A stretch of DNA of 64,000 nucleotides, taken from the NCBI GenBank assembly GCA_031082205.1, contig JAVHLJ010000001.1:1-64000 (forward strand), given 5' to 3'. The position numbers were made by a program, and so were the translations under genes. The notes under the pieces were generated by a model. That model ran no database searches, was not told the origin of the DNA, and was given only the letters and a program-made list of their open reading frames with translations. The DNA comes from Elusimicrobiales bacterium. Lineage in GTDB: Bacteria; Elusimicrobiota; Elusimicrobia; Elusimicrobiales; UBA9959. Shown piece after piece: positions 1 to 64,000 of this stretch (its first letter is position 1; every line of letters begins with the position of its first letter).

Positions 1-1
1 G

Positions 2-460
2 GAAATAGCGCCCGCGCCCCGCACCGCCGCCGAAACGCCGCCGGTCAAGGCCGCCGCGGAGCCTTCGCCCGAAAGCCCGGCGGCCCAGCCTGCCGCCGAA
101 AGCGCCGCGGCCCCGGAGGGAGGCGGGGGCCGGACAGCGGATGCCCAGGCCTCCTATTTCAAGCCCGTCACGGACAGGAACCCTTTCTTCACCCCCGAGG
201 ATTACGCCAGGATCCGCGCGGAAGAATACCGCCGCAGGCAGGAGGCCCGCGACCGCGCCAGGGCGGCCGCGCAGGTCCCCCGCGAAGTGCTGGTAGAGAG
301 CCGCATGAACATACAGGGGATAGTCGGGACCAACGTCATAATCAACGGCGAAATGTATTCCAGGGGCGACACGGTTATGGGCGCCAGGATAATCTCGATA
401 GGCTCGAACTACATAATAGGGGAGCACAAGGGCCGCAGGTTCAGGAAATACATGCAGTGA
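2..460 (+). CDS. Partial pilus assembly protein (PilP-like), 5' end outside window
   Basis: Open frame from base 2 to TGA 458-460; Ala/Pro-rich linker then NPFFTPEDY...ESRMNIQGIVGTNVIINGEMYSRGDTVMGARIISIGSNYIIGEHKGRRFRKYMQ; directly upstream of the secretin. Missing from the ORF track because it has no start in the window. Confidence 0.65.
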   Translation, partial: EIAPAPRTAAETPPVKAAAEPSPESPAAQPAAESAAAPEGGGGRTADAQASYFKPVTDRNPFFTPEDYARIRAEEYRRRQEARDRARAAAQVPREVLVESRMNIQGIVGTNVIINGEMYSRGDTVMGARIISIGSNYIIGEHKGRRFRKYMQ

Positions 461-523
461 CGGACCGGCGGGAGACCTTTAATAAGATATAATTAGACCG
501 GGAAGCATGGCTTCGGAGGCTTT

Positions 524-2206
524 ATGAAAGCGATCAGGATCCTGACAGCTGCGGTTCTTTTCCTACAGGCGGTGCTGCTGCCGGCGGTTCCCGCCGTCGC
601 GCAGGACGCCGACAGGCAGTTCATGAACGAACTGCAGGGGCCTTCCGAAGAGGGCGGACCCATACTCCAGGGCGGCCAGGGCGCCATGCCGCGAGCCCAG
701 GTGCCGGGGGCCCCTATAGAGTCGGCCCAGATCGGCGAGGCGCAGCGCGAGGCCCCCATGTACGAGGAAGCGGAAACGGTCTCCCCGCTGGACCGCAAGA
801 TAGGCCCGATACGCCTGAAGGCCGCTCCCCTGTCGACTTTTCTCGACGTGGTCTCGGCCCAGTCCAAGGTCAACTTCATCATAACCGACGGCCTCGAAAA
901 GACCACCATCACCGTTTTCCTCCGCAAGACCACGGTGCGAGAGGCACTGGAACTTCTCCTGCGGGTAAAGGGTCTGACCTATCAGCGCATAGGCAAGAGC
1001 AATACCTACGTAGTCACCAGGCGGGCCGCCGATCAGCCCAACCTGATAACCAAGATCTACACGCTCAACTATATCCCGCTGATACCCGTCTCCTCGGTGT
1101 TCAGCGACATAAGCGCCATCACCTCGCAGGACGTCTCCTCCGGCGGCGGCCAGCAGATGGGCCAGGGCCAGCAGCAGGGCGGCCCGGGGGACGGCAGGGA
1201 AGACAAGACCGAGAGCGCCATCGCCATACTAAACATAGTCAACAGCGTGCTTTCCAAGAAGTACGGCAAGATGGCCACCGACCCCAGGACCAACTCGCTG
1301 GTCATCACCGACATCCCCGAGGTCTTCCCGCAGGTGGAGCAGATAATCGCAGAGCTGGACAAGAAGGCCCCGCAGATACTCATCGAGGCCCAGATAGTCG
1401 AGATCAATACCGACCGCATGAACGAACTGGGCATAGAGTGGGGGGGGTCCCGCGGCGAGATGGCCTATTTCGCCGGCCCGGCCCGCCTGACCGACTACGG
1501 CCTGAGGCCGGGTTTCTTCAGCGGCGACCAGTGGAAATTCTTTTACCCGGAAGCAAGCCAGTCCTTTTTCTCTCCCAGCGAGCCCGAGCCGCCCGAAGCC
1601 ATAGATCCGGTCTCAGCGACCAAACTGGGCGGCCCGCGTGGCATCTACTACGGCATCTTCAGCCTCGCCCAGCTCCAGGCGATCTTCAGGGCCCTGATCT
1701 CCCGCGGCGAGGCGCGCTACCTTGGCAAGCCCAAGATCGTCTCGATGAACAACAAGACCGCCATCATCCAGATCTCCAGGGACGCGGCGGTGGGCACATC
1801 CAGCTCAGTCACTTCGGCCGGCGGCGCGGCCGGAGAGGCTTCGACCAGCCTCGAGCGCCGGCGCGTCGGGCTTAACCTGCAGGTGACGCCCCAGGTCAAC
1901 AAGGAGGGCTTCATCACGATGATAGTCCAGCCCTCCTACTCCGATATAATGCCGTCGGCCATCACCGTCCAGGGAACGACGGTCTACGACCCTGTCAGCC
2001 GCGGAGCGTCCACGATGGTGCGCGTCAAGAACGGCCAGACCGTGGTCATCGGCGGCATGCTGTCCTCCACCGAGACCAAGACCGTGAAGAAGGTCCCGCT
2101 GCTCGGCTATATCCCGATAGTCGGCTGGCTTTTCACCAGCGTCAGCTCCAGGCGCACCAACACCGACCTGGTCATCTTCATCACCCCCACCATACTGGTG
2201 GACTAA
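524..2206 (+). CDS. Type IV pilus / type II secretion secretin (PilQ/GspD family)
   Basis: Signal peptide; secretin core (RYLGKPKIVSMNNKTAIIQ, VRVKNGQTVVIGGMLSSTETKTVKKVPLLGYIPIVGWLF, NTDLVIFITPTIL). Confidence 0.93.
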   Translation: MKAIRILTAAVLFLQAVLLPAVPAVAQDADRQFMNELQGPSEEGGPILQGGQGAMPRAQVPGAPIESAQIGEAQREAPMYEEAETVSPLDRKIGPIRLKAAPLSTFLDVVSAQSKVNFIITDGLEKTTITVFLRKTTVREALELLLRVKGLTYQRIGKSNTYVVTRRAADQPNLITKIYTLNYIPLIPVSSVFSDISAITSQDVSSGGGQQMGQGQQQGGPGDGREDKTESAIAILNIVNSVLSKKYGKMATDPRTNSLVITDIPEVFPQVEQIIAELDKKAPQILIEAQIVEINTDRMNELGIEWGGSRGEMAYFAGPARLTDYGLRPGFFSGDQWKFFYPEASQSFFSPSEPEPPEAIDPVSATKLGGPRGIYYGIFSLAQLQAIFRALISRGEARYLGKPKIVSMNNKTAIIQISRDAAVGTSSSVTSAGGAAGEASTSLERRRVGLNLQVTPQVNKEGFITMIVQPSYSDIMPSAITVQGTTVYDPVSRGASTMVRVKNGQTVVIGGMLSSTETKTVKKVPLLGYIPIVGWLFTSVSSRRTNTDLVIFITPTILVD

Positions 2207-2268
2207 AGCGGGGGGAGAGGAGAGGGCGGACCCGGGACACTGTCGCGGAGTCCGCCCGCTTAAGATTT

Positions 2269-4017
2269 ATGGCAAGAAAGAAGCTCGGCGAAATACTGAT
2301 CCAGTCAGGCGTCATCAGCGAGGAACAGCTCGCCAAGGCGCTCAAGTTCCAGACCCAGTCCCCTTGCCTCATCGGCGAGGCGCTGGTAAAGCTGCATTAC
2401 GCCAGCGAGGAGCAGGTGGCGATAGCCCTTTCCAAACAGCTGGGCAGCCCCTACGCCTCGCGCGAGAACAAGATACTCAGCCCCGAAAAATCCCAGGGGC
2501 TGGATAAGATCGTCTCCGAGAAATTCGCCCGTGAAAACGCGGTCGTGCCGCTGTTCATAGAGGATAATATCCTCGCGGTGGCGATGGCCGATCCCACCAA
2601 TATCCTTCTGCTCGATAATATAAAGATGGTCGCGGGCATGGAGATAACGCCTTTCATCTCCACGCGCGAGCAGATACTCAAGGTCATCGATGTTTTCTAC
2701 GGCGGCCAGGCCGGCGACCTTATCGACAAGGTCATGGAGAGCGGAGACGGCAAGGACGTCGCCGGGGGGGACGTAGCCGACGCCCTGACCCCCGACGGCA
2801 AGCTCGACCTGGACAAGGTGATAGTGGGAGACAGCCGCGGCGCCCAGTCCATACAGCTGGTCAACGCCATCCTGAAGCAGGCCATCGGCGAGCGCACCTC
2901 GGACATACACCTGGAGAAGTTCGACGAGAAGATCTCGCTGCGCTTCCGCATAGACGGCACGCTCTACGAGCGCAGCGCCCCGCCGACCGAGCTCTTCGAC
3001 GCCATCATCTCGCGCTTCAAGATCCTTTCCAAGCTCGACATCTCCGAGCGCCGCCTGCCGCAGGACGGCAGCTTCACCATCAAGTTCCAGAGCCGCAACA
3101 TCGAGAACCGCGTAAGCGTCTGTCCCACCGTCTTCGGCGAGAAGCTGGTGCTCCGCATCATGGACCGCGGTTCCGTGGAACTGAACATAGAAAAAATAGG
3201 CTTCGAGCCGCGCCAGAAAGAGGACTTCCTCAAAGCCGCAGAGTCGCCTCACGGCCTGATACTCCTGACCGGCCCCACCGGCTCCGGTAAGACCACCACT
3301 CTCAACGCCGTGCTTAACACGGTCAAATCCCCCGAGATAAACATCATGACGCTGGAGGACCCGGTCGAAATAAAAATGGAGGGCGTCAGCCAGGTGCAGA
3401 TAAAGCCCGCCATAGGCCTGACCTTCGCCTCCGGCCTGCGCTCCTTCCTCCGCCAGGACCCGGACGTCATACTGGTCGGCGAAACCCGCGACAACGAGAC
3501 GGCCGAGGCCTGCCTCAAGGCGGCCATGACCGGCCATCTCGTGCTTTCCACGCTGCACACCAACAGCGCGCTCGAGGCCGTGCCGCGCCTCATCGACATG
3601 GATATCGAGGCGTACCTGCTGGCGAGCACTCTCCTGCTGGTGGCGGCCCAGCGCCTGGTCCGCGTCCTCTGCGACTGCAAGATCCCCTACAAGCCCCCGC
3701 AGGAAGAGCTGGATATGTTCGCCAGGGAGTCCTTCCTTAACCCGCTGCCGGACCTCAACCGCCTGATCTTCTACAAGGCCAAGGGCTGTCCCAAATGCTT
3801 CGATATGGGCTACAAGGGCCGCAAGGCCATCTACGAGGTGTATTTCATCACCGAGGAGATCAAGCGCATCATCTCCAAGGACGCCGATATCCCCAAGATG
3901 AAAGTGGCCGCGGCCAAAGGCGGCGCCTGGGACCTGCGGGCCAGCGGCTGGCGCAAGGTCCTGGCGGGCGTGACCTCGGTGGACGACATGATGTCGGTCA
4001 CGATGGTGGAGCACTGA
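2269..4017 (+). CDS. pilB: Type IV pilus assembly / T2SS ATPase (PilB/GspE)
   Basis: N-terminal MshEN-like domain, Walker A GPTGSGKTTTLNAVL, Asp/His boxes (LEDPVE, GHLVLSTLHTN), RQDPDVILVGETRD. Confidence 0.93.
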   Translation: MARKKLGEILIQSGVISEEQLAKALKFQTQSPCLIGEALVKLHYASEEQVAIALSKQLGSPYASRENKILSPEKSQGLDKIVSEKFARENAVVPLFIEDNILAVAMADPTNILLLDNIKMVAGMEITPFISTREQILKVIDVFYGGQAGDLIDKVMESGDGKDVAGGDVADALTPDGKLDLDKVIVGDSRGAQSIQLVNAILKQAIGERTSDIHLEKFDEKISLRFRIDGTLYERSAPPTELFDAIISRFKILSKLDISERRLPQDGSFTIKFQSRNIENRVSVCPTVFGEKLVLRIMDRGSVELNIEKIGFEPRQKEDFLKAAESPHGLILLTGPTGSGKTTTLNAVLNTVKSPEINIMTLEDPVEIKMEGVSQVQIKPAIGLTFASGLRSFLRQDPDVILVGETRDNETAEACLKAAMTGHLVLSTLHTNSALEAVPRLIDMDIEAYLLASTLLLVAAQRLVRVLCDCKIPYKPPQEELDMFARESFLNPLPDLNRLIFYKAKGCPKCFDMGYKGRKAIYEVYFITEEIKRIISKDADIPKMKVAAAKGGAWDLRASGWRKVLAGVTSVDDMMSVTMVEH

Positions 4018-4068
4018 CCCTGATTGATTCGATAGCCGTTATTTGTTAAAGTTCTCCGGGGTAACGCT

Positions 4069-5286
4069 ATGGGCAAGTTCATCTATACCGTCCAGGACGC
4101 GCAGGGAACCGTCACGACAGGTCACCTTGACGCGGAAGACGAGGACCAGGCGGTACAAGCCCTTCAGACCAAGGGCCTCTTCATTCTTTCCATACAGTCG
4201 GAACAGACCAAGGCCGGCGGCCTCCGCCGCCAGGCCTCAACGGGCTCGGTCGCGGGCCGCGACCTGGTCTTTTTCGGCGAGCAGATCGCCACGCTGCTGG
4301 CCGGCGGCGTGCCGCTGGTCCGCGCGCTCTCGCTTCTCTCCGAGCACGCCGAGAACAAGGCGCTGGGCGCCGTACTGGGCGCCATAACCAAGGAAGTTTC
4401 CGCGGGCGGCGCCCTCCACAAGGCGCTGGAGAAGCACCCCAAGGTCTTCGACGAGGTCTGGATCTCGCTGGTTCAGGCCGGGGAGGTCTCGGGCCAGCTG
4501 CCCGCCGTGCTGCGCCAGATCACGGCCTATTCCGAGGCGCAGGAAGGCATAAAATCCAAGATGATAACGGCCGTCGCCTATCCCGCCGTGCTGTTCACCA
4601 TGTCCATGGGCGTGCTGGGCTACTTCATCATCTTCATCGTGCCCGTTTTCGCCGGCATCTTCGCCGACTTCAACCTGGAGCTGCCGTTCATAACCAAGAT
4701 AGTGCTCATGGTTTCCAGCGTGGTCACCCAGTACTTCATGCTGATGATAGTAGTGGGCGTCGGCTCCGTGCTGGCCTTCCGGGCCTACATTTCGACCCCG
4801 GCGGGCCGCCTCACCTGGAACCACGTCGTCTTCAAGATGCCGCTGATCGGACCGCTGGTCAAGAACATAAACATCGAGCGCCTGCTGACCACGATGTCGA
4901 CGCTCATCAAGAGCGGCGTCAGCATCCTCAACGCCGTTTCCGTGCTCGAGGGCGCCTTCCGCAAGAACCTGATCTTCCAGAACGCTCTCAAGAAGGCCAA
5001 GAGCGAGATCGCCAGCGGCCGCTCCATAGCGGACTCCTTCCGCAAGACCGGCATCTTCCCGGGGATGGTCACCGAGATGATGTGGATGGGCGAGGAGTCG
5101 GGCAAATTGCCGGACATAATCCAGGTGCTTTCAAAGTTCTACCAGGAGCAGATAGACCAGTTCCTCCGCCGCTTCGCCGCCATGATAGACCCGATCCTGG
5201 TCGTGGGCATCGGCGGCATCATAGCGGTCATCGTCATGTCCATCTTCATGCCTATATTCCAACTGTCGCAGATCGGCGCCAAATAG
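4069..5286 (+). CDS. pilC: Type IV pilus / T2SS inner membrane platform protein (PilC/GspF)
   Basis: Two GspF domains (FFGEQIATLLAGGVPLVRALSLL; ERLLTTMSTLIKSGVSILNAVSVL), C-terminal membrane helices. Confidence 0.93.
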   Translation: MGKFIYTVQDAQGTVTTGHLDAEDEDQAVQALQTKGLFILSIQSEQTKAGGLRRQASTGSVAGRDLVFFGEQIATLLAGGVPLVRALSLLSEHAENKALGAVLGAITKEVSAGGALHKALEKHPKVFDEVWISLVQAGEVSGQLPAVLRQITAYSEAQEGIKSKMITAVAYPAVLFTMSMGVLGYFIIFIVPVFAGIFADFNLELPFITKIVLMVSSVVTQYFMLMIVVGVGSVLAFRAYISTPAGRLTWNHVVFKMPLIGPLVKNINIERLLTTMSTLIKSGVSILNAVSVLEGAFRKNLIFQNALKKAKSEIASGRSIADSFRKTGIFPGMVTEMMWMGEESGKLPDIIQVLSKFYQEQIDQFLRRFAAMIDPILVVGIGGIIAVIVMSIFMPIFQLSQIGAK

Positions 5287-5294
5287 GGGGCAAA

Positions 5295-5795
5295 ATGCGG
5301 TCCATAAGAAAAGGGTTCACCCTCGTCGAACTGATGGTGGTTGTCATCATACTGGGCGTGCTCACCTCGATGGGAGTCCCCTACTATCTCAAGACGGTGG
5401 AGAGCTCCAAGGCGATGGACGCCGTGGCGGTGACGCACATGGTGGGCGTGGCCACGCAGATGATGATGCTCGACAACCCGAATATGACCTATAACGGCGG
5501 GGCGATGTCGAACGTCGGCGGCGCCTGCCCCACGTCGGGGGCACGCTACGGTTACGACCTGGTGCGCTGCAACTATATCTCGCGGCAGGACTGGACCGGT
5601 ATGGCCTACACGATACGGTCCTGCAACCCCAACACGGGGGCGGGGGGGACGGGCTGCTCGGGCGGCATCACGGCCCACGCCAAGCGCAAGACCGGGAAAT
5701 ACGTGGGCTGGACCTACTGGTTCACTACCGCCGGGGAATGCTTGCGTTCCCCCACTGTGGGCGCGCTGCAGGCGCCCAGTTGCCCCGGTTTCTGA
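5295..5795 (+). CDS. Prepilin-type N-terminal cleavage/methylation protein (major-like pilin)
   Basis: MRSIRKGFTLVELMVVVIILGVLTSMGVPYYLK; start trimmed from the 5082 ORF to the RBS-preceded ATG. Confidence 0.88.
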   Translation: MRSIRKGFTLVELMVVVIILGVLTSMGVPYYLKTVESSKAMDAVAVTHMVGVATQMMMLDNPNMTYNGGAMSNVGGACPTSGARYGYDLVRCNYISRQDWTGMAYTIRSCNPNTGAGGTGCSGGITAHAKRKTGKYVGWTYWFTTAGECLRSPTVGALQAPSCPGF

Positions 5796-5814
5796 CCTTT
5801 ACAGGGAGGCTGCG

Positions 5815-6285
5815 GTGAGGACCAGACCAGGCGTTACCCTTATAGAAGTCGCTATAGCCGGGCTGATAACGGCCATGACGACCGCCGCGGTCTTTTCGGT
5901 CGTCTTGTCCAGTTTCGTCTCGCATGAGCGCGCCGACAAGCGCGAACTGGCCGGGCTCATGATCAAGCAGGCTCAGAAGACGCTTATGGGCTATGTCTCC
6001 GCCGTGCCCGGGGAGGCCCTCTACACGCCGGGGTCCCCCGTGGGGCATTGGCCGGCCTCCGCCACTGCGGGCTGGTCGCTGCGGGGGAACACAGCGGGGG
6101 TGACCCACGACATCTCCTCGCTTATCAACGGCACCGATCTCCAGTTCCCGGGGACCACCTGCGTGGCCGGGAGCAGCTTATGCCGCTTCACCTACACAGT
6201 TGTGGACCAGGACTGCGGTATGGGCACGGCCAACACCGCCTTGGCCTGTAAGCGGGTAACTTTCGATCTGCTCTATGCCAATTAA
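5815..6285 (+). CDS. Pseudopilin
   Basis: GTG start; MRTRPGVTLIEVAIAGLITAMTTAAVFSVV, type III signal peptide. Confidence 0.8.
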   Translation: MRTRPGVTLIEVAIAGLITAMTTAAVFSVVLSSFVSHERADKRELAGLMIKQAQKTLMGYVSAVPGEALYTPGSPVGHWPASATAGWSLRGNTAGVTHDISSLINGTDLQFPGTTCVAGSSLCRFTYTVVDQDCGMGTANTALACKRVTFDLLYAN

Positions 6286-6982
6286 AAAACGCGTCCTCTT
6301 TCGTTCACGCCCCGGCTTTTCTCTTACCGAGATGATGATGGCGGTCATGATCTCCGGCATGGTCCTGTCTTCCCTGGCGGCGATACACGCCACCAGCACC
6401 ACCCACCTGTTCCAGAATTACAGGCAGAACAAGATAAAGAACGAGGCCAGCATCGCGATGAAGACGGTGATGAGCCGGCTCTCGGGGGCCACCCGGATCG
6501 AAAGGCCGGCGGCCGGAACGGCGGAGAATTGGCTTTATATAGCCGAGAACGTCGATCATCTGCCTACGCGCTGCTACCCTATCCGCGCCGGAGAGCCGGT
6601 GCGCTGGCATCTTTTCTGCCGCTATACGTCCGTCAACAGTTTTTGCCGCTCAGGAAGCTGCCTTATGTACCATACGGGCACCATAGCCGGCGGGCCGGGC
6701 TGCCCTAATACCGCAACGGCACCGGCTCTCCCCATACCCGCTTTCTGCGGCCCCGGCGGAGGGGGGACCGTCACCCGGCTGATGGACCACATCAGCGTTT
6801 CGGCCGCGCCGATCTTCTCCCGGCGTACCGCGGACGGGATATTCGAGAGGTCCTCCGTCCGGACCCGTCTTCACATGCTGTGGACTCCGCCCGCCGGCCT
6901 GAACACCACGGCGCGCCCCATAGACTCCGTCCTGCAGTCGGTAGGCTCCATACAGTGCAATCCGGGCTCCCCCGGCTGCTGA
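6275..6982 (+). CDS. Pseudopilin (PilW/GspJ-like)
   Basis: SRPGFSLTEMMMAVMISGMVLSSLAAIHA; overlaps previous gene by 11 nt. Confidence 0.8.
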   Translation: MPIKKRVLFRSRPGFSLTEMMMAVMISGMVLSSLAAIHATSTTHLFQNYRQNKIKNEASIAMKTVMSRLSGATRIERPAAGTAENWLYIAENVDHLPTRCYPIRAGEPVRWHLFCRYTSVNSFCRSGSCLMYHTGTIAGGPGCPNTATAPALPIPAFCGPGGGGTVTRLMDHISVSAAPIFSRRTADGIFERSSVRTRLHMLWTPPAGLNTTARPIDSVLQSVGSIQCNPGSPGC

Positions 6983-7001
6983 TCCCGCCGGGCCGGTCTC
7001 C

Positions 7002-7030
7002 TTGAAAAAAGGGACCCTCTCTGCTAGACT
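7002..7030 (+). promoter_or_regulatory. Putative sigma70-type promoter TTGAAA-17-TAGACT, placing +1 at or near the ATG (7037)
   Basis: TTGAAA 7002-7007, 17-nt spacer, TAGACT 7025-7030, ATG 7037. Confidence 0.5.
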
Positions 7031-7036
7031 ATCCCT

Positions 7037-7354
7037 ATGGGAAAAGACAAGCGGCGGCTGGGGCCGCGCCTCCGCAGGGGAGCCGTTCTTCTGCAGACAC
7101 TTGTGATCTCCGTGGTCATATCCATGATCGCGGTCATGGTCATGAAGTGGGTGCTGGCCCGCTATTCCATAGCTACCCGGGTCCAGCGCGCGGCCGTGGC
7201 CGAAGGGCGGGCCGACGGCTGCATAGCCGACCGCGCTTCCCGCTGGACCTTCGCCAACTCGGCCGCCGCCAGCGGCGGCTGCGATAGCGGTGTCGGCAAC
7301 TCCGTTTCCGGCCCCGCCGGGAACCAGACTATCACCATCACAGTCACGGAATAA
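7037..7354 (+). CDS. Small pilin-like membrane protein lacking canonical Glu5
   Basis: RRGAVLLQTLVISVVISMIAVMVMKW hydrophobic N-helix, located in the pseudopilin cassette. Confidence 0.55.
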   Translation: MGKDKRRLGPRLRRGAVLLQTLVISVVISMIAVMVMKWVLARYSIATRVQRAAVAEGRADGCIADRASRWTFANSAAASGGCDSGVGNSVSGPAGNQTITITVTE

Positions 7355-7355
7355 G

Positions 7356-8223
7356 ATGAAAGGCAAGGCCGCGGCCCTCCTTCTCACGCTGCTGATGCCC
7401 GTAGGCGCCGGCGCCGCCCCCGCGGACTGGAAACTGAAAGCCTCTCCCCATTTCGATATCTACCACGAGGCCGGCTGGGCCCCCAACTCCATAGCCATAG
7501 AGATGGAGAAGCTCTACGCCTCAATGCGGCTCAACCTCTCCATGTTCGCGCCGTGGATGGTCAAGGAGAAGACGAAGGTCTATATCCACGCCAGCCAGCA
7601 GGCCTACCTGAAGGGGGAATTCGAGCCGCCGGCCTGGTCCAAGGGCCTCGCTTTCACGTCCAAAAAGACCATAGTGGTCTACGACTCGGGGGACCTGGCC
7701 AAGCTTCGTGCCGTCATAGCGCATGAGCTGACGCATCTTTATTTCGAGACCTATTTCGCCGAGAAGCTCAAGTACCCGCCGCAATGGCTCAACGAAGGCC
7801 TGGCCGTAATGATGGAGGACTCCTCCCATTCCGCCGAAGGAGGGCCGTGGACGACGGCGCTCAAATACATCCCGCGGGAGCGCTTCTTCGGGATGCGCTC
7901 GTATTTTTCCAGCGAGCTGGCCTCGCTTAACACGGACCAGAAGATAGGCGACTGGTACCTGCAGGCTTTCGGCATAGTAAGGCACCTCTACAGCCCGGCG
8001 CAGAGGCTGCAGTTCAGGAATTTCTGCGAGAAGATAAGGGACGGGGCGGACCTGGAAAAGGCGCTCTGGGAAGTCTACCGGGTGCGCGACGCCGACCATT
8101 TCGAGAAAAAGTGGACGGCCTGGCTGGACCTATACCGCGCCCAGGATAAGCCCGGCTTCGGCGGGCAGCGGCCCAGCGCCAGCTTCAACTTCCAGCCGGT
8201 AAAGCTTTCCTCGTTCGGTTTCA

Positions 8224-8246
<23 letters not shown>
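7356..8246 (+). CDS. Secreted peptidase MA-like (gluzincin) protein
   Basis: Signal peptide MKGKAAALLLTLLMPVGAGA; HELTHLYFE zinc motif and WLNEGLAVMMED; start trimmed from 7290. Confidence 0.75.
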
Positions 8247-11046
<2,800 letters not shown>

Positions 11047-11047
11047 G

Positions 11048-12652
11048 TCAGGCCTTGTTCCCGTAGCGGTTGACTATCGTGGGCCGCAGGAATTCGTCGG
11101 AGGTTCCCGGGTAATCTATGTTGTAATGGAGGCCGCGCGATTCTTTGCGGGCGGAAGCCGAATCGATTATGGCGCCCGCCAGGCAGGCGATATTGCGCAG
11201 TTCCAGCAGATCCGTGGTGAGAAGGAAGTCCCAGTAATACCGGAGTATTTCCTCCGAGATTATATCCATGCGCCGCCGGGCGCGCTCGAGGCGCTTGTCG
11301 CTGCGCACTATGCCGACATAGTTCCACATCAGGGTCCTGATCTCCTCCCAGTTGTGGCTGATGATCACGGCCTCGTCGGAGGGGCGGGCGTCGCCGTAGT
11401 TCCAGGCCTCCGCTTTCCCGGCGACCCTGGGGGAGGCCGGCCGGTCTGCTGCGGCCGCTTCGGCGGCCCGGTGGGCGAAGACGCAGGCCTCGAGCAGCGA
11501 ATTGGAGGCGAGCCTGTTGGCGCCGTGCAGGCCGGTATAGGCGGTCTCGCCGGCGGCGTAGAGTCCCGGCATCGCGGTCCGGCCGTCCTTGTCCACCCGC
11601 ACGCCCCCGCAGAAGAAATGCGTGGCGGGGACCACGGGGATAGGGGACTTCGCTATGTCTATCCCCAGTTCAAGGCAGCGCGCGTAGATCTGGGGGAACC
11701 TTTTCTTCAGGAAAGCCCGGCCCTTGAAGCTGATATCCAGCCAGGCGCAGTCCTGGCCGGTGCGCTTGAGCTCGGCGTCTATGGCGCGGGCCACTATGTC
11801 GCGCGGGGCCAGTTCGGCGTCCTTGTGATACCCCGGCATGAAGCGTCCGCCTCCGGCCAGAGTGAGGACGCCGCCCTCGCCGCGCACCGCCTCCGATATC
11901 AGGAAGGACTTCGCTTGGGGGTGGTAGAGGCAGGTGGGGTGGAACTGGACGAATTCCATGTTGACCAGGTCCAGGCCGGCCCGCCAGGCCATGGCCATCC
12001 CGTCGCCGGTGGCCGTATCCGGGTTGGAGGTGTAGCGGTAGACCTTGCCGGCGCCGCCAGAGGCCAGGAAGGTCCGGCCGGCCGTGAAGGTCTCCACTTT
12101 TCCCGTTGCCTCTTCGAGGGCGTAGACGCCCAGGCAGCGGTTGCCGGCGGGGCGGCAGGAATGCGCCTTTTCCGCGAGTATGAAATCGATGGCGGGGCGG
12201 CGCTCCACGATGCGGACCTTTTTGTTATGGGAGCAGGCTGCCAGCAGGGCCTCCTGTATCTCGCGGCCGGTATAGTCGCCGCAATGGAGGACGCGGCGGG
12301 AGCTGTGGCCGCCCTCCAGGCCCAGGTCGAAATCCCCGTCCTTGCGGCTGAACTTCACTCCCAGTTCCAGGAGTTCCCTGACGCGAGCCGGGCCCTCGCG
12401 CACGGTCATCTCCACTATGTCCCGGTCGCAGAGGCCTGCGCCCGCCTTTATCGTGTCGTCGGCGTGACGCTCGAACGAATCGGCCGCGGCGGTCACGGCG
12501 GCGATGCCGCCCTGCGCCAGGCCGGTCGAGGAAGTGCGTACGTCGCGCTTTACCAGGACGGTCACGGTCCCCAGCCGGGAGAGCTTTTCGGCCAGCATGA
12601 GGCCGGCCAGGCCGCCGCCCAGCACCAGGAAATCGGAATGAAAGTCTTTCAT
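11048..12652 (-). CDS. nadB: L-aspartate oxidase
   Basis: [70 protein letters not shown]. Confidence 0.93.
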
Positions 12653-12688
12653 AGAAGGCCGTTAAAAACCTAGAATATTTTAACACTT

Positions 12689-13765
12689 ATGGCGGACCTC
12701 AAGAAGAAACTCCTGGTATACCTGCCCATACTGATATCGGCGGGCATACTGGCCTGGCTTATCTACCCCAGTTTCCCTGCCCTTAAAAAGACCCTCGCGG
12801 ACGCCTCGGGGGGCTGGTTGGCCGTCTCGCTCCTGTTCGCGGTCTCCAGCTATACATGCATGGGGCTCACCCTCTGGGAGGTCCTCTCCATACTAGGATT
12901 CCGCCTCCCCTTCTGGCAGACCGGCGGCATAGCCCTGGTATCTACCACGGTCAACTATTTCTTCTCCTCCGGCGGCGTCAGCGGCTTCGCCACCCGCGCC
13001 CACCTGCTCTGCAAGCGACGGGTCCCCTACGGCATCAGCGTCACTTCGTCCGTGGTCATCAGCGTGCTCATATACCTGGTCCTGTCGCTGATAATACTAC
13101 AGGGCGTGCTGCTGCGCCTGATCGATACTCCCCGGTTCGACCTGACCTTTTTCGAGGGCGTCATCGGCGTCATGCTGATACTGGGCTTCGCCTTCTCTCT
13201 GACCACCATGCTGTTCCATCATGAGCTGCGCTCGTCCTGGGGCCGGAAGATATACCACGGCGTCAATCATGTGATGTATTTCTTTTCCAAGCGGGAGATC
13301 CCCGAGGAGACCTTCCTGGACTTCGAGAGCCAGCTCAACGAAGGCATACACAAGCTGCACGAGAAGAAGTTCGAGCTGCAGACCGTCATCGCCTATGTCT
13401 GCGCCGACTGGATCTCCACCATCTTCATCCTTTATTTCGCCTTCAAGGCCGTCGGCGTGGACATCAGCAGCGGCGTCCTGGTGACCGGCTTCGCCTTCGG
13501 CATGCTGATGACCATAATCCCGATACTGCCGGGCGGCCTGGGCGCCATGGAAGCCGCCATGACCGCCTCTTACGCCCAGATGGGGATACCGTGGGAGAAA
13601 GCGCTGGCCGCGGCGCTGATCTTCCGCCTGTTCTATTACCTGGTGCCGGCCTTCTTCAGCATCTTCATCTACTGGGGGCTCAAGATGTCGGAGCCCTTCT
13701 ACGATTATTTCCACCCGGACCATAACGACGAATGCCCCGTGCTGGGCGAGGGGGAGGGACGATGA
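12689..13765 (+). CDS. Lysylphosphatidylglycerol synthase-type flippase-like (UPF0104) membrane protein
   Basis: Multi-TM; FFSSGGVSGFATRAHLL, MTIIPILPGGLGAMEAAMTASYAQMGIPWEKALAAALIFRLFYYLVP. Confidence 0.8.
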   Translation: MADLKKKLLVYLPILISAGILAWLIYPSFPALKKTLADASGGWLAVSLLFAVSSYTCMGLTLWEVLSILGFRLPFWQTGGIALVSTTVNYFFSSGGVSGFATRAHLLCKRRVPYGISVTSSVVISVLIYLVLSLIILQGVLLRLIDTPRFDLTFFEGVIGVMLILGFAFSLTTMLFHHELRSSWGRKIYHGVNHVMYFFSKREIPEETFLDFESQLNEGIHKLHEKKFELQTVIAYVCADWISTIFILYFAFKAVGVDISSGVLVTGFAFGMLMTIIPILPGGLGAMEAAMTASYAQMGIPWEKALAAALIFRLFYYLVPAFFSIFIYWGLKMSEPFYDYFHPDHNDECPVLGEGEGR

Positions 13766-14274
13766 CCGAGGAGTTCATGGGGGAGGCCCCCGAGATACAC
13801 CCGGGCGCCTGGGTGCATCCCTCCGCCGTGATAATCGGCCGGGTGAAACTGGGCGACAAGGTCTCGGTATGGCCCAACGCCGTCATACGCGGCGATGTCG
13901 ACTCTATAACCGTGGGCGACGGTTCCAACATACAGGACGGCGCCGTGCTTCACCCCGACAAAGGCCGCCCGGTCGTCCTGGGCGCGGGGGTCACCGTCGG
14001 GCACTGCGCCGTCGTACACGGCTCCACGATAGGCGACCGGTGCCTGGTCGGCATGGGAGCCGTGATCATGGCCGCCGAGATCGGCGGCGAATGCCTTGTG
14101 GGCGCGGGCGCGCTGGTGACGCCGCGCACCTCGGTGCCGCGCGGCCAGCTGGTCCTGGGCTCGCCGGCGAAGGCGGTCCGGCCGCTAAAGCCGGAAGAGC
14201 TTTCCGCGCTCGCCGAGTCGGAAAAAAATTACGCCCTGCTGGCCTCGATGTACGCCGGCAAGGGGGAGAAATGA
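13762..14274 (+). CDS. Gamma carbonic anhydrase-like hexapeptide-repeat protein
   Basis: GDKVSVWPNAVIRGDVDSITVGDGSNIQDGAVLH, left-handed beta-helix repeats; start trimmed from 13732. Confidence 0.9.
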   Translation: MTEEFMGEAPEIHPGAWVHPSAVIIGRVKLGDKVSVWPNAVIRGDVDSITVGDGSNIQDGAVLHPDKGRPVVLGAGVTVGHCAVVHGSTIGDRCLVGMGAVIMAAEIGGECLVGAGALVTPRTSVPRGQLVLGSPAKAVRPLKPEELSALAESEKNYALLASMYAGKGEK

Positions 14275-14654
14275 CCGAAGCCGCCCCTTCCAAAAAGATA
14301 CTGCTCATCGAGGACAGCAAGAACATCTCGGGAGTCCTGGTCGACGTGCTCAAGGCCGAGGGCTACACGGTCATGCACGCCCCCGACGGCGTGACGGGAG
14401 TGGCGATGACCCGCCGCGAGAAGCCCGACCTGGTGCTGCTCGACCTGCTGCTGCCCAAGCTGAGCGGCTACGACGTCTGCAATACGATAAAGCGCGACAA
14501 TAACACCCGCCATATCCCGGTGCTGGTCATCTCCACGATGGACAAGCCGGAGAGCGTGGCCAGGGCCAAGGCCGCCGGCGCGGCCAATTTCATGCGCAAG
14601 CCTTACAACCTCGACGACCTGCTGGCGGAGATAAAGCGCCTGCTGGGCCGCTAA
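14271..14654 (+). CDS. Stand-alone response regulator receiver protein (CheY-like)
   Basis: KKILLIEDSKNISGVLVDVLKAEGYTV...PDLVLLDLLLPKLSGYDVCNTIK...MRKPYN; ATGA overlap with previous gene. Confidence 0.9.
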   Translation: MTEAAPSKKILLIEDSKNISGVLVDVLKAEGYTVMHAPDGVTGVAMTRREKPDLVLLDLLLPKLSGYDVCNTIKRDNNTRHIPVLVISTMDKPESVARAKAAGAANFMRKPYNLDDLLAEIKRLLGR

Positions 14655-14658
14655 GCCG

Positions 14659-15507
14659 GTGAAAAAAGCGGGCCGTATCGGAAAAGTTTACCGCCTGCTC
14701 CTGAAGGCCTTCGGGCCGCAGGGCTGGTGGCCGGTCGCAGAGCTCCCGGCACCGACAGCGGGCAATGCCGCCCTGATCCGGCCGGTCACCCCGCGAGACA
14801 TGCGGAGGCCCGGGTATAACCCCGGCTTTTACGGGCCCCACACCGAGGCCGGGATGGCCGAGATCTGCGCCGGGGCCATACTCACCCAGAACACCGCCTG
14901 GACGAACGTGGAGAAGGCCCTGGCAGGGCTTAGCGGAGCGGGGCTGCTCCCTGGCGCCGGCGATAAGATAGCGGCCTGCCCTCTGCCCCGGCTGGCCAGG
15001 CTGATAAGGCCGAGCGGCTATTACCGGCAGAAAGCCCGCCGCCTAAGGGACTTTTTCGCCAGGGCGGCGAGGGAACATCCCGCGGGACTGGCGCGATGGT
15101 TCCGTTCTTCGCGGGCGGCGGCCCTGCGCGCCGAATTGCTCTCGTACAAGGGAGTAGGACCGGAGACGGCGGACAGCATCGTCCTGTACGCGGCCGGCCT
15201 GCCCTCTTTCGTTGTAGACGCCTATACCCGTCGCATAGGTTCGCGGCTGGGACTGGGCCGCGGCGGGGACTACGAACGGTGGAAGTCCATGTTCGAGGCG
15301 GGGCTGCCCCGCCGGCCGGAGATATACAACGAATACCACGCCCTGCTGGTCAGGCTGGGGAAGGATTTCTGCCGTAAAAGTTCGCCGCTATGCGGCGGCT
15401 GCCCCCTGAGTGGGGAATGTCATTACGCCGGGAGAAGGAAGGACCATGGAAAAGATAGAAGCTCTGCTCGACAAAGGCGAATTCAAAAAGGCCCTCGCCG
15501 CCATTAA
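14659..15507 (+). CDS. Endonuclease III-like HhH-GPD DNA glycosylase
   Basis: AGAILTQNTAWTNVEKAL; LLSYKGVGPETADSIVLYAAGLPSFVVDAYTRRIGSRLG; C-terminal Fe-S-type Cys cluster CRKSSPLCGGCPLSGEC. Confidence 0.85.
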   Translation: MKKAGRIGKVYRLLLKAFGPQGWWPVAELPAPTAGNAALIRPVTPRDMRRPGYNPGFYGPHTEAGMAEICAGAILTQNTAWTNVEKALAGLSGAGLLPGAGDKIAACPLPRLARLIRPSGYYRQKARRLRDFFARAAREHPAGLARWFRSSRAAALRAELLSYKGVGPETADSIVLYAAGLPSFVVDAYTRRIGSRLGLGRGGDYERWKSMFEAGLPRRPEIYNEYHALLVRLGKDFCRKSSPLCGGCPLSGECHYAGRRKDHGKDRSSARQRRIQKGPRRH

Positions 15508-16471
15508 GGCCGGCGGGATAAGAGAACCGTACCTTGAGGGAGAGGCCCTGCGGGGGCTGGGGCTTTTCGCGGAAGCCGCCCGCTCCTATTCCCGAGCGGG
15601 CTCGGACGGCGGGGAATACGCGCTGGAGGCCGCCCTGGGCTCCGTCAAATGTTTCCGAGCCCTTGGCGACGCCCCCCGTGCTTTCTCGTCGGCGAAGAAG
15701 GCCCTGGCCCTTTCGAAGCGCCTGGGGGTCATGCAGGACGAGGCCGAGCTCGAATGGGCCCTGGCCCTGAGGCTCTCGGGGCGGCTGGCGGAGGCGGAGA
15801 AGATGCTGCTGCGGATATTGAAGTCATACCGCCTGGACCGCGATCACGCGGGCGCCTCTTTCGCGCTATGGGCGCTGGGCGGGCTTTACCGCCTCCAGGG
15901 CCGCTACGCGGCGGGGCTCAACGCTTTCGAGGAGGCCCTGTCCGCGGCCCGCAAAGCCGGCGACGAAGAGGCCGCCGGGTACGCCCTTTTCGGTCTTGGC
16001 GGACTGCTGCGGGTGGCCGGATTCATGGGCCGCGCCCTGGACTGTTACGGCCGGGCCCGGAAGATATTCGCGCGGACCGACGACACTTTCGCCAAGGCTT
16101 ACGCCGAATGCGGCACGGCCAATGTGCTGCGCCAGCTGGGGCGTCTGGACGAGGCCTGGAAAGGCTATGAGCGGGCGCACTCGCTCTATTCCTCGCTCTC
16201 GGACTGGGCGGACCTGGGGTTCGTCGAGTGGGGGATGGGGGAGATCCTGCGCAGGAACGGCGATTTCCGCGGCGCGCTGGGCCGCTATAAAGCGGCGGAA
16301 AAGCTCTTCAGGGGCCGCTCCGAACCGCGGGGCGAGGCGCTGACCATGCTTTCCATGGCTCAGCTGCGCTACCTGCTGGGCGACGCCGCCGGCGCCGAAA
16401 AGGCCCACGCGGCCGCCCTCAAGTTCATAAAGCGCCACGGCCTCCACACCCACCTGGAGACCTTCACGTAA
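15446..16471 (+). CDS. Tetratricopeptide repeat protein
   Basis: Repeated TPR-like units (AGASFALWALGGLYRLQGRYAAGLNAFEEAL; AYAECGTANVLRQLGRLDEAWKGYERA); start trimmed from 15410. Confidence 0.8.
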   Translation: MEKIEALLDKGEFKKALAAIKAGGIREPYLEGEALRGLGLFAEAARSYSRAGSDGGEYALEAALGSVKCFRALGDAPRAFSSAKKALALSKRLGVMQDEAELEWALALRLSGRLAEAEKMLLRILKSYRLDRDHAGASFALWALGGLYRLQGRYAAGLNAFEEALSAARKAGDEEAAGYALFGLGGLLRVAGFMGRALDCYGRARKIFARTDDTFAKAYAECGTANVLRQLGRLDEAWKGYERAHSLYSSLSDWADLGFVEWGMGEILRRNGDFRGALGRYKAAEKLFRGRSEPRGEALTMLSMAQLRYLLGDAAGAEKAHAAALKFIKRHGLHTHLETFT

Positions 16472-16474
16472 AAT

Positions 16475-16507
16475 AAAAAAGCCCCGGCGTCCAGCCGGGG
16501 CTTTTTA
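16475..16507. terminator. Bidirectional Rho-independent terminator between convergent genes
   Basis: AAAAAAGCCCCGGC-GTCCA-GCCGGGGCTTTTT, A-tract and T-tract on both sides. Confidence 0.92.
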
Positions 16508-16522
16508 TCGCTTTTCCGCCCG

Positions 16523-17225
<703 letters not shown>

Positions 17226-17242
<17 letters not shown>

Positions 17243-18002
17243 GGCGCCCCCTCTTCTTCTCTTCGCTTTCAGGACGCCCGGTCCGGGCGTCTTCCGGAAC
17301 AGGCTTGTCTTTTACCCAGCCCGTCACTCCTCCGGACGCCTTCATGTCGCGGCTGTCCCGGAAAAAGAGAAGTCGGTCGGCGGACATGGCGAAATTGTAA
17401 TCCTCGTTGACCCCGGCCGCAAGGGGGCGGTCGCCGGTTATCAGGAAAGAGGCGGCGGCGTTGTCGTATACCGCGCTCGAGGATACGATGAGGACGTTCT
17501 CGCTGGCCAGCGAGAAGTCCTTCTCGAAGGTCATGAGCCCCTCCGCGCCCGAAGCCCGCAGCCTGTCGCTCCCTGCCTTCAGCCTGCGTCCGTCCTTTGC
17601 CGTATAAACTGAACGCACCTGGTCGGCGCCCCGGAAAAGCTCGGCTTTCTCGCCGTCTTCGCTGTATCGCGCCCGCTGGCAGGAGAGATCGACCGTGGAC
17701 CCATCCTCAAGAAGGCGGCGCACGGCGACGCGGCCCTTCACGTTCCATTCCCTCCGTCCGCGGTAATAGAGCGCTTCGTCCGCCCGGAGACTGTAGCCGG
17801 GATTGGAGAAACTGACATTTCCCGTGAAGTGCTCGGTGTCGGTGTTGCGGTCCATGCTCCAGGAGTCGCTCTTCACCACCGAGCCCATCAGTATTTCCTC
17901 CCGCTTGTCCCTGTCCTGGGGGGGCGCCCCGGCCGCCGCGGGGAAGAGGCCGAGCTGGAGCGCCACCAGTGCCGCGCCGGCGGCGGAAAGGGCTCGTTTC
18001 AT
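17226..18002 (-). CDS. LptA/OstA-like LPS transport periplasmic protein
   Basis: Signal peptide; NVSFSNPGYSLRADEALYYRGRREWNVKGRVAVRR OstA-type repeats; next to lptB. Confidence 0.75.
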
Positions 18003-18520
18003 CCGTCCTCCGGCAGGAGCGTGGTTTCCTGCTTCTTGAGCTCGATCCGCGACAGGTCGGGGTTGGCGCGGAAGCCCCGGCCTTTTATCCTGGTGCGCCC
18101 CCGCGTTATCAGGACCTCGTCATCCGTAAGAATCTTGTTCTCCGCGGAACTGAACCTCAGCGTCTCGGTGACCAGCGTCATGCCCTCCGAGCGGGAATCG
18201 ACGCGGACTCCGTTCTCCAGGCGCGCGTCCTGGGTGGCCATGTCCAGCTCGCCCTGCCCGGAGGTGATGACCGAGGCCGTGCCGCCCGCGTCGAAAAAAG
18301 TTATGCGCGGCGAGGAGAAATTAAGTATCCCGGATTTTTCGTCCAGGGTCGCGGCCCTGGATTCCAGCGACCATTTGGGGTCTGAAGTCTCCCTCTCGGA
18401 CACGCTCAGTCCGGTTATGAGCCCGGCCCCGGTGGGAAAATCCGCGGCCGGGCCGCCCCTGGAGCAGGCCGCCAGCGGGGCCAGCAGGAGGATCGCCACC
18501 GGCGCGGAGCGGAAGAGCAC
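17999..18520 (-). CDS. LptC-like LPS export lipoprotein
   Basis: Lipobox-like LLLAPLAACSRG; SLESRAATLDEKSGILNFSSPRITFFDAGGTASVITSGQGELDMATQDARLENGVRV. Confidence 0.75.
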   Translation of the reverse strand: MLFRSAPVAILLLAPLAACSRGGPAADFPTGAGLITGLSVSERETSDPKWSLESRAATLDEKSGILNFSSPRITFFDAGGTASVITSGQGELDMATQDARLENGVRVDSRSEGMTLVTETLRFSSAENKILTDDEVLITRGRTRIKGRGFRANPDLSRIELKKQETTLLPEDG

Positions 18521-19500
18521 TACAGGAGCCCCTCTTTGAGCAGGTCGCGTTCGTCGACTATGCCGACCGGGCGGCCGGCGGCGTCCACCACGGGGAGGTT
18601 GTCTATCTTGCGTGAAGTTATGACGGACGCGGCCTCCATGGCCGGGGCCCCGGGCGCGATGCGCAGCGGGGCGCGCGTCATGACCTCCGAAAGCGGGGTC
18701 GACAGCGTTATGGAGCCCGACTGGAGACAGCGGCGCAGGTCCCCGTCGGTGAAGAAGCCGGCCAGCCGCCCGCGGGCGTCGACGGCCGAGACCGCCCCCA
18801 GCTTGGTGGCGGTCATCACCTTCAGCGCGCGGGACAAGGGGGCGCCCGCGGCTATGACCGGGTTCTCCCTGCCCTTGCGCATTATGTCCCCGACGGTAAG
18901 ATTGAGGAGTCTGCCCAGGGAGCCGCCGGGATGCAGCCTTGCGAAATGGGAGCTGGTGAAGCCCTTGAGCTCCATGAGCGTTATGGCCAGGGCGTCGCCC
19001 AGGGCCAGCATGGCGGCGGTGGAGGAGGTCGGGACGATATTATACGGGCAGGCTTCGGACCGCACTCCCAGGTCTATGGCGATATGAGAGTGCTTCGCCA
19101 TCTTCGACGAGACGTTGCCGGTGAACGAGACTATCCTGAAACCCTGGCGCCGCAGGTAGGGCAGCAGCTTGTTGGTCTCCTCGGTCTCGCCCGAATGGGA
19201 AAGCGCCAGGACTACGTCTCCCCTGGAGAGCATGCCCATGTCGCCGTGCAGGCACTCCACAGGATGCAGAAACACGCTCGGGGTGCCCGTAGAGGCCAGC
19301 GTCGCCGCTATCTTGCGGCCGATGAGGCCGGATTTGCCGACGCCCACGACGGCCACGCGCGGAGCGGAGGCTATCAGGCGAACGGCCTTCACGAACTGGC
19401 CGCCGACGGCCCTGCGCAGGCCCGCCACGGCGGCGGCTTCGGCTTTCACCACCCGGCGGCCGCGGGAGAGTATGGCTGCGTCCGTCATGCGTATGCTCAT
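18520..19500 (-). CDS. kdsD: D-arabinose 5-phosphate isomerase (KpsF/KdsD; SIS + 2 CBS)
   Basis: VAVVGVGKSGLIGRKIAATLASTGTPSVFLHPVECLHGDMGM; two CBS domains; start trimmed to MSIRMTDAA. Confidence 0.93.
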   Translation of the reverse strand: MSIRMTDAAILSRGRRVVKAEAAAVAGLRRAVGGQFVKAVRLIASAPRVAVVGVGKSGLIGRKIAATLASTGTPSVFLHPVECLHGDMGMLSRGDVVLALSHSGETEETNKLLPYLRRQGFRIVSFTGNVSSKMAKHSHIAIDLGVRSEACPYNIVPTSSTAAMLALGDALAITLMELKGFTSSHFARLHPGGSLGRLLNLTVGDIMRKGRENPVIAAGAPLSRALKVMTATKLGAVSAVDARGRLAGFFTDGDLRRCLQSGSITLSTPLSEVMTRAPLRIAPGAPAMEAASVITSRKIDNLPVVDAAGRPVGIVDERDLLKEGLL

Positions 19501-19760
19501 GGCGCGGGTATCTTGTGGGGGTTCAGCCAGGGCGTCATCTCCTTGGGTATGTCGCGCTGGTGATAGGGGGGAGGCAGCCTGTGCAGGAAGTGGCTGGCCG
19601 TGAAAAAGAAGACGATGAGCGCCAGGAATATCCACGAGAGGGCCCTGAGATGCCAGCGCCAGTCCGGGAACCAGACCGGGGGAAGCGTAAGGTCCCTGCC
19701 GCATTTCTTGCAGAAGCGGGTGGAGGCTTTGTTCTCCTGCGAACAGTTGGGGCATTTCAT
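19497..19760 (-). CDS. Small zinc-ribbon membrane protein
   Basis: MKCPNCSQENKASTRFCKKCGRDL followed by one TM helix; ATGA overlap with kdsD. Confidence 0.75.
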   Translation of the reverse strand: MKCPNCSQENKASTRFCKKCGRDLTLPPVWFPDWRWHLRALSWIFLALIVFFFTASHFLHRLPPPYHQRDIPKEMTPWLNPHKIPAP

Positions 19761-20599
19761 AGGGGGTTCCGGAGGCTTTTGGCGAGTTTGTCCATAGTAT
19801 TTAGCAAATTAACGGCCGGGCGGACAACACGCATCGGCAGCGAGTTGGGACCGTCGGAAAGGGCCTTTTCGGGGCGGGGATGGGCCTCGAAAAAAACGCC
19901 GGCTATCCCCAGCGCCACGGCGGCGCGGGCCAGAGGCAGCGAGAACCTTATGTCCCCGCCGGTCGATTTTCCCAGCGCGCCGGGCTTCTGTACCGAGTGG
20001 GTGCAGTCGAAGATGACCGGCCGGCCGGTGTCCTTGAGTATCTCGAGCGAGCGCATGTCGACCACGAGATTGCCGTAGCCGAAACTGGCGCCGCGCTCGG
20101 TGAGCATGATGTCCCGGCAACCGCGCGATTCAAGCTTGGAGACTATGTTCTGGGCCTCCCAGGGCGACATGAACTGGCCTTTTTTGACGTTCACCGCGCG
20201 GCCCGTGTCGGCGGCGGCGTAGAGGAGGTCCGTCTGGCGGCAGAGGAAGGCCGGGATCTGCAGGATGTCGGCCACCCGGGCGACGGCTTCGGCCTGCTGC
20301 GGCAGATGTATGTCCGCCAGCACCGGCACGCCCAGCTTCGCTTTTACGCGGGCCAGCAGCTCCAGCCCCGCCTCAAGGCCCACGCCCCTGAATGAGGAGT
20401 GGGAAGTGCGGTTGGCCTTGTCGAACGAGGCTTTGAGGACGAAAGGCGTGCGCAGCGAGGTGAAGGCGCGCTTGAGCGCGGCCGCCTGCGCGGCGTAGGC
20501 GGAGGGCGACTCTATGACGCAGGGGCCGGCTATGTAGGCCAGCCTGCCCGAGTTGGAGAAGGAAACCCCGCCGGCTTTTACGGTCCTGTGCTTTGCCAT
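19757..20599 (-). CDS. kdsA: 3-deoxy-8-phosphooctulonate synthase
   Basis: AYIAGPCVIESPSAY; KASFDKANRTSHSSFRGVGLEAGLELL; PVIFDCTHSVQKPG. Confidence 0.97.
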   Translation of the reverse strand: MAKHRTVKAGGVSFSNSGRLAYIAGPCVIESPSAYAAQAAALKRAFTSLRTPFVLKASFDKANRTSHSSFRGVGLEAGLELLARVKAKLGVPVLADIHLPQQAEAVARVADILQIPAFLCRQTDLLYAAADTGRAVNVKKGQFMSPWEAQNIVSKLESRGCRDIMLTERGASFGYGNLVVDMRSLEILKDTGRPVIFDCTHSVQKPGALGKSTGGDIRFSLPLARAAVALGIAGVFFEAHPRPEKALSDGPNSLPMRVVRPAVNLLNTMDKLAKSLRNPL

Positions 20600-20606
20600 T
20601 TCTCTC

Positions 20607-22205
20607 CTAGGCTTTTTTCTGGTTCTTGACCGCCGCCGCTATGAAGCTGCAGAACAGCGGGTGCGGGGTCAGCGGTTTGGACTTGAACTCCGGGTGGAAC
20701 TGCACGCCCATGAACCAGGGATGCTTCTTTATCTCCACCATCTCGGGCAGGTTGAGCTTCCTGTTGACGCCGCTGATCGTCATGCCCTTCTTTTCATAAG
20801 CGGGGACGTACTTGTGGTTGAACTCGTAGCGGTGGCGGTGGCGCTCGCAGATCTCCGCCGCGCCGTAGACGTCGCGCGCCAGAGTGCCGGGTTTTATGGA
20901 GCAGGGGTAGGCGCCAAGGCGCATGCTGCCGCCCTTCTCCTTGATCTTCTTCTGGGCCGCCATCAGGTCCACGACCGGGTATTTGGTCTTCGGCTCGAAC
21001 TCGGAGGAATGGGCGCCCTTGTACCCGAGAACGTTGCGGGCGAACTCTATGACCGCGCACTGCATGCCCAGGCATATTCCCAGGAACGGCAGCTTGTTCT
21101 CGCGCGCGAAGCGCACGGCCTCTATCTTGCCCTCTATGCCGCGGTCGCCGAAGCCGCCGGGCACTATCAGGCCGTCGGCCTTGGCGAGCCTCTCGCGGCA
21201 GTCCTTGTCCTCCACGTCGACGTAGTCGAACTCGGCCTTCACGCCGTTGGCTATGGCGCCGTGGTTTATGGCCTCCACCAGCGACTTGTAGGAATCCTTG
21301 AGCTTGGTGTACTTGCCGGCTATGGCTATGCGCACGGCGGGCGCGCAGGAGGCTTCCTTGAGCTTCTTGACGAAGTCGGTCCATTCGTCGAAGTCCCATT
21401 TGCCGCTGCGCAGCCGCAGCAGCATCATGATCTGTTCGTCGAGCCCCTGTTTCTTGAGCAGGAAAGGAACGTCGTAGATGGACTGGGCGTCCGGGCAGTC
21501 TATGACCGCTTCCCTGGGGACGCTGGTGAACAGCGCTATCTTGTTCTTGATCTCGCGCGACAGCGTCTTCTCTGCCCGGCAGACGATGATGTCGGGGTCT
21601 ATGCCTATCTCGCGCAGCTTGTTGACCGAATGCTGCGTGGGCTTGGTCTTGAGCTCGTCGGAGGCGGAAAGGTAGGGGACGAGCGTCACGTGCAGGTAGA
21701 GCACGTCGTTGCGCGTGCGGTCGGGACGCATCTGCCGCGCGGCCTCGAGGAAGGGGAGGCTCTCTATGTCGCCGACGGTGCCGCCTATCTCTATGATGGC
21801 GATGTCGAAGCCCTCGCCGGCCCGGAGGAAACGCTTCTTTATCTCGTCGGTGATGTGCGGTATGACCTGCACGGTCTGGCCCAGGTAGCCGCCCTCGCGC
21901 TCGCGGGCGATGACCGACTGGTAGATCTGGCCGGCCGTGACGATGTTGACGCGGGTGGTGTCCAGGCCCAGGAAGCGCTCGTAGTAGCCCAGGTCCAGGT
22001 CGGTCTCGGCGCCGTCGTCCGTGACGAAGACCTCGCCGTGCTGGAAGGGGGCCATGGTGCCGGCGTCGACGTTGATATACGGGTCGCACTTGACGATATT
22101 GACCGTGAGGCCGTGGGCCTTTAGGAGCCGCCCGATTGACGCCGCCGTTATGCCCTTGCCGAGTGAGCTTACTACGCCGCCGGTGACGAATATGTATCTG
22201 GTCAT
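20607..22205 (-). CDS. pyrG: CTP synthase
   Basis: MTRYIFVTGGVVSSLGKGITAASIGRLLKAHGLTVNIVKCDPYINVDAGTMAPFQHGEVFVTDDGAETDLDLGYYERFL; start trimmed from 22229. Confidence 0.98.
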   Translation of the reverse strand: MTRYIFVTGGVVSSLGKGITAASIGRLLKAHGLTVNIVKCDPYINVDAGTMAPFQHGEVFVTDDGAETDLDLGYYERFLGLDTTRVNIVTAGQIYQSVIAREREGGYLGQTVQVIPHITDEIKKRFLRAGEGFDIAIIEIGGTVGDIESLPFLEAARQMRPDRTRNDVLYLHVTLVPYLSASDELKTKPTQHSVNKLREIGIDPDIIVCRAEKTLSREIKNKIALFTSVPREAVIDCPDAQSIYDVPFLLKKQGLDEQIMMLLRLRSGKWDFDEWTDFVKKLKEASCAPAVRIAIAGKYTKLKDSYKSLVEAINHGAIANGVKAEFDYVDVEDKDCRERLAKADGLIVPGGFGDRGIEGKIEAVRFARENKLPFLGICLGMQCAVIEFARNVLGYKGAHSSEFEPKTKYPVVDLMAAQKKIKEKGGSMRLGAYPCSIKPGTLARDVYGAAEICERHRHRYEFNHKYVPAYEKKGMTISGVNRKLNLPEMVEIKKHPWFMGVQFHPEFKSKPLTPHPLFCSFIAAAVKNQKKA

Positions 22206-22274
22206 TTTATCCCCGCGCGATAAGCGCAAAACCCCGAAAGGCCCCTCACGCGGAGGGGCGGACCCGCGCTCCTC

Positions 22275-23024
22275 CTAGCGGCGGATCTTCTTCAAGAACT
22301 TGGCGGCCGCCTTCAGGTCGGCCGGCACGTCGATGGCCGGCCCGAGGGCCGGAACTTCGGCCACGGTTATGCCTATGCCGTTCTCCATGGCCCGCAGCTG
22401 CTCCAGGCGCTCGAGCCTCTCGAGCGGGCTGGGTTTGAGCTTAACGAACTTTTCCAGCGCCTCGCGCCGGTAGATGTAGAAACCGCAATGCTTGAAATAG
22501 GGATAGCCCTTGAGGTCGGACAGCTCGTGGTGGTAGGGGACCGGGCAGCGGGAAAAATACAGGGCCCGGCCGTCCCGGTTCATGGCTATCTTCACGCAAT
22601 TGGGATTGGATATATCGGCCTTTTCCTTTATCCGCGCGCAGGCCGTGGCTATGCCGCACTCAGGCGAGGACTTGAGCTTCCTGAAAGCCTTTACCAGCGT
22701 GGCCGAGGTCATGAACGGCTCGTCGCCCTGGAAATTCACCACGAACGCCGGCCGGCCGCCGGAGGCGCGGCAGGCTTCGTAGACCCTGTCGGTGCCGGAC
22801 TGGCAGGCGGGGCTGGTCATGAGGGCCTCCGCGCCGATGGAGCGGGCGAAGGCCAGGACCTTCTCGTGCTCGGTGGCTATTATCACCCGGCCGAGGCGGG
22901 ACTTTACCGCCGCTTCCCAGCACCACCGCAGCACCGGCTTGCCCGCGATGGGGGCCAGGACCTTGCCGGGAAAGCGCTGCGAGCCGTAGCGCGCGGGGAT
23001 GACTATCAGGCAGTTTTCAGCCAT
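22275..23024 (-). CDS. kdsB: CMP-Kdo synthetase
   Basis: VIPARYGSQRFPGKVLAPIAGKPVLRWCWEAA; FQGDEPFM; KHCGFYIYRREALEKFV. Confidence 0.94.
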   Translation of the reverse strand: MAENCLIVIPARYGSQRFPGKVLAPIAGKPVLRWCWEAAVKSRLGRVIIATEHEKVLAFARSIGAEALMTSPACQSGTDRVYEACRASGGRPAFVVNFQGDEPFMTSATLVKAFRKLKSSPECGIATACARIKEKADISNPNCVKIAMNRDGRALYFSRCPVPYHHELSDLKGYPYFKHCGFYIYRREALEKFVKLKPSPLERLERLEQLRAMENGIGITVAEVPALGPAIDVPADLKAAAKFLKKIRR

Positions 23025-24022
23025 TCTTTCATGGTCTCCTTGAGTTCGGCCGGCGTTACGACGGCGGTGCCGAGCTTGCCCACCACCACGCCGGCGGCGA
23101 AATTGGCGATGAGGGCGGCCTCATGAAGGTCGGCCCCGGCGGCGACGGCGAGGGCCAGGACGGAGATCACCGTGTCGCCGGCCCCGGTGACGTCGTAGAC
23201 CTCGCGCGCGCGGGTAGGTATATGCGAGGAGGAGACGGAGGAACCCCGCTTCTCGAACAGGGTCATGCCGTTCTCTCCCTGCGTGATAAGAAGGGCCCGG
23301 GAGCCGAGAGCCCGGATTATGTCCCGGCCGAGCTTCTCTACCGCCTCGGGCCCGTCTTTCACGGGCAGGCCCATGCCGGAGAAGGCTTCCAGCGTATTGG
23401 GGGTGAGGCAGGTGACGCCCTTGTACTGCCGGAAATGCTCCACCTTCGGATCGACAAAGACCGGTACGCCGGCCTTGCGGCATATCGCCGTGAACCGCTT
23501 TATGGTCGCGGGCACTAGTATGCCCTTGCCGTAGTCGGAAAGGATGACCGCTTTGGCCCCCGCGGCCAGTTCGTCCCTTAGGGCCTGTTCCAGCCTCAGG
23601 GCGGCGGAGCGCGGGATATGGCCTTCGGGGTCCTTGTCGTAGCGCACGACCTGCTGATGCTCGGCTATGACGCGGGTCTTCTCTATGGTGCGGAAAGAGG
23701 GATCGGAGACGAGGAAAGACGAGGCCACGCCCTGGGCCGAGAGTATGACCCTCAGTTCTCCGGCGGCGGCGTCCTCTCCCACGAGGGCCGCGAGGGCGGG
23801 GCGGGCGCCGAGCGCCGCGAGATTGCAGGCCACGTTGCCCGAGCCGCCGCAGACCCGTTTCTCCTCTTTCACCCGCACGACCGGTACCGGGGCTTCGGGA
23901 GAGATGCGCTTGACCGAACCCTTGATGTATCGGTCCAGCATTATGTCGCCGATGACGGCGACTCGGGCGTCCTTGAAACGGTCGATTATGGAATTAAGAC
24001 GGGACAGGTTCTGGCGGGGCAT
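23006..24022 (-). CDS. D-glycero-beta-D-manno-heptose-7-phosphate kinase (kinase domain only)
   Basis: VIGDIMLDRYIKGSVKRISPEAPVPVVRV; VYDVTGAGDTVISVLALAVAAGADLHEAALIANFAAGVVVGKLGTAVVTPAEL; no nucleotidyltransferase domain. Confidence 0.9.
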   Translation of the reverse strand: MPRQNLSRLNSIIDRFKDARVAVIGDIMLDRYIKGSVKRISPEAPVPVVRVKEEKRVCGGSGNVACNLAALGARPALAALVGEDAAAGELRVILSAQGVASSFLVSDPSFRTIEKTRVIAEHQQVVRYDKDPEGHIPRSAALRLEQALRDELAAGAKAVILSDYGKGILVPATIKRFTAICRKAGVPVFVDPKVEHFRQYKGVTCLTPNTLEAFSGMGLPVKDGPEAVEKLGRDIIRALGSRALLITQGENGMTLFEKRGSSVSSSHIPTRAREVYDVTGAGDTVISVLALAVAAGADLHEAALIANFAAGVVVGKLGTAVVTPAELKETMKEWLKTA

Positions 24023-24027
24023 GACAT

Positions 24028-24033
24028 ATTATA
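24028..24033 (-). promoter_or_regulatory. TATAAT -10 box 5 nt upstream of heptose kinase ATG (leaderless candidate)
   Basis: Minus strand reads TTTTTATATAATATGTC|ATG. Confidence 0.45.
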
Positions 24034-24073
24034 TAAAAAGATGAGGGCGGGACCGAAAGGCGCCGGGCGGGGG

Positions 24074-24913
24074 TTAGGGCGCGGGAGGGGGGGATACGGC
24101 GCGGCCTTTGAGTTCGGCCGTGACGGCGCCGATGAAAACCTCGGCCTTGAGCAGCACCGGGACTCTCAGTTCGTCGTCGGTTATCCATACCAGCAGCCGC
24201 TTGCCTTTCTTCGCCGCGAAGATGCCCTCCTCCCCTACCCGCGGCTCGACCACCAGGCATTTCTTTTTCCCGAGCACGGTCTTTATCTTCTCCCGCTTCA
24301 GGACCGCTATGTCCAGCTTCCAGTTCTTGCGGGTATTGACGTCCATAGAATAGACCGCGCCCGGTTCCAGCGGCATCAGGCGCGCGGCGTAGAGGGCCGA
24401 GAGTATGTCGTTCACCCTTCCGGGCAGGGTCCCTTCAACGGCGTAGGGCTCGCCGTCCTTCTTTACCCGCTGGCCGCGGAACGTCATCGTGGAATAATCG
24501 AAATAGACCCATTCTTTCAGCCGCCAGGAACCCTCGCGTATGTCCTTGGAGTAGCCCAGGGAACGGTGGTCGGACACGGCCATCCAGGCGTCGTTGCGGT
24601 CGCGGACCTTGAAGAAGGTGTCTATCCAGGAGGCCGAGACGGCCTCCGAGACGAGATGCCAGGCTTCTTCCCCGGCCGCCATGACCGCGGCCCTGGCCGT
24701 GAGATGGGACTCGCCGACGGCCATCACGCCCCACTTGAGCTCGAAATCGAGCCTCTCCCCGGCCCAGGGAGGCAGGGGAACTGAAGTGGAGACAGCTATC
24801 TCCGGAGAGCCCGCCAGGGGGTGCGGGAGCATCGCGGGTTCCGCCGCGCAGGGGGAAGCGGCTATCAAAAAGCAGGCGGCGCCGGCGAAGAAGGCCGGCC
24901 GCTTTATTTTCAT
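24074..24913 (-). CDS. DUF3108-type secreted protein
   Basis: Signal peptide; PPWAGERLDFELKWGVMAVGESHLTA...EAVSASWIDTFFKVRDRNDAWM...KKCLVVEPRV...ITDDELRVPVLLKAEVFIGAVTAEL. Confidence 0.8.
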   Translation of the reverse strand: MKIKRPAFFAGAACFLIAASPCAAEPAMLPHPLAGSPEIAVSTSVPLPPWAGERLDFELKWGVMAVGESHLTARAAVMAAGEEAWHLVSEAVSASWIDTFFKVRDRNDAWMAVSDHRSLGYSKDIREGSWRLKEWVYFDYSTMTFRGQRVKKDGEPYAVEGTLPGRVNDILSALYAARLMPLEPGAVYSMDVNTRKNWKLDIAVLKREKIKTVLGKKKCLVVEPRVGEEGIFAAKKGKRLLVWITDDELRVPVLLKAEVFIGAVTAELKGRAVSPPPAP

Positions 24914-25512
24914 GCGGACTTACCCGTAGCGGCGGCCTTGATCATGCGGGCGGCGGCGAGAAGGTTCGCGGCGGCCGAAGCGCCCCCTGGGAGCCGCCCT
25001 TTCTTGCGAAGCTGAGACTTCCCCTGGCCGGTCAGGACCAGCACCGGCTTCAGGCGCCCGGCACGGCCCAGCCGCAGGTCCAGGAACTTGTCTCCTATCA
25101 TCCACGAACCGCCGCGCGGGGTGGGGAAATCCCTGAAAGCTTCTTTCAGCAGGCCGGTGCCCGGCTTGCGGCAGCCGCAGCCGTCGTCCGGGCCGTGCGG
25201 GCAGAAGTAGACCCCGTCCAGGATGGCGCCCTCTTTCCGTAGGAGGCGGGCCAGTTTCCTGTTGATCTCCTCCGCCGTGCGCAGGGTCATGTACCCTCTC
25301 GCCACCGCGGACTGATTTGTCAGCACTATCAGGCGGAAGCCGGCGGCCGAGAGAATGCGCAAGGCCCTTGTGACGAAAGGATAGATCCGCATCTTCGCGG
25401 GGTCGGTCAGGTAGTAGCCGGAGCGGTTATGGACCAGCACCCCGTCCCTGTCGAGGAAGACGGCGGGCCTACGCCCGCCGGCGGACGGCTTCCGTACCGG
25501 CCAGGCCCTCAT
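24910..25512 (-). CDS. gmhB: D-glycero-D-manno-heptose 1,7-bisphosphate phosphatase (HAD family)
   Basis: AVFLDRDGVLVHNRSGYYLTDPAKMRIYPFVTRALRIL; VLTNQSAVARGYMT; CPHGPDDGCGCRKPGTGLL; MIGDKFLDLRLGRAG. Confidence 0.9.
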   Translation of the reverse strand: MRAWPVRKPSAGGRRPAVFLDRDGVLVHNRSGYYLTDPAKMRIYPFVTRALRILSAAGFRLIVLTNQSAVARGYMTLRTAEEINRKLARLLRKEGAILDGVYFCPHGPDDGCGCRKPGTGLLKEAFRDFPTPRGGSWMIGDKFLDLRLGRAGRLKPVLVLTGQGKSQLRKKGRLPGGASAAANLLAAARMIKAAATGKSA

Positions 25513-26606
25513 GCCTCGCTCCTGGGGGGGATGAGCTGGTCCATCATCAGGCGGTAGCCGTCGCAGAGGAAGGTTATGCGCACGGAGAGTATGTAGAGCG
25601 GGCCGGCGAGTATCGTTTCCCACTCCGCCGGGAAACGGGAAAAATCCTTGTAAGTGGTTATGACCGGGCGTCCGCCTGAGGCCGCGGCCAGGGCCTTCAT
25701 CTCCCCGGGGGTGAATCGGTGATGGTCGGGATAGCGCCAGACGCCTTCAAGCCGCGCGCCGAGTTCGCGCAGTCCGCGCTCGAAGGAGTCGGGGTCGCCT
25801 ATCGCGGATATGACGGAGACGGCCTTGTCCCTGACGGTGGCGAGCGGGACGGGCAGACGGCGCCTGGCGTCTATGAAGTGCTCGGGCACGTGCATGCTCT
25901 CGGCCACCGTCGCGCGGGGATTCACTTTCTTTATCTCGGCGTGGAGTTCCTCCAGCCCCGCCGCGGTGGCGCGCTCGCAATGCGAGATTATGACCATGCC
26001 GGCCCGCGCGAGCCCAGCTTTGCTTTCCCTCAGGTTGCCCAGAGGCAGCGGCGCGTCCTTATGGAACGGCGCGGCCGCGTTGACTATGACTATGTCCCTG
26101 TCGCGCCTGAGCGCGAAATGCTGGAAGCCGTCGTCCATGAGGAGGATATCGCAGCCGAGCTTTTCGACGGCGGCGCGGCCAGCCGCGGTCCTGTCGGCCG
26201 AAACCGCGACCGGCACGGAGACGTCTTTCAGGGCGTTATGTATGATGACAGCCTCGTCGCCGCATTCGGCCGCGTCGTACTCGCCGGGGCCGTCCAGCAG
26301 GACCAGCTCGCGCGGCGGGGCCTTGCGGCCGTAACCGCGCAGGAGTATGGCGGGGCGGAAACCCATTTTTTTGATCTCCCTGGCCGCCGCTATGACCGTG
26401 GACGTCTTGCCCGTGCCGCCGGCCGAGATGTTGCCGAAGCATACCACCGGCACGGGAAGCCGGGCGGAGGGCAGAACCCCGGCCGCGTAAAGGCGCCGTC
26501 TGCCCTCCATGGCGCCGGCGTAGACGAGCGAAAGGAGCCAAAGGAGGAACTTCCCCGGCGCCGCCGAACGGATGGAGTCGCGCAGCTTCTCGGGGGAGAG
26601 GTTCAT
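25509..26606 (-). CDS. lpxK: Tetraacyldisaccharide 4'-kinase
   Basis: PVVCFGNISAGGTGKTSTVIAAAREIKKMGFRPAILLRGYGRK; CDILLMDDGFQHFALRRDRDIVIVNA. Confidence 0.94.
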   Translation of the reverse strand: MNLSPEKLRDSIRSAAPGKFLLWLLSLVYAGAMEGRRRLYAAGVLPSARLPVPVVCFGNISAGGTGKTSTVIAAAREIKKMGFRPAILLRGYGRKAPPRELVLLDGPGEYDAAECGDEAVIIHNALKDVSVPVAVSADRTAAGRAAVEKLGCDILLMDDGFQHFALRRDRDIVIVNAAAPFHKDAPLPLGNLRESKAGLARAGMVIISHCERATAAGLEELHAEIKKVNPRATVAESMHVPEHFIDARRRLPVPLATVRDKAVSVISAIGDPDSFERGLRELGARLEGVWRYPDHHRFTPGEMKALAAASGGRPVITTYKDFSRFPAEWETILAGPLYILSVRITFLCDGYRLMMDQLIPPRSEA

Positions 26607-27562
26607 TTCTCCGGCCCCTTGATGGAGGCCATATGGGCGGAAAGCTTTTCCCACACCTTATCGAAAGGCAGCTCGGCCAGGTCCCCCTGCGCCCAGGCGT
26701 GGCGGGTGCCCGGGGGGCTCCAGCTCCTGGGATCGTCATGAGGGGAATAGATTATGAACGTGGAAGTTCCCTGGCTGACGGCGAGGTGCATGGGCGCCGA
26801 ACTTGTGCCGGCGTGAAGCGCCGCGCTTTTAAGCAGGGCCCCCAGGTCGAGCAGGTCGAAATCCGGGCAGAGCAGGTGGGGTTTTTTCGCCAGCGCCATG
26901 ACGGAACGGACATATTCCAGCTCCCCGGGACCCCAGAGGAAGACGACCCTGGCGCCGAACTTTTCCGCCAGCCCGTCGGCGAGGGCGGCGAAATGTTCCG
27001 CCGGCCAGCGGCGGTGGGCCCTGGGGCTGGTGACGTCCATGGTGACCAGCGGCGCCGCCGCGCCTATGCCGTTCTCCGCCAGGAAGGCCGCGGCCCTGGA
27101 TTCGTTGGCCGGCCCGGGGTAAAGTTCAAGTTCCGGCCCGTCGTGGGGTATCCCCAGCGGTTCCAGCAGCTGCAGTCTGGTGAAGGCGGTGTACATCACC
27201 TCCGGCTTCACGCGGGGCGTGATATTGTGGTAGAGCCTGGCCGCGTTGCCGGCGAAAGCCACGCGTTTCGACGCGCCGGAGAAGAGCGCGAAAAGCCCGG
27301 AGGAGCTGGAGTGCATGAAGTCGAAGGAGATGTCTATGCCGGCGGCCCGGATGGCGCGCAGCGGCCTGTCCTCCCGGTAGAAGACCCCGGAGAGGCGCGG
27401 ATTGCTCTCGAGTATCTTCCGGGATGGCCGGCGGCTGAGGAAATAGAGGCGGCAGCCGGGGATGGCCTTCTTGAGGGCGCGCAGGAGCGGAGTGGTAAGG
27501 AGGACGTCCCCTATGCCTTTATAGACTATTACCAGTACGCCTGGAGATTCTTTCTGCTGCAT
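26603..27562 (-). CDS. Glycosyltransferase family 9 (heptosyltransferase-like)
   Basis: GVLVIVYKGIGDVLLTTPLLRALKKAIPGCRLYFL; LGALLKSAALHAGTSSAPMHLAVSQGTSTFIIYSPHDDPRSW. Confidence 0.88.
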   Translation of the reverse strand: MQQKESPGVLVIVYKGIGDVLLTTPLLRALKKAIPGCRLYFLSRRPSRKILESNPRLSGVFYREDRPLRAIRAAGIDISFDFMHSSSSGLFALFSGASKRVAFAGNAARLYHNITPRVKPEVMYTAFTRLQLLEPLGIPHDGPELELYPGPANESRAAAFLAENGIGAAAPLVTMDVTSPRAHRRWPAEHFAALADGLAEKFGARVVFLWGPGELEYVRSVMALAKKPHLLCPDFDLLDLGALLKSAALHAGTSSAPMHLAVSQGTSTFIIYSPHDDPRSWSPPGTRHAWAQGDLAELPFDKVWEKLSAHMASIKGPEK

Positions 27563-27619
27563 CCGACCTTCCCGGCCCGGGCGCCGTCCTGTTCCGGCCC
27601 GGCGGGGCCTGCGCGGCAA

Positions 27620-27904
27620 TTACCCCGGCCGGCCGGCGGCACCGGTCCTGTAGCGGGGATCGTTGTACATCTTGAACTGGCGGTAGATCTTGAGCTTCAC
27701 CCTGCCCGCGGCCACGTCGGAGACGAGCTGGGTGAGTTCGTCCTCGAGGTCCTTCAGTTGGACGGCCATCACGTCGAGCTTGGCGGAGCAGGCCGCCTTA
27801 TGCTCCTCGGAGGCGTCCGGCCGTTCCAGCTGCTCGCGCATGTGGAAGATCTTCAGCCGGATTATGCTGATCTTGTCGGCGAGGCTGCCTACCGTTTCAG
27901 CCAT
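27620..27904 (-). CDS. C-terminal half of a DUF4254-like protein
   Basis: [31 protein letters not shown]...[13 protein letters not shown]; overlaps upstream ORF through ATGGCTGA. Confidence 0.7.
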
Positions 27905-28100
27905 TGTTGACGGCCTCCAGGACCTTCTCGTCTATCCTTTCGATGAGGTCGTTGCGCTTCTGGTTGAGCCTGTCTATGTTCTTTTTGGCGGCGGCTATGG
28001 CGGGGACGTCGCCCACGCGGGCCTTGTCCTCTTCGTGCCACAACTCGGTGTTGGTCATGGCCAGTTCGCTGACGAGCTTGCCTATTCCTGGATCTTTCAT
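27897..28100 (-). CDS. N-terminal half of a DUF4254-like protein
   Basis: [58 protein letters not shown]; start trimmed to MKDPGIG. Confidence 0.7.
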
Positions 28101-28140
28101 TTTCGGTGTCCTCCGGAGATGATTATACAAAAGAGGGGCT

Positions 28141-28950
28141 TCAGAGCCGCGAAGCGCCCCGGCTCAGCTGCAGCGCGAAGTCCAGCATGGTGTCCGAGCC
28201 CTTTATGAAAAGCCGGTCTATCGGCCCCGCGTCCCTGTCCCAGGGCCAGGCCGTCTTCCCCTGGGTGAAGCTGAAATCGAACTCGTAATACTTCAGCGCC
28301 AGCGCGCGCACTTCGGGCACATAGGCCCCGGCGCCGTAGGGATAGGCGAAAGCGCACAGTTCGCGGCCGAGCGCCTCCTCCAGGCGCTTCTTGGATTCGC
28401 GCATCTGCCAGTCGGCGTCCTCGAGCGGCAGCTTCGGGAGTTTCGGGTGCGACATCGTATGCGAGCCGTACTCTACCACGCCGCTCTCCTGCATTTCTTT
28501 GAGCATGGCCAGGTCGGCCATATTGACCCAGGGCTCGGAAGCCGGGTCGTGCCAAAGATTGGCTTTGCCGATGGTGTCGAAGACGACGAAAATATTGCCC
28601 TTGGTGCCCGTCTCGGACATTATCTTCCAGGCGTGGACGTAATTGTTCTCGTAGCCGTCGTCGAAGGTCACGACCGCGGCCTTCTCCGGCATCGGGGCCT
28701 CGCCGCGCCTTATGGCGAGCAGCTCGGAGAAAAGGAGCGTGGCGTAGCCCTTCTCCCTGAGATAGAGCATCTGGCGGCGGAAGTTCTCCGGGCTGACCCA
28801 GAGGTCTTTGAGCTTCGAGCCGGCCGGGGGAACGCCGACCTTGTGATAGCAGAGTACCGGCAGGCCCGGCTTCGAAGGCCGCCACCAGGCCCAGCGGGCG
28901 CTGAAAGCGGCGGCCGCGGCCAGGGCCCCTCCCGCGATAAGATAAGTCAT
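28141..28950 (-). CDS. Polysaccharide deacetylase family (CE4) membrane-anchored protein
   Basis: [43 protein letters not shown]. Confidence 0.9.
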
Positions 28951-30464
28951 CGTTGTCCTCCGACGCGGGCGGACCGCCCCAGCAGCCTGACGGCGGCCGC
29001 GTGGACCTTGTCCGCGGTTATGAGTTTCATGCAGAGAAAATGTCCCCTGGGGCAGCTGCGCGAGCCGTGCAGGGCGCAGGGCCGGCATTCCAGGAATTCT
29101 TCCAGGACCTCGCTGCTCCCGCCGTAGGGGAAGAAGCCGAGTTCCCGCGTGGTGGGGCCGAAGACCGCGACGACGGGCACGCCGTAGGCGGCGGCGATGT
29201 GCATCGGCCCGGAATCGTTGGTGATGAACAGGCTCATGCGCTTTATGACCGCCATCAGCTCGCCCAGGTCGGTGCGGCCGGCCAGGTTGAAGCAGGCCCC
29301 GGCGCCGGCGAGCTTTTCCACTTCGGCCGCCACCTCCCGTTCCTTGGGTCCGCCGACCAGCACGGCCCGCAGTCCCAGTTCCCCGTGAAGCCGCTTTATG
29401 ACTTCCGCGTAGCGGGCGGCGGGCCAGCACTTGGTGGGCCAGGCCGAGCCTGGATTCACGCCGAAAAGCCCGGAAGCAGGCAGGCCGAATTTTTTGAAAG
29501 GGTCGGGAGGCGAGGCCAGTCCCGGCCAGGCCGGCTGAGGGCTGCCCTTGAGCGGCAGCAGCAGGGTCAGGTTGCGTTCCAGGTCGTGCAGGAGCCAGGA
29601 GAAAGGGACCCGGTCGGTGAGAAGAAAGGCCCCGGCGCTCGACGAGAAACCGACCCGGCGCGGCACGCCGGCCAGGCGCGCGAGCAGGGCGCTGCGCAGC
29701 GAACGGTGGGGGATTACGGCGAGGTCGAAGGACCCCTTTTGCAGTTCGCGCTTGAGGCGGAAGAATTCGGCGAAGAAGGAGGAGGAGCGCTTTCTGTCCT
29801 CGATGACGGCAGCGGAGGGATCGGCCTGGGCGAAGACCCCCGCGGTCTCAGGTCGGGCCAGGACGGAGATGGACGAGGAGGGAAAAAGTTCCCTGAGCTG
29901 CCTGAGCAGCGGCAGCGTGAGCACGCAGTCGCCCAGGAAGGCCCCCTGCATCAGCAGTATCCGGCGCGGTTCCGCTCCCTCCGCGGGGCGCGCCGCGGCC
30001 GCCGGGCCCCAGTCTCCCAGGGCCGGAGCGTGGGAACCGGTTTTCACGCCCAGGGGTTCCAGCGCCGCCATGTACCGGTCCAGCGTATGGCGCTGCAGCG
30101 CGGGGCTGGGGAAGCGGAAAGCGACGAAAAGGCGGCGGGCCAGCGAATCCTTGCGGTAGCGCAGCTTGCGCGGGGCCCGGCAGAGCGCGCAGAGCAGGCG
30201 GGTGCGGAGCGTGGCGTGCAGGTCCACGATGACGTCGAAGCCGAGCGAGTTTATCTCCGCGGCGGAGGCGGAAAGCGATTTGAAGATAAGGACGCCCGAA
30301 AACGCGGGATTGGCGGCCGCGGCCTGGGCGAACTGCGGCTTTACCAGCATCCTGATGTCGGCGGAAGGGAACCGCTCCCTTAGGGCGCGCGCCGCGGGGG
30401 CCGTGAGGATGATGTCCCCCAGGGAGGAGAGGCGGATGAGGAGTATTCTGGGCTGTTTCGTCAT
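28947..30464 (-). CDS. Two-domain glycosyltransferase family 9 protein (partial GT9 + complete GT9)
   Basis: RILLIRLSSLGDIILTAPAARALRERFPSADIRMLVKPQ at the N-terminus and RILLMQGAFLGDCVLTLPLLRQLRELFPSSSISVLARPE mid-protein; FGVNPGSAWPTKCWPAARYAEVIKRL; FITNDSGPMHIAAAYGVPVVAVFGPTTRELGFFPYG. Confidence 0.88.
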   Translation of the reverse strand: MTKQPRILLIRLSSLGDIILTAPAARALRERFPSADIRMLVKPQFAQAAAANPAFSGVLIFKSLSASAAEINSLGFDVIVDLHATLRTRLLCALCRAPRKLRYRKDSLARRLFVAFRFPSPALQRHTLDRYMAALEPLGVKTGSHAPALGDWGPAAAARPAEGAEPRRILLMQGAFLGDCVLTLPLLRQLRELFPSSSISVLARPETAGVFAQADPSAAVIEDRKRSSSFFAEFFRLKRELQKGSFDLAVIPHRSLRSALLARLAGVPRRVGFSSSAGAFLLTDRVPFSWLLHDLERNLTLLLPLKGSPQPAWPGLASPPDPFKKFGLPASGLFGVNPGSAWPTKCWPAARYAEVIKRLHGELGLRAVLVGGPKEREVAAEVEKLAGAGACFNLAGRTDLGELMAVIKRMSLFITNDSGPMHIAAAYGVPVVAVFGPTTRELGFFPYGGSSEVLEEFLECRPCALHGSRSCPRGHFLCMKLITADKVHAAAVRLLGRSARVGGQR

Positions 30465-30545
30465 AACCGCGCCGGCGGGGGTGGCCGAACGGAAATTATA
30501 TCATTTGAGCAGTTAAAATATTATAGAATACGGGACAAAGGGGAT

Positions 30546-31088
30546 ATGCCGAAGTACGCCATTAAAAGACTGTTGCCCGGCCTGATGGCCTCGGGCGCCC
30601 TTTTCCTTTTTTTTCACTCCGCGTATTCCCTGATGCGCAGCGACTCCTACCGCATGATGATGACGGAGATAGTAGGACTGGCCAACCCCACGGCCAAGAC
30701 CGGGGCGGGATATTCCCTGCTGGGCACTTTTTCCTCCATGGGCGCCTCCATATCCTCGGGCTCCCGCTACACAGTGGCCTGGGGCGTGGTCAACGCCTCC
30801 AGGCCCCCGCAGCTTGACATGGGGACCGCCCACGCCTATCCCAATCCCTGCAAGAAGAAACTGGGCTGCAACGGCGTGAATTTCACCCGCCTGACGCTTA
30901 CCGGCAGGATACGCATATACACGCTGTCCGGGGAACTGGTCCGTACCGTGGTCAAGACGGGCAACCTCGACAGCATGGGCTGGGACCTGAAGAACGAGTC
31001 CGGGCGCACGGTCGCCAGCGGACTCTACATCTATCATCTCGAAGGCGAGGGCAGCGTCAAGATAGGCAAACTTGTCATAGTGCGCTGA
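30546..31088 (+). CDS. Secreted protein with C-terminal FlgD-like / T9SS type A-like sorting domain
   Basis: N-terminal hydrophobic segment; C-terminus RIYTLSGELVRTVVKTGNLDSMGWDLKNESGRTVASGLYIYHLEGEGSVKIGKLVIVR. Confidence 0.7.
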   Translation: MPKYAIKRLLPGLMASGALFLFFHSAYSLMRSDSYRMMMTEIVGLANPTAKTGAGYSLLGTFSSMGASISSGSRYTVAWGVVNASRPPQLDMGTAHAYPNPCKKKLGCNGVNFTRLTLTGRIRIYTLSGELVRTVVKTGNLDSMGWDLKNESGRTVASGLYIYHLEGEGSVKIGKLVIVR

Positions 31089-31113
31089 TACAAAGGAACA
31101 GGGGTCTACACTT

Positions 31114-34100
31114 ATGGCGAAAATGATCATGGCGGTACTCATAACCATCCTGGCGGCCCATTCGCCCGCCGGGGCCGGCGACATCTCGGTCGGGGCCACG
31201 CCCGGCACCATCAATTACCAGGGCCGCCTGGAACGCGACAATTCGCCCGTCACCGGGACCGTCCACATCTATTTCAGGGTGTTCAATTCCCCCACGGCGG
31301 CCAACCTGGGGACCTGCGGCACGCCCGCCGCCAACCCCTGCCTCTGGCAGAGCCCCGAAATAACCGTGCAGGCCGTGCAGGGCATGTTCACCGCGGCGAT
31401 AGAACCGCCGGTATCCATATTCTCCGCCGCCACCGACAAATACCTCGAGGTCGAGATAGAGAGCGAGACCCTCTCGCCCCGAGAGAAGATAAACAGCGTG
31501 GTCTATTCGTATATAGCCAAGAAACTGGAGGACGGCGCCAGCGTGGCGGTCAGCTCCCTTACAGCGGCCTACAGCGTCTACATGGCCACCTCGTCGGGCA
31601 ATGTGGGCATAGGGACGATAAACCCCACCAGCAAGCTTACGGTCAACGGGTCGATCGAGCTCATGCCGGGGGGCTCGCTCGTGTTTCCGGACGGCAGCTC
31701 CATGATCGTCGCCAGCGTGGCGTCAGCAGGCAATATTTCCGCTTTCGATACCTCCACCATAAAATACGATTCCAACAGCGACGGGGTCGGCGACCTTGTC
31801 ATACAGCGCGGCGACCTTGTCCGGGCGCGCATGGAGAACAACGGGAATTTCGGCATCGGAGACTTCCTCGCCGCCACGCCCAAGGGCAAACTGGACGTGG
31901 ACGGCTCCCTCTTCGTTGGCAGCGAGGGCCTTCACGGCCGCGACGCCCCCGGCGACGTAAATGTCATAGCCAATCTTTACGTCTCCAGCGGCAGGATAAC
32001 CGGCGCCAATTCCGAATACATTAACCTGGGCGTCACCAATAACCGGATATCCCTTGTCGCCGGCGGCTCGGAGCGCGTGCGGCTGGAGAACGCCGATCTT
32101 GCCGTAGGCCTGACCGTTCCGACCGAGCGGCTGCACGTGGGAGCCAACGCCTACGCAAATTACGGCGTGCGCGGAGGAAGCGTGTCCGTCGGCGGATACA
32201 CCACCTGGAACGCCCTCTGGAACGAGGTGCGCTCCCAGGACAATACCCACCTCCTGCTGCAGCAGACCAACTCTTACAACGTGGGCGTGGGGACCGACAC
32301 GCCGCGCGAGAAACTGCACGTGCGCGGCTCGATGCGCGCCGACTACGGCGTCATCGCCTCGTCCGGCCATTTCAGCGGCTCGGGTATAACCGGGTCCAAC
32401 CCGACCCTGGACGTGCGCGGCAATCTCCGCGCCAATACGGGCCTCGGCAATACCGTGGAACTGTCGTCCACCGTCATATACGGCACGCTGCAGGTAACCG
32501 GACTGCTGCTGGGCTCGCAGGGCGGCAACCCCGCGTACCTCTCCGACAACCAGACCTTCAGCGGCAGGAACACGTTCACCTCGGTGCTGACGGCTTCGAC
32601 GGACGTCGTGATCTCGCCCCGCCTCGGGGTCGGCATGTCCGGCTTCGATTTCGGCCTGGGCGCGAACGACCGGTACCTCCAGGTCGGAGACAATATACCG
32701 GCCTACGATTCCTCGAACGCGAACATCTATATCGTGGGCGGCACCAACGCCGACGCGAAGCTGAACCTCTACCGCGGGGGAGTGCAGGCCGCCCGCGTGG
32801 AGACCCAGGGCGCCAACACGCTCGCCCTGGTATCCGGGGGAACGACCCGGGCTCTGATAAACCCCTCCTATTTCACCGTGCAGAACAGCCCCTTCCGCGT
32901 CCTCCCCGACGGCTCCACCCCGGCCATCTTCGTCAGCGGCGGCGGCAAGGTGGGCGTGGGGACCGCGGTCACCGACGCCGCGCAGCCTCTGAGCGTCAAC
33001 GGCAGCGTGCACATCCTCTCCGGAGCGCTTATATTCCCGGACGGCTCCGTGATGACCACCAGCAGCGCCACGGCCGCGACCTCGGTCTCGAGCCTCTCGG
33101 ACGCGCTGGTCCAGGCCGGCCTCGGCGGCAGCGGCAGCGTCATCATAAAATCCGGCGCCACCGACGGCATAGCCGTCACCTATACCGGCCGCGTCGGCGT
33201 GGGCACGACCTCCCCGCTGGCCAAACTCAACGTGCGCGGCGGCGACCTTGTGGTGGGCAGCCCCGTGCAGGGCGATTACGCCACCAACGGCGTGGAGGAC
33301 CTCCTGGTGGGCGGCAGCCTGGTGGTGGACGGCGGCATAGTGCAGCGCTCGGCCACTCCGGTCCAGTTCGCGGCGGCCGTGATCTACGGCGACGTATATC
33401 TTTCGACGGCCACGGGGGCCAGGACCGGCGTAGGGACCAGCTCGCCGCGGACCAGGTTCGACGTAGACGGCGGCGAGGCCCAGTTCGGCACCGGGGCGCA
33501 GAAGTCGACCTTTACCGCCACCGGCGCGCTCAACCTTCGCACCCCGCTGACCGTCCCCTCCGGCGGCACCGGCGCGACCACGCTGACCGGAGTGGTCAAA
33601 GGCAACGGGACCGGCGCGCTGACGGTAATGACGGGCAACACCGGTTACAATACCTACTGGTCGGACGCCAATACCATCGCCTCCGAGGCATACACGGCAC
33701 TGACGCGGGGCGGCTCCAACGCCGATCTCTCAGGCGCGGCCCAGGGCGGTATTATCTACAAAGGAGCCTCGGCGCTGGCCGCCAGCGCGGCCCTTACCGG
33801 CGTTTTAAAGGGCAACAATACTGGCGCCCCGACCGCAATGACAGGCGCCACGAACGCGGTCGTCCGCTGGTCGGACGCCAACACCATCGCCGCCAGTTCG
33901 ATGCTGACCGACGACGGCTCGCGTTTTGGCGTGGCCGGGGCGGGAGATTTCACCGGCGCCGTAACAACGGCCTCCAGCGGCACGTTCAAATACTCGGGGG
34001 CTTCTAATTACAGCATAGACGCGAGTTCCGGCATACTCATGCGCGCCGGCATACTCAACATGAACAGCGCCGGACGGGTGCGCAATATGCTCGATCCGGT

Positions 34101-34956
34101 CGCCAACCAGGACGGCGCCACCAAAGCATATGTGGATTCGCAGCTCGGCTCCAGCATCGGTCAGGTCTGGAGCCGCTCCGGCAATTCGGTGGGTGGACTG
34201 GACTGGCTCGGCAGCAGCAACGCCGCCGACGTCGTCTTCAAAAGCAACAATACCACGCGCATGACCATCGCCTCCGGCGGCGGGATAAATGTGGCCGCTT
34301 ACACCACGGCCGGTTTCCTCAAGAACGACGGCTCGGGCAACCTTTCGGGCGGCAACTCCGTGGCCGCCGGCGACATAACATCGGGGACCCTCGGCGTGGC
34401 CCGGGGCGGCACCGGTACCGGTTCTACCTTGTCGGGGGTGGTGCTGGGAGGCAGTCCGATGACGGCCCTGGCCGCCAGCGGGGGAAGCCAGTATCTGCGA
34501 CGCAATTCCGGTAATACCGCCTATGAATTCTCCGCCCTGGCCGCCGGGGATATCCCGAATCTCGGCGCCACGCCGGGGTTGACCCTGGGGACCTCCAATG
34601 CCGCCGGCTCAGCCTCAACTTATGTCCGCACCGACGCGAGCATACTGGTCTTCGACGGTACCAACCCCGCCGCCCTGGGCACAGCCGCCACCGGCGGAGC
34701 CGCAACAGCCGCCCGGCGGGACCATGTTCATCCGGCCGCCGACCTGGGGGGGGCTTCCACCGCGGGAACCCTGCCTGTCAATAAGGGCGGCACCAGCGCG
34801 ACCACCGAGGCCGGCGCGAGAACGGCTTTAAGAGTCCCCGATTTGGGGGCGAGTCCGCAGAGCGGCAAAGCTTTGTGCCTAAGCGGAGGGACCACTCTCG
34901 GTTATTGCGTGGATATCAGTACCACCACGGGCAACTGCACCTGCACCGCTTTCTGA
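31114..34956 (+). CDS. Large repetitive secreted tail-fibre/adhesin-like protein (1280 aa)
   Basis: Signal peptide; multiple VGxGTxxPxxKLxVxG repeats, FPDGSxM motifs, GGTGATTLTGVVKGNGTGALTVMTG repeats, tail-fibre-like DPVANQDGATKAYVDSQL. Confidence 0.75.
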   Translation: MAKMIMAVLITILAAHSPAGAGDISVGATPGTINYQGRLERDNSPVTGTVHIYFRVFNSPTAANLGTCGTPAANPCLWQSPEITVQAVQGMFTAAIEPPVSIFSAATDKYLEVEIESETLSPREKINSVVYSYIAKKLEDGASVAVSSLTAAYSVYMATSSGNVGIGTINPTSKLTVNGSIELMPGGSLVFPDGSSMIVASVASAGNISAFDTSTIKYDSNSDGVGDLVIQRGDLVRARMENNGNFGIGDFLAATPKGKLDVDGSLFVGSEGLHGRDAPGDVNVIANLYVSSGRITGANSEYINLGVTNNRISLVAGGSERVRLENADLAVGLTVPTERLHVGANAYANYGVRGGSVSVGGYTTWNALWNEVRSQDNTHLLLQQTNSYNVGVGTDTPREKLHVRGSMRADYGVIASSGHFSGSGITGSNPTLDVRGNLRANTGLGNTVELSSTVIYGTLQVTGLLLGSQGGNPAYLSDNQTFSGRNTFTSVLTASTDVVISPRLGVGMSGFDFGLGANDRYLQVGDNIPAYDSSNANIYIVGGTNADAKLNLYRGGVQAARVETQGANTLALVSGGTTRALINPSYFTVQNSPFRVLPDGSTPAIFVSGGGKVGVGTAVTDAAQPLSVNGSVHILSGALIFPDGSVMTTSSATAATSVSSLSDALVQAGLGGSGSVIIKSGATDGIAVTYTGRVGVGTTSPLAKLNVRGGDLVVGSPVQGDYATNGVEDLLVGGSLVVDGGIVQRSATPVQFAAAVIYGDVYLSTATGARTGVGTSSPRTRFDVDGGEAQFGTGAQKSTFTATGALNLRTPLTVPSGGTGATTLTGVVKGNGTGALTVMTGNTGYNTYWSDANTIASEAYTALTRGGSNADLSGAAQGGIIYKGASALAASAALTGVLKGNNTGAPTAMTGATNAVVRWSDANTIAASSMLTDDGSRFGVAGAGDFTGAVTTASSGTFKYSGASNYSIDASSGILMRAGILNMNSAGRVRNMLDPVANQDGATKAYVDSQLGSSIGQVWSRSGNSVGGLDWLGSSNAADVVFKSNNTTRMTIASGGGINVAAYTTAGFLKNDGSGNLSGGNSVAAGDITSGTLGVARGGTGTGSTLSGVVLGGSPMTALAASGGSQYLRRNSGNTAYEFSALAAGDIPNLGATPGLTLGTSNAAGSASTYVRTDASILVFDGTNPAALGTAATGGAATAARRDHVHPAADLGGASTAGTLPVNKGGTSATTEAGARTALRVPDLGASPQSGKALCLSGGTTLGYCVDISTTTGNCTCTAF

Positions 34957-35001
34957 GCGATGCGCCGCGCGCAGCGGGATGGATTTTAAGACCGCAGGAT
35001 T

Positions 35002-36336
35002 TCAGATCCTGATGTGAAGTTGTACCGCGTTAAGCGTTTTTTCGGTGGCGCCCTGGAGGCCTCGCAAGGCTTCCAGGGCTTTTTTTCCGGCCGTGGCCGA
35101 GAAGGTCGGGGAGTGGAGAAGGACTTTAAGGCGGGCGGCCAGTTCGTCGCCGTCGGCGGCCAGGAAGCCGCCGCCGGAGGCCAGCAGGGCCTTGCCCGCG
35201 ACCAGCGCGTTGGAATAGTTCCTTCCGAAGAATACCGGCTTGGAGGCCGCGGCCGGCTCGAGCAGGTTGTGCCCTCCTACGGGGGCTATGGTGCCGCCCA
35301 CGAAAACCGCTTCGCAGAAGGGATAGAAGCCCGCCAGCCAGCCCATTTCGTCCATCAGCAGGCAGTCGCCCTCGCCGCTCCAGGCGGCCCTGTCCTTCCA
35401 GCGCAGGCAGGTTAAGCCTGCCCTGGCCGCGCTTTTGAGCGCGTCGCCCGCCCTTTCGGGATGCCTGGGCGCCAGCAGCAGCCGGAGCTCATGGCGCGAT
35501 TCCCTGGCCGCCGCGAAGGCTTTGAGTACCGCCTCTTCGTCGAGCGGGTGGGTGCTGGCGGCGCAGAAGACGGGCTTGCCGGCGAAGCCGGCCCGACGGA
35601 GGCCTTCCTTTATCTCCGCGTCCTTTGAGACATCGGGTTCCACCAGGTCGTACTTTATATTCCCGGTAACTTCCGCCTTGCGGCCGGGCGGCAGGAAATA
35701 GCCGTAGCGGGCGGCGTCCTCCGGCGTCTGGGCCAGTACGCCGTCGGCCATGGAGAGCGTCCAGGCGAGGACGGAGCGGAGCAGGCGGTATGAGCGGAAG
35801 CTGCGGGCCGACATCCTGGCGTTCATGAAGAATATCCTGGCCTCCCTCTGGCGGGCGCACAGTACCAGGCCCGGCCAGATCTCGGTCTCGGCTATCAGCA
35901 GCATTGAGGGGTTGGCCGCGCGGCAGAAGGCGCGCATCAGCGGGTAGAAGTCCAGGGGCAGCAGCCTGGCGTGCGGAGTGAGCTTAAGCGCTTCCGTCCT
36001 GCCGGCCCAGGTGGAGCAGGTGATGAGCAGCGGGGTTTCCGGCAGGGTCTCTTTTATGGCCGCCGCCAGCCTGGGCAGCGAGCGCACCTCGCCCACGGAG
36101 GCGGCGTGTATCCACACGGGCCTGGCCGGGAGTTTCTCCATCGAGGGGGTGAGCCGCTCGCCGAGTTCCTTGAATAGGTTGCCGAGGAGGCGGCGGCGGG
36201 GGGAGAGCGCGAAGCCGGCCAGGAAGGCCAGCGCCAGCAGCGGCGAGACCAGGTTATAGAGGAGATACATCGCCCGGCCGGTCGCGGAACTTCCGGCACC
36301 GGCCGCGGGCGATGCCGCCCTGTCCCGGGCCGTCAT
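35002..36336 (-). CDS. waaA: 3-deoxy-D-manno-octulosonic-acid (Kdo) transferase
   Basis: RPVWIHAASVGEVRSLPRLAAAIK; ISMRPSMLLIAETEIWPGL-type motif (NPSMLLIAETEIWPGLV); GGTIAPVGGHNLLEPAAASKPVFFGRNYSN; start trimmed to MTARDRAA. Confidence 0.92.
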   Translation of the reverse strand: MTARDRAASPAAGAGSSATGRAMYLLYNLVSPLLALAFLAGFALSPRRRLLGNLFKELGERLTPSMEKLPARPVWIHAASVGEVRSLPRLAAAIKETLPETPLLITCSTWAGRTEALKLTPHARLLPLDFYPLMRAFCRAANPSMLLIAETEIWPGLVLCARQREARIFFMNARMSARSFRSYRLLRSVLAWTLSMADGVLAQTPEDAARYGYFLPPGRKAEVTGNIKYDLVEPDVSKDAEIKEGLRRAGFAGKPVFCAASTHPLDEEAVLKAFAAARESRHELRLLLAPRHPERAGDALKSAARAGLTCLRWKDRAAWSGEGDCLLMDEMGWLAGFYPFCEAVFVGGTIAPVGGHNLLEPAAASKPVFFGRNYSNALVAGKALLASGGGFLAADGDELAARLKVLLHSPTFSATAGKKALEALRGLQGATEKTLNAVQLHIRI

Positions 36337-36983
36337 TTCCCGGCCTCCAGCAGCCTTTCCGCTTCCGCGCAGGCCCCGTCGAGGCGCGATTCCAGTTCCC
36401 GGGCGGCGGCCTCCAGGTCGTCGGCCGGGCCGACGCGCAGCGGCTCGCCGTAAACTATGGCAGCCCGGCTGAAAGGAAGGGGAAAATTGAACCTGTCCCA
36501 GGAGTTGAATACTATGCGCCACGCGGTGGCGCAGGAGATGGGCAGTATGGGCAGGCCGGTCTTCTGCGCGAGATACAGGGCTCCCGGCTGGGCCTTACGC
36601 GCCGGTCCTTTGGGCCCGTCGGGCGTCATGGCCAGCGAAAAACCCTCCTCCGCCTTGCGGAGGAGCAGTATGAGGGCCCTGGCCGCGCCCTTGCTGCTCG
36701 ACCCGCGGACGGTCTCGTAGCCCAGCAGCCGCAGGGCGCCGTTTATGAACTCTCCGTCGGAGCTGCGGCTGACCAGCGCGGCCACCCGCCTGCCCCGGTG
36801 GGCGCAGATGCAGTAGGCCAGCTGGTGATGCCAGTGGACGAGGACGGACTGCCGGAACTCTGTCGGGGGCGGGGGGGTGACCAGGCGCACGGTGGCGTAG
36901 ACCAGGCGCATGTAGAGGTATATCAGGCGCGAAAGGAGGCGGCTTGAGAGGGGTGCGGCCGCTTCGGCTGGCCCGGGGTTCAT
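36333..36983 (-). CDS. DUF374 lysophospholipid acyltransferase-like protein
   Basis: VHWHHQLAYCICAHRGRRVAALVSRSSDGEFINGALRLLGYETVRGSSSKGAARALILLLR...FSLAMTPDGPKGPARKAQPGALYLAQKTGLPILPISC. Confidence 0.88.
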   Translation of the reverse strand: MNPGPAEAAAPLSSRLLSRLIYLYMRLVYATVRLVTPPPPTEFRQSVLVHWHHQLAYCICAHRGRRVAALVSRSSDGEFINGALRLLGYETVRGSSSKGAARALILLLRKAEEGFSLAMTPDGPKGPARKAQPGALYLAQKTGLPILPISCATAWRIVFNSWDRFNFPLPFSRAAIVYGEPLRVGPADDLEAAARELESRLDGACAEAERLLEAGK

Positions 36984-37600
36984 TTTTTGTCGCCCGGCTT
37001 GCCCTCGAACTGCGGGGGCTTTACGGCCTTCTTCTCTTTTTCCTTCTTCTTGCGGTTGAGCCACGGTATGGAGAAAACGAGAGTATGCCGCGGAACGAGC
37101 GCGCCGCCGTCCGCCGTGACGCCTATCTTGGAGGCGTCGAGAGTTCCCAGCAGCCCGGCGAGGGCGTCCGCGGGGGTTTCCAGCCACGGAGCGGCCGTTA
37201 TCTCCGGGTCGCCCAGGTCGAAGCCCTCATTGCCCGCTTCCTGGGCCGCGAGTTCGGCTACCACCTTCAGGCCGGTCTCGAGGAATACCCCCGCAGCTAT
37301 CTCGGCCAGGCGGGCGTTATCTCCCTGCATGCCGGCGGCCTTGGTCTCGAGTCCGGTTCCCAGGGTCAGAACTCCCCTGGTGAGGCCCGGCAGCGCCCGC
37401 TCCTTCATCTCGGGAAGTTCTTCGCGGGCGTGGTCGAACACGGTTGCGGGCTCGCAGTCGTGGAACAGCGAGGAGGCGAATTCCCTGAGATGCTCGGGCG
37501 CGGCCAGGCCTATGGCGAAGAGGTCGATCTTCTCCTTGCGGGCCTTGCGCTGCACCTCGTGAGCGTACACGGGGATCTTGAATTTCCTGATCTTTCTCAC
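36980..37600 (-). CDS. Hypothetical protein
   Basis: ORF coupled by ATGA to the acyltransferase gene; no family recognised. Confidence 0.65.
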   Translation of the reverse strand: MRKIRKFKIPVYAHEVQRKARKEKIDLFAIGLAAPEHLREFASSLFHDCEPATVFDHAREELPEMKERALPGLTRGVLTLGTGLETKAAGMQGDNARLAEIAAGVFLETGLKVVAELAAQEAGNEGFDLGDPEITAAPWLETPADALAGLLGTLDASKIGVTADGGALVPRHTLVFSIPWLNRKKKEKEKKAVKPPQFEGKPGDKK

Positions 37601-37646
37601 TGTCGTTCCGCCTGTGCCGGGGCGCGGGCCCCGGCGTCCTTCCCGC

Positions 37647-38543
37647 TCAGGCCCTGCCGCCCTTGCTCTCCCACTGGTACACCGTCTGGGTGGCGATGGC
37701 CATGGTGGAGTAGGTGCCGGCTATGCTGCCGATGAGCATCGCGAAGGCGAAGTTATTGATGACGTCTCCGCCGAAGACGAAGAGGATCAGCACCACGGTC
37801 AGCACGGTCATGTTGGTGATGATGGTGCGCGAGATGGTCTCGTTGACGCTGACGTTGATCAGCTTGCCGAGCTCCATCTTGGGGAACTTGCGGATGTTCT
37901 CGCGCATTCGGTCGAAGATGACGATGGTGTCGTTGATAGAGTAGCCGGCTATCGTCAGCAGGGCCGCCACCACCACCAGGTCTATCTCCCTGTTGGTCAG
38001 CGATAGCGCCGTCATCGTGATGAACACGTCGTGCGCCAGCGCCAGGACGCCGGCGGCTCCCCAGATCGGGTTGGAGAACCGGAACGCGACGTAGATGATG
38101 ATGCCGAACAGCGAGAGTATGATGGCGAACATCGCTTTTTTGGCCAGGTCCCGTCCCACGACGGGGCCTACATAGTCGCGCTTTTCCTCGATGTACTTGT
38201 TGCCGGGGAAGGCGGTCTCGAAGCCCTTGATGATGCGGTTGGCCACCTCGTTGACGTTGTCCTGCTTGCCCTTGACGCGGACCGAGTAGGCGTTGCGGCC
38301 GACATAGCTCTGTATCACGGCCTCCACGCCGGCGTCGGACATCGCCTTGCGGACCTCCGCGATGGCCACGGGCTTCTCAAAGGCCACCTGCAGCATGGTG
38401 CCGCCGGTGAAGTCGAGGCCCAGGTTGAGCCCCTTGACCGACAGGGATATTATCCCGGCCAGTACGATGGCGGCGGAGAGCCCGAAGAAGGCGAAGCGCT
38501 TGCCTACGAAGTCGATGTTGGTCTTGCCGACGAGCTTTATCAT
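37647..38543 (-). CDS. secF: Protein translocase subunit SecF
   Basis: GLNLGLDFTGGTMLQVAFEKP; GYSINDTIVIFDRMREN; NETISRTIITNMTVLTVVLILFVFGGDVINNFAFAMLIGSIAGTYST. Confidence 0.96.
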   Translation of the reverse strand: MIKLVGKTNIDFVGKRFAFFGLSAAIVLAGIISLSVKGLNLGLDFTGGTMLQVAFEKPVAIAEVRKAMSDAGVEAVIQSYVGRNAYSVRVKGKQDNVNEVANRIIKGFETAFPGNKYIEEKRDYVGPVVGRDLAKKAMFAIILSLFGIIIYVAFRFSNPIWGAAGVLALAHDVFITMTALSLTNREIDLVVVAALLTIAGYSINDTIVIFDRMRENIRKFPKMELGKLINVSVNETISRTIITNMTVLTVVLILFVFGGDVINNFAFAMLIGSIAGTYSTMAIATQTVYQWESKGGRA

Positions 38544-39970
38544 ATGCTGAGCTCCTTGGGATTTGACGTGAGCCAGAAGTCGTATACGGCCCGCGTTATG
38601 AACACGGAGGTGAACACGCCGATGAGGAGGCCGATGGTCAGCGTCACGGCGAAGCCCTTGACCGGGCCGGAGCCGAACTGGAAGAGGAAGATGCCCGCTA
38701 TCCAGGTCGTGACGTTGGAGTCGAAGATGGCGCTCCAGGCCTTGTCGTAGCTGGTCGGGATCACCATCGCCAGCGGCTTGGCCAGCGCCATCTCCTCGCG
38801 CATGCGCTCGAGTATCAGCACGTTGGCGTCGATGGCCATGGCCAGCGCCAGGATCATGCCGGCTATGCCGGGCAGCGTCAGCGTGGCGGCGAAGTAGCTC
38901 ATCGCGGCCACCAGGAAGACGAAGTTCAGTCCCAGCGCGATGCCGGCCACGAAGCCTCCGGCCCGGTAGTAGACCATCATGAAGACGAAGACGAACAGGA
39001 ACCCTATCAGCGAGGCGGTCAGGCCCTTCTTGATCGAGTCCTCGCCGAGGCTGGGGCCCACGACGCGCTTCTCGATTATGTTGACGGGCGCGGGCAGGGC
39101 GCCGGCGCGCAGGACTATGGCCAGGTTGCGGGCCTCCTGCATGGTGAAGTTGCCCTCTATGACGCCGGTGCCGCCGCCGATCCGGGTCTTGATGACCGGG
39201 GCGGAATGCACCACGCCGTCCAGCACTATCGCCAGGTGGCGGTTGACGTTGGCGCCGGTGAAGCGCTCGAATATCCTGCCGCCTTCCTTATTGAAAGTGA
39301 AGCCGATGGTCGGGTAGCCGAACTGCGTGTCGGTCTCCACCCGGGCGTTCTCCAGGTAGGCGCCGGTCAGCGGCACCGTCGCCTCGAGCACGTAATAGCG
39401 CTGGCGCGAATCCTCGCCCGCGGCGGCCTTGGCCAGGATCGAACCCTTGGGCATGACCTTCGCTATTTCCGGGTGCAGTTTGCCGGTCTTGTCCAGGGGG
39501 GATTCGCCGAAGGCGTCCACTTTCTCCAGGGCTTTCATCGCCTCGGGGCCGTCGTTGGTCAGCCGGAATTCCAGGAGCGCGGTCTTGCCGATCAGGTTCT
39601 CGGCCTCCTCGGTATTGGAGATGCCGGGCAGATCGACGGAGATCCAGCGGTCGCCCTGGCGGGCGATCGGGACTTCGCCCACGCCGTACTGGTCGACGCG
39701 GTTGCGGATGATCTCTATGGCGCGGGCCATGGCGTCGGTCAGCGTTTCCTTCTTGTCGAGCTTCTCGACGTCGAGCTCGAGCAGCATGTGCGTGCCGCCG
39801 CGCAGGTCGAGGCCGAGGTTAAGTATGCGCTTGGGGCGCAGACGCACGGACTCGAGCTTCTCGCGCTCGTCCTGCGTCTTGGTGTACCACTCTATCGTGG
39901 GGTAGAGCAGCCAGACCGAGAATATGAGCAGGCCCAGTACCAGGCCGAGTTTCCATTGAAGTTTGTTCAT
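38540..39970 (-). CDS. secD: Protein translocase subunit SecD
   Basis: LNLGLDLRGGTHMLLELD; RVVGPSLGEDSIKKGLTASLIGF; LTLPGIAGMILALAMAIDANVLILERMREE. Confidence 0.97.
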   Translation of the reverse strand: MNKLQWKLGLVLGLLIFSVWLLYPTIEWYTKTQDEREKLESVRLRPKRILNLGLDLRGGTHMLLELDVEKLDKKETLTDAMARAIEIIRNRVDQYGVGEVPIARQGDRWISVDLPGISNTEEAENLIGKTALLEFRLTNDGPEAMKALEKVDAFGESPLDKTGKLHPEIAKVMPKGSILAKAAAGEDSRQRYYVLEATVPLTGAYLENARVETDTQFGYPTIGFTFNKEGGRIFERFTGANVNRHLAIVLDGVVHSAPVIKTRIGGGTGVIEGNFTMQEARNLAIVLRAGALPAPVNIIEKRVVGPSLGEDSIKKGLTASLIGFLFVFVFMMVYYRAGGFVAGIALGLNFVFLVAAMSYFAATLTLPGIAGMILALAMAIDANVLILERMREEMALAKPLAMVIPTSYDKAWSAIFDSNVTTWIAGIFLFQFGSGPVKGFAVTLTIGLLIGVFTSVFITRAVYDFWLTSNPKELSI

Positions 39971-39989
39971 CGTCTCTCTCCCGTGTCCC

Positions 39990-40262
39990 TCAGGCGGATT
40001 TTAGCACCGAGGCCACGCCGTTCTTGACCAGCGCGACCTTTACGCCCTTGGCTATCTCCACTTCCAGCTCCTCGCCCTTGACGGCCGTTATGATCCCTAT
40101 CATGCCGCCCTGCGTGAGGATCCTGTCATTGGCCTTGAGCCCGTCCAGCATGAGCTTGCGCTCTTTCATCTGCTTCTGCTGGGGCCTTATGAGCAGGAAA
40201 TAGAATATGACCAGTACCGCTATGAAAGGGACGAACTGCATCAGGGGGGAATTGGGTTCCAT
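39990..40262 (-). CDS. yajC: Preprotein translocase subunit YajC
   Basis: QFVPFIAVLVIFYFLLIRPQQKQMKERKLMLDGLKANDRILTQGGMIGIITAV. Confidence 0.94.
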   Translation of the reverse strand: MEPNSPLMQFVPFIAVLVIFYFLLIRPQQKQMKERKLMLDGLKANDRILTQGGMIGIITAVKGEELEVEIAKGVKVALVKNGVASVLKSA

Positions 40263-40310
40263 CGGCGCTTTCTCCTTGATTCTTTAACTATATTAATACG
40301 ATTGTAACAA

Positions 40311-40362
40311 ATTCGGGGACACAATACCTATTTCGGGCGAAATAGGTATCGTGTCCCCGGAT
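40311..40362. repeat. REP-like long imperfect palindrome (25-nt arms, 2-nt loop)
   Basis: ATTCGGGGACACAATACCTATTTCG-GG-CGAAATAGGTATCGTGTCCCCGGAT; 23 of 25 pairs match. Confidence 0.9.
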
Positions 40363-40367
40363 TGGAT

Positions 40368-41504
<1,137 letters not shown>

Positions 41505-42548
41505 TTAGATTATCAGCATCGCGTCGCCGTAAGAATAAAAACGGTACTTTTCCCTGACGGCCGCGGCGTAGGCCGCGTAGAGCTTTTCTTCCCCGGCGAA
41601 GGCGGCGGTCATGTAGAGCGGCGCCGAACCTGGCACGTGCAGGTTGGTGATGAAACCCGCGGCGGTCTTGAAGCGATGACCCGGATATATGAAAAGGGAG
41701 GCGTCGGCCTTGCCCGGGGACAGGCGGCCGTCCTCGGAGGCGAGCGTCTCGAGCGTGCGCATGGAGGATGTGCCCACCGCTATCACCCTGCCGCCGCCAG
41801 AGAGGCAGGCGTTCACCCGCTCCGCGGCCTCCGGGGCGACTTCGCAGGCTTCGGGAAGCATGATATGGTCTGCCGGGTTCTCCGTCCGGACTGGCCTGAA
41901 GGTGCCCCAGCCGACATGCAGAGTGACATAGGCGATATTCACTCCGGAGGCCTCTATCTTCGCCAGGAGTTCCGGGGTGAAATGGAAACCCGCGGTGGGG
42001 GCTGCTATGGACCCTTCCTCCGCGGCGTAGACGGTCTGGTAGAGGCTCTTGTCGTCCGGCCTCTCCTCGGGCAGGCCCCGGCGGCGGCGGGACTTTATGA
42101 TATACCCCGGCAGCGGGGCCTCGCCGTGCAGGTCCAGCCAGGCAGGGGTGAGAGGGACGGAGAAGCGCACCAGGAGCGAGGCGTCGTCCGCCAGGCCTTC
42201 TATCTCAGCCCCGGACCCGTCGGGCAGTTCGAGCGGCGTGCCGGGGGAGAGTTTCCGCCCCAGCGCCTTCCACCGCGTCAGGCTCTCGTCGACGGGGGCG
42301 ACCAGCAGGAGTTCGGCCTTTCCGCCCGTCAGTTTGCGGGCGGGGAGGCGGGCCTTGCGCACCGCGCTGCGGTTGAGGACCAGGCAGTCGCCCGGCTTCA
42401 GGAATGCCGGGAGGTCGCGGAAAACGGCGTGGTTCAAGGCCCCGGAATCGCGGTCGAGGCGCAACAGCCGCGACGAATCCCTCGGTTCGACCGGCCCGGG
42501 CGCGATAAGGGGTTCTATATCGAGATTTTCGAATATTTCAAGGCTCAT
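41505..42548 (-). CDS. queA: S-adenosylmethionine:tRNA ribosyltransferase-isomerase
   Basis: PAFLKPGDCLVLNRSAVRKARL; YQTVYAAEEGSIAAPTAGFHFTPELL; ITNLHVPGSAPLYMTAAFAG; YRFYSYGDAMLI. Confidence 0.96.
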   Translation of the reverse strand: MSLEIFENLDIEPLIAPGPVEPRDSSRLLRLDRDSGALNHAVFRDLPAFLKPGDCLVLNRSAVRKARLPARKLTGGKAELLLVAPVDESLTRWKALGRKLSPGTPLELPDGSGAEIEGLADDASLLVRFSVPLTPAWLDLHGEAPLPGYIIKSRRRRGLPEERPDDKSLYQTVYAAEEGSIAAPTAGFHFTPELLAKIEASGVNIAYVTLHVGWGTFRPVRTENPADHIMLPEACEVAPEAAERVNACLSGGGRVIAVGTSSMRTLETLASEDGRLSPGKADASLFIYPGHRFKTAAGFITNLHVPGSAPLYMTAAFAGEEKLYAAYAAAVREKYRFYSYGDAMLII

Positions 42549-43666
42549 TTGAGGACGGTTATGGACGCTCCGGGATAGTAGTGGCGGAGTATCCTCTTAT
42601 AATCGCGGCCGTTGTTGGCCATGGCCGCCGCGCCCGCCTGGCACATGCCGACGCCGTGCCCCCAGCCCCGGCCCTTGAACAGCCAGCCGCCGGAAGTCGG
42701 GGTCACGGAGGTGATAAGAGTGCTGCGGAAGTCTGAATTGCCGAAAGCCGTCCGGACCGCCTTGCCTTCGGCGTAATGCGTCTTCTTCTCGGTGTCGAAG
42801 GCCACGCGCAGCGCCCGGCCGGACCTGTCCTTCTTCGCGACCCGGACCTTCTTCAGGCTCAGGGACGTAGAGCCCTGCTTCTGTATGAAGGAGAGCAGGT
42901 CGCGCTCCGGGATATAGAGCTGCCAGGAGGAGTGCCGCGAAGACGAACAGAAGGGGTCTTTAACCCCGTAAAGGGGCTTGTAGACGTTCTCGCCCCAGGC
43001 CGCTGTGGAGCTGGCGGTGTGGCCGCCGCAGCAGGCGTGGAAATAGGCGGTCACGATCTTTCCCTTGTAGGTCAGCACCTGGCCGCGGGTCTTTTCTATC
43101 GCCGTCCTTATCCTGCCGTTGACGTTGTTGCGGCCGTTATAGACCTGGCTGTTCACGTCGGCGGTGACGTCGTAATCGCGCGAGGGGGAAAGCCTCTTCA
43201 TGGCGTAGCTGCGCGAGGCCACGGCCTGGGCCTTGAGCGCTTCCAGCGGCGAGCCGGGACTCATCTCCACGGGAAGCACTCCCTCCAGGTAATCCTCGAT
43301 GTCCAGGTGCTCTACGACGTTGAGCAGGCCTTCGGGCGTGGCCTTTACGGCGAGCCTGCCGCGGTAGAAGACGCCGTTTATCTTGACGCCCAGGTCGCCT
43401 TCCTTCGGGTCCAGGCTGATCTCCGGGCCCAGCGTCTCGCCGGCTACGCGGACCAGGCCGCCGACCGGGGTTATTTCGTACGGAGACTTCTGGACCAGCA
43501 GGTAGCGGCGCCCTGAGCGGACGTCGCGGACGAAGACCTCGCCGTCGGTGCGCAGGCGGAAACTCGGGGTCCCCAGGCGTATGCCCACGCGTATCTCGGC
43601 CGCCTCCGCCGCCCCGCAAAGCAGGAGGGCGGCAGCCAGCGCTGGTGCCAGGGTGTCGAGTCTCAT
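42545..43666 (-). CDS. SpoIID/LytB domain protein
   Basis: LDIEDYLEGVLPVEMSPGSPLEALKAQAVASRSYAMKRL; YFHACCGGHTASSTAAWG; GRGWGHGVGMCQAGAAAMANNGRDYKRILRHYYPGASI. Confidence 0.93.
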   Translation of the reverse strand: MRLDTLAPALAAALLLCGAAEAAEIRVGIRLGTPSFRLRTDGEVFVRDVRSGRRYLLVQKSPYEITPVGGLVRVAGETLGPEISLDPKEGDLGVKINGVFYRGRLAVKATPEGLLNVVEHLDIEDYLEGVLPVEMSPGSPLEALKAQAVASRSYAMKRLSPSRDYDVTADVNSQVYNGRNNVNGRIRTAIEKTRGQVLTYKGKIVTAYFHACCGGHTASSTAAWGENVYKPLYGVKDPFCSSSRHSSWQLYIPERDLLSFIQKQGSTSLSLKKVRVAKKDRSGRALRVAFDTEKKTHYAEGKAVRTAFGNSDFRSTLITSVTPTSGGWLFKGRGWGHGVGMCQAGAAAMANNGRDYKRILRHYYPGASITVLK

Positions 43667-43670
43667 CGTA

Positions 43671-44693
43671 CTAGAAGAGTTTGTCCGAAGGAGGATTGAG
43701 CCCCAGGTGCCTGTAGGCGTTCTGCGTCAGCACCCGGCCCCGGGCCGTGCGCTGCAGGAACCCGGCCTGTATCAGGAAGGGCTCGATGACGTCGGTAAGG
43801 GTGTCGGCCTCTTCCGAAAGCGCCACGGCGAGATTGTCTATGCCCACCGGTCCGCCCGAGAAATTGTCCGCGATGACCGACAGGAGGCGGCGGTCCAGGG
43901 CGTCGAGACCCTGGGCGTCTATCTCCATAGCCTCCATCGCCCGCGCCGTTATGGACGGGTCGATCACCCCGGTGCCTTTCACCTGCGCGTAATCGCGCGC
44001 GCGGCGCAGCAGGCGGTTGGCTATGCGCGGCGTGCCGCGCGAGCGCGAAGCTATCTCGGCTATTCCCTCGGCCGTGGCCTTGACCCCGAGGATGTCGGCC
44101 GAGCGGGCGATTATCTTCTGCAGTTCCGCGGGGCCGTAGAAGCCCAGGTTGAAGACTATGCCGAAGCGGTCGCGCAGCGGGCCCGTCAGCAGGCCGCTGC
44201 GGGTGGTGGCGCCGACGAGGGTGACGCGGGGGGTGGTAATCTTGAGCGTGGTCGCGCCGGGCCCCTTGCCGGTATTTATGAAAAAAAGAAAATCCTCCAT
44301 GACGGGGTAGAGGGATTCCTCCACCGCGGCGTTTAGGCGGTGTATCTCGTCGATGAAAAGGATGTCGCCGTCGGCCAGTTCCGTGGTCAGCATGGCGGCG
44401 AGGTCGCCCGGGCGCGAGAGAACGGGACCGGAGGTGACCTTTATGTTGACTCCCATTTCGCGGGCGAGTATATGCGCCAGCGTGGTCTTGCCCAGGCCAG
44501 GGGGGGAATAGAAAAGGCAGTGGTCGAGGGATTCCTTTCTCTTGCGGGCCGCCTCGATGAATACGCCCAGGTTCTCCTTGACCTTATCCTGGCCGACGAA
44601 TTCCCGCAGGGTGGTGGGGCGCAGCGCCGCGTCGCTGCGCAGTTCCTCGCGGTCGGGCTTGGCCGAAAAAACGGTCTCTTTTTTTGAGGTCAT
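43671..44693 (-). CDS. ruvB: Holliday junction DNA helicase RuvB
   Basis: [54 protein letters not shown]. Confidence 0.98.
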
Positions 44694-45289
44694 AATCCGC
44701 CCGAAAGCTTCCTAAGCGCCTTGCGCACCATCTCTTCCGCGGAGGCGGCGCCGCCTTCCCTGCGCACTTCGTCGAGCGCGGAGCGGACCTCGGAAGACTT
44801 GAAGCCGAGCCCGGCCAGGGCTCCGGCCGCCCGGGAGTAGGTCTCGCCTTCGGGGCCCTTCGCCTCCGCGGGGGGGACCGCCGGCAGCTTGTGCTTGAGG
44901 GCGTCGACTATTTTTTCCGCCGTTTTCGCCGTGAAGCCGAACATGCCGGTAAGCAGCTTGATGTCCTTGGCCGCGGCCGCGGCCCTGAATTCGGGGAGCG
45001 ATCGCACGGCCTTGCCCAGGTACTCCAGCGCCTTCTTGGCGCCGGTATTGGGCACGGCCTCGCGGAAGAGTTCGAAGAGTTCCTTGCGCTCGGCGGAAAG
45101 AAAGCCGTAAAGGACGGGGCCGCCGTACATGGAAGCGGACTCCGAGACCGGCAGGAACACCTCCTGTCCTTCCGAGAGGGAGGCCAGGTCGGGTCCGCAG
45201 AGGAATACCTCGTAGCCGACGCCGCCGGCCTCGATCACGGCGCTCTCGCCGCCCACGGACTGGACGGCGCCCCTGAGGCTGGCTATCAC
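44690..45289 (-). CDS. ruvA: Holliday junction DNA helicase RuvA
   Basis: [35 protein letters not shown]-terminal UBA-like [22 protein letters not shown] start within GTGA overlap, GGAGG RBS. Confidence 0.92.
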
Positions 45290-45792
45290 TTGCGCCTCCC
45301 GGCCGCCGCGAGGCGCTCGAACGGGGCCCGGCGCGCGTGATAAAGGGCTATGGCCGCGGCGTCGGAGACGTCGTCCGGCTCCAGCGGTTTTTCCAGTTTC
45401 AGGATGAGCTGGACCATGCGCTGCATCTGCGGCTTGGCGGCCGAGCCGCTGCCGGTGAGGTTCTGCTTTATGGAGCGGGGGTTGTAGCCCGTCGGGGGGA
45501 CGCCGGCGCGGGCGCAGGCCAGCAGTATGACGCCGCGCGCGTGAACGGTCTCGGACTGGGTCTTCGCCCGCTTGGTGAAGAAGACCTCCTCGATGGCGCA
45601 TTCGTCGGGCCGCTCCCCGGCCAGCAGCTCGGTGAAGGAATCGTAAAGGTCCGAGAGGCGGGCGTGCAGCGGCTCGTCCGCCGCGGTGTGGAACAGGCCG
45701 GCCCGGAGAAGCCGCCCCGGGCCGGTGCCGCTCCGCTCGAGCAGCGCCCAGCCGGTACGGTCCAGCCCCGGGTCTATGCCTAGTATCTTCAC
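45286..45792 (-). CDS. ruvC: Holliday junction resolvase RuvC
   Basis: MKILGIDPGLDRTGWALLE; CAIEEVFFTKRAKTQSETVHARGVILLA; DDVSDAAAIALYH. Confidence 0.96.
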   Translation of the reverse strand: MKILGIDPGLDRTGWALLERSGTGPGRLLRAGLFHTAADEPLHARLSDLYDSFTELLAGERPDECAIEEVFFTKRAKTQSETVHARGVILLACARAGVPPTGYNPRSIKQNLTGSGSAAKPQMQRMVQLILKLEKPLEPDDVSDAAAIALYHARRAPFERLAAAGRRK

Positions 45793-46535
45793 TGGTCCAG
45801 CTTGGCGAGTATCTCGTCGGGGATATTGAAGTTGGAGTAGACTTTCTTGACGTCCTCGTGGTCCTCGAGGGCGTTCATCAGGTCGACGACCTGCTTGGCT
45901 TTCTCCTCGGGCACGTCCACCTCGTTCTTGGGGATCATGGTGATCTCGGCGGAGGCGACGGTCATGCCCTTCGCGGTCAGGGCGTTCTTGACCTTGTCGA
46001 GGTCCTGCGGGGCCGTCAGTATCTCGTAATTGTCGCCCTCGGAGTTCTTGACGTCGTCGGCCCCGGCCTCTATGGCCGCTTCCATCAGCGCGTCCTCCTG
46101 CAGGCCGGCCTTGGGGACGGTCATGAAACCTTTGTTGTCGAACATCCAGGCGACGCTGCCGCCCAGGTTGCCGCCGTAGTCCTCGACGATCTTGCGTATC
46201 TCGCTGAAAGCGCGGTTCTTATTGTCGGTGGTGGCCTCGATCATGAGCGCTATCTGGGCCGGGCCGTAGCCCTCGTACATGACGTCCTCGTACATGGCGC
46301 CGGGCAGCTGGCCGGTGCCCTTCATGACCGCGCGCTTGACGTTGTCGAGGGGCATGTTGGCGCCCTTGGCGTCGTCCATCGCCTTGCGCAGGCGGGGGTT
46401 ATGGGCCGGGTCGCCGCCGCTCAGGCGCGCGGCGATGGTTATTTCCTTGATGATCTTGGTGAAGACCTTGCCCTTTTTGGCGTCGGTGATGGCCTTCTTG
46501 TGCTTTATGCCCGCCCAGTGGGAATGTCCGCCCAT
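45789..46535 (-). CDS. yebC: YebC/PmpR family transcriptional/translation regulator
   Basis: GGHSHWAGIKHKKAITDAKKGKVFTKIIKEITIAARLSGGDPAHNPRLRKAMDDAKGANMPLDNVKRAV. Confidence 0.96.
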   Translation of the reverse strand: MGGHSHWAGIKHKKAITDAKKGKVFTKIIKEITIAARLSGGDPAHNPRLRKAMDDAKGANMPLDNVKRAVMKGTGQLPGAMYEDVMYEGYGPAQIALMIEATTDNKNRAFSEIRKIVEDYGGNLGGSVAWMFDNKGFMTVPKAGLQEDALMEAAIEAGADDVKNSEGDNYEILTAPQDLDKVKNALTAKGMTVASAEITMIPKNEVDVPEEKAKQVVDLMNALEDHEDVKKVYSNFNIPDEILAKLDQ

Positions 46536-46596
46536 GGTGAAACTCCTTGAAAGTCGCGTTCTATGCCCGGGATTAGTGCCCGGTAAAAATAAATTC

Positions 46597-46602
46597 TATA
46601 AT
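46597..46602 (+). promoter_or_regulatory. Putative -10 box (TATAAT) for tRNA-Arg
   Basis: TATAAT 26 nt upstream of tRNA 5' end in an AT-rich island; no convincing -35. Confidence 0.4.
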
Positions 46603-46627
46603 AATAAGGATAATTCAGGCAACCGCA

Positions 46628-46701
46628 GCCCCCTTAGCTCAACCGGATAGAGCATCTGCCTTCGGAGCAGAGGGTTGGAGGTTCAAATCCTCCAGGGGGC
46701 A
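46628..46701 (+). tRNA. tRNA-Arg (anticodon TCG)
   Basis: Cloverleaf GCCCCCT...TCTGC-CTTCGGA-GCAGA...GGAGGTTCAAATCCTCC-AGGGGGC-A; CCA not encoded. Confidence 0.95.
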
Positions 46702-46704
46702 CGG
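46684..46704 (+). repeat. Direct repeat copy 1 (tRNA 3' end), CAAATCCTCCAGGGGGCACGG
   Basis: Exact 21-nt match to 46938-46958. Confidence 0.95.
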
Positions 46705-46720
46705 TTTCCGTGCACGCTGA

Positions 46721-46947
46721 GCGGACCAATAGTTTGGTCCGCGGGAGGATTTGAAAGGCGGACGCGCGAGGCGACCACGCCGCAGCGCGGAGCCGGGGCC
46801 GAGGGTCCCGAGGAGCGGCGGCGACGAGGTGAGGACCTGCGGCGCAGGTCCGCAAGGCCGGAGGCGCTTTTTCAGCGAAAAGCGCCGAGGCGTGGCCGAA
46901 GAAAGCCGCTATGCGGCTTATCGGAGGCACCCGTGGCCAAATCCTCC
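46721..46947. other. tRNA-linked structured intergenic element A (hairpin plus inverted-repeat-bounded multibranched region)
   Basis: Hairpin 46721-46742; outer arms GGAGGATTTG 46744-46753 / CAAATCCTCC 46938-46947; inner CCACGCC 46775-46781 / GGCGTGG 46889-46895; hairpins 46833-46851, 46863-46886, 46903-46919. Confidence 0.75.
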
Positions 46948-46958
46948 AGGGGGCACGG
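46938..46958 (+). repeat. Direct repeat copy 2 of the tRNA 3' end
   Basis: CAAATCCTCCAGGGGGCACGG, exact match, 254 bp downstream of copy 1. Confidence 0.95.
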
Positions 46959-46962
46959 GTTG

Positions 46963-47171
46963 CAGGTTTCCCCCGGGGACACGCGCCCGTCACGGTTCGC
47001 TTTTTCCGGGATGCACCTTCGCTCCGTTCGGCCGGGCACGAACTCGGCCCGGGCGCACGGCGCCTCGGGCCTCAGACATTCATGCCCGTCCGGCAATGCC
47101 GGTGCCCTCACTGCGTTCGGGGAAAAAGTTCTTCATGTTCCTCGCCGCGTGTCCCCGGGAGAAACCGCCTG
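46963..47171. repeat. Inverted-repeat-bounded intergenic element B
   Basis: CAGGTTTCCCCCGGGGACACGCG (46963-46985) vs CGCGTGTCCCCGGGAGAAACCGCCTG (47146-47171); 14-bp perfect core CCCGGGGACACGCG. Confidence 0.75.
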
Positions 47172-47238
47172 TCGTTCGGGCGGGAGCGGAGCGAAAAAAC
47201 GTAACAATTCGTAAACAATAATGAAAAGGGCGGTTTCT

Positions 47239-47244
47239 TATAAT
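47239..47244 (+). promoter_or_regulatory. TATAAT -10 box 6 nt before the preferred ATG (47251) of the HEAT-repeat gene
   Basis: TTCTTATAATATTCCC|ATG. Confidence 0.4.
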
Positions 47245-47250
47245 ATTCCC

Positions 47251-48345
47251 ATGAACGCGCAGTTGGTCACGGCGCTCTGCCTTTTTTTGACTTCTCCCGC
47301 GGCCGCGGAGGACGGCAAGTCCCTCGGCCGCAGGGCCCTGGAGACCGTGGTCGCCCATCTGAACGACGCCGACTCCGAGGTCAGGGAGCGGGCCATACGC
47401 GTCATGGGGGAGACCGGCAACAGGGGAGCCGCCGCCACCCTGCGCAAATCGCTGGCCGACCCGGACAAGCATGTCCGCATAGCGGCCGCCGAGGCGCTCT
47501 GGAAGATCGGGGACGCGTCCGGCCTCAAGACCGTCACCGCCATAATAAACGACAAGCCGGCCCAGGGCCCGATCGCCAATTCTCCGCTCGTGGAGCTGAA
47601 GGTCATATCCCAGAACAACATACGCGCCCGCGCGGTGCAGGCCCTGGCCTCGATGCGCGGGAAAAAGGCGGAGCAGGAACTTTTCGCCCTGCGCAACGAT
47701 AATTTCGGCAAGATACGCGACGCCGCGGCGCTGCAGCTGGCGCGCCTGGGCCACGGTGAAGAGCTGGAGCAGTTCATAGCCGCGCTGGCCAGCCCCGACG
47801 AGGCGATACGCCACGAGGGGGCCTCCGCCCTGGCCTCGATCTGTTCGCGGAACGCCGTCGCGCCCCTGCGCGACCTCCTGGCCGGGGAAGCCTCGGTTCG
47901 GGTAAAGATGGCCGCGCTGGAGGCGCTGGCCTGCTCTCCAGGCAGGGATTCCGCCCTGGCCGAGATCCTGTCCCTCTCCTCCGACAAGAACCCGAGCGTC
48001 AGCGTGAAGGCGCTGGCCGCCCTGGGGGGAATAAAGAACGCCAAGGCTTTCGAGAAACTTTCCGCCGTCGTGGAGGATACGGAAAGCGATCTCATATTGA
48101 AACTGGCCGCCTCGGGCGCGCTGGCTCAGGCTGGACGCAGGCCTCCCGCCGCCCTCATCAGGCGGGCCGCCGATTCCAACAGCTTGGAGGCCAGGCGGGC
48201 GGGGCTCGAACTCCTGCCTCACCTTACGGACGAAGAGGCCTCTCCATACCTTGAAAATCTCCTTTCGGACCCCGATCTTAACATAAGGCTTGAGGCGGCC
48301 CTGCACTCTCTCAAACGTTTCGCCGCCCCGGAGAGGAAAAAGTGA
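47251..48345 (+). CDS. Secreted HEAT-repeat protein
   Basis: Signal peptide MNAQLVTALCLFLTSPAAAED; repeats such as HLNDADSEVRERAIRVMGETGNRGAAATLRKSLADPDKHVRIAAAEALWKIGD. Track ORF starts at 47221. Confidence 0.82.
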   Translation: MNAQLVTALCLFLTSPAAAEDGKSLGRRALETVVAHLNDADSEVRERAIRVMGETGNRGAAATLRKSLADPDKHVRIAAAEALWKIGDASGLKTVTAIINDKPAQGPIANSPLVELKVISQNNIRARAVQALASMRGKKAEQELFALRNDNFGKIRDAAALQLARLGHGEELEQFIAALASPDEAIRHEGASALASICSRNAVAPLRDLLAGEASVRVKMAALEALACSPGRDSALAEILSLSSDKNPSVSVKALAALGGIKNAKAFEKLSAVVEDTESDLILKLAASGALAQAGRRPPAALIRRAADSNSLEARRAGLELLPHLTDEEASPYLENLLSDPDLNIRLEAALHSLKRFAAPERKK

Positions 48346-51300
48346 CGCGCTCTTTCCTTATATCTATGCTCATGCTGCCGGCCCTCTCCGGCGCGCTTTT
48401 CGCCGGCCCGGGGCAACACGGCCGGTCGGCACGGCTGAGCCCGCTGGCGGACTCGCTCCGCCCGGCCAAAGCCGTTCCTTCATCGGCCAGGATAAAGCAG
48501 GTCAGGGATTTCAGCGATAAGAGCCGCAAGCCCTGGCGCGTGCGCTTCAGCCCCCGCACCGCCCTCCCGGAATCGATAGTCGAGGGCGAGAGCCGCGCTT
48601 ACGGCCCCGGAGCCGAGGCCGCCGCGGCCGCCTTCCTGGACGAGAACCGCGAGATGCTCTCGGTGGACCGTTCGGAACTGCGCCTGGCCCATTCCAGGAC
48701 CTACGCCGGCATCACCCACCTGCAGTACGAACAGGTGCACAAGGGCCTGCCGGTGGAGTTCGCCTATGTCCGGGTTCACCTTACCGCCGACGGGCGGGTC
48801 ACGGGTTACCAGGCCAAGTACGAGCCCGCCATAAACATATCCCTCTCTCCCTCCTTGAGCGCCGAAGCCGCCAAGTCCGCCGTCCTGTCCGACCTGGGCT
48901 ATCCCGCCCGCTCCGAGGCTAAACTGGTCATTTTCCCCGACGAGTTCAACGGGGGGCTTAAACTGGCCTGGAAGATCCGCGCCCGCGGCGGCGCCCTCGG
49001 GTCAGGCATCTGGATCTATTATGTGGACGCGCATGACGGCTCGGTCCTCTTCAGGTACGACGACCTGCGCAGGGCCGCCTGCACCGGCTCGCATGACACC
49101 ACCGGAACAGTGAGAGGGCTGGTATTTCCCGTATCGCCGTACCCCACCTCGACCCTCGGCTGGCAGCAGACCAGCACCCTGACCATACGCAGCCAGTACG
49201 TCTGGGTGAAGAACTATTCTTCGGCCGCCGTTACCGACACCAACGGGATCTATTGCGCGGGCGACAGCCCGACGGCCGGGCTGGGCGAGGGAAAGGTCTT
49301 CGCCGGGCTCAAGGGACCCTATTTCTCGGTCTCCAATTTCCGGGGGCCCGGCGGCCATTTCGACAACGGTTCCGGCGTATGGATGACCAAGGCGGCTTCC
49401 GTCGTCTCGCAGCCGGCCTACGCCCCGGACGCGGCCTACGAATACGACCTTACCGTCAACGATTCCGACTGGAACACGACGTATCCTTCGGGCTCCTTCG
49501 CCAAGGTAGTGCCCCGCTTCAACACTTTCAGCGTCGGCTCCATGGACGAGGACGGCGTAGTCCTTGACGCCGACCACGTGGTGGTGGTCAACGGCGCCGG
49601 CCACGTCAAGCCGGGCGCCAGGGCCGGCTCTTACAGGGGCACGCGCACCTCGCCCTTCTACGGCGCGGCCGTGGAAAGCCCCTCTTACAAGGTCCGCCTG
49701 GTCTCCGACGAGGCGGGCAACTCCGGCTCTTTCACCGTCACCCAGTCCAGCTACCTGGTGCTTACCAACAACGTCTCCGTACCCAACAACGCCACGGGCT
49801 CTTTCATCTGGAACCATTCCAGGTTCATGGACGGCAGGCTGGACGAGGTCAACGCCTTCTACCATCTCAACGCCATACGCGATTTCTTCACGCCGGTCAA
49901 TAAGGACCCCTCCGCCCCCTCCGGCCAGACCCCCGCCGACCTGGACAGGCCGGTCGAAGTGATGGTGCGGGCCCACGGCCGGGCGGACCAGCTCAATACT
50001 TTGGGCGGCATGCTCAACGCTTTCTACGACCTCGAAAGCGACCATATCTACTTCGGCGACGGGCCGGTCTGCCAGGGGTCCAGCTGCCCCGCCCCCTACA
50101 GCTCGTTCGCGCTGGACGGCACGGTGGTGCGCCACGAATACATCCACCTGGTCATCAACCGCATATACCCGATAATAAATTTCGGCGAATTCGGCGCCAT
50201 CTCGGAGGCCATGGCCGATTACTTCGCCATCTCCTCCTTCATAGGGGAAGGACAGAACGTCCCCGTCACGGGCCTCTATATCGACGAGGGGGAGGCGGCC
50301 TCCCGCGACCTCTCCGGCACCGCCACCAAGACGGACGGCACCCTGATAAACGGCGTGAAGGTCATGCCGACGCATTGGCACGGCGAGATACACGACGACA
50401 GCCTCTTCCTCTCCCAGGCGCTCTACAAACTGCGCAACGGCACGGCGTCCCAGACGCTGGGCGTTTTCAACGCCAGCCCGGCTGCCTTCGCCGGCCTGCC
50501 ACGGGCCGACGTCTTCGCCTTCGCGGCGCTATTCTATTTTCCCGACAATTTCGCCAATTTCTACGAGGCTTTCGTCGACGCCTGCCGTCAGATAGACGGG
50601 GCGGACTGCAACGCCGATACCATCTCCCGCATCAGCACCGCCTTCAACGACCACGGGATAGCCCCGAGCTATTACGACACCGGCGACTTCTACGAGACCA
50701 ACAACAACGCCTCCGAACTCTGCCGGAACAACAACGGCCCCCAGTGCGCCACCGACATAAGCACGATGACCTCGGTCTCGGCCTCGATATACCCGCAGGC
50801 CGACGTTGATTATTACGGCTTCGTCGCCCCGGCCGGCTCCATAAGGGCCGCGCTCACGCTGCCCGCCGGCAGCGAGTCCAACACCTACCACGCCTATTCG
50901 TTATACCTGCTGGACGCGGACCGCAACCTGCTGGCGACCGGCGACCCGGTCATCTTCAAGGGCGACACCACCTACTGGGGCTTCTGTCCCTCGGCCGGGA
51001 CTCCGGAGTGCCTTACCCTCTCCCCGACCGTGGGCCTCGAATATTCCGCCCCGATACCGGGCAGGTACTACATCATGGTAGCGGCCGGACCCACGGTATA
51101 TTACGGCAACGGCGGCGGCAACAGCCCCTCGCATTACAGGCTGTCGGTGGACGCTTCGCCGAGGGGGTCCGCGACGGCCGGCATATTCTCGCCGTCCTAC
51201 GACAGGGACGAGATAAACTTCGCGGTACCGTACACCACTTTCGAGATGAACGTGCATCCGTCGTCGGATACGACCAGCGCCGAACTGGAGTACCAGTACG

Positions 51301-51848
51301 CCTCGCTGCGGGACCACAACTTCGTGCCGATACCGCTGGCGCGCACCGACCTGGCCTCGGGCTACCTGGAGACGGTGGCGGGGACCATACTCCCGGGCAG
51401 CGATTCCCGCGGCGACCCGGTGCTCAACGGGCGCGTGCGCCTCAAGCCCGGCTTCTCGGCCCGCTACCCCGCGATAGGCACGGTCTACCTGGAAGTGTTC
51501 GGCCGCAATCACATGGGCCGGGTGATGTCCATGGGCGTGTCCAACCCGCTGGCGCTGTCGGCCAACCGCGCCTCGCTTACGACCTACGAGAACATCATCT
51601 CTCCCTCCAACCGCAGCGCCGTAATACGCTACGAGCTGCTTTCGGCCGGCACCCTCACCATAAACGCCTACACTGTGAGCGGCGCTCTGGTGAAAACGAT
51701 ATACAGCGGCCCGGTCCCCGCCGGCAAGGGCACCGTGGAATGGGACGGGACCAATTCTTCCGGCGGCAAGGCCGCCAGCGGCATCTATTACATAAAGGCG
51801 GAGGGCCCTGGCCTCGACACCGTGGAGAAGGTGGCTATCGTAAGGTAG
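48342..51848 (+). CDS. Secreted M4/M36-type metalloprotease with FTP-like propeptide and C-terminal FlgD/T9SS-like domain
   Basis: FTP-like region (FLDENREMLSVDRSELRLAHSRTYAGITHLQYEQVHKGLPVEFAYVRVHL), HEYIH zinc motif with GAISEAMADYFAIS, C-terminal INAYTVSGALVKTIYSGPVPAGKGTVEWDGTNSSGGKAASGIYYIKAEGPGLDTVEKVAIVR. Confidence 0.85.
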   Translation: MTRSFLISMLMLPALSGALFAGPGQHGRSARLSPLADSLRPAKAVPSSARIKQVRDFSDKSRKPWRVRFSPRTALPESIVEGESRAYGPGAEAAAAAFLDENREMLSVDRSELRLAHSRTYAGITHLQYEQVHKGLPVEFAYVRVHLTADGRVTGYQAKYEPAINISLSPSLSAEAAKSAVLSDLGYPARSEAKLVIFPDEFNGGLKLAWKIRARGGALGSGIWIYYVDAHDGSVLFRYDDLRRAACTGSHDTTGTVRGLVFPVSPYPTSTLGWQQTSTLTIRSQYVWVKNYSSAAVTDTNGIYCAGDSPTAGLGEGKVFAGLKGPYFSVSNFRGPGGHFDNGSGVWMTKAASVVSQPAYAPDAAYEYDLTVNDSDWNTTYPSGSFAKVVPRFNTFSVGSMDEDGVVLDADHVVVVNGAGHVKPGARAGSYRGTRTSPFYGAAVESPSYKVRLVSDEAGNSGSFTVTQSSYLVLTNNVSVPNNATGSFIWNHSRFMDGRLDEVNAFYHLNAIRDFFTPVNKDPSAPSGQTPADLDRPVEVMVRAHGRADQLNTLGGMLNAFYDLESDHIYFGDGPVCQGSSCPAPYSSFALDGTVVRHEYIHLVINRIYPIINFGEFGAISEAMADYFAISSFIGEGQNVPVTGLYIDEGEAASRDLSGTATKTDGTLINGVKVMPTHWHGEIHDDSLFLSQALYKLRNGTASQTLGVFNASPAAFAGLPRADVFAFAALFYFPDNFANFYEAFVDACRQIDGADCNADTISRISTAFNDHGIAPSYYDTGDFYETNNNASELCRNNNGPQCATDISTMTSVSASIYPQADVDYYGFVAPAGSIRAALTLPAGSESNTYHAYSLYLLDADRNLLATGDPVIFKGDTTYWGFCPSAGTPECLTLSPTVGLEYSAPIPGRYYIMVAAGPTVYYGNGGGNSPSHYRLSVDASPRGSATAGIFSPSYDRDEINFAVPYTTFEMNVHPSSDTTSAELEYQYASLRDHNFVPIPLARTDLASGYLETVAGTILPGSDSRGDPVLNGRVRLKPGFSARYPAIGTVYLEVFGRNHMGRVMSMGVSNPLALSANRASLTTYENIISPSNRSAVIRYELLSAGTLTINAYTVSGALVKTIYSGPVPAGKGTVEWDGTNSSGGKAASGIYYIKAEGPGLDTVEKVAIVR

Positions 51849-51858
51849 CGCGAACGTC

Positions 51859-53028
51859 ATGATCAAGCGAGCGACCATAAGACCCGCGACCGCCCTTACG
51901 GCGGCGGTCCTCTCTTTGTCCGCGCTCTGCGCCGTACCGTCGGCCGCCGGCGGCCCCGGCTCGGCCGCCATGCAGATGCTCAAGCTCGATACCAGCCCGC
52001 GCGCGCTGGGAATGGCCGGCGTATTCGCCCCCGTCGCCGACGACATACACGCGATGAACTATAACCCGGCCGGCCTCGGCCAGCTCTATTTCCCCGAGGC
52101 CGCGGCCATGTACTTCTCCGGCTTCGAGGGTTCTCGCCTGCAGTACCTGGCCTTCGGCGTGCCCATGCCCTTCATCGGCCTGGCCGGCCTGGACAAGCCC
52201 GCCGTCTCGGCCTCGCTGCTGTTCAGCCAGGCCGGCGACTTCACCTACCGCCACATAAATCCCGACGGCAGCGTGGCCTCGCGGTCTTACGACGCCCAGA
52301 CCGACATGGTCCTTTCCTTCGGCTACGGCGAGAAGGTCTATTCGGATTCCACCAGGATAGAGGGGCGCGAGTTCCGCTTCGACCAGTACCTGGGCGGCGC
52401 GGTCAAGATCATCCGCTCGGAACTGCTGGAGACCTATTCCGCCACCGCCTTCGCCGTCGACGCCGGCTGGCTCATAATGGAGCCGAACCTGGGTCTCTCC
52501 GGGGCAGTTTCGCTGGCCAATTTCGGCTCCGGCATAAAGTACCACCGGGAATCCAGCCCCCTGCCGGCCATCGTCCGGCTGGGACTCGCCTGGCAGAAGC
52601 CCACCGTCATGGACCAGTCGGTCCTGATCGCGGCCCAGCTGGACTCTTCCGTGGGCGAGGACCTCAAGACCGCCCGCTTCGGCCTTGAATACCATTTCCA
52701 GAAGATATTCGACCTGCGCCTCGGCTACAAGGCCATGGACGAGAACCCCGGGTTCACGTTCGGCCTGGGCATAAGGCATGAGACCCTCTCGCTGGACTTC
52801 GGCATGGGCGCGGGGGGGGACGTCTACAACACTTCTCAGATAGGACTGAGTTACAAGTTCACCGGCTGGTCTCCCAGGGACTACAAGAAAAAGGTGATCT
52901 ACAAGGATCCCGAGGACCGGCCCGCCGCCAAGCCGGCCGCCAAGGAACGCCCCGCGCGCCAGTCGGCGCCGGTCAAGCAGCAGGCCCCGCAGCAGAACAA
53001 GGGCCCCGACTTCTACTGGCTCTACTGA
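51859..53028 (+). CDS. PorV/PorQ-like (UPF0164-type) outer membrane beta-barrel protein
   Basis: Signal peptide; MLKLDTSPRALGMAGVFAPVADDIHAMNYNPAGLGQLYFPEAAAMYFSGFEG; FGLEYHFQKIFDLRLGYKAMDENPGFTFGLGIRHETLSLDFGMG. Confidence 0.82.
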   Translation: MIKRATIRPATALTAAVLSLSALCAVPSAAGGPGSAAMQMLKLDTSPRALGMAGVFAPVADDIHAMNYNPAGLGQLYFPEAAAMYFSGFEGSRLQYLAFGVPMPFIGLAGLDKPAVSASLLFSQAGDFTYRHINPDGSVASRSYDAQTDMVLSFGYGEKVYSDSTRIEGREFRFDQYLGGAVKIIRSELLETYSATAFAVDAGWLIMEPNLGLSGAVSLANFGSGIKYHRESSPLPAIVRLGLAWQKPTVMDQSVLIAAQLDSSVGEDLKTARFGLEYHFQKIFDLRLGYKAMDENPGFTFGLGIRHETLSLDFGMGAGGDVYNTSQIGLSYKFTGWSPRDYKKKVIYKDPEDRPAAKPAAKERPARQSAPVKQQAPQQNKGPDFYWLY

Positions 53029-53050
53029 CCCCTCGTTGACAGTAGTTACA

Positions 53051-53079
53051 TTGACACCCCTCACCCTTGTTTATAGAAT
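53051..53079 (+). promoter_or_regulatory. Sigma70-like promoter TTGACA-17-TAGAAT
   Basis: TTGACA 53051-53056, TAGAAT 53074-53079. Confidence 0.7.
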
Positions 53080-53133
53080 CTCTCCATGGGGCGGGATCGC
53101 CCATTCGCGGTATTCTCAGGAGGGTCCTCTAAT

Positions 53134-53583
53134 ATGAAAAAAGTACTCATGCTGTCCGTCGCGGCTCTTTTCGTCGCCGCCTGTTCCTCGTCCCCCGACA
53201 AGGGCACCGTCGCCAAGACCGGCGAGATAGAGCGGGAATGGGTCGAGGAAGGCGTGACCAAGAACTACGTCTTCGCCCGCGGCATAGGCGCGGCCGATCA
53301 GACGCTGGAGAACAAGACCCAGCGCATGGCCACCTCCCGCAACGCCTCCATAGTCAACGCCCAGTACAACATGCTCTCCTTCCTCAAGGGAGTCCAGCTG
53401 GAAGGCGGCATCACCGTGGAGAAGGCCATAGAGACCGACTCGGTCCTGGCCACCAAGATCGACCAGGTCATCAAGGGCGCCCAGGTGGTCCGCACGGAGT
53501 GGACCTCCGACGACGGCTGCGTGGTTGTGCTGCGCCTCTCCAAGAAGGCGCTCAAGGAAGCCGGCGTAAAGATAGCGGAGTGA
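53134..53583 (+). CDS. Lipoprotein (LPP20-like)
   Basis: MKKVLMLSVAALFVAACSSSP lipobox; start trimmed from 53086. Confidence 0.75.
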   Translation: MKKVLMLSVAALFVAACSSSPDKGTVAKTGEIEREWVEEGVTKNYVFARGIGAADQTLENKTQRMATSRNASIVNAQYNMLSFLKGVQLEGGITVEKAIETDSVLATKIDQVIKGAQVVRTEWTSDDGCVVVLRLSKKALKEAGVKIAE

Positions 53584-53590
53584 TTCCCGC

Positions 53591-54643
53591 ATGAACGCCA
53601 AGCTCCTGCGCCTGCTGGCGCTGCCGGCCGCGCTGCTCGTCTGCGGCTGCGGCGGCGCGCGCAAGTCGGCGCTGAACCCCGCCTACGAAGTGGAGAAGGT
53701 GGAAGCGGAAGGCTCGGCCCCGGTAGTCGACGGGGCCGACGCCGCCCGCAAGGCCGCCCTCGGCGACGCGCTGCGCAACGCGCTGGCGCTGGTCGTGGGC
53801 GTCTACGTCTCGCAGGAGTCCATGGTCTCCCAGGCCGTCCTGATCGACGAGACCATCACCTCCCAGACCGAAGGCTATATCGAGAAGTACGAAACGCTCA
53901 AAGAATGGCGCGACGGCGATTTCTTCAAGGTGCGCGTGCTGGCCCATGTCCGCAAGGAGGACCTGACGCTCAAGCTGCGCGACCTGGAGCCCGAGCCGGT
54001 CAAGCTGGGCAACCCGGTGATCTGCTTCGCCGTGGCCGAGACCGTCGACGGGGCCAGAACGGAGGCCTCCGCCGCGGCGACCGAGCTCAAGTCCGTCTTC
54101 GCCGGCGCCGGTTTTCTTACCGGCGAAGGGGAGAACTGCGACATAACGATAAAAGGCTCGGCCGATTCCGCCTTCAATACCCGCGAGGGACTCGGCGGTT
54201 TCGTCTCTTACAGGGCGACCCTGTCCCTTTCCGCCGATAAAGCCGGCGGCGGCGCGCTGGCCGCCGTGCAGGACGCCGCGGGAGGGATCGACCTCAACGA
54301 CTCCGCCGCGGCCCGCGCGGCCGTGATCAACGCCGTGAAAAAGGCGGGGCCGGACTTGAAGGACAGGCTCCTCAAGGCCCTGAAGGAAAAGTCGGTGGTG
54401 AGGCTTTCGCTCTCCGGGGTGAAGGACATGAACCACCTGAGCGACTACATGAAGAGCCTCAAGAATATCCCCGCCATACGGGGAAGCTGGCTCAGGAACT
54501 ACTCGGGCTCGTCCGCGCATATCGACGTGGGCCTGCGCAAGGGCGGCGCGCAGGAGCTTTCGGCCCTGCTGCAGAAGAACCAGAAATTCCCGCTCAAGAT
54601 AGTGCGCTCCGGGGCTTACGACATAGAGGGAGCCCTGCCCTGA
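53591..54643 (+). CDS. Lipoprotein with FlgT-like N-terminal region
   Basis: LLVCGCGGARK lipobox; EAEGSAPVVDGADAARKAALGDALRNALALVVGVYVSQESMV...GDFFKVRVLAHVRKEDL. Confidence 0.65.
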   Translation: MNAKLLRLLALPAALLVCGCGGARKSALNPAYEVEKVEAEGSAPVVDGADAARKAALGDALRNALALVVGVYVSQESMVSQAVLIDETITSQTEGYIEKYETLKEWRDGDFFKVRVLAHVRKEDLTLKLRDLEPEPVKLGNPVICFAVAETVDGARTEASAAATELKSVFAGAGFLTGEGENCDITIKGSADSAFNTREGLGGFVSYRATLSLSADKAGGGALAAVQDAAGGIDLNDSAAARAAVINAVKKAGPDLKDRLLKALKEKSVVRLSLSGVKDMNHLSDYMKSLKNIPAIRGSWLRNYSGSSAHIDVGLRKGGAQELSALLQKNQKFPLKIVRSGAYDIEGALP

Positions 54644-54670
54644 TACGCTCCCGGAACGGCGAAAAGCAAT

Positions 54671-54700
54671 AAAAAAGCCCCGCGCGAGCGGGGCTTTTTT
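54671..54700. terminator. Bidirectional Rho-independent terminator
   Basis: AAAAAAGCCCCGC-GCGA-GCGGGGCTTTTTT between convergent genes. Confidence 0.93.
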
Positions 54701-54716
54701 ATTTCCGGCGGCCGGG

Positions 54717-55451
54717 TCAGTTCCCTTCGCCGCGGCCCAGTTTTTCCTGCCTGCGCTTGTCGAAATCCCTGAGCCTGCCTTCCCTGGCCTCTATGTGCTC
54801 GCGCAGGAAATCCCCGCGCTTGTCGAGCTTCTCCCTGGTCTTGCGGACATGGGAACGCAGTTTCTCGTAGCGGCGGCGTTCCGCTTCCATGACCTTGTCG
54901 AAACGGGGGGAGACCTTCAACTCCCCGGCGGCCGCCGTGGCCTGCTGGCCCGGCGAGAGAACGCCGGGCTCGCCCTCCGCCGCCACTTCCAGCGACCCTT
55001 CGAACAGTCCTATGTCTGAAACCTCCGGCCCCGCTATGACGGCGAAGTCGGTCCCTCTGACCGCGCAGACGGCGGAAGGGGTGCGGACCGCGAAGCGGGA
55101 GAACCTGTGCCTCGCCTTGGCGGCCATGAACATGAACCTGCCGGTCAGGGCCTTCACCGAGAAGGACCGCTCTTCGGCCGAGAGCCGCAGGTCCTCGATG
55201 CTCAGTTCCGAGTTCTCGTCCATCCTCACCATGGTGCCGTCGGCGTAAAGGATCTCGGCCGAGGATTTGCGTCCGGTCTTCAGGGCGCTGCCCGTGACCA
55301 GTTCCGCGGCTTTGGGGGCGGGGCGCCAGTCCCCTCCGGCCTCCCTGAGCTGCACCATCCCTTTGTGCGAGTAAAGGGCCGCCTTGGGGCCGTCGGCCGC
55401 CGCGGCCGGCGCCGCCGCCGTGATAAGCGCGGCCAAAACGAGATATGTCAT
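54717..55451 (-). CDS. FecR domain secreted protein
   Basis: Signal peptide; AELVTGSALKTGRKSSAEILYADGTMVRMDENSELSIEDL; RTPSAVCAVRGTDFAV. Confidence 0.85.
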   Translation of the reverse strand: MTYLVLAALITAAAPAAAADGPKAALYSHKGMVQLREAGGDWRPAPKAAELVTGSALKTGRKSSAEILYADGTMVRMDENSELSIEDLRLSAEERSFSVKALTGRFMFMAAKARHRFSRFAVRTPSAVCAVRGTDFAVIAGPEVSDIGLFEGSLEVAAEGEPGVLSPGQQATAAAGELKVSPRFDKVMEAERRRYEKLRSHVRKTREKLDKRGDFLREHIEAREGRLRDFDKRRQEKLGRGEGN

Positions 55452-55514
55452 ATGGTCTTCCTCCGTTCCCTCGGGTCAAAACAGAGGTTAAATTTTATAG
55501 AATTGAAAGTCAAG

Positions 55515-56168
55515 ATGGATTTCTTCAGACTGCGGGTCATCAACACTTTTCTTTTCCTGCTGCTGGGCGCGGCCTTGGGCTACCTGTTAAGCAAGGGGCC
55601 GAGGACGCCGTCGGCGCCGGAGCCTCCCGCCGCCCGGACCTACCGCCAGCCGGCGGACGAGATCTTCAGCCCGGACCAGCCGGCCGCGCTCGAAGTCGCG
55701 GACCCGGCCCCCCGCGGCGAAACCGACAGGGAATATGAGCTGGAACTGCCGGCCGAGGAGCCCGCGCCGGCGGGGAACGCCATCCCGACCGGCGTCCCAG
55801 TCCGGCCTCCCGCCGTCACGGACGAGGACGATTTCGTGGTGCGCGGCAAAGCCGCCGCCTTTTTCCGCGATCCCGCCAAGTTCGCCGGGGCCGAACTCGA
55901 GATAGAGCTGCAGATGATAACGGCGAAGCGGCTCACCGGAAGCTGGAGGCTTAATTTCCTCCATTCCGGGGCCGGCCGCCAGCTCGATTACATCTACATA
56001 GACGACGACAGGGTCCTGGGCGATTCGCCCGACCTGCGCATCGGCTATCTCTACCTGGTCCGCTTCAAATGCCAGAAAGGGGAACTCTCCTCGGGCAACA
56101 GGCTGGTCTTCGCCAAGGCCACCGGCGCCAAAGCGTCCTGGGCCACCGGCATAAGCGCCGTGGAGTGA
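55515..56168 (+). CDS. Hypothetical membrane-anchored protein
   Basis: MDFFRLRVINTFLFLLLGAALGYLL anchor then Pro-rich linker and globular C-terminal region; start trimmed from 55107. Confidence 0.7.
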   Translation: MDFFRLRVINTFLFLLLGAALGYLLSKGPRTPSAPEPPAARTYRQPADEIFSPDQPAALEVADPAPRGETDREYELELPAEEPAPAGNAIPTGVPVRPPAVTDEDDFVVRGKAAAFFRDPAKFAGAELEIELQMITAKRLTGSWRLNFLHSGAGRQLDYIYIDDDRVLGDSPDLRIGYLYLVRFKCQKGELSSGNRLVFAKATGAKASWATGISAVE

Positions 56169-56173
56169 ATCCC

Positions 56174-57046
56174 ATGGCCTACGCTTTCATCGTGAATCCG
56201 AACGCGGGCACCCGCGGGGCCGCGTCCGCCGAAATGATAGCCGGCGAAATGTCCGGAAGGCGGCTGGACTACCGCATCTTCTTCACCGAACGGCCCGGCC
56301 ACGGCCGGGACCTGGCCAGGGAGGCCATAGTCGCCGGGTTCGACACCCTCGTGGCGGTCGGGGGCGACGGCACCATACGGGAGACCGCCGAACCGCTGAT
56401 AGGCAGGGAGAGGACGCTGGGAATAATCCCCTGCGGTTCCGGCAACGGCCTGGCCCGCAACCTCCACATACCGCTGGACCCGGCCGAGGCCCTGAAGGGA
56501 ATCCTCTCCTGGAAGCCTCGCCGCATAGACACCGGCCTGGCCGACGGCAAACCGTTCTTCTGCGCCGCCGGCGTGGGCCTGGACGCGCGCGTCGCCAGGC
56601 GCTTCAATTCGCCGGGCGGAGCGAGGGGGATCCTGCCTTACGTCGCCCACGCTCTGTCCGAGTTCCTGACCTATAAGCCCGAGCCGCTGGTCATAACGAC
56701 GGCCGGAAAGCGCGTGGAGACCTCCCCGCTCGTGGCGGCCGCCATGAACGGCCGACAGTACGGCGGCGGCGCGCTGCTGGCGCCGGGAGCCTACATAGAC
56801 GACGGCCTGCTCAACCTGGTCACGGTCAAAAAGGCCGGCTTCTTCGCCACAATGTCGGCCCTGCCCGCTTTTTTCGCCGGCCGTATCGATTCCAGGCCGG
56901 ACCTGGTGCAGAGCTTCACCGCCCGGGCGCTGGAGATACACTGCGCGCCGGGGACGCCGTACCACCTGGACGGCGAGGATTTCGAATCGGCGGGGACCAT
57001 ACGCATCTCGCTGCTCCCCGCTTCGCTTTCGGTACTGGCGCCCTGA
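56174..57046 (+). CDS. Diacylglycerol kinase/YegS-like lipid kinase
   Basis: AFIVNPNAGTRG; LVAVGGDGTIRETAEPLI; LGIIPCGSGNGLARNLHIP. Confidence 0.92.
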   Translation: MAYAFIVNPNAGTRGAASAEMIAGEMSGRRLDYRIFFTERPGHGRDLAREAIVAGFDTLVAVGGDGTIRETAEPLIGRERTLGIIPCGSGNGLARNLHIPLDPAEALKGILSWKPRRIDTGLADGKPFFCAAGVGLDARVARRFNSPGGARGILPYVAHALSEFLTYKPEPLVITTAGKRVETSPLVAAAMNGRQYGGGALLAPGAYIDDGLLNLVTVKKAGFFATMSALPAFFAGRIDSRPDLVQSFTARALEIHCAPGTPYHLDGEDFESAGTIRISLLPASLSVLAP

Positions 57047-57071
57047 TCCCGCAGGCCGCCAGGGGGGGACC

Positions 57072-58106
57072 ATGTCCGACACGAAACTGCGATCCGAGGC
57101 CCGTCTTTACCGGCCGCTGCCCGGCGGGGACGTCCTTTGCCTGGCCTGCGCTCACCGCTGCCGTATTTCCGAGGGGAAGAGCGGGCTTTGCGGCGCCCGC
57201 GTCAACGCCGGCGGCCGGCTGATGGCCCCCTACGGCTGGACAGCCGCCCTCTCGGCCGACCCGGTCGAGAAAAAACCCTTCTTTCACGCGCTGCCCGGGG
57301 CGCTGACGCTTTCCTTCGGCATGTACGGCTGCAATTTCCGCTGCTCTTTCTGCCAGAACCACGAGCTGGCCGACCGCGCCGCGGCGGCCCGGCCGCCTCA
57401 CGCCGAACCGGTCTCCCCTGACCGGATAGCGGCGGAGGCCCGCCGCCTGGGGGCGCGCATGCTCGTCTCCACCTACAATGAGCCGCTTATAACCGCCGAG
57501 TGGGGCACGGCGGTGCTCGCGGAAGGCAAAAAGGCCGGCCTGGCCGGGGCTTTCGTCTCCAACGGCTACGCCACCCCCGAGGCGCTGGACTTCCTCCGTC
57601 CGTCGGTGGACTGCTTCAAGGTGGACCTTAAATTCTTCCGCGAGGAGACTTATGCCAAGGTGGCCGGCGCCCGTTTGGAGCCGGTGAAGACGGCCATACG
57701 CCTGATGCTTGAGAAGGGGTTCTGGGTAGAGGTGGTTACGCTGCTTATCCCCGGCCTGAACGATTCACGGGAGGAGATCTCGGAAATGGCGGCCTTCCTG
57801 GCTTCGCTGTCCAAGGATATGCCCTGGCATATCACCGCTTTCCACCCGTCGCACCTGATGACGGACCGCCCCCGGACTTCGGCGGCGGCGCTGGAGAAAG
57901 CCTGCGAGGCCGGCCTGGCCGCCGGGCTCAGATACGTTTACACCGGCAACGTTCCCGGGGGCCGGCAGGACACGCTGTGCCCGTCATGCGGGGAGACGAT
58001 CATCGGACGGGAAGGGTACGCGGTCATTAAGGACCGGCTTTCCGGCAGAGGCGCCTGCGGGGTTTGCGGAACGGCGATAGCGGGCTTCTGGGGTCCTAGA
58101 ACCTGA
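57072..58106 (+). CDS. AmmeMemoRadiSam-type (PflA-like) radical SAM protein
   Basis: CLACAHRCRISEGKSGLCGARVNAGGRL; FGMYGCNFRCSFCQNHELA (CxxxCxxC). Confidence 0.9.
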   Translation: MSDTKLRSEARLYRPLPGGDVLCLACAHRCRISEGKSGLCGARVNAGGRLMAPYGWTAALSADPVEKKPFFHALPGALTLSFGMYGCNFRCSFCQNHELADRAAAARPPHAEPVSPDRIAAEARRLGARMLVSTYNEPLITAEWGTAVLAEGKKAGLAGAFVSNGYATPEALDFLRPSVDCFKVDLKFFREETYAKVAGARLEPVKTAIRLMLEKGFWVEVVTLLIPGLNDSREEISEMAAFLASLSKDMPWHITAFHPSHLMTDRPRTSAAALEKACEAGLAAGLRYVYTGNVPGGRQDTLCPSCGETIIGREGYAVIKDRLSGRGACGVCGTAIAGFWGPRT

Positions 58107-58557
58107 AAAGGTCCGTGGGGGAGTCCCGCCAGGGATTATCCGATTCCTTCTGGAATACCGCCGGCAGGGCGCCCAGCAGGAAAGACGCGGCCAGCGGGAG
58201 CCAGGCCAGCCAGTAAGCCTCGAACCTGCTCCTGGCGGCCAGCGGGGCGAAAACGAATATAGTCACGAAAAGAGCCGCCAGCACGGTGGAGAGGGTGAGG
58301 GCCCGGCTGCGGTGCGAATGCTGGAAGAGGGACGCGAGATAATACTGGGAGAGAGCGGTAACGGCGGCGATGAAGGCGAAGGCGGCCGAATCCAGCGCCA
58401 GCGGCCCGGGACACGCTCCTTCGGAACAGAAAGGCCGCGCGGCAAAGCTCACGGCCAGTATAAGCAGCCCCGCCAGCACCACCTGCACCAGCAGCAGCAG
58501 CCCCGATAGAGCCGAGTAAGCCAGCGCGGCGGCGAAAGCCCTCTCAGCCGCCCGCAT
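58096..58557 (-). CDS. Hypothetical multi-TM membrane protein
   Basis: About four hydrophobic segments; overlaps the era 3' end by 14 nt. Confidence 0.65.
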   Translation of the reverse strand: MRAAERAFAAALAYSALSGLLLLVQVVLAGLLILAVSFAARPFCSEGACPGPLALDSAAFAFIAAVTALSQYYLASLFQHSHRSRALTLSTVLAALFVTIFVFAPLAARSRFEAYWLAWLPLAASFLLGALPAVFQKESDNPWRDSPTDLFRF

Positions 58558-59464
58558 TCTCCCTCCTCTCCTTTAAAAAGACCGGATCGTTCTCCCAGCC
58601 TTTCGTCACTTTTATCGTTATCTCCAGGTCCGCCGGCCTGCCGAGCAGCTTCTCCAGTTTCGCCCTGGAATTCTCGCGCAGCCTGCGGATGGCGCGTCCG
58701 CCCGCGCCGAGCAGTATCGGCTTCAGCGAGGCCCGGCTGACGTGCACCACCGCGTGCACGAAGTCGGGCCGGCCCGCCTCTTCCCTGAAATGGTCCACCT
58801 CCACGGCGCAGCAGTACGGTATCTCGTCGGAGAAGAGGAGGAAGAGTTCCTCGCGCACGATCTCGCCCGCGTAGAAGCGCTCCCAGCGGTCGGTGGACTG
58901 GTCGGTCGGGTAATAGGGCGGATGCTCCGGCAGGCCGGCCAGTATGGTCCTGCGCAGTTCCCTCAGGCCGTCGCCGTTGAGCGCGGAGATCGGGAACACC
59001 CCCGCGATCGAAGGCAGCAGCCCCTTGTGGAACTCCACGGCCGCGGCGACCGCGGCCTGGTCCTTCACCTGGTCCATCTTGTTGACCAGCAGATAGAGAG
59101 GGATCTTAAGCCCGGCCAGGCGCTCCAGGTGCTCCCGCTTCTCGGGCGGCGGCACCCGGGGCTCGGTTATCAGCAGGGCCAGGTCCGCGTCCTCGTTGAG
59201 GGCGCGGGAAATGTCGCCGGCCATCCCTTTCTCGAAGAGATTGCGCGGCTTGAGCATCCCCGGGGTGTCGATGAAGACGGCCTGGAAGCCCTTGCCGTTG
59301 AGTATGCCCAGCACGCTGTCGCGCGTGGTCTGCGGGCGGGGGGAAACTATGGAAAGACGGAAACCGCAGAGGGTGTTGAGCAGGGTGGACTTGCCCGCGT
59401 TGGGCAGGCCGGCTATCGCCACGAAGCCGGCCTTGAACCCCGCGGGACCGCTGCCCTTTTCCAC
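58544..59464 (-). CDS. era: GTPase Era
   Basis: GTG start; FVAIAGLPNAGKSTLLNTLCGFRLSIVSPRPQTTRDSVLGIL; LLVNKMDQVKD; KH-domain LGAGGRAIRRLRENSRAKLEKLLG. Confidence 0.95.
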   Translation of the reverse strand: MEKGSGPAGFKAGFVAIAGLPNAGKSTLLNTLCGFRLSIVSPRPQTTRDSVLGILNGKGFQAVFIDTPGMLKPRNLFEKGMAGDISRALNEDADLALLITEPRVPPPEKREHLERLAGLKIPLYLLVNKMDQVKDQAAVAAAVEFHKGLLPSIAGVFPISALNGDGLRELRRTILAGLPEHPPYYPTDQSTDRWERFYAGEIVREELFLLFSDEIPYCCAVEVDHFREEAGRPDFVHAVVHVSRASLKPILLGAGGRAIRRLRENSRAKLEKLLGRPADLEITIKVTKGWENDPVFLKERRENAGG

Positions 59465-59469
59465 CGGTC

Positions 59470-59919
59470 CTACTTGATGCAGATGGGATTGGCCCAGAGC
59501 GGCAGCTGGGTGGCCTTCTCGGTCTTGCGGACCTTGGGCTCGCCGCTGAGCTCCTGGATGGAGACCTCGCAGCTGAAGACGCGGGTGCCGGCCATCAGGT
59601 GGCCGCCCCAGGCCTTGCCCTCGCTGTCGGAGAACATTATGTGGACGTGTATCATCGGCTTGTCGTCGAAGATGCTGACATTGCCGTTGAGCGAGAGTAT
59701 CTCCAGCTCCCTGTCCAGGTTTATCTTGTTGTACTTCTTGGTCTTCTGGTCGTAGACGCCGAAGGTGGCGCGCTCCACGGCCCCTATGGCGCTGATGGTG
59801 CCGCACCTGATCTGGTGGTGCTGGCAGAAATGCTGTACGGCCAGCAGGAGGTCCTCCCCCTTGTGGATGCTGAATAAAAAAGTCCTTCCGGTGAGATAGG
59901 GTTTATCCTGTGGCAGCAT
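59470..59919 (-). CDS. PPC/DUF296 domain protein
   Basis: FLFSIHKGEDLLLAVQHFCQHHQIRCGTISAIGAVERATFGVYD; HVHIMFSDSEGKAWGGHLMAGTRVFSCEVSIQEL. Confidence 0.88.
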   Translation of the reverse strand: MLPQDKPYLTGRTFLFSIHKGEDLLLAVQHFCQHHQIRCGTISAIGAVERATFGVYDQKTKKYNKINLDRELEILSLNGNVSIFDDKPMIHVHIMFSDSEGKAWGGHLMAGTRVFSCEVSIQELSGEPKVRKTEKATQLPLWANPICIK

Positions 59920-59989
59920 GAGAAGTCCTCCCTAATAGCTTTGTCCCAATGATATTTTACAAAATTTAGGGGCCCGTAATGAAGCCTTG

Positions 59990-60019
59990 TTGACTTGTTC
60001 CGGAAGCAAGCAATATAAT
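59990..60019 (+). promoter_or_regulatory. Sigma70-like promoter TTGACT-18-TATAAT for the aldolase gene
   Basis: TTGACT 59990-59995; TATAAT 60014-60019. Confidence 0.7.
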
Positions 60020-60065
60020 GAGAACGGCGCGCCGCCTTTACCGGCGCCCCTTCCGGAGGATAAAA

Positions 60066-61043
60066 ATGCCCGTATCGTACAAAGAGCTCGGTTTCGTCAA
60101 CACCCGCGAGATGTTCAAGGCCGCCATGAAGGGCGGCTACGCCGTTCCCGCCTACAATTTCAACAACATGGAGCAGCTCCAGGCCATACTCACCGCCTGC
60201 TGCCGCTCGCGCTCGCCGGTGATACTCCAGCTCTCCAAAGGCGCCCGCGACTACGCCAACGCCACGCTGCTGCGCTGGATGGGCCGCGGCGCGATGGAGA
60301 TGATCAAGGAGTTCAAGGAGGGCCCGGTGCCGGTGGCCCTGCACCTGGACCACGGCGACACCTTCGAGCTCTGCAAGAGCTGCGTGGACAACGGCTTCTC
60401 CTCGGTCATGATAGACGCCTCGCACCACCCCTATGAGAAGAACGTCGAGATCACGAAGCAGGTCGTCGAGTACGCCCACAAGTACGACGTGACCGTCGAA
60501 GGCGAACTGGGCGTGCTGGCCGGCATCGAGGACGAGGTTTCCTCCGAACATTCGCATTACACCGACCCGGCGCAGGTGGAGGATTTCGTGAAGAAGACCG
60601 GCGTGGACTCGCTGGCCATCTCCATCGGCACCAGCCACGGCGCCTACAAGTTCAAGCTGAAGCCCGGCGAGAGCGTGCCGCCGCTGCGCTTCGATATCCT
60701 CGAGGAATGCGAGAAGCGCATCCCCGGCTTCCCGATAGTCCTGCACGGCGCCAGCTCCGTCCTGACGGACTATATCGACATGATCAACAAGTACGGCGGC
60801 AGGATGGAGAACGCCGTCGGCGTGCCGGCCGAGCAGCTGCGAAAGGCCGCCAAGAGCGCCGTCTGCAAGATAAACATAGACTCCGACGGGCGCCTGGTCA
60901 TGACCGCGGTCATCCGCAAGGTCTTCGCCGAGAAGCCCGCGGAGTTCGACCCGCGCAAGTACCTGGGGCCGGCCCGCGACGAACTGGTCAAGATGTATAT
61001 CGACAAGAACACCAACGTGCTCGGCTCGGCCGGGCGCGTTTAA
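60066..61043 (+). CDS. Class II fructose-bisphosphate aldolase family protein
   Basis: YAVPAYNFNNMEQLQAIL; PVALHLDHGDTFELCKSCVDNGFSSVMIDASHHPYEKNV; VLHGASSVLTDY; INIDSDGRLVMTA. Confidence 0.95.
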   Translation: MPVSYKELGFVNTREMFKAAMKGGYAVPAYNFNNMEQLQAILTACCRSRSPVILQLSKGARDYANATLLRWMGRGAMEMIKEFKEGPVPVALHLDHGDTFELCKSCVDNGFSSVMIDASHHPYEKNVEITKQVVEYAHKYDVTVEGELGVLAGIEDEVSSEHSHYTDPAQVEDFVKKTGVDSLAISIGTSHGAYKFKLKPGESVPPLRFDILEECEKRIPGFPIVLHGASSVLTDYIDMINKYGGRMENAVGVPAEQLRKAAKSAVCKINIDSDGRLVMTAVIRKVFAEKPAEFDPRKYLGPARDELVKMYIDKNTNVLGSAGRV

Positions 61044-61094
61044 GCCGGGAGAACGGACAGGAACGCCCGGCCGCGCGCCGGGCTTTCCATTTGT

Positions 61095-62351
61095 ATGGAG
61101 AAAGAAGCCGACATCATAATAGTGGGCGCCGGAGCTTCCGGGCTGGCGGCGGCCGTCGAGGCCGCCAGGGCCGGCGCGCGGGTGCTGGTCCTCGAGAAGA
61201 ACCATGTGCCCGGCCGCAAGGTGCTCTCCACCGGCTCCGGCAAATGCAATTTCTCCAACCTCGAAGTGGGCCCGGCGGATTATAACGCCCCCGCGCGCCC
61301 TTTCATCAGGAAGGCCCTGGCCGCCCTGCCGCCGGCGGAGGTCCGCGCTTTTTTCGAAGGGCTCGGCCTGCTCTGGTCGGAGGGGGAGAACGGCCGCCTT
61401 TTTCCGCGCTCCCTGCGCGCGCAGGACGTGGTCGCGCTGCTCGTCAACGAACTGGCTTTCCGCGGGGGCAGGGTCGCGACGCTTGCCGAGGTTCACGAAA
61501 TAAAGGCCGCGGCCGGCGGCTTCGAAGTGCGCGCGAGGAAAGTGCCGCCGAAATGGGACAAAAAGGCCTCCGGGGGGGACCCGGTGGTCCTGCGCGCGCG
61601 CCGCGTGATACTGGCCGCCGGCGGAGCGGCCTATCCGCAGATCGGCGGTGGGGAAGGCGGCTACGCGCTGCTGAAATCCCTGGGGCACGAGGTGTCCGCC
61701 CTCTCGCCCTCGATCGTCCCCTTGCGCACGCTCAAGCCGCCGCCGAAGGAACTGGACGGCGTGCGCCTGGCCGCCGCTCTTGAACTCATCTCCGGGGACC
61801 GGGTACTGGCGGAGTCGGCCGGAGAACTTCTTTTCACCTCCTACGGCCTGTCGGGCCCGGCCGTTCTGGACCTTAGCCGGGCCGCAGTCGCGGCCCTCGG
61901 CGCCGACCCTGTTTCCATCGATGCGGATTTTTTCCCCGAGATCACGGCGCCGGCGCTTGAAAAGACGCTGGAGTCGCGCGCCCGGGCCTTCGCCGGCCGG
62001 CCTTTCTCCCATTTCGCCGCCGGATTGCTGAACGACAAAGTCCTCAAGGCCGCCGCGGCCCGGGCCGGAATTATCTGGGACGCCCCGGTCGGGCCGGTGC
62101 AGGCCTTCGCCCGCGAGCTGAAGAACTTTGCCGCGGGGGTGGCCGGGCCGCTGGGCTTCGAGGACGCCATGGTAACGGCCGGAGGCTGCGCCCTGGCGGA
62201 GATAGCGCCGGCGACCTTCGCCTCCAAAAAGACGCCCGGGCTCTACGTAACCGGCGAACTGCTGGACGTGGACGGCCGCTCCGGCGGCTTCAACCTGCAT
62301 TTCGCCTGGACCTCGGGCATACTGGCCGGCCGCGCCGCCGCGCGTTTTTGA
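61095..62351 (+). CDS. HI0933-like (YhiN/BaiN-type) flavoprotein
   Basis: ADIIIVGAGASGLAAAVEAARAGARVLVLEKNHVPGRKVLSTGSGKCNFSN; YVTGELLDVDGRSGGFNLHFAWTSGILAGR. Confidence 0.94.
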   Translation: MEKEADIIIVGAGASGLAAAVEAARAGARVLVLEKNHVPGRKVLSTGSGKCNFSNLEVGPADYNAPARPFIRKALAALPPAEVRAFFEGLGLLWSEGENGRLFPRSLRAQDVVALLVNELAFRGGRVATLAEVHEIKAAAGGFEVRARKVPPKWDKKASGGDPVVLRARRVILAAGGAAYPQIGGGEGGYALLKSLGHEVSALSPSIVPLRTLKPPPKELDGVRLAAALELISGDRVLAESAGELLFTSYGLSGPAVLDLSRAAVAALGADPVSIDADFFPEITAPALEKTLESRARAFAGRPFSHFAAGLLNDKVLKAAAARAGIIWDAPVGPVQAFARELKNFAAGVAGPLGFEDAMVTAGGCALAEIAPATFASKKTPGLYVTGELLDVDGRSGGFNLHFAWTSGILAGRAAARF

Positions 62352-62417
62352 CGCCCGTCAAAGACAAACCCTCTCCCAACTGTTACCATATAGGCGACGG
62401 TTCACAGGGGAGGCAGA

Positions 62418-62969
62418 GTGAAACTCATTCTAGTTACTGTTCTTATGGCGGCGGCCATGCCGCTTAAAGCCGGGGAGACGGCCATGGAGTCGCTCCGCTC
62501 GGTAGCCTTCGACATTCCCGCGGCGGCGCTGCCGGCGGCGCCGGAGCCGGCCGAAACCAGGGAAGTGAAGCCGGACGGCCTCTACCGCGCTTACTGCTGG
62601 GGCCGCGCCCCGCACGAGAAGGCCGACGCCGAGGGCATGCCCGCCTCTTTCTGCGTCTCCTCTTTCCGGGTGCAGCTCAGGCCCGATTCCTCCGCTTTCC
62701 TGGTCCTGGACGGCGAGATCTCCGGCGAATACCCGATGCAGGTGAAGTTCATCGGCGACGGGCTCTACACCGGCACGGCCGCGGTTTTCCGCCGCTACAA
62801 GGGTTCCGCCTGCACCGAGGGCACGGACGCCGTGATAGAGATAACCGTCAGGATGGACGCGCGCGGCGCCATAATCGAGGAGCCGTCGGTCAGGGCTTTC
62901 TACGGCACCAGCTGGGACGTCTGCCATTCCGGCTGGGACTATACCGAGATATTCTACTCCCGCCGCTGA
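62418..62969 (+). CDS. Hypothetical secreted protein
   Basis: Signal peptide MKLILVTVLMAAAMPLKAGE; RBS GGGAGG; no recognised family. Confidence 0.7.
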   Translation: MKLILVTVLMAAAMPLKAGETAMESLRSVAFDIPAAALPAAPEPAETREVKPDGLYRAYCWGRAPHEKADAEGMPASFCVSSFRVQLRPDSSAFLVLDGEISGEYPMQVKFIGDGLYTGTAAVFRRYKGSACTEGTDAVIEITVRMDARGAIIEEPSVRAFYGTSWDVCHSGWDYTEIFYSRR

Positions 62970-62988
62970 TAGCAGCTCGCGCCAGGGG

Positions 62989-63022
62989 AAGGGCCGTCCG
63001 CTAATGCGGACGGCCCTTTTCT
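62989..63022 (+). terminator. Rho-independent terminator
   Basis: GGGCCGTCCGC-TAAT-GCGGACGGCCC-TTTTCTTT. Confidence 0.9.
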
Positions 63023-63085
63023 TTGTCGCGCATTAATTTATATCCTTAAAACCGGCGCAAATCACTCTAAAGGCGGACTTATCCG

Positions 63086-64000
63086 ATGAACTTCAAGAAC
63101 ACTCTCTATTCCAGGCTCGAGCGCTACTGCAGGGTGGACACACAGGCGGACCCGGACTCCAAGACCTTTCCCTCCACCAAAAAGCAGCTGGTCCTGCTCA
63201 AAATGCTGGCGGCCGAGCTCAGGAAGATAGGCGCGAAGAAAGTGAAGATGGACCGCTGGGCTTACGTGACGGCCGAATTGCCCGCCACCGTGAAAGGCAA
63301 AAAGCCGGCCATCGGCTTCCTGGCCCACGCCGACACCTCGCCCGACGCCTCCGGCGCCGGCGTAAGGCCCCAGGTGCACAGAGCCTGGAAGGGCGGCGAT
63401 ATCGTTATAAGCCGCCGGCACGGCGTTATTCTGAATAAGAAGAACTGTCCCGAACTGGCCGGCAGGGAGGGGGAGGACATAGTGACCGCCTCGGGCGATA
63501 CGCTGCTGGGCGCCGACAATAAAGCCGGGCTGGCGATAATAATGACCGTCGCCGAATACCTGCTAAAGAACCCCTCGATCCCGCACGGTACGCTGAAGAT
63601 AGGTTTCACCCCGGACGAGGAAGTGGGACAGGGCGTAAAACATTTCGACGTGAAGGCCTTCGGCGCCGACTACGCCTACACCGTGGACGGAGACGTGGCC
63701 GGCACCATAGAAGAAGAGACCTTCAACGCCGACGCCGTGAAGATAGAGATAAAGGGCAAGAGCGTCCACCCCGGCACGGCCAAGAACGCGCTGGCCAACG
63801 CCCTGCGCGTGGCGGCCGACATCGCCGCCTCCTGGCCGGAGAACATGCTGCCCGAGACCACGGAGAAGCGCGAAGGCTTCATCATGTTCACCGACCTTTC
63901 GGCCGGCATAGAGAAGGCGGAACTGACCGGCATAGTCCGCGAGCACGACTTGAAGAAACTTAAAGCGATGGAAAGGCAGCTCGAAGCCATAATAGCCGCC
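63086..64000 (+). CDS. pepT: Peptidase T (tripeptidase), 3' end outside window
   Basis: RLERYCRVDTQADPDSKTFPSTKKQLVLLKMLAAEL; IGFLAHADTSPDASG; LGADNKAGLAIIMTVAEYL; TPDEEVGQG. Missing from ORF track because it runs off the window. Confidence 0.93.
   Translation, partial: MNFKNTLYSRLERYCRVDTQADPDSKTFPSTKKQLVLLKMLAAELRKIGAKKVKMDRWAYVTAELPATVKGKKPAIGFLAHADTSPDASGAGVRPQVHRAWKGGDIVISRRHGVILNKKNCPELAGREGEDIVTASGDTLLGADNKAGLAIIMTVAEYLLKNPSIPHGTLKIGFTPDEEVGQGVKHFDVKAFGADYAYTVDGDVAGTIEEETFNADAVKIEIKGKSVHPGTAKNALANALRVAADIAASWPENMLPETTEKREGFIMFTDLSAGIEKAELTGIVREHDLKKLKAMERQLEAIIAA

What the first reader, a model, noticed from the sequence alone, without database searches (positions are those of the whole stretch)
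46628..46958. Exact 21-nt copy of the tRNA-Arg 3' end 254 bp downstream, bounding a structured non-coding element
CAAATCCTCCAGGGGGCACGG (T-arm 3' half, acceptor strand and 3 nt beyond) occurs exactly at 46684-46704 and 46938-46958, like an att duplication from tRNA-targeted integration. The interval has no credible protein. Instead it holds GGAGGATTTG (46744-46753), the reverse complement of the repeat's start, so the segment is also an inverted repeat. Between these arms are nested CCACGCC/GGCGTGG arms and three hairpins (GGACCTGC-GGC-GCAGGTCC; GGCGCTTTT-tcagcg-AAAAGCGCC; AAGCCGC-TAT-GCGGCTT). This looks like either a minimal tRNA-targeting element or a structured RNA co-transcribed with the tRNA. 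The spare T-arm copies could also pair with the tRNA. This is my best candidate for something undescribed.
Basis: partly seen in the sequence, partly recalled or inferred. Interest (0 to 1): 0.82.

Follow-up and report, generated by a model that had tools for sequence, protein, structure and literature searches.

The report
Mobile repeat copying tRNA 3' ends
Behind this tRNA gene sits a small folded DNA element that recurs behind most kinds of tRNA gene in Elusimicrobiota, each copy carrying a forward and a reversed copy of its own host tRNA's 3' end; it is built like the old, poorly understood 'RtT' repeats of E. coli and shows that such repeats move between tRNA genes and are re-matched to each one.

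Summary
Confirmed and extended. The 21-nt copy of the tRNA-Arg(TCG) 3' end at 46938-46958 is the right edge of a 254-bp unit, absent at the orthologous tRNA in a sister genome (L038). A covariance model of the element finds it in 90 of 249 Elusimicrobiota genomes; nearly all copies examined lie 6-64 nt behind a tRNA (14 amino acids), on the tRNA strand, some as tandem arrays. Layout: anti-acceptor, hairpin P2, anti-T-arm, folded core, then a second copy of that tRNA's 3' end from nt 57. Both arms match the copy's own tRNA (permutations, hold-out). Cores up to 96.5% identical sit behind different tRNAs with different arms, so the element moves and is re-matched. Anti arm and copy decay independently, so matching looks templated from the tRNA. 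The architecture is that of E. coli RtT repeats (tyrT; also proK, shown here), but the RF00391 model does not score Elusimicrobiota copies. No integrase, reverse transcriptase or Y1 transposase tracks it; how it moves, and whether its RNA acts, is open.

The parts
46628..46702 (+). tRNA-Arg(TCG), the host gene
   Evidence: ARAGORN and Rfam RF00005, 71 bits
46684..46704 (+). T1: first copy of the direct repeat (T-loop to just past the tRNA end); intact part of the tRNA
   Evidence: the repeat finder D1
46708..46719 (+). P1a 5' arm, anti-acceptor CCGTGCACGCTG (10 of 12 complementary to CAGGGGGCACGG); G003 has CATGCCCCCTG
   Evidence: sequence; anti-acceptor test
46721..46742 (+). P2 hairpin GCGGACCAA-TAGT-TTGGTCCGC inserted between anti-acceptor and anti-T
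   Evidence: the repeat finder I14; helix 1 has changes on both sides in 4 of 7 pairs
46744..46753 (+). P1b 5' arm, anti-T-arm GGAGGATTTG, complementary to the T arm of this tRNA
   Evidence: (I4, I7)
46754..46828 (+). core of element A, first part (AAAG, P3 with GA internal loops, 5' half of P4)
   Evidence: alignment A1 and model R1; R1 match 46718-46854, 103 bits
46829..46928 (+). nested repeat B (three hairpins), absent from the orthologous element in G002
   Evidence: model R2 match 46844-46928, 102 bits
46929..46937 (+). end of the core of element A (3' strand of P4, ACCCGTGGC)
   Evidence: alignment with L011
46938..46958 (+). T2: second copy of the tRNA 3' end, 3' arm of P1; right edge of the 254-bp unit

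Best explanation
The element is a short, non-coding, non-autonomous mobile repeat that inserts at the T loop (nt 56/57) of tRNA genes. It leaves the tRNA intact because the tRNA 3' end is duplicated (T1, T2). SHOWN: unit boundaries, empty and filled sites, tandem arrays, many host tRNAs, arms matched to the own tRNA, near-identical cores with different arms. INFERRED: it moves through a folded single strand of tRNA-sense polarity (RNA or ssDNA; conserved G-U pairs), held at the target by the anti arm; both arms are written from the host tRNA when it inserts, or soon after by template switching on the palindrome. Unit number then changes by recombination between T repeats. The enzyme is unknown. 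In the window a second repeat (B) later inserted into the core.
For: Empty site: L038 (WAS_Bin_5) matches the window on both sides once 254 bp are removed. R1 hits in 90/249 phylum genomes. Arms match the own tRNA: anti-T 7.53 vs 4.68 +/- 0.15, anti-acceptor 5.83 vs 3.16 +/- 0.13, T2 13.1 vs 5.34 +/- 0.24 over 200 permutations, n=70. Hold-out of 22: 7.77 vs 5.23 +/- 0.24, 5.41 vs 3.53 +/- 0.21, 14.2 vs 6.12 +/- 0.55. Re-matching: cores in G002 behind Arg-TCG and Met are 96.5% identical, arms differ. Tandem units with T plus the tRNA's terminator, e.g. L168 period 194. Anti arm and T2 decay separately from the tRNA: 23 vs 19 lone changes, 1 shared change, of 464 sites. G-U 209 vs A-C 90 in paired columns. 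Same layout in E. coli tyrT and proK RtT.
Against: No enzyme tracks the element: G000 has two tyrosine recombinases, one Y1 transposase, no reverse transcriptase. No insertion has been seen in real time. Gain versus loss at the window's site is unresolved (star-like tree). The strong core structure could also mean a host function. The within-tRNA decay test has few events. Many hits lie in MAGs, some at contig ends.
Confidence: 0.66

Rival explanations
1. A functional structured RNA made from the tRNA transcript (like E. coli RtT/RttR): the T2 end is processed as a mock tRNA 3' end, and the released RNA regulates something (stringent response, tRNA processing, sRNA sponge). It is kept by selection and merely duplicated between tRNAs.
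For: Strong covariation in P2, P3 and P4; conserved G-U pairs on the tRNA-sense strand; nearly always on the tRNA strand; RttR is an annotated RNA in MG1655.
Against: Patchy: present at 10 of 56 listed yebC-linked tRNA-Arg(TCG) loci and lacking in many relatives; a terminator-like T run sits between tRNA and element in 36 of 72; different tRNA sets in each genome.
Confidence: 0.2
2. The scar or remnant of an ordinary integrase-carrying island: att duplication only, the interior being chance palindromic junk.
For: Direct repeat at a tRNA 3' end, as for tyrosine-integrase islands; one locus with a Fic-type ORF between tRNA-Met and an element (L226) and one with an ORF between tRNA-Gln and an element (L037).
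Against: The interior is the same folded core in 90 genomes and at dozens of tRNAs; it carries an inverted copy of the host tRNA, which att sites lack; no integrase seen in the flanks of copies whose ORFs were listed.
Confidence: 0.05
3. A REP/BIME-like palindrome family, mobilised by a RAYT (Y1) transposase, that happens to favour tRNA ends; A and B are two subfamilies.
For: B shares the core layout and is dispersed in non-tRNA sites; rtT-like sequences in E. coli have been linked to BIMEs (PMC2965389; PMC12306157 lists rttR as REP-bearing); most f1 genomes have a Y1_Tnp gene.
Against: All but one of the f2 genomes searched lack Y1_Tnp at E<=1e-5, yet several hold 5-16 copies; REPs carry no copy of their target.
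Confidence: 0.09

Closest known systems
RtT RNA / rtT repeats (Rfam RF00391; E. coli tyrT, rttR)
   Same: Tandem units behind a tRNA; each unit ends in a copy of the tRNA 3' end (AATCCTTCCCCCACCACCA) and holds an inverted anti-T arm (GGGGAAGGAT) pairing with it around a structured core. In E. coli strain CKJ_1000_3.1 it also sits behind tRNA-Pro, with arms matched to tRNA-Pro.
   Different: The RF00391 model gives no hit over cut-off in 37 Elusimicrobiota genomes while the E. coli control rings. Elusimicrobiota copies add an anti-acceptor arm and the P2 hairpin, have another core, and occur behind tRNAs of at least 14 amino acids rather than the two tRNA loci seen in E. coli here.
tRNA-targeting integrative elements (attL/attR duplications)
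   Same: Direct repeat from the T loop to past the tRNA end; tRNA stays whole.
   Different: No integrase, no cargo in the unit itself, an inverted copy of the tRNA, conserved folded core, re-matched to many tRNAs.
REP/BIME and other bacterial palindromic repeats (MITEs)
   Same: Short, dispersed, palindromic, non-coding, nested insertions (B in A).
   Different: Target-matched arms and a fixed place and strand behind tRNAs.
Integron attC sites
   Same: Folded site with paired arms and an apical structure; arrays of units sharing the junction sequence (analogy only).
   Different: Integron integrase was not searched for by its own model; G000 has only two tyrosine recombinases of Xer size; the target is the tRNA.

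Membership tests
RtT (RF00391) | Unit behind a tRNA ends in a copy of that tRNA's 3' end | tested here: met
RtT (RF00391) | Inverted anti-T arm pairs with that copy around a core (P1 of the Rfam consensus) | tested here: met
   (helix 2, 96.2% of cells paired)
RtT (RF00391) | Tandem array of units | tested here: met
   met at other loci (L152, L165, L168, L170, L183); the window has a single unit
RtT (RF00391) | Scores above the Rfam gathering cut-off | tested here: not met
   0 of 37 genomes, E. coli control positive; no RtT hit in the window at E<=5
RtT (RF00391) | Stable RNA cut from the tRNA transcript | not testable with these tools
   no RNA data
Integrase-borne tRNA island | Integrase gene in or next to the element | tested here: not met
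   no credible ORF in the unit; two PF00589 proteins in G000, on other contigs
Integrase-borne tRNA island | Direct repeat of the tRNA 3' part and an empty site | tested here: met
REP/BIME with RAYT transposase | Y1 transposase in genomes with copies | tested here: inconclusive
   present in G000 and most f1 genomes, absent from f2 genomes with copies
Retroelement / group II intron | Reverse transcriptase in the genome | tested here: not met
   none in G000, G022, G042, all with many copies
IS110/IS1111 guide-RNA element | DEDD transposase and bridge RNA | not tested
   considered; no genome search left

The most novel reading that the evidence does not exclude
A class of mobile element, found in at least two phyla, that rewrites its own ends on arrival: on entering a tRNA gene it copies the host tRNA 3' end once forward and once inverted, so its guide arm always matches the present host, with no protein of its own. 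E. coli RtT would be a member.
Probability: 0.3. Interest if true: 0.87.

Novelty: new variant of a known kind. Interest (0 to 1): 0.64.

Why it matters
RtT repeats of E. coli have been known for decades (own knowledge) and are treated as an oddity of tyrT. This shows the same layout as a large, mobile, re-matched family in another phylum, and a second E. coli site (proK) with matched arms and a varying unit number. That makes the origin and movement of RtT testable in ordinary laboratory strains. It also gives a clean model for how a repeat can colonise essential genes without breaking them.

Tried and rejected
Gene-cassette idea (ORFs between tRNA and element in L037, L226): only isolated cases, better read as islands at the same tRNA; rejected. 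Tyrosine recombinase, Y1 transposase and RT as mobiliser: no correlation. Known RNA family: no Rfam hit even at E<=5 except the tRNA and a reverse-strand tRNA look-alike. Tree of cores by tRNA type or genome: too few columns (87); 33 changes for genome, 18 for tRNA type, 17 for genus, not decisive; replaced by direct pairs. Gain or loss at the window site: unresolved star tree. Pairing of the anti arm with T1 versus T2: my first count (41:3 for T1) was biased by conditioning on T1 differing from T2; the fair count shows equal decay. Literature searches found nothing on the Elusimicrobiota repeats; the library is partial.

Full report
WHAT IS THERE. The window is from an Elusimicrobiota genome (G000, 2.75 Mb, 98 contigs; named relatives found through YebC are Elusimicrobia MAGs). 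tRNA-Arg(TCG) lies at 46628-46702, divergent from the yebC-ruvC-ruvA genes (gene names from own reading of the translations). The 21-nt repeat is exact, with spacing 254.

ARCHITECTURE. Reading from the tRNA: T1 (the tRNA's own 3' end); a 12-nt anti-acceptor arm; a hairpin P2; the anti-T arm GGAGGATTTG followed by AAAG; a core of two helices (P3, P4) with GA internal loops; then T2, a second copy of the tRNA 3' end from nt 57. The layout was derived from 13 copies behind different tRNAs. Of 565 cells 92.7% are standard pairs (shuffled 79.2 +/- 0.9), 20 pairs change on both sides (12.7 +/- 1.9), covariation score 0.390 (0.146 +/- 0.014); slid registers fall to 35-42% paired. A conserved G-U pair in P4 (78 rows) and 209 G-U against 90 A-C cells, 58 of the latter from two poorly aligned columns, put the fold on the tRNA-sense strand.

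NESTED REPEAT. In the window the core is interrupted at about 46829-46928 by a second repeat, B. The orthologous element in G002 lacks it. B has 11 matches in G000, mostly away from tRNAs. It shares the core layout (P2-like hairpin, AAG, GCC-GGA-hairpin-GAG-GGC, GTGACC end) and so looks like a sister subfamily (inference).

EMPTY SITE. L038 (WAS_Bin_5, the same genome as G001 by coordinates) has the same tRNA and flanks on both sides, without the element. Deleting 254 bp from the window restores colinearity. G002 and G003 are filled. Of 56 listed tRNA-Arg(TCG) loci linked to yebC, 10 have an R1 match and most others run straight into unrelated sequence. The tree of the four sister genomes is unresolved, so gain and loss cannot be told apart.

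DISTRIBUTION. Model R1 finds 29 of 37 near relatives at E<=1e-3 and 90 of 249 phylum genomes at E<=1e-4, including families outside the order. It finds none in 7 genomes reached through non-Elusimicrobiota loci (an empty answer without a positive control). Among 120 matches in fetched loci, 89 lie within 300 nt downstream of a tRNA on the same strand, 13 on the opposite strand (largely B-type), and 18 have no tRNA that close, several at contig ends. A hold-out of 20 further loci, chosen by R1 score, gave 24 matches: 22 behind a tRNA on the same strand, one beside a contig start, one of B type. Host tRNAs: Arg, Met, Leu, Val, Gln, Ser, Tyr, Asn, Glu, Ala, Pro, Thr, Asp, Trp.

ARMS MATCH THE OWN tRNA. 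Permuting tRNA 3' ends among 70 elements: anti-T 7.53 (4.68 +/- 0.15), anti-acceptor 5.83 (3.16 +/- 0.13), T2 13.1 (5.34 +/- 0.24), never reached in 200 permutations. The hold-out of 22 agrees, never reached in 1000. T1/T2 exact repeats have median length 23 and begin 18-21 nt before the annotated tRNA end in 42 of 57.

MOVEMENT AND RE-MATCHING. Nearly identical cores sit behind different tRNAs: in G002 the copies behind Arg-TCG and Met are 96.5% identical in the core while both arms differ and fit their hosts. Tandem arrays (L168, L152, L165 and others) repeat T, the tRNA trailer (in L168 with its terminator) and the element as one unit. Within one host, anti arm and T2 each drift from the tRNA about equally (23 and 19 lone changes, one shared, of 464 sites). 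Matched arms are therefore better explained by copying from the tRNA than by compensatory evolution of an anti:T2 helix. That is an inference from few events.

MECHANISM. Most likely a non-autonomous mobile repeat using a folded single strand, anchored by the anti arm, with target-templated arms; recombination between T copies changes unit number. The enzyme is unknown: G000 has two tyrosine recombinases, one Y1 transposase and no reverse transcriptase, and none of these families tracks copy number in relatives. In half of the copies a terminator-like T run separates tRNA and element, which weakens an obligatory co-transcribed RNA; in the window there is none.

COMPARISON. E. coli RtT at tyrT has the same layout: anti-T GGGGAAGGAT, core, T2 AATCCTTCCCCCACCACCA, units of 178 bp. 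A further RtT lies behind tRNA-Pro in CKJ_1000_3.1, with arms fitted to that tRNA and 168-bp units whose number differs from EC32. RF00391 does not score Elusimicrobiota genomes, while E. coli rings. So this works like RtT but is not a member of the RF00391 family as modelled; common descent is open.

LIMITS. No RNA data, no observed transposition, MAG assemblies with contig ends at copies, rough E-values from a short calibration, and a partial paper library.

Noticed in passing
window 46965-47166: Another palindromic repeat of about 200 bp (21-nt end repeats, 95% complementary) directly after the element; about 20 further matches in this genome, one with a B repeat inserted in it (L005).
   Followed up: partly
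L295 1348-1643 (E. coli CKJ_1000_3.1): RtT behind tRNA-Pro is annotated as 'processed from tyrT transcript'; its arms fit tRNA-Pro, and the unit number differs from strain EC32 (L297).
   Followed up: yes
L226 1760-4058: Fic-type ORF (2465-3586) between two elements with tRNA-Met arms; the second follows a 3' half of tRNA-Met, as if an island had entered the same tRNA.
   Followed up: partly
L037 278-1616: A 271-aa secreted-looking ORF lies between tRNA-Gln and its element; only the last 8 nt of the tRNA recur before the element.
   Followed up: partly
L233 7168-7752: Behind tRNA-Arg(CCG) in this genome, B occurs reversed in tandem units that each carry a partial copy of the tRNA 3' end starting at nt 62.
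   Followed up: partly
L228 730-960: Orphan element whose tRNA is gone except for the last bases before the terminator.
   Followed up: no
L008 and L029, B repeat next to start codons: The end of some B copies (CGGAGG) lies where a Shine-Dalgarno sequence would be, just before a start codon.
   Followed up: no
window 48342-51848: 1168-aa secreted protein with a HEYIH motif (metalloprotease-like) and a C-terminal SGIYYIK-type repeat domain.
   Followed up: no
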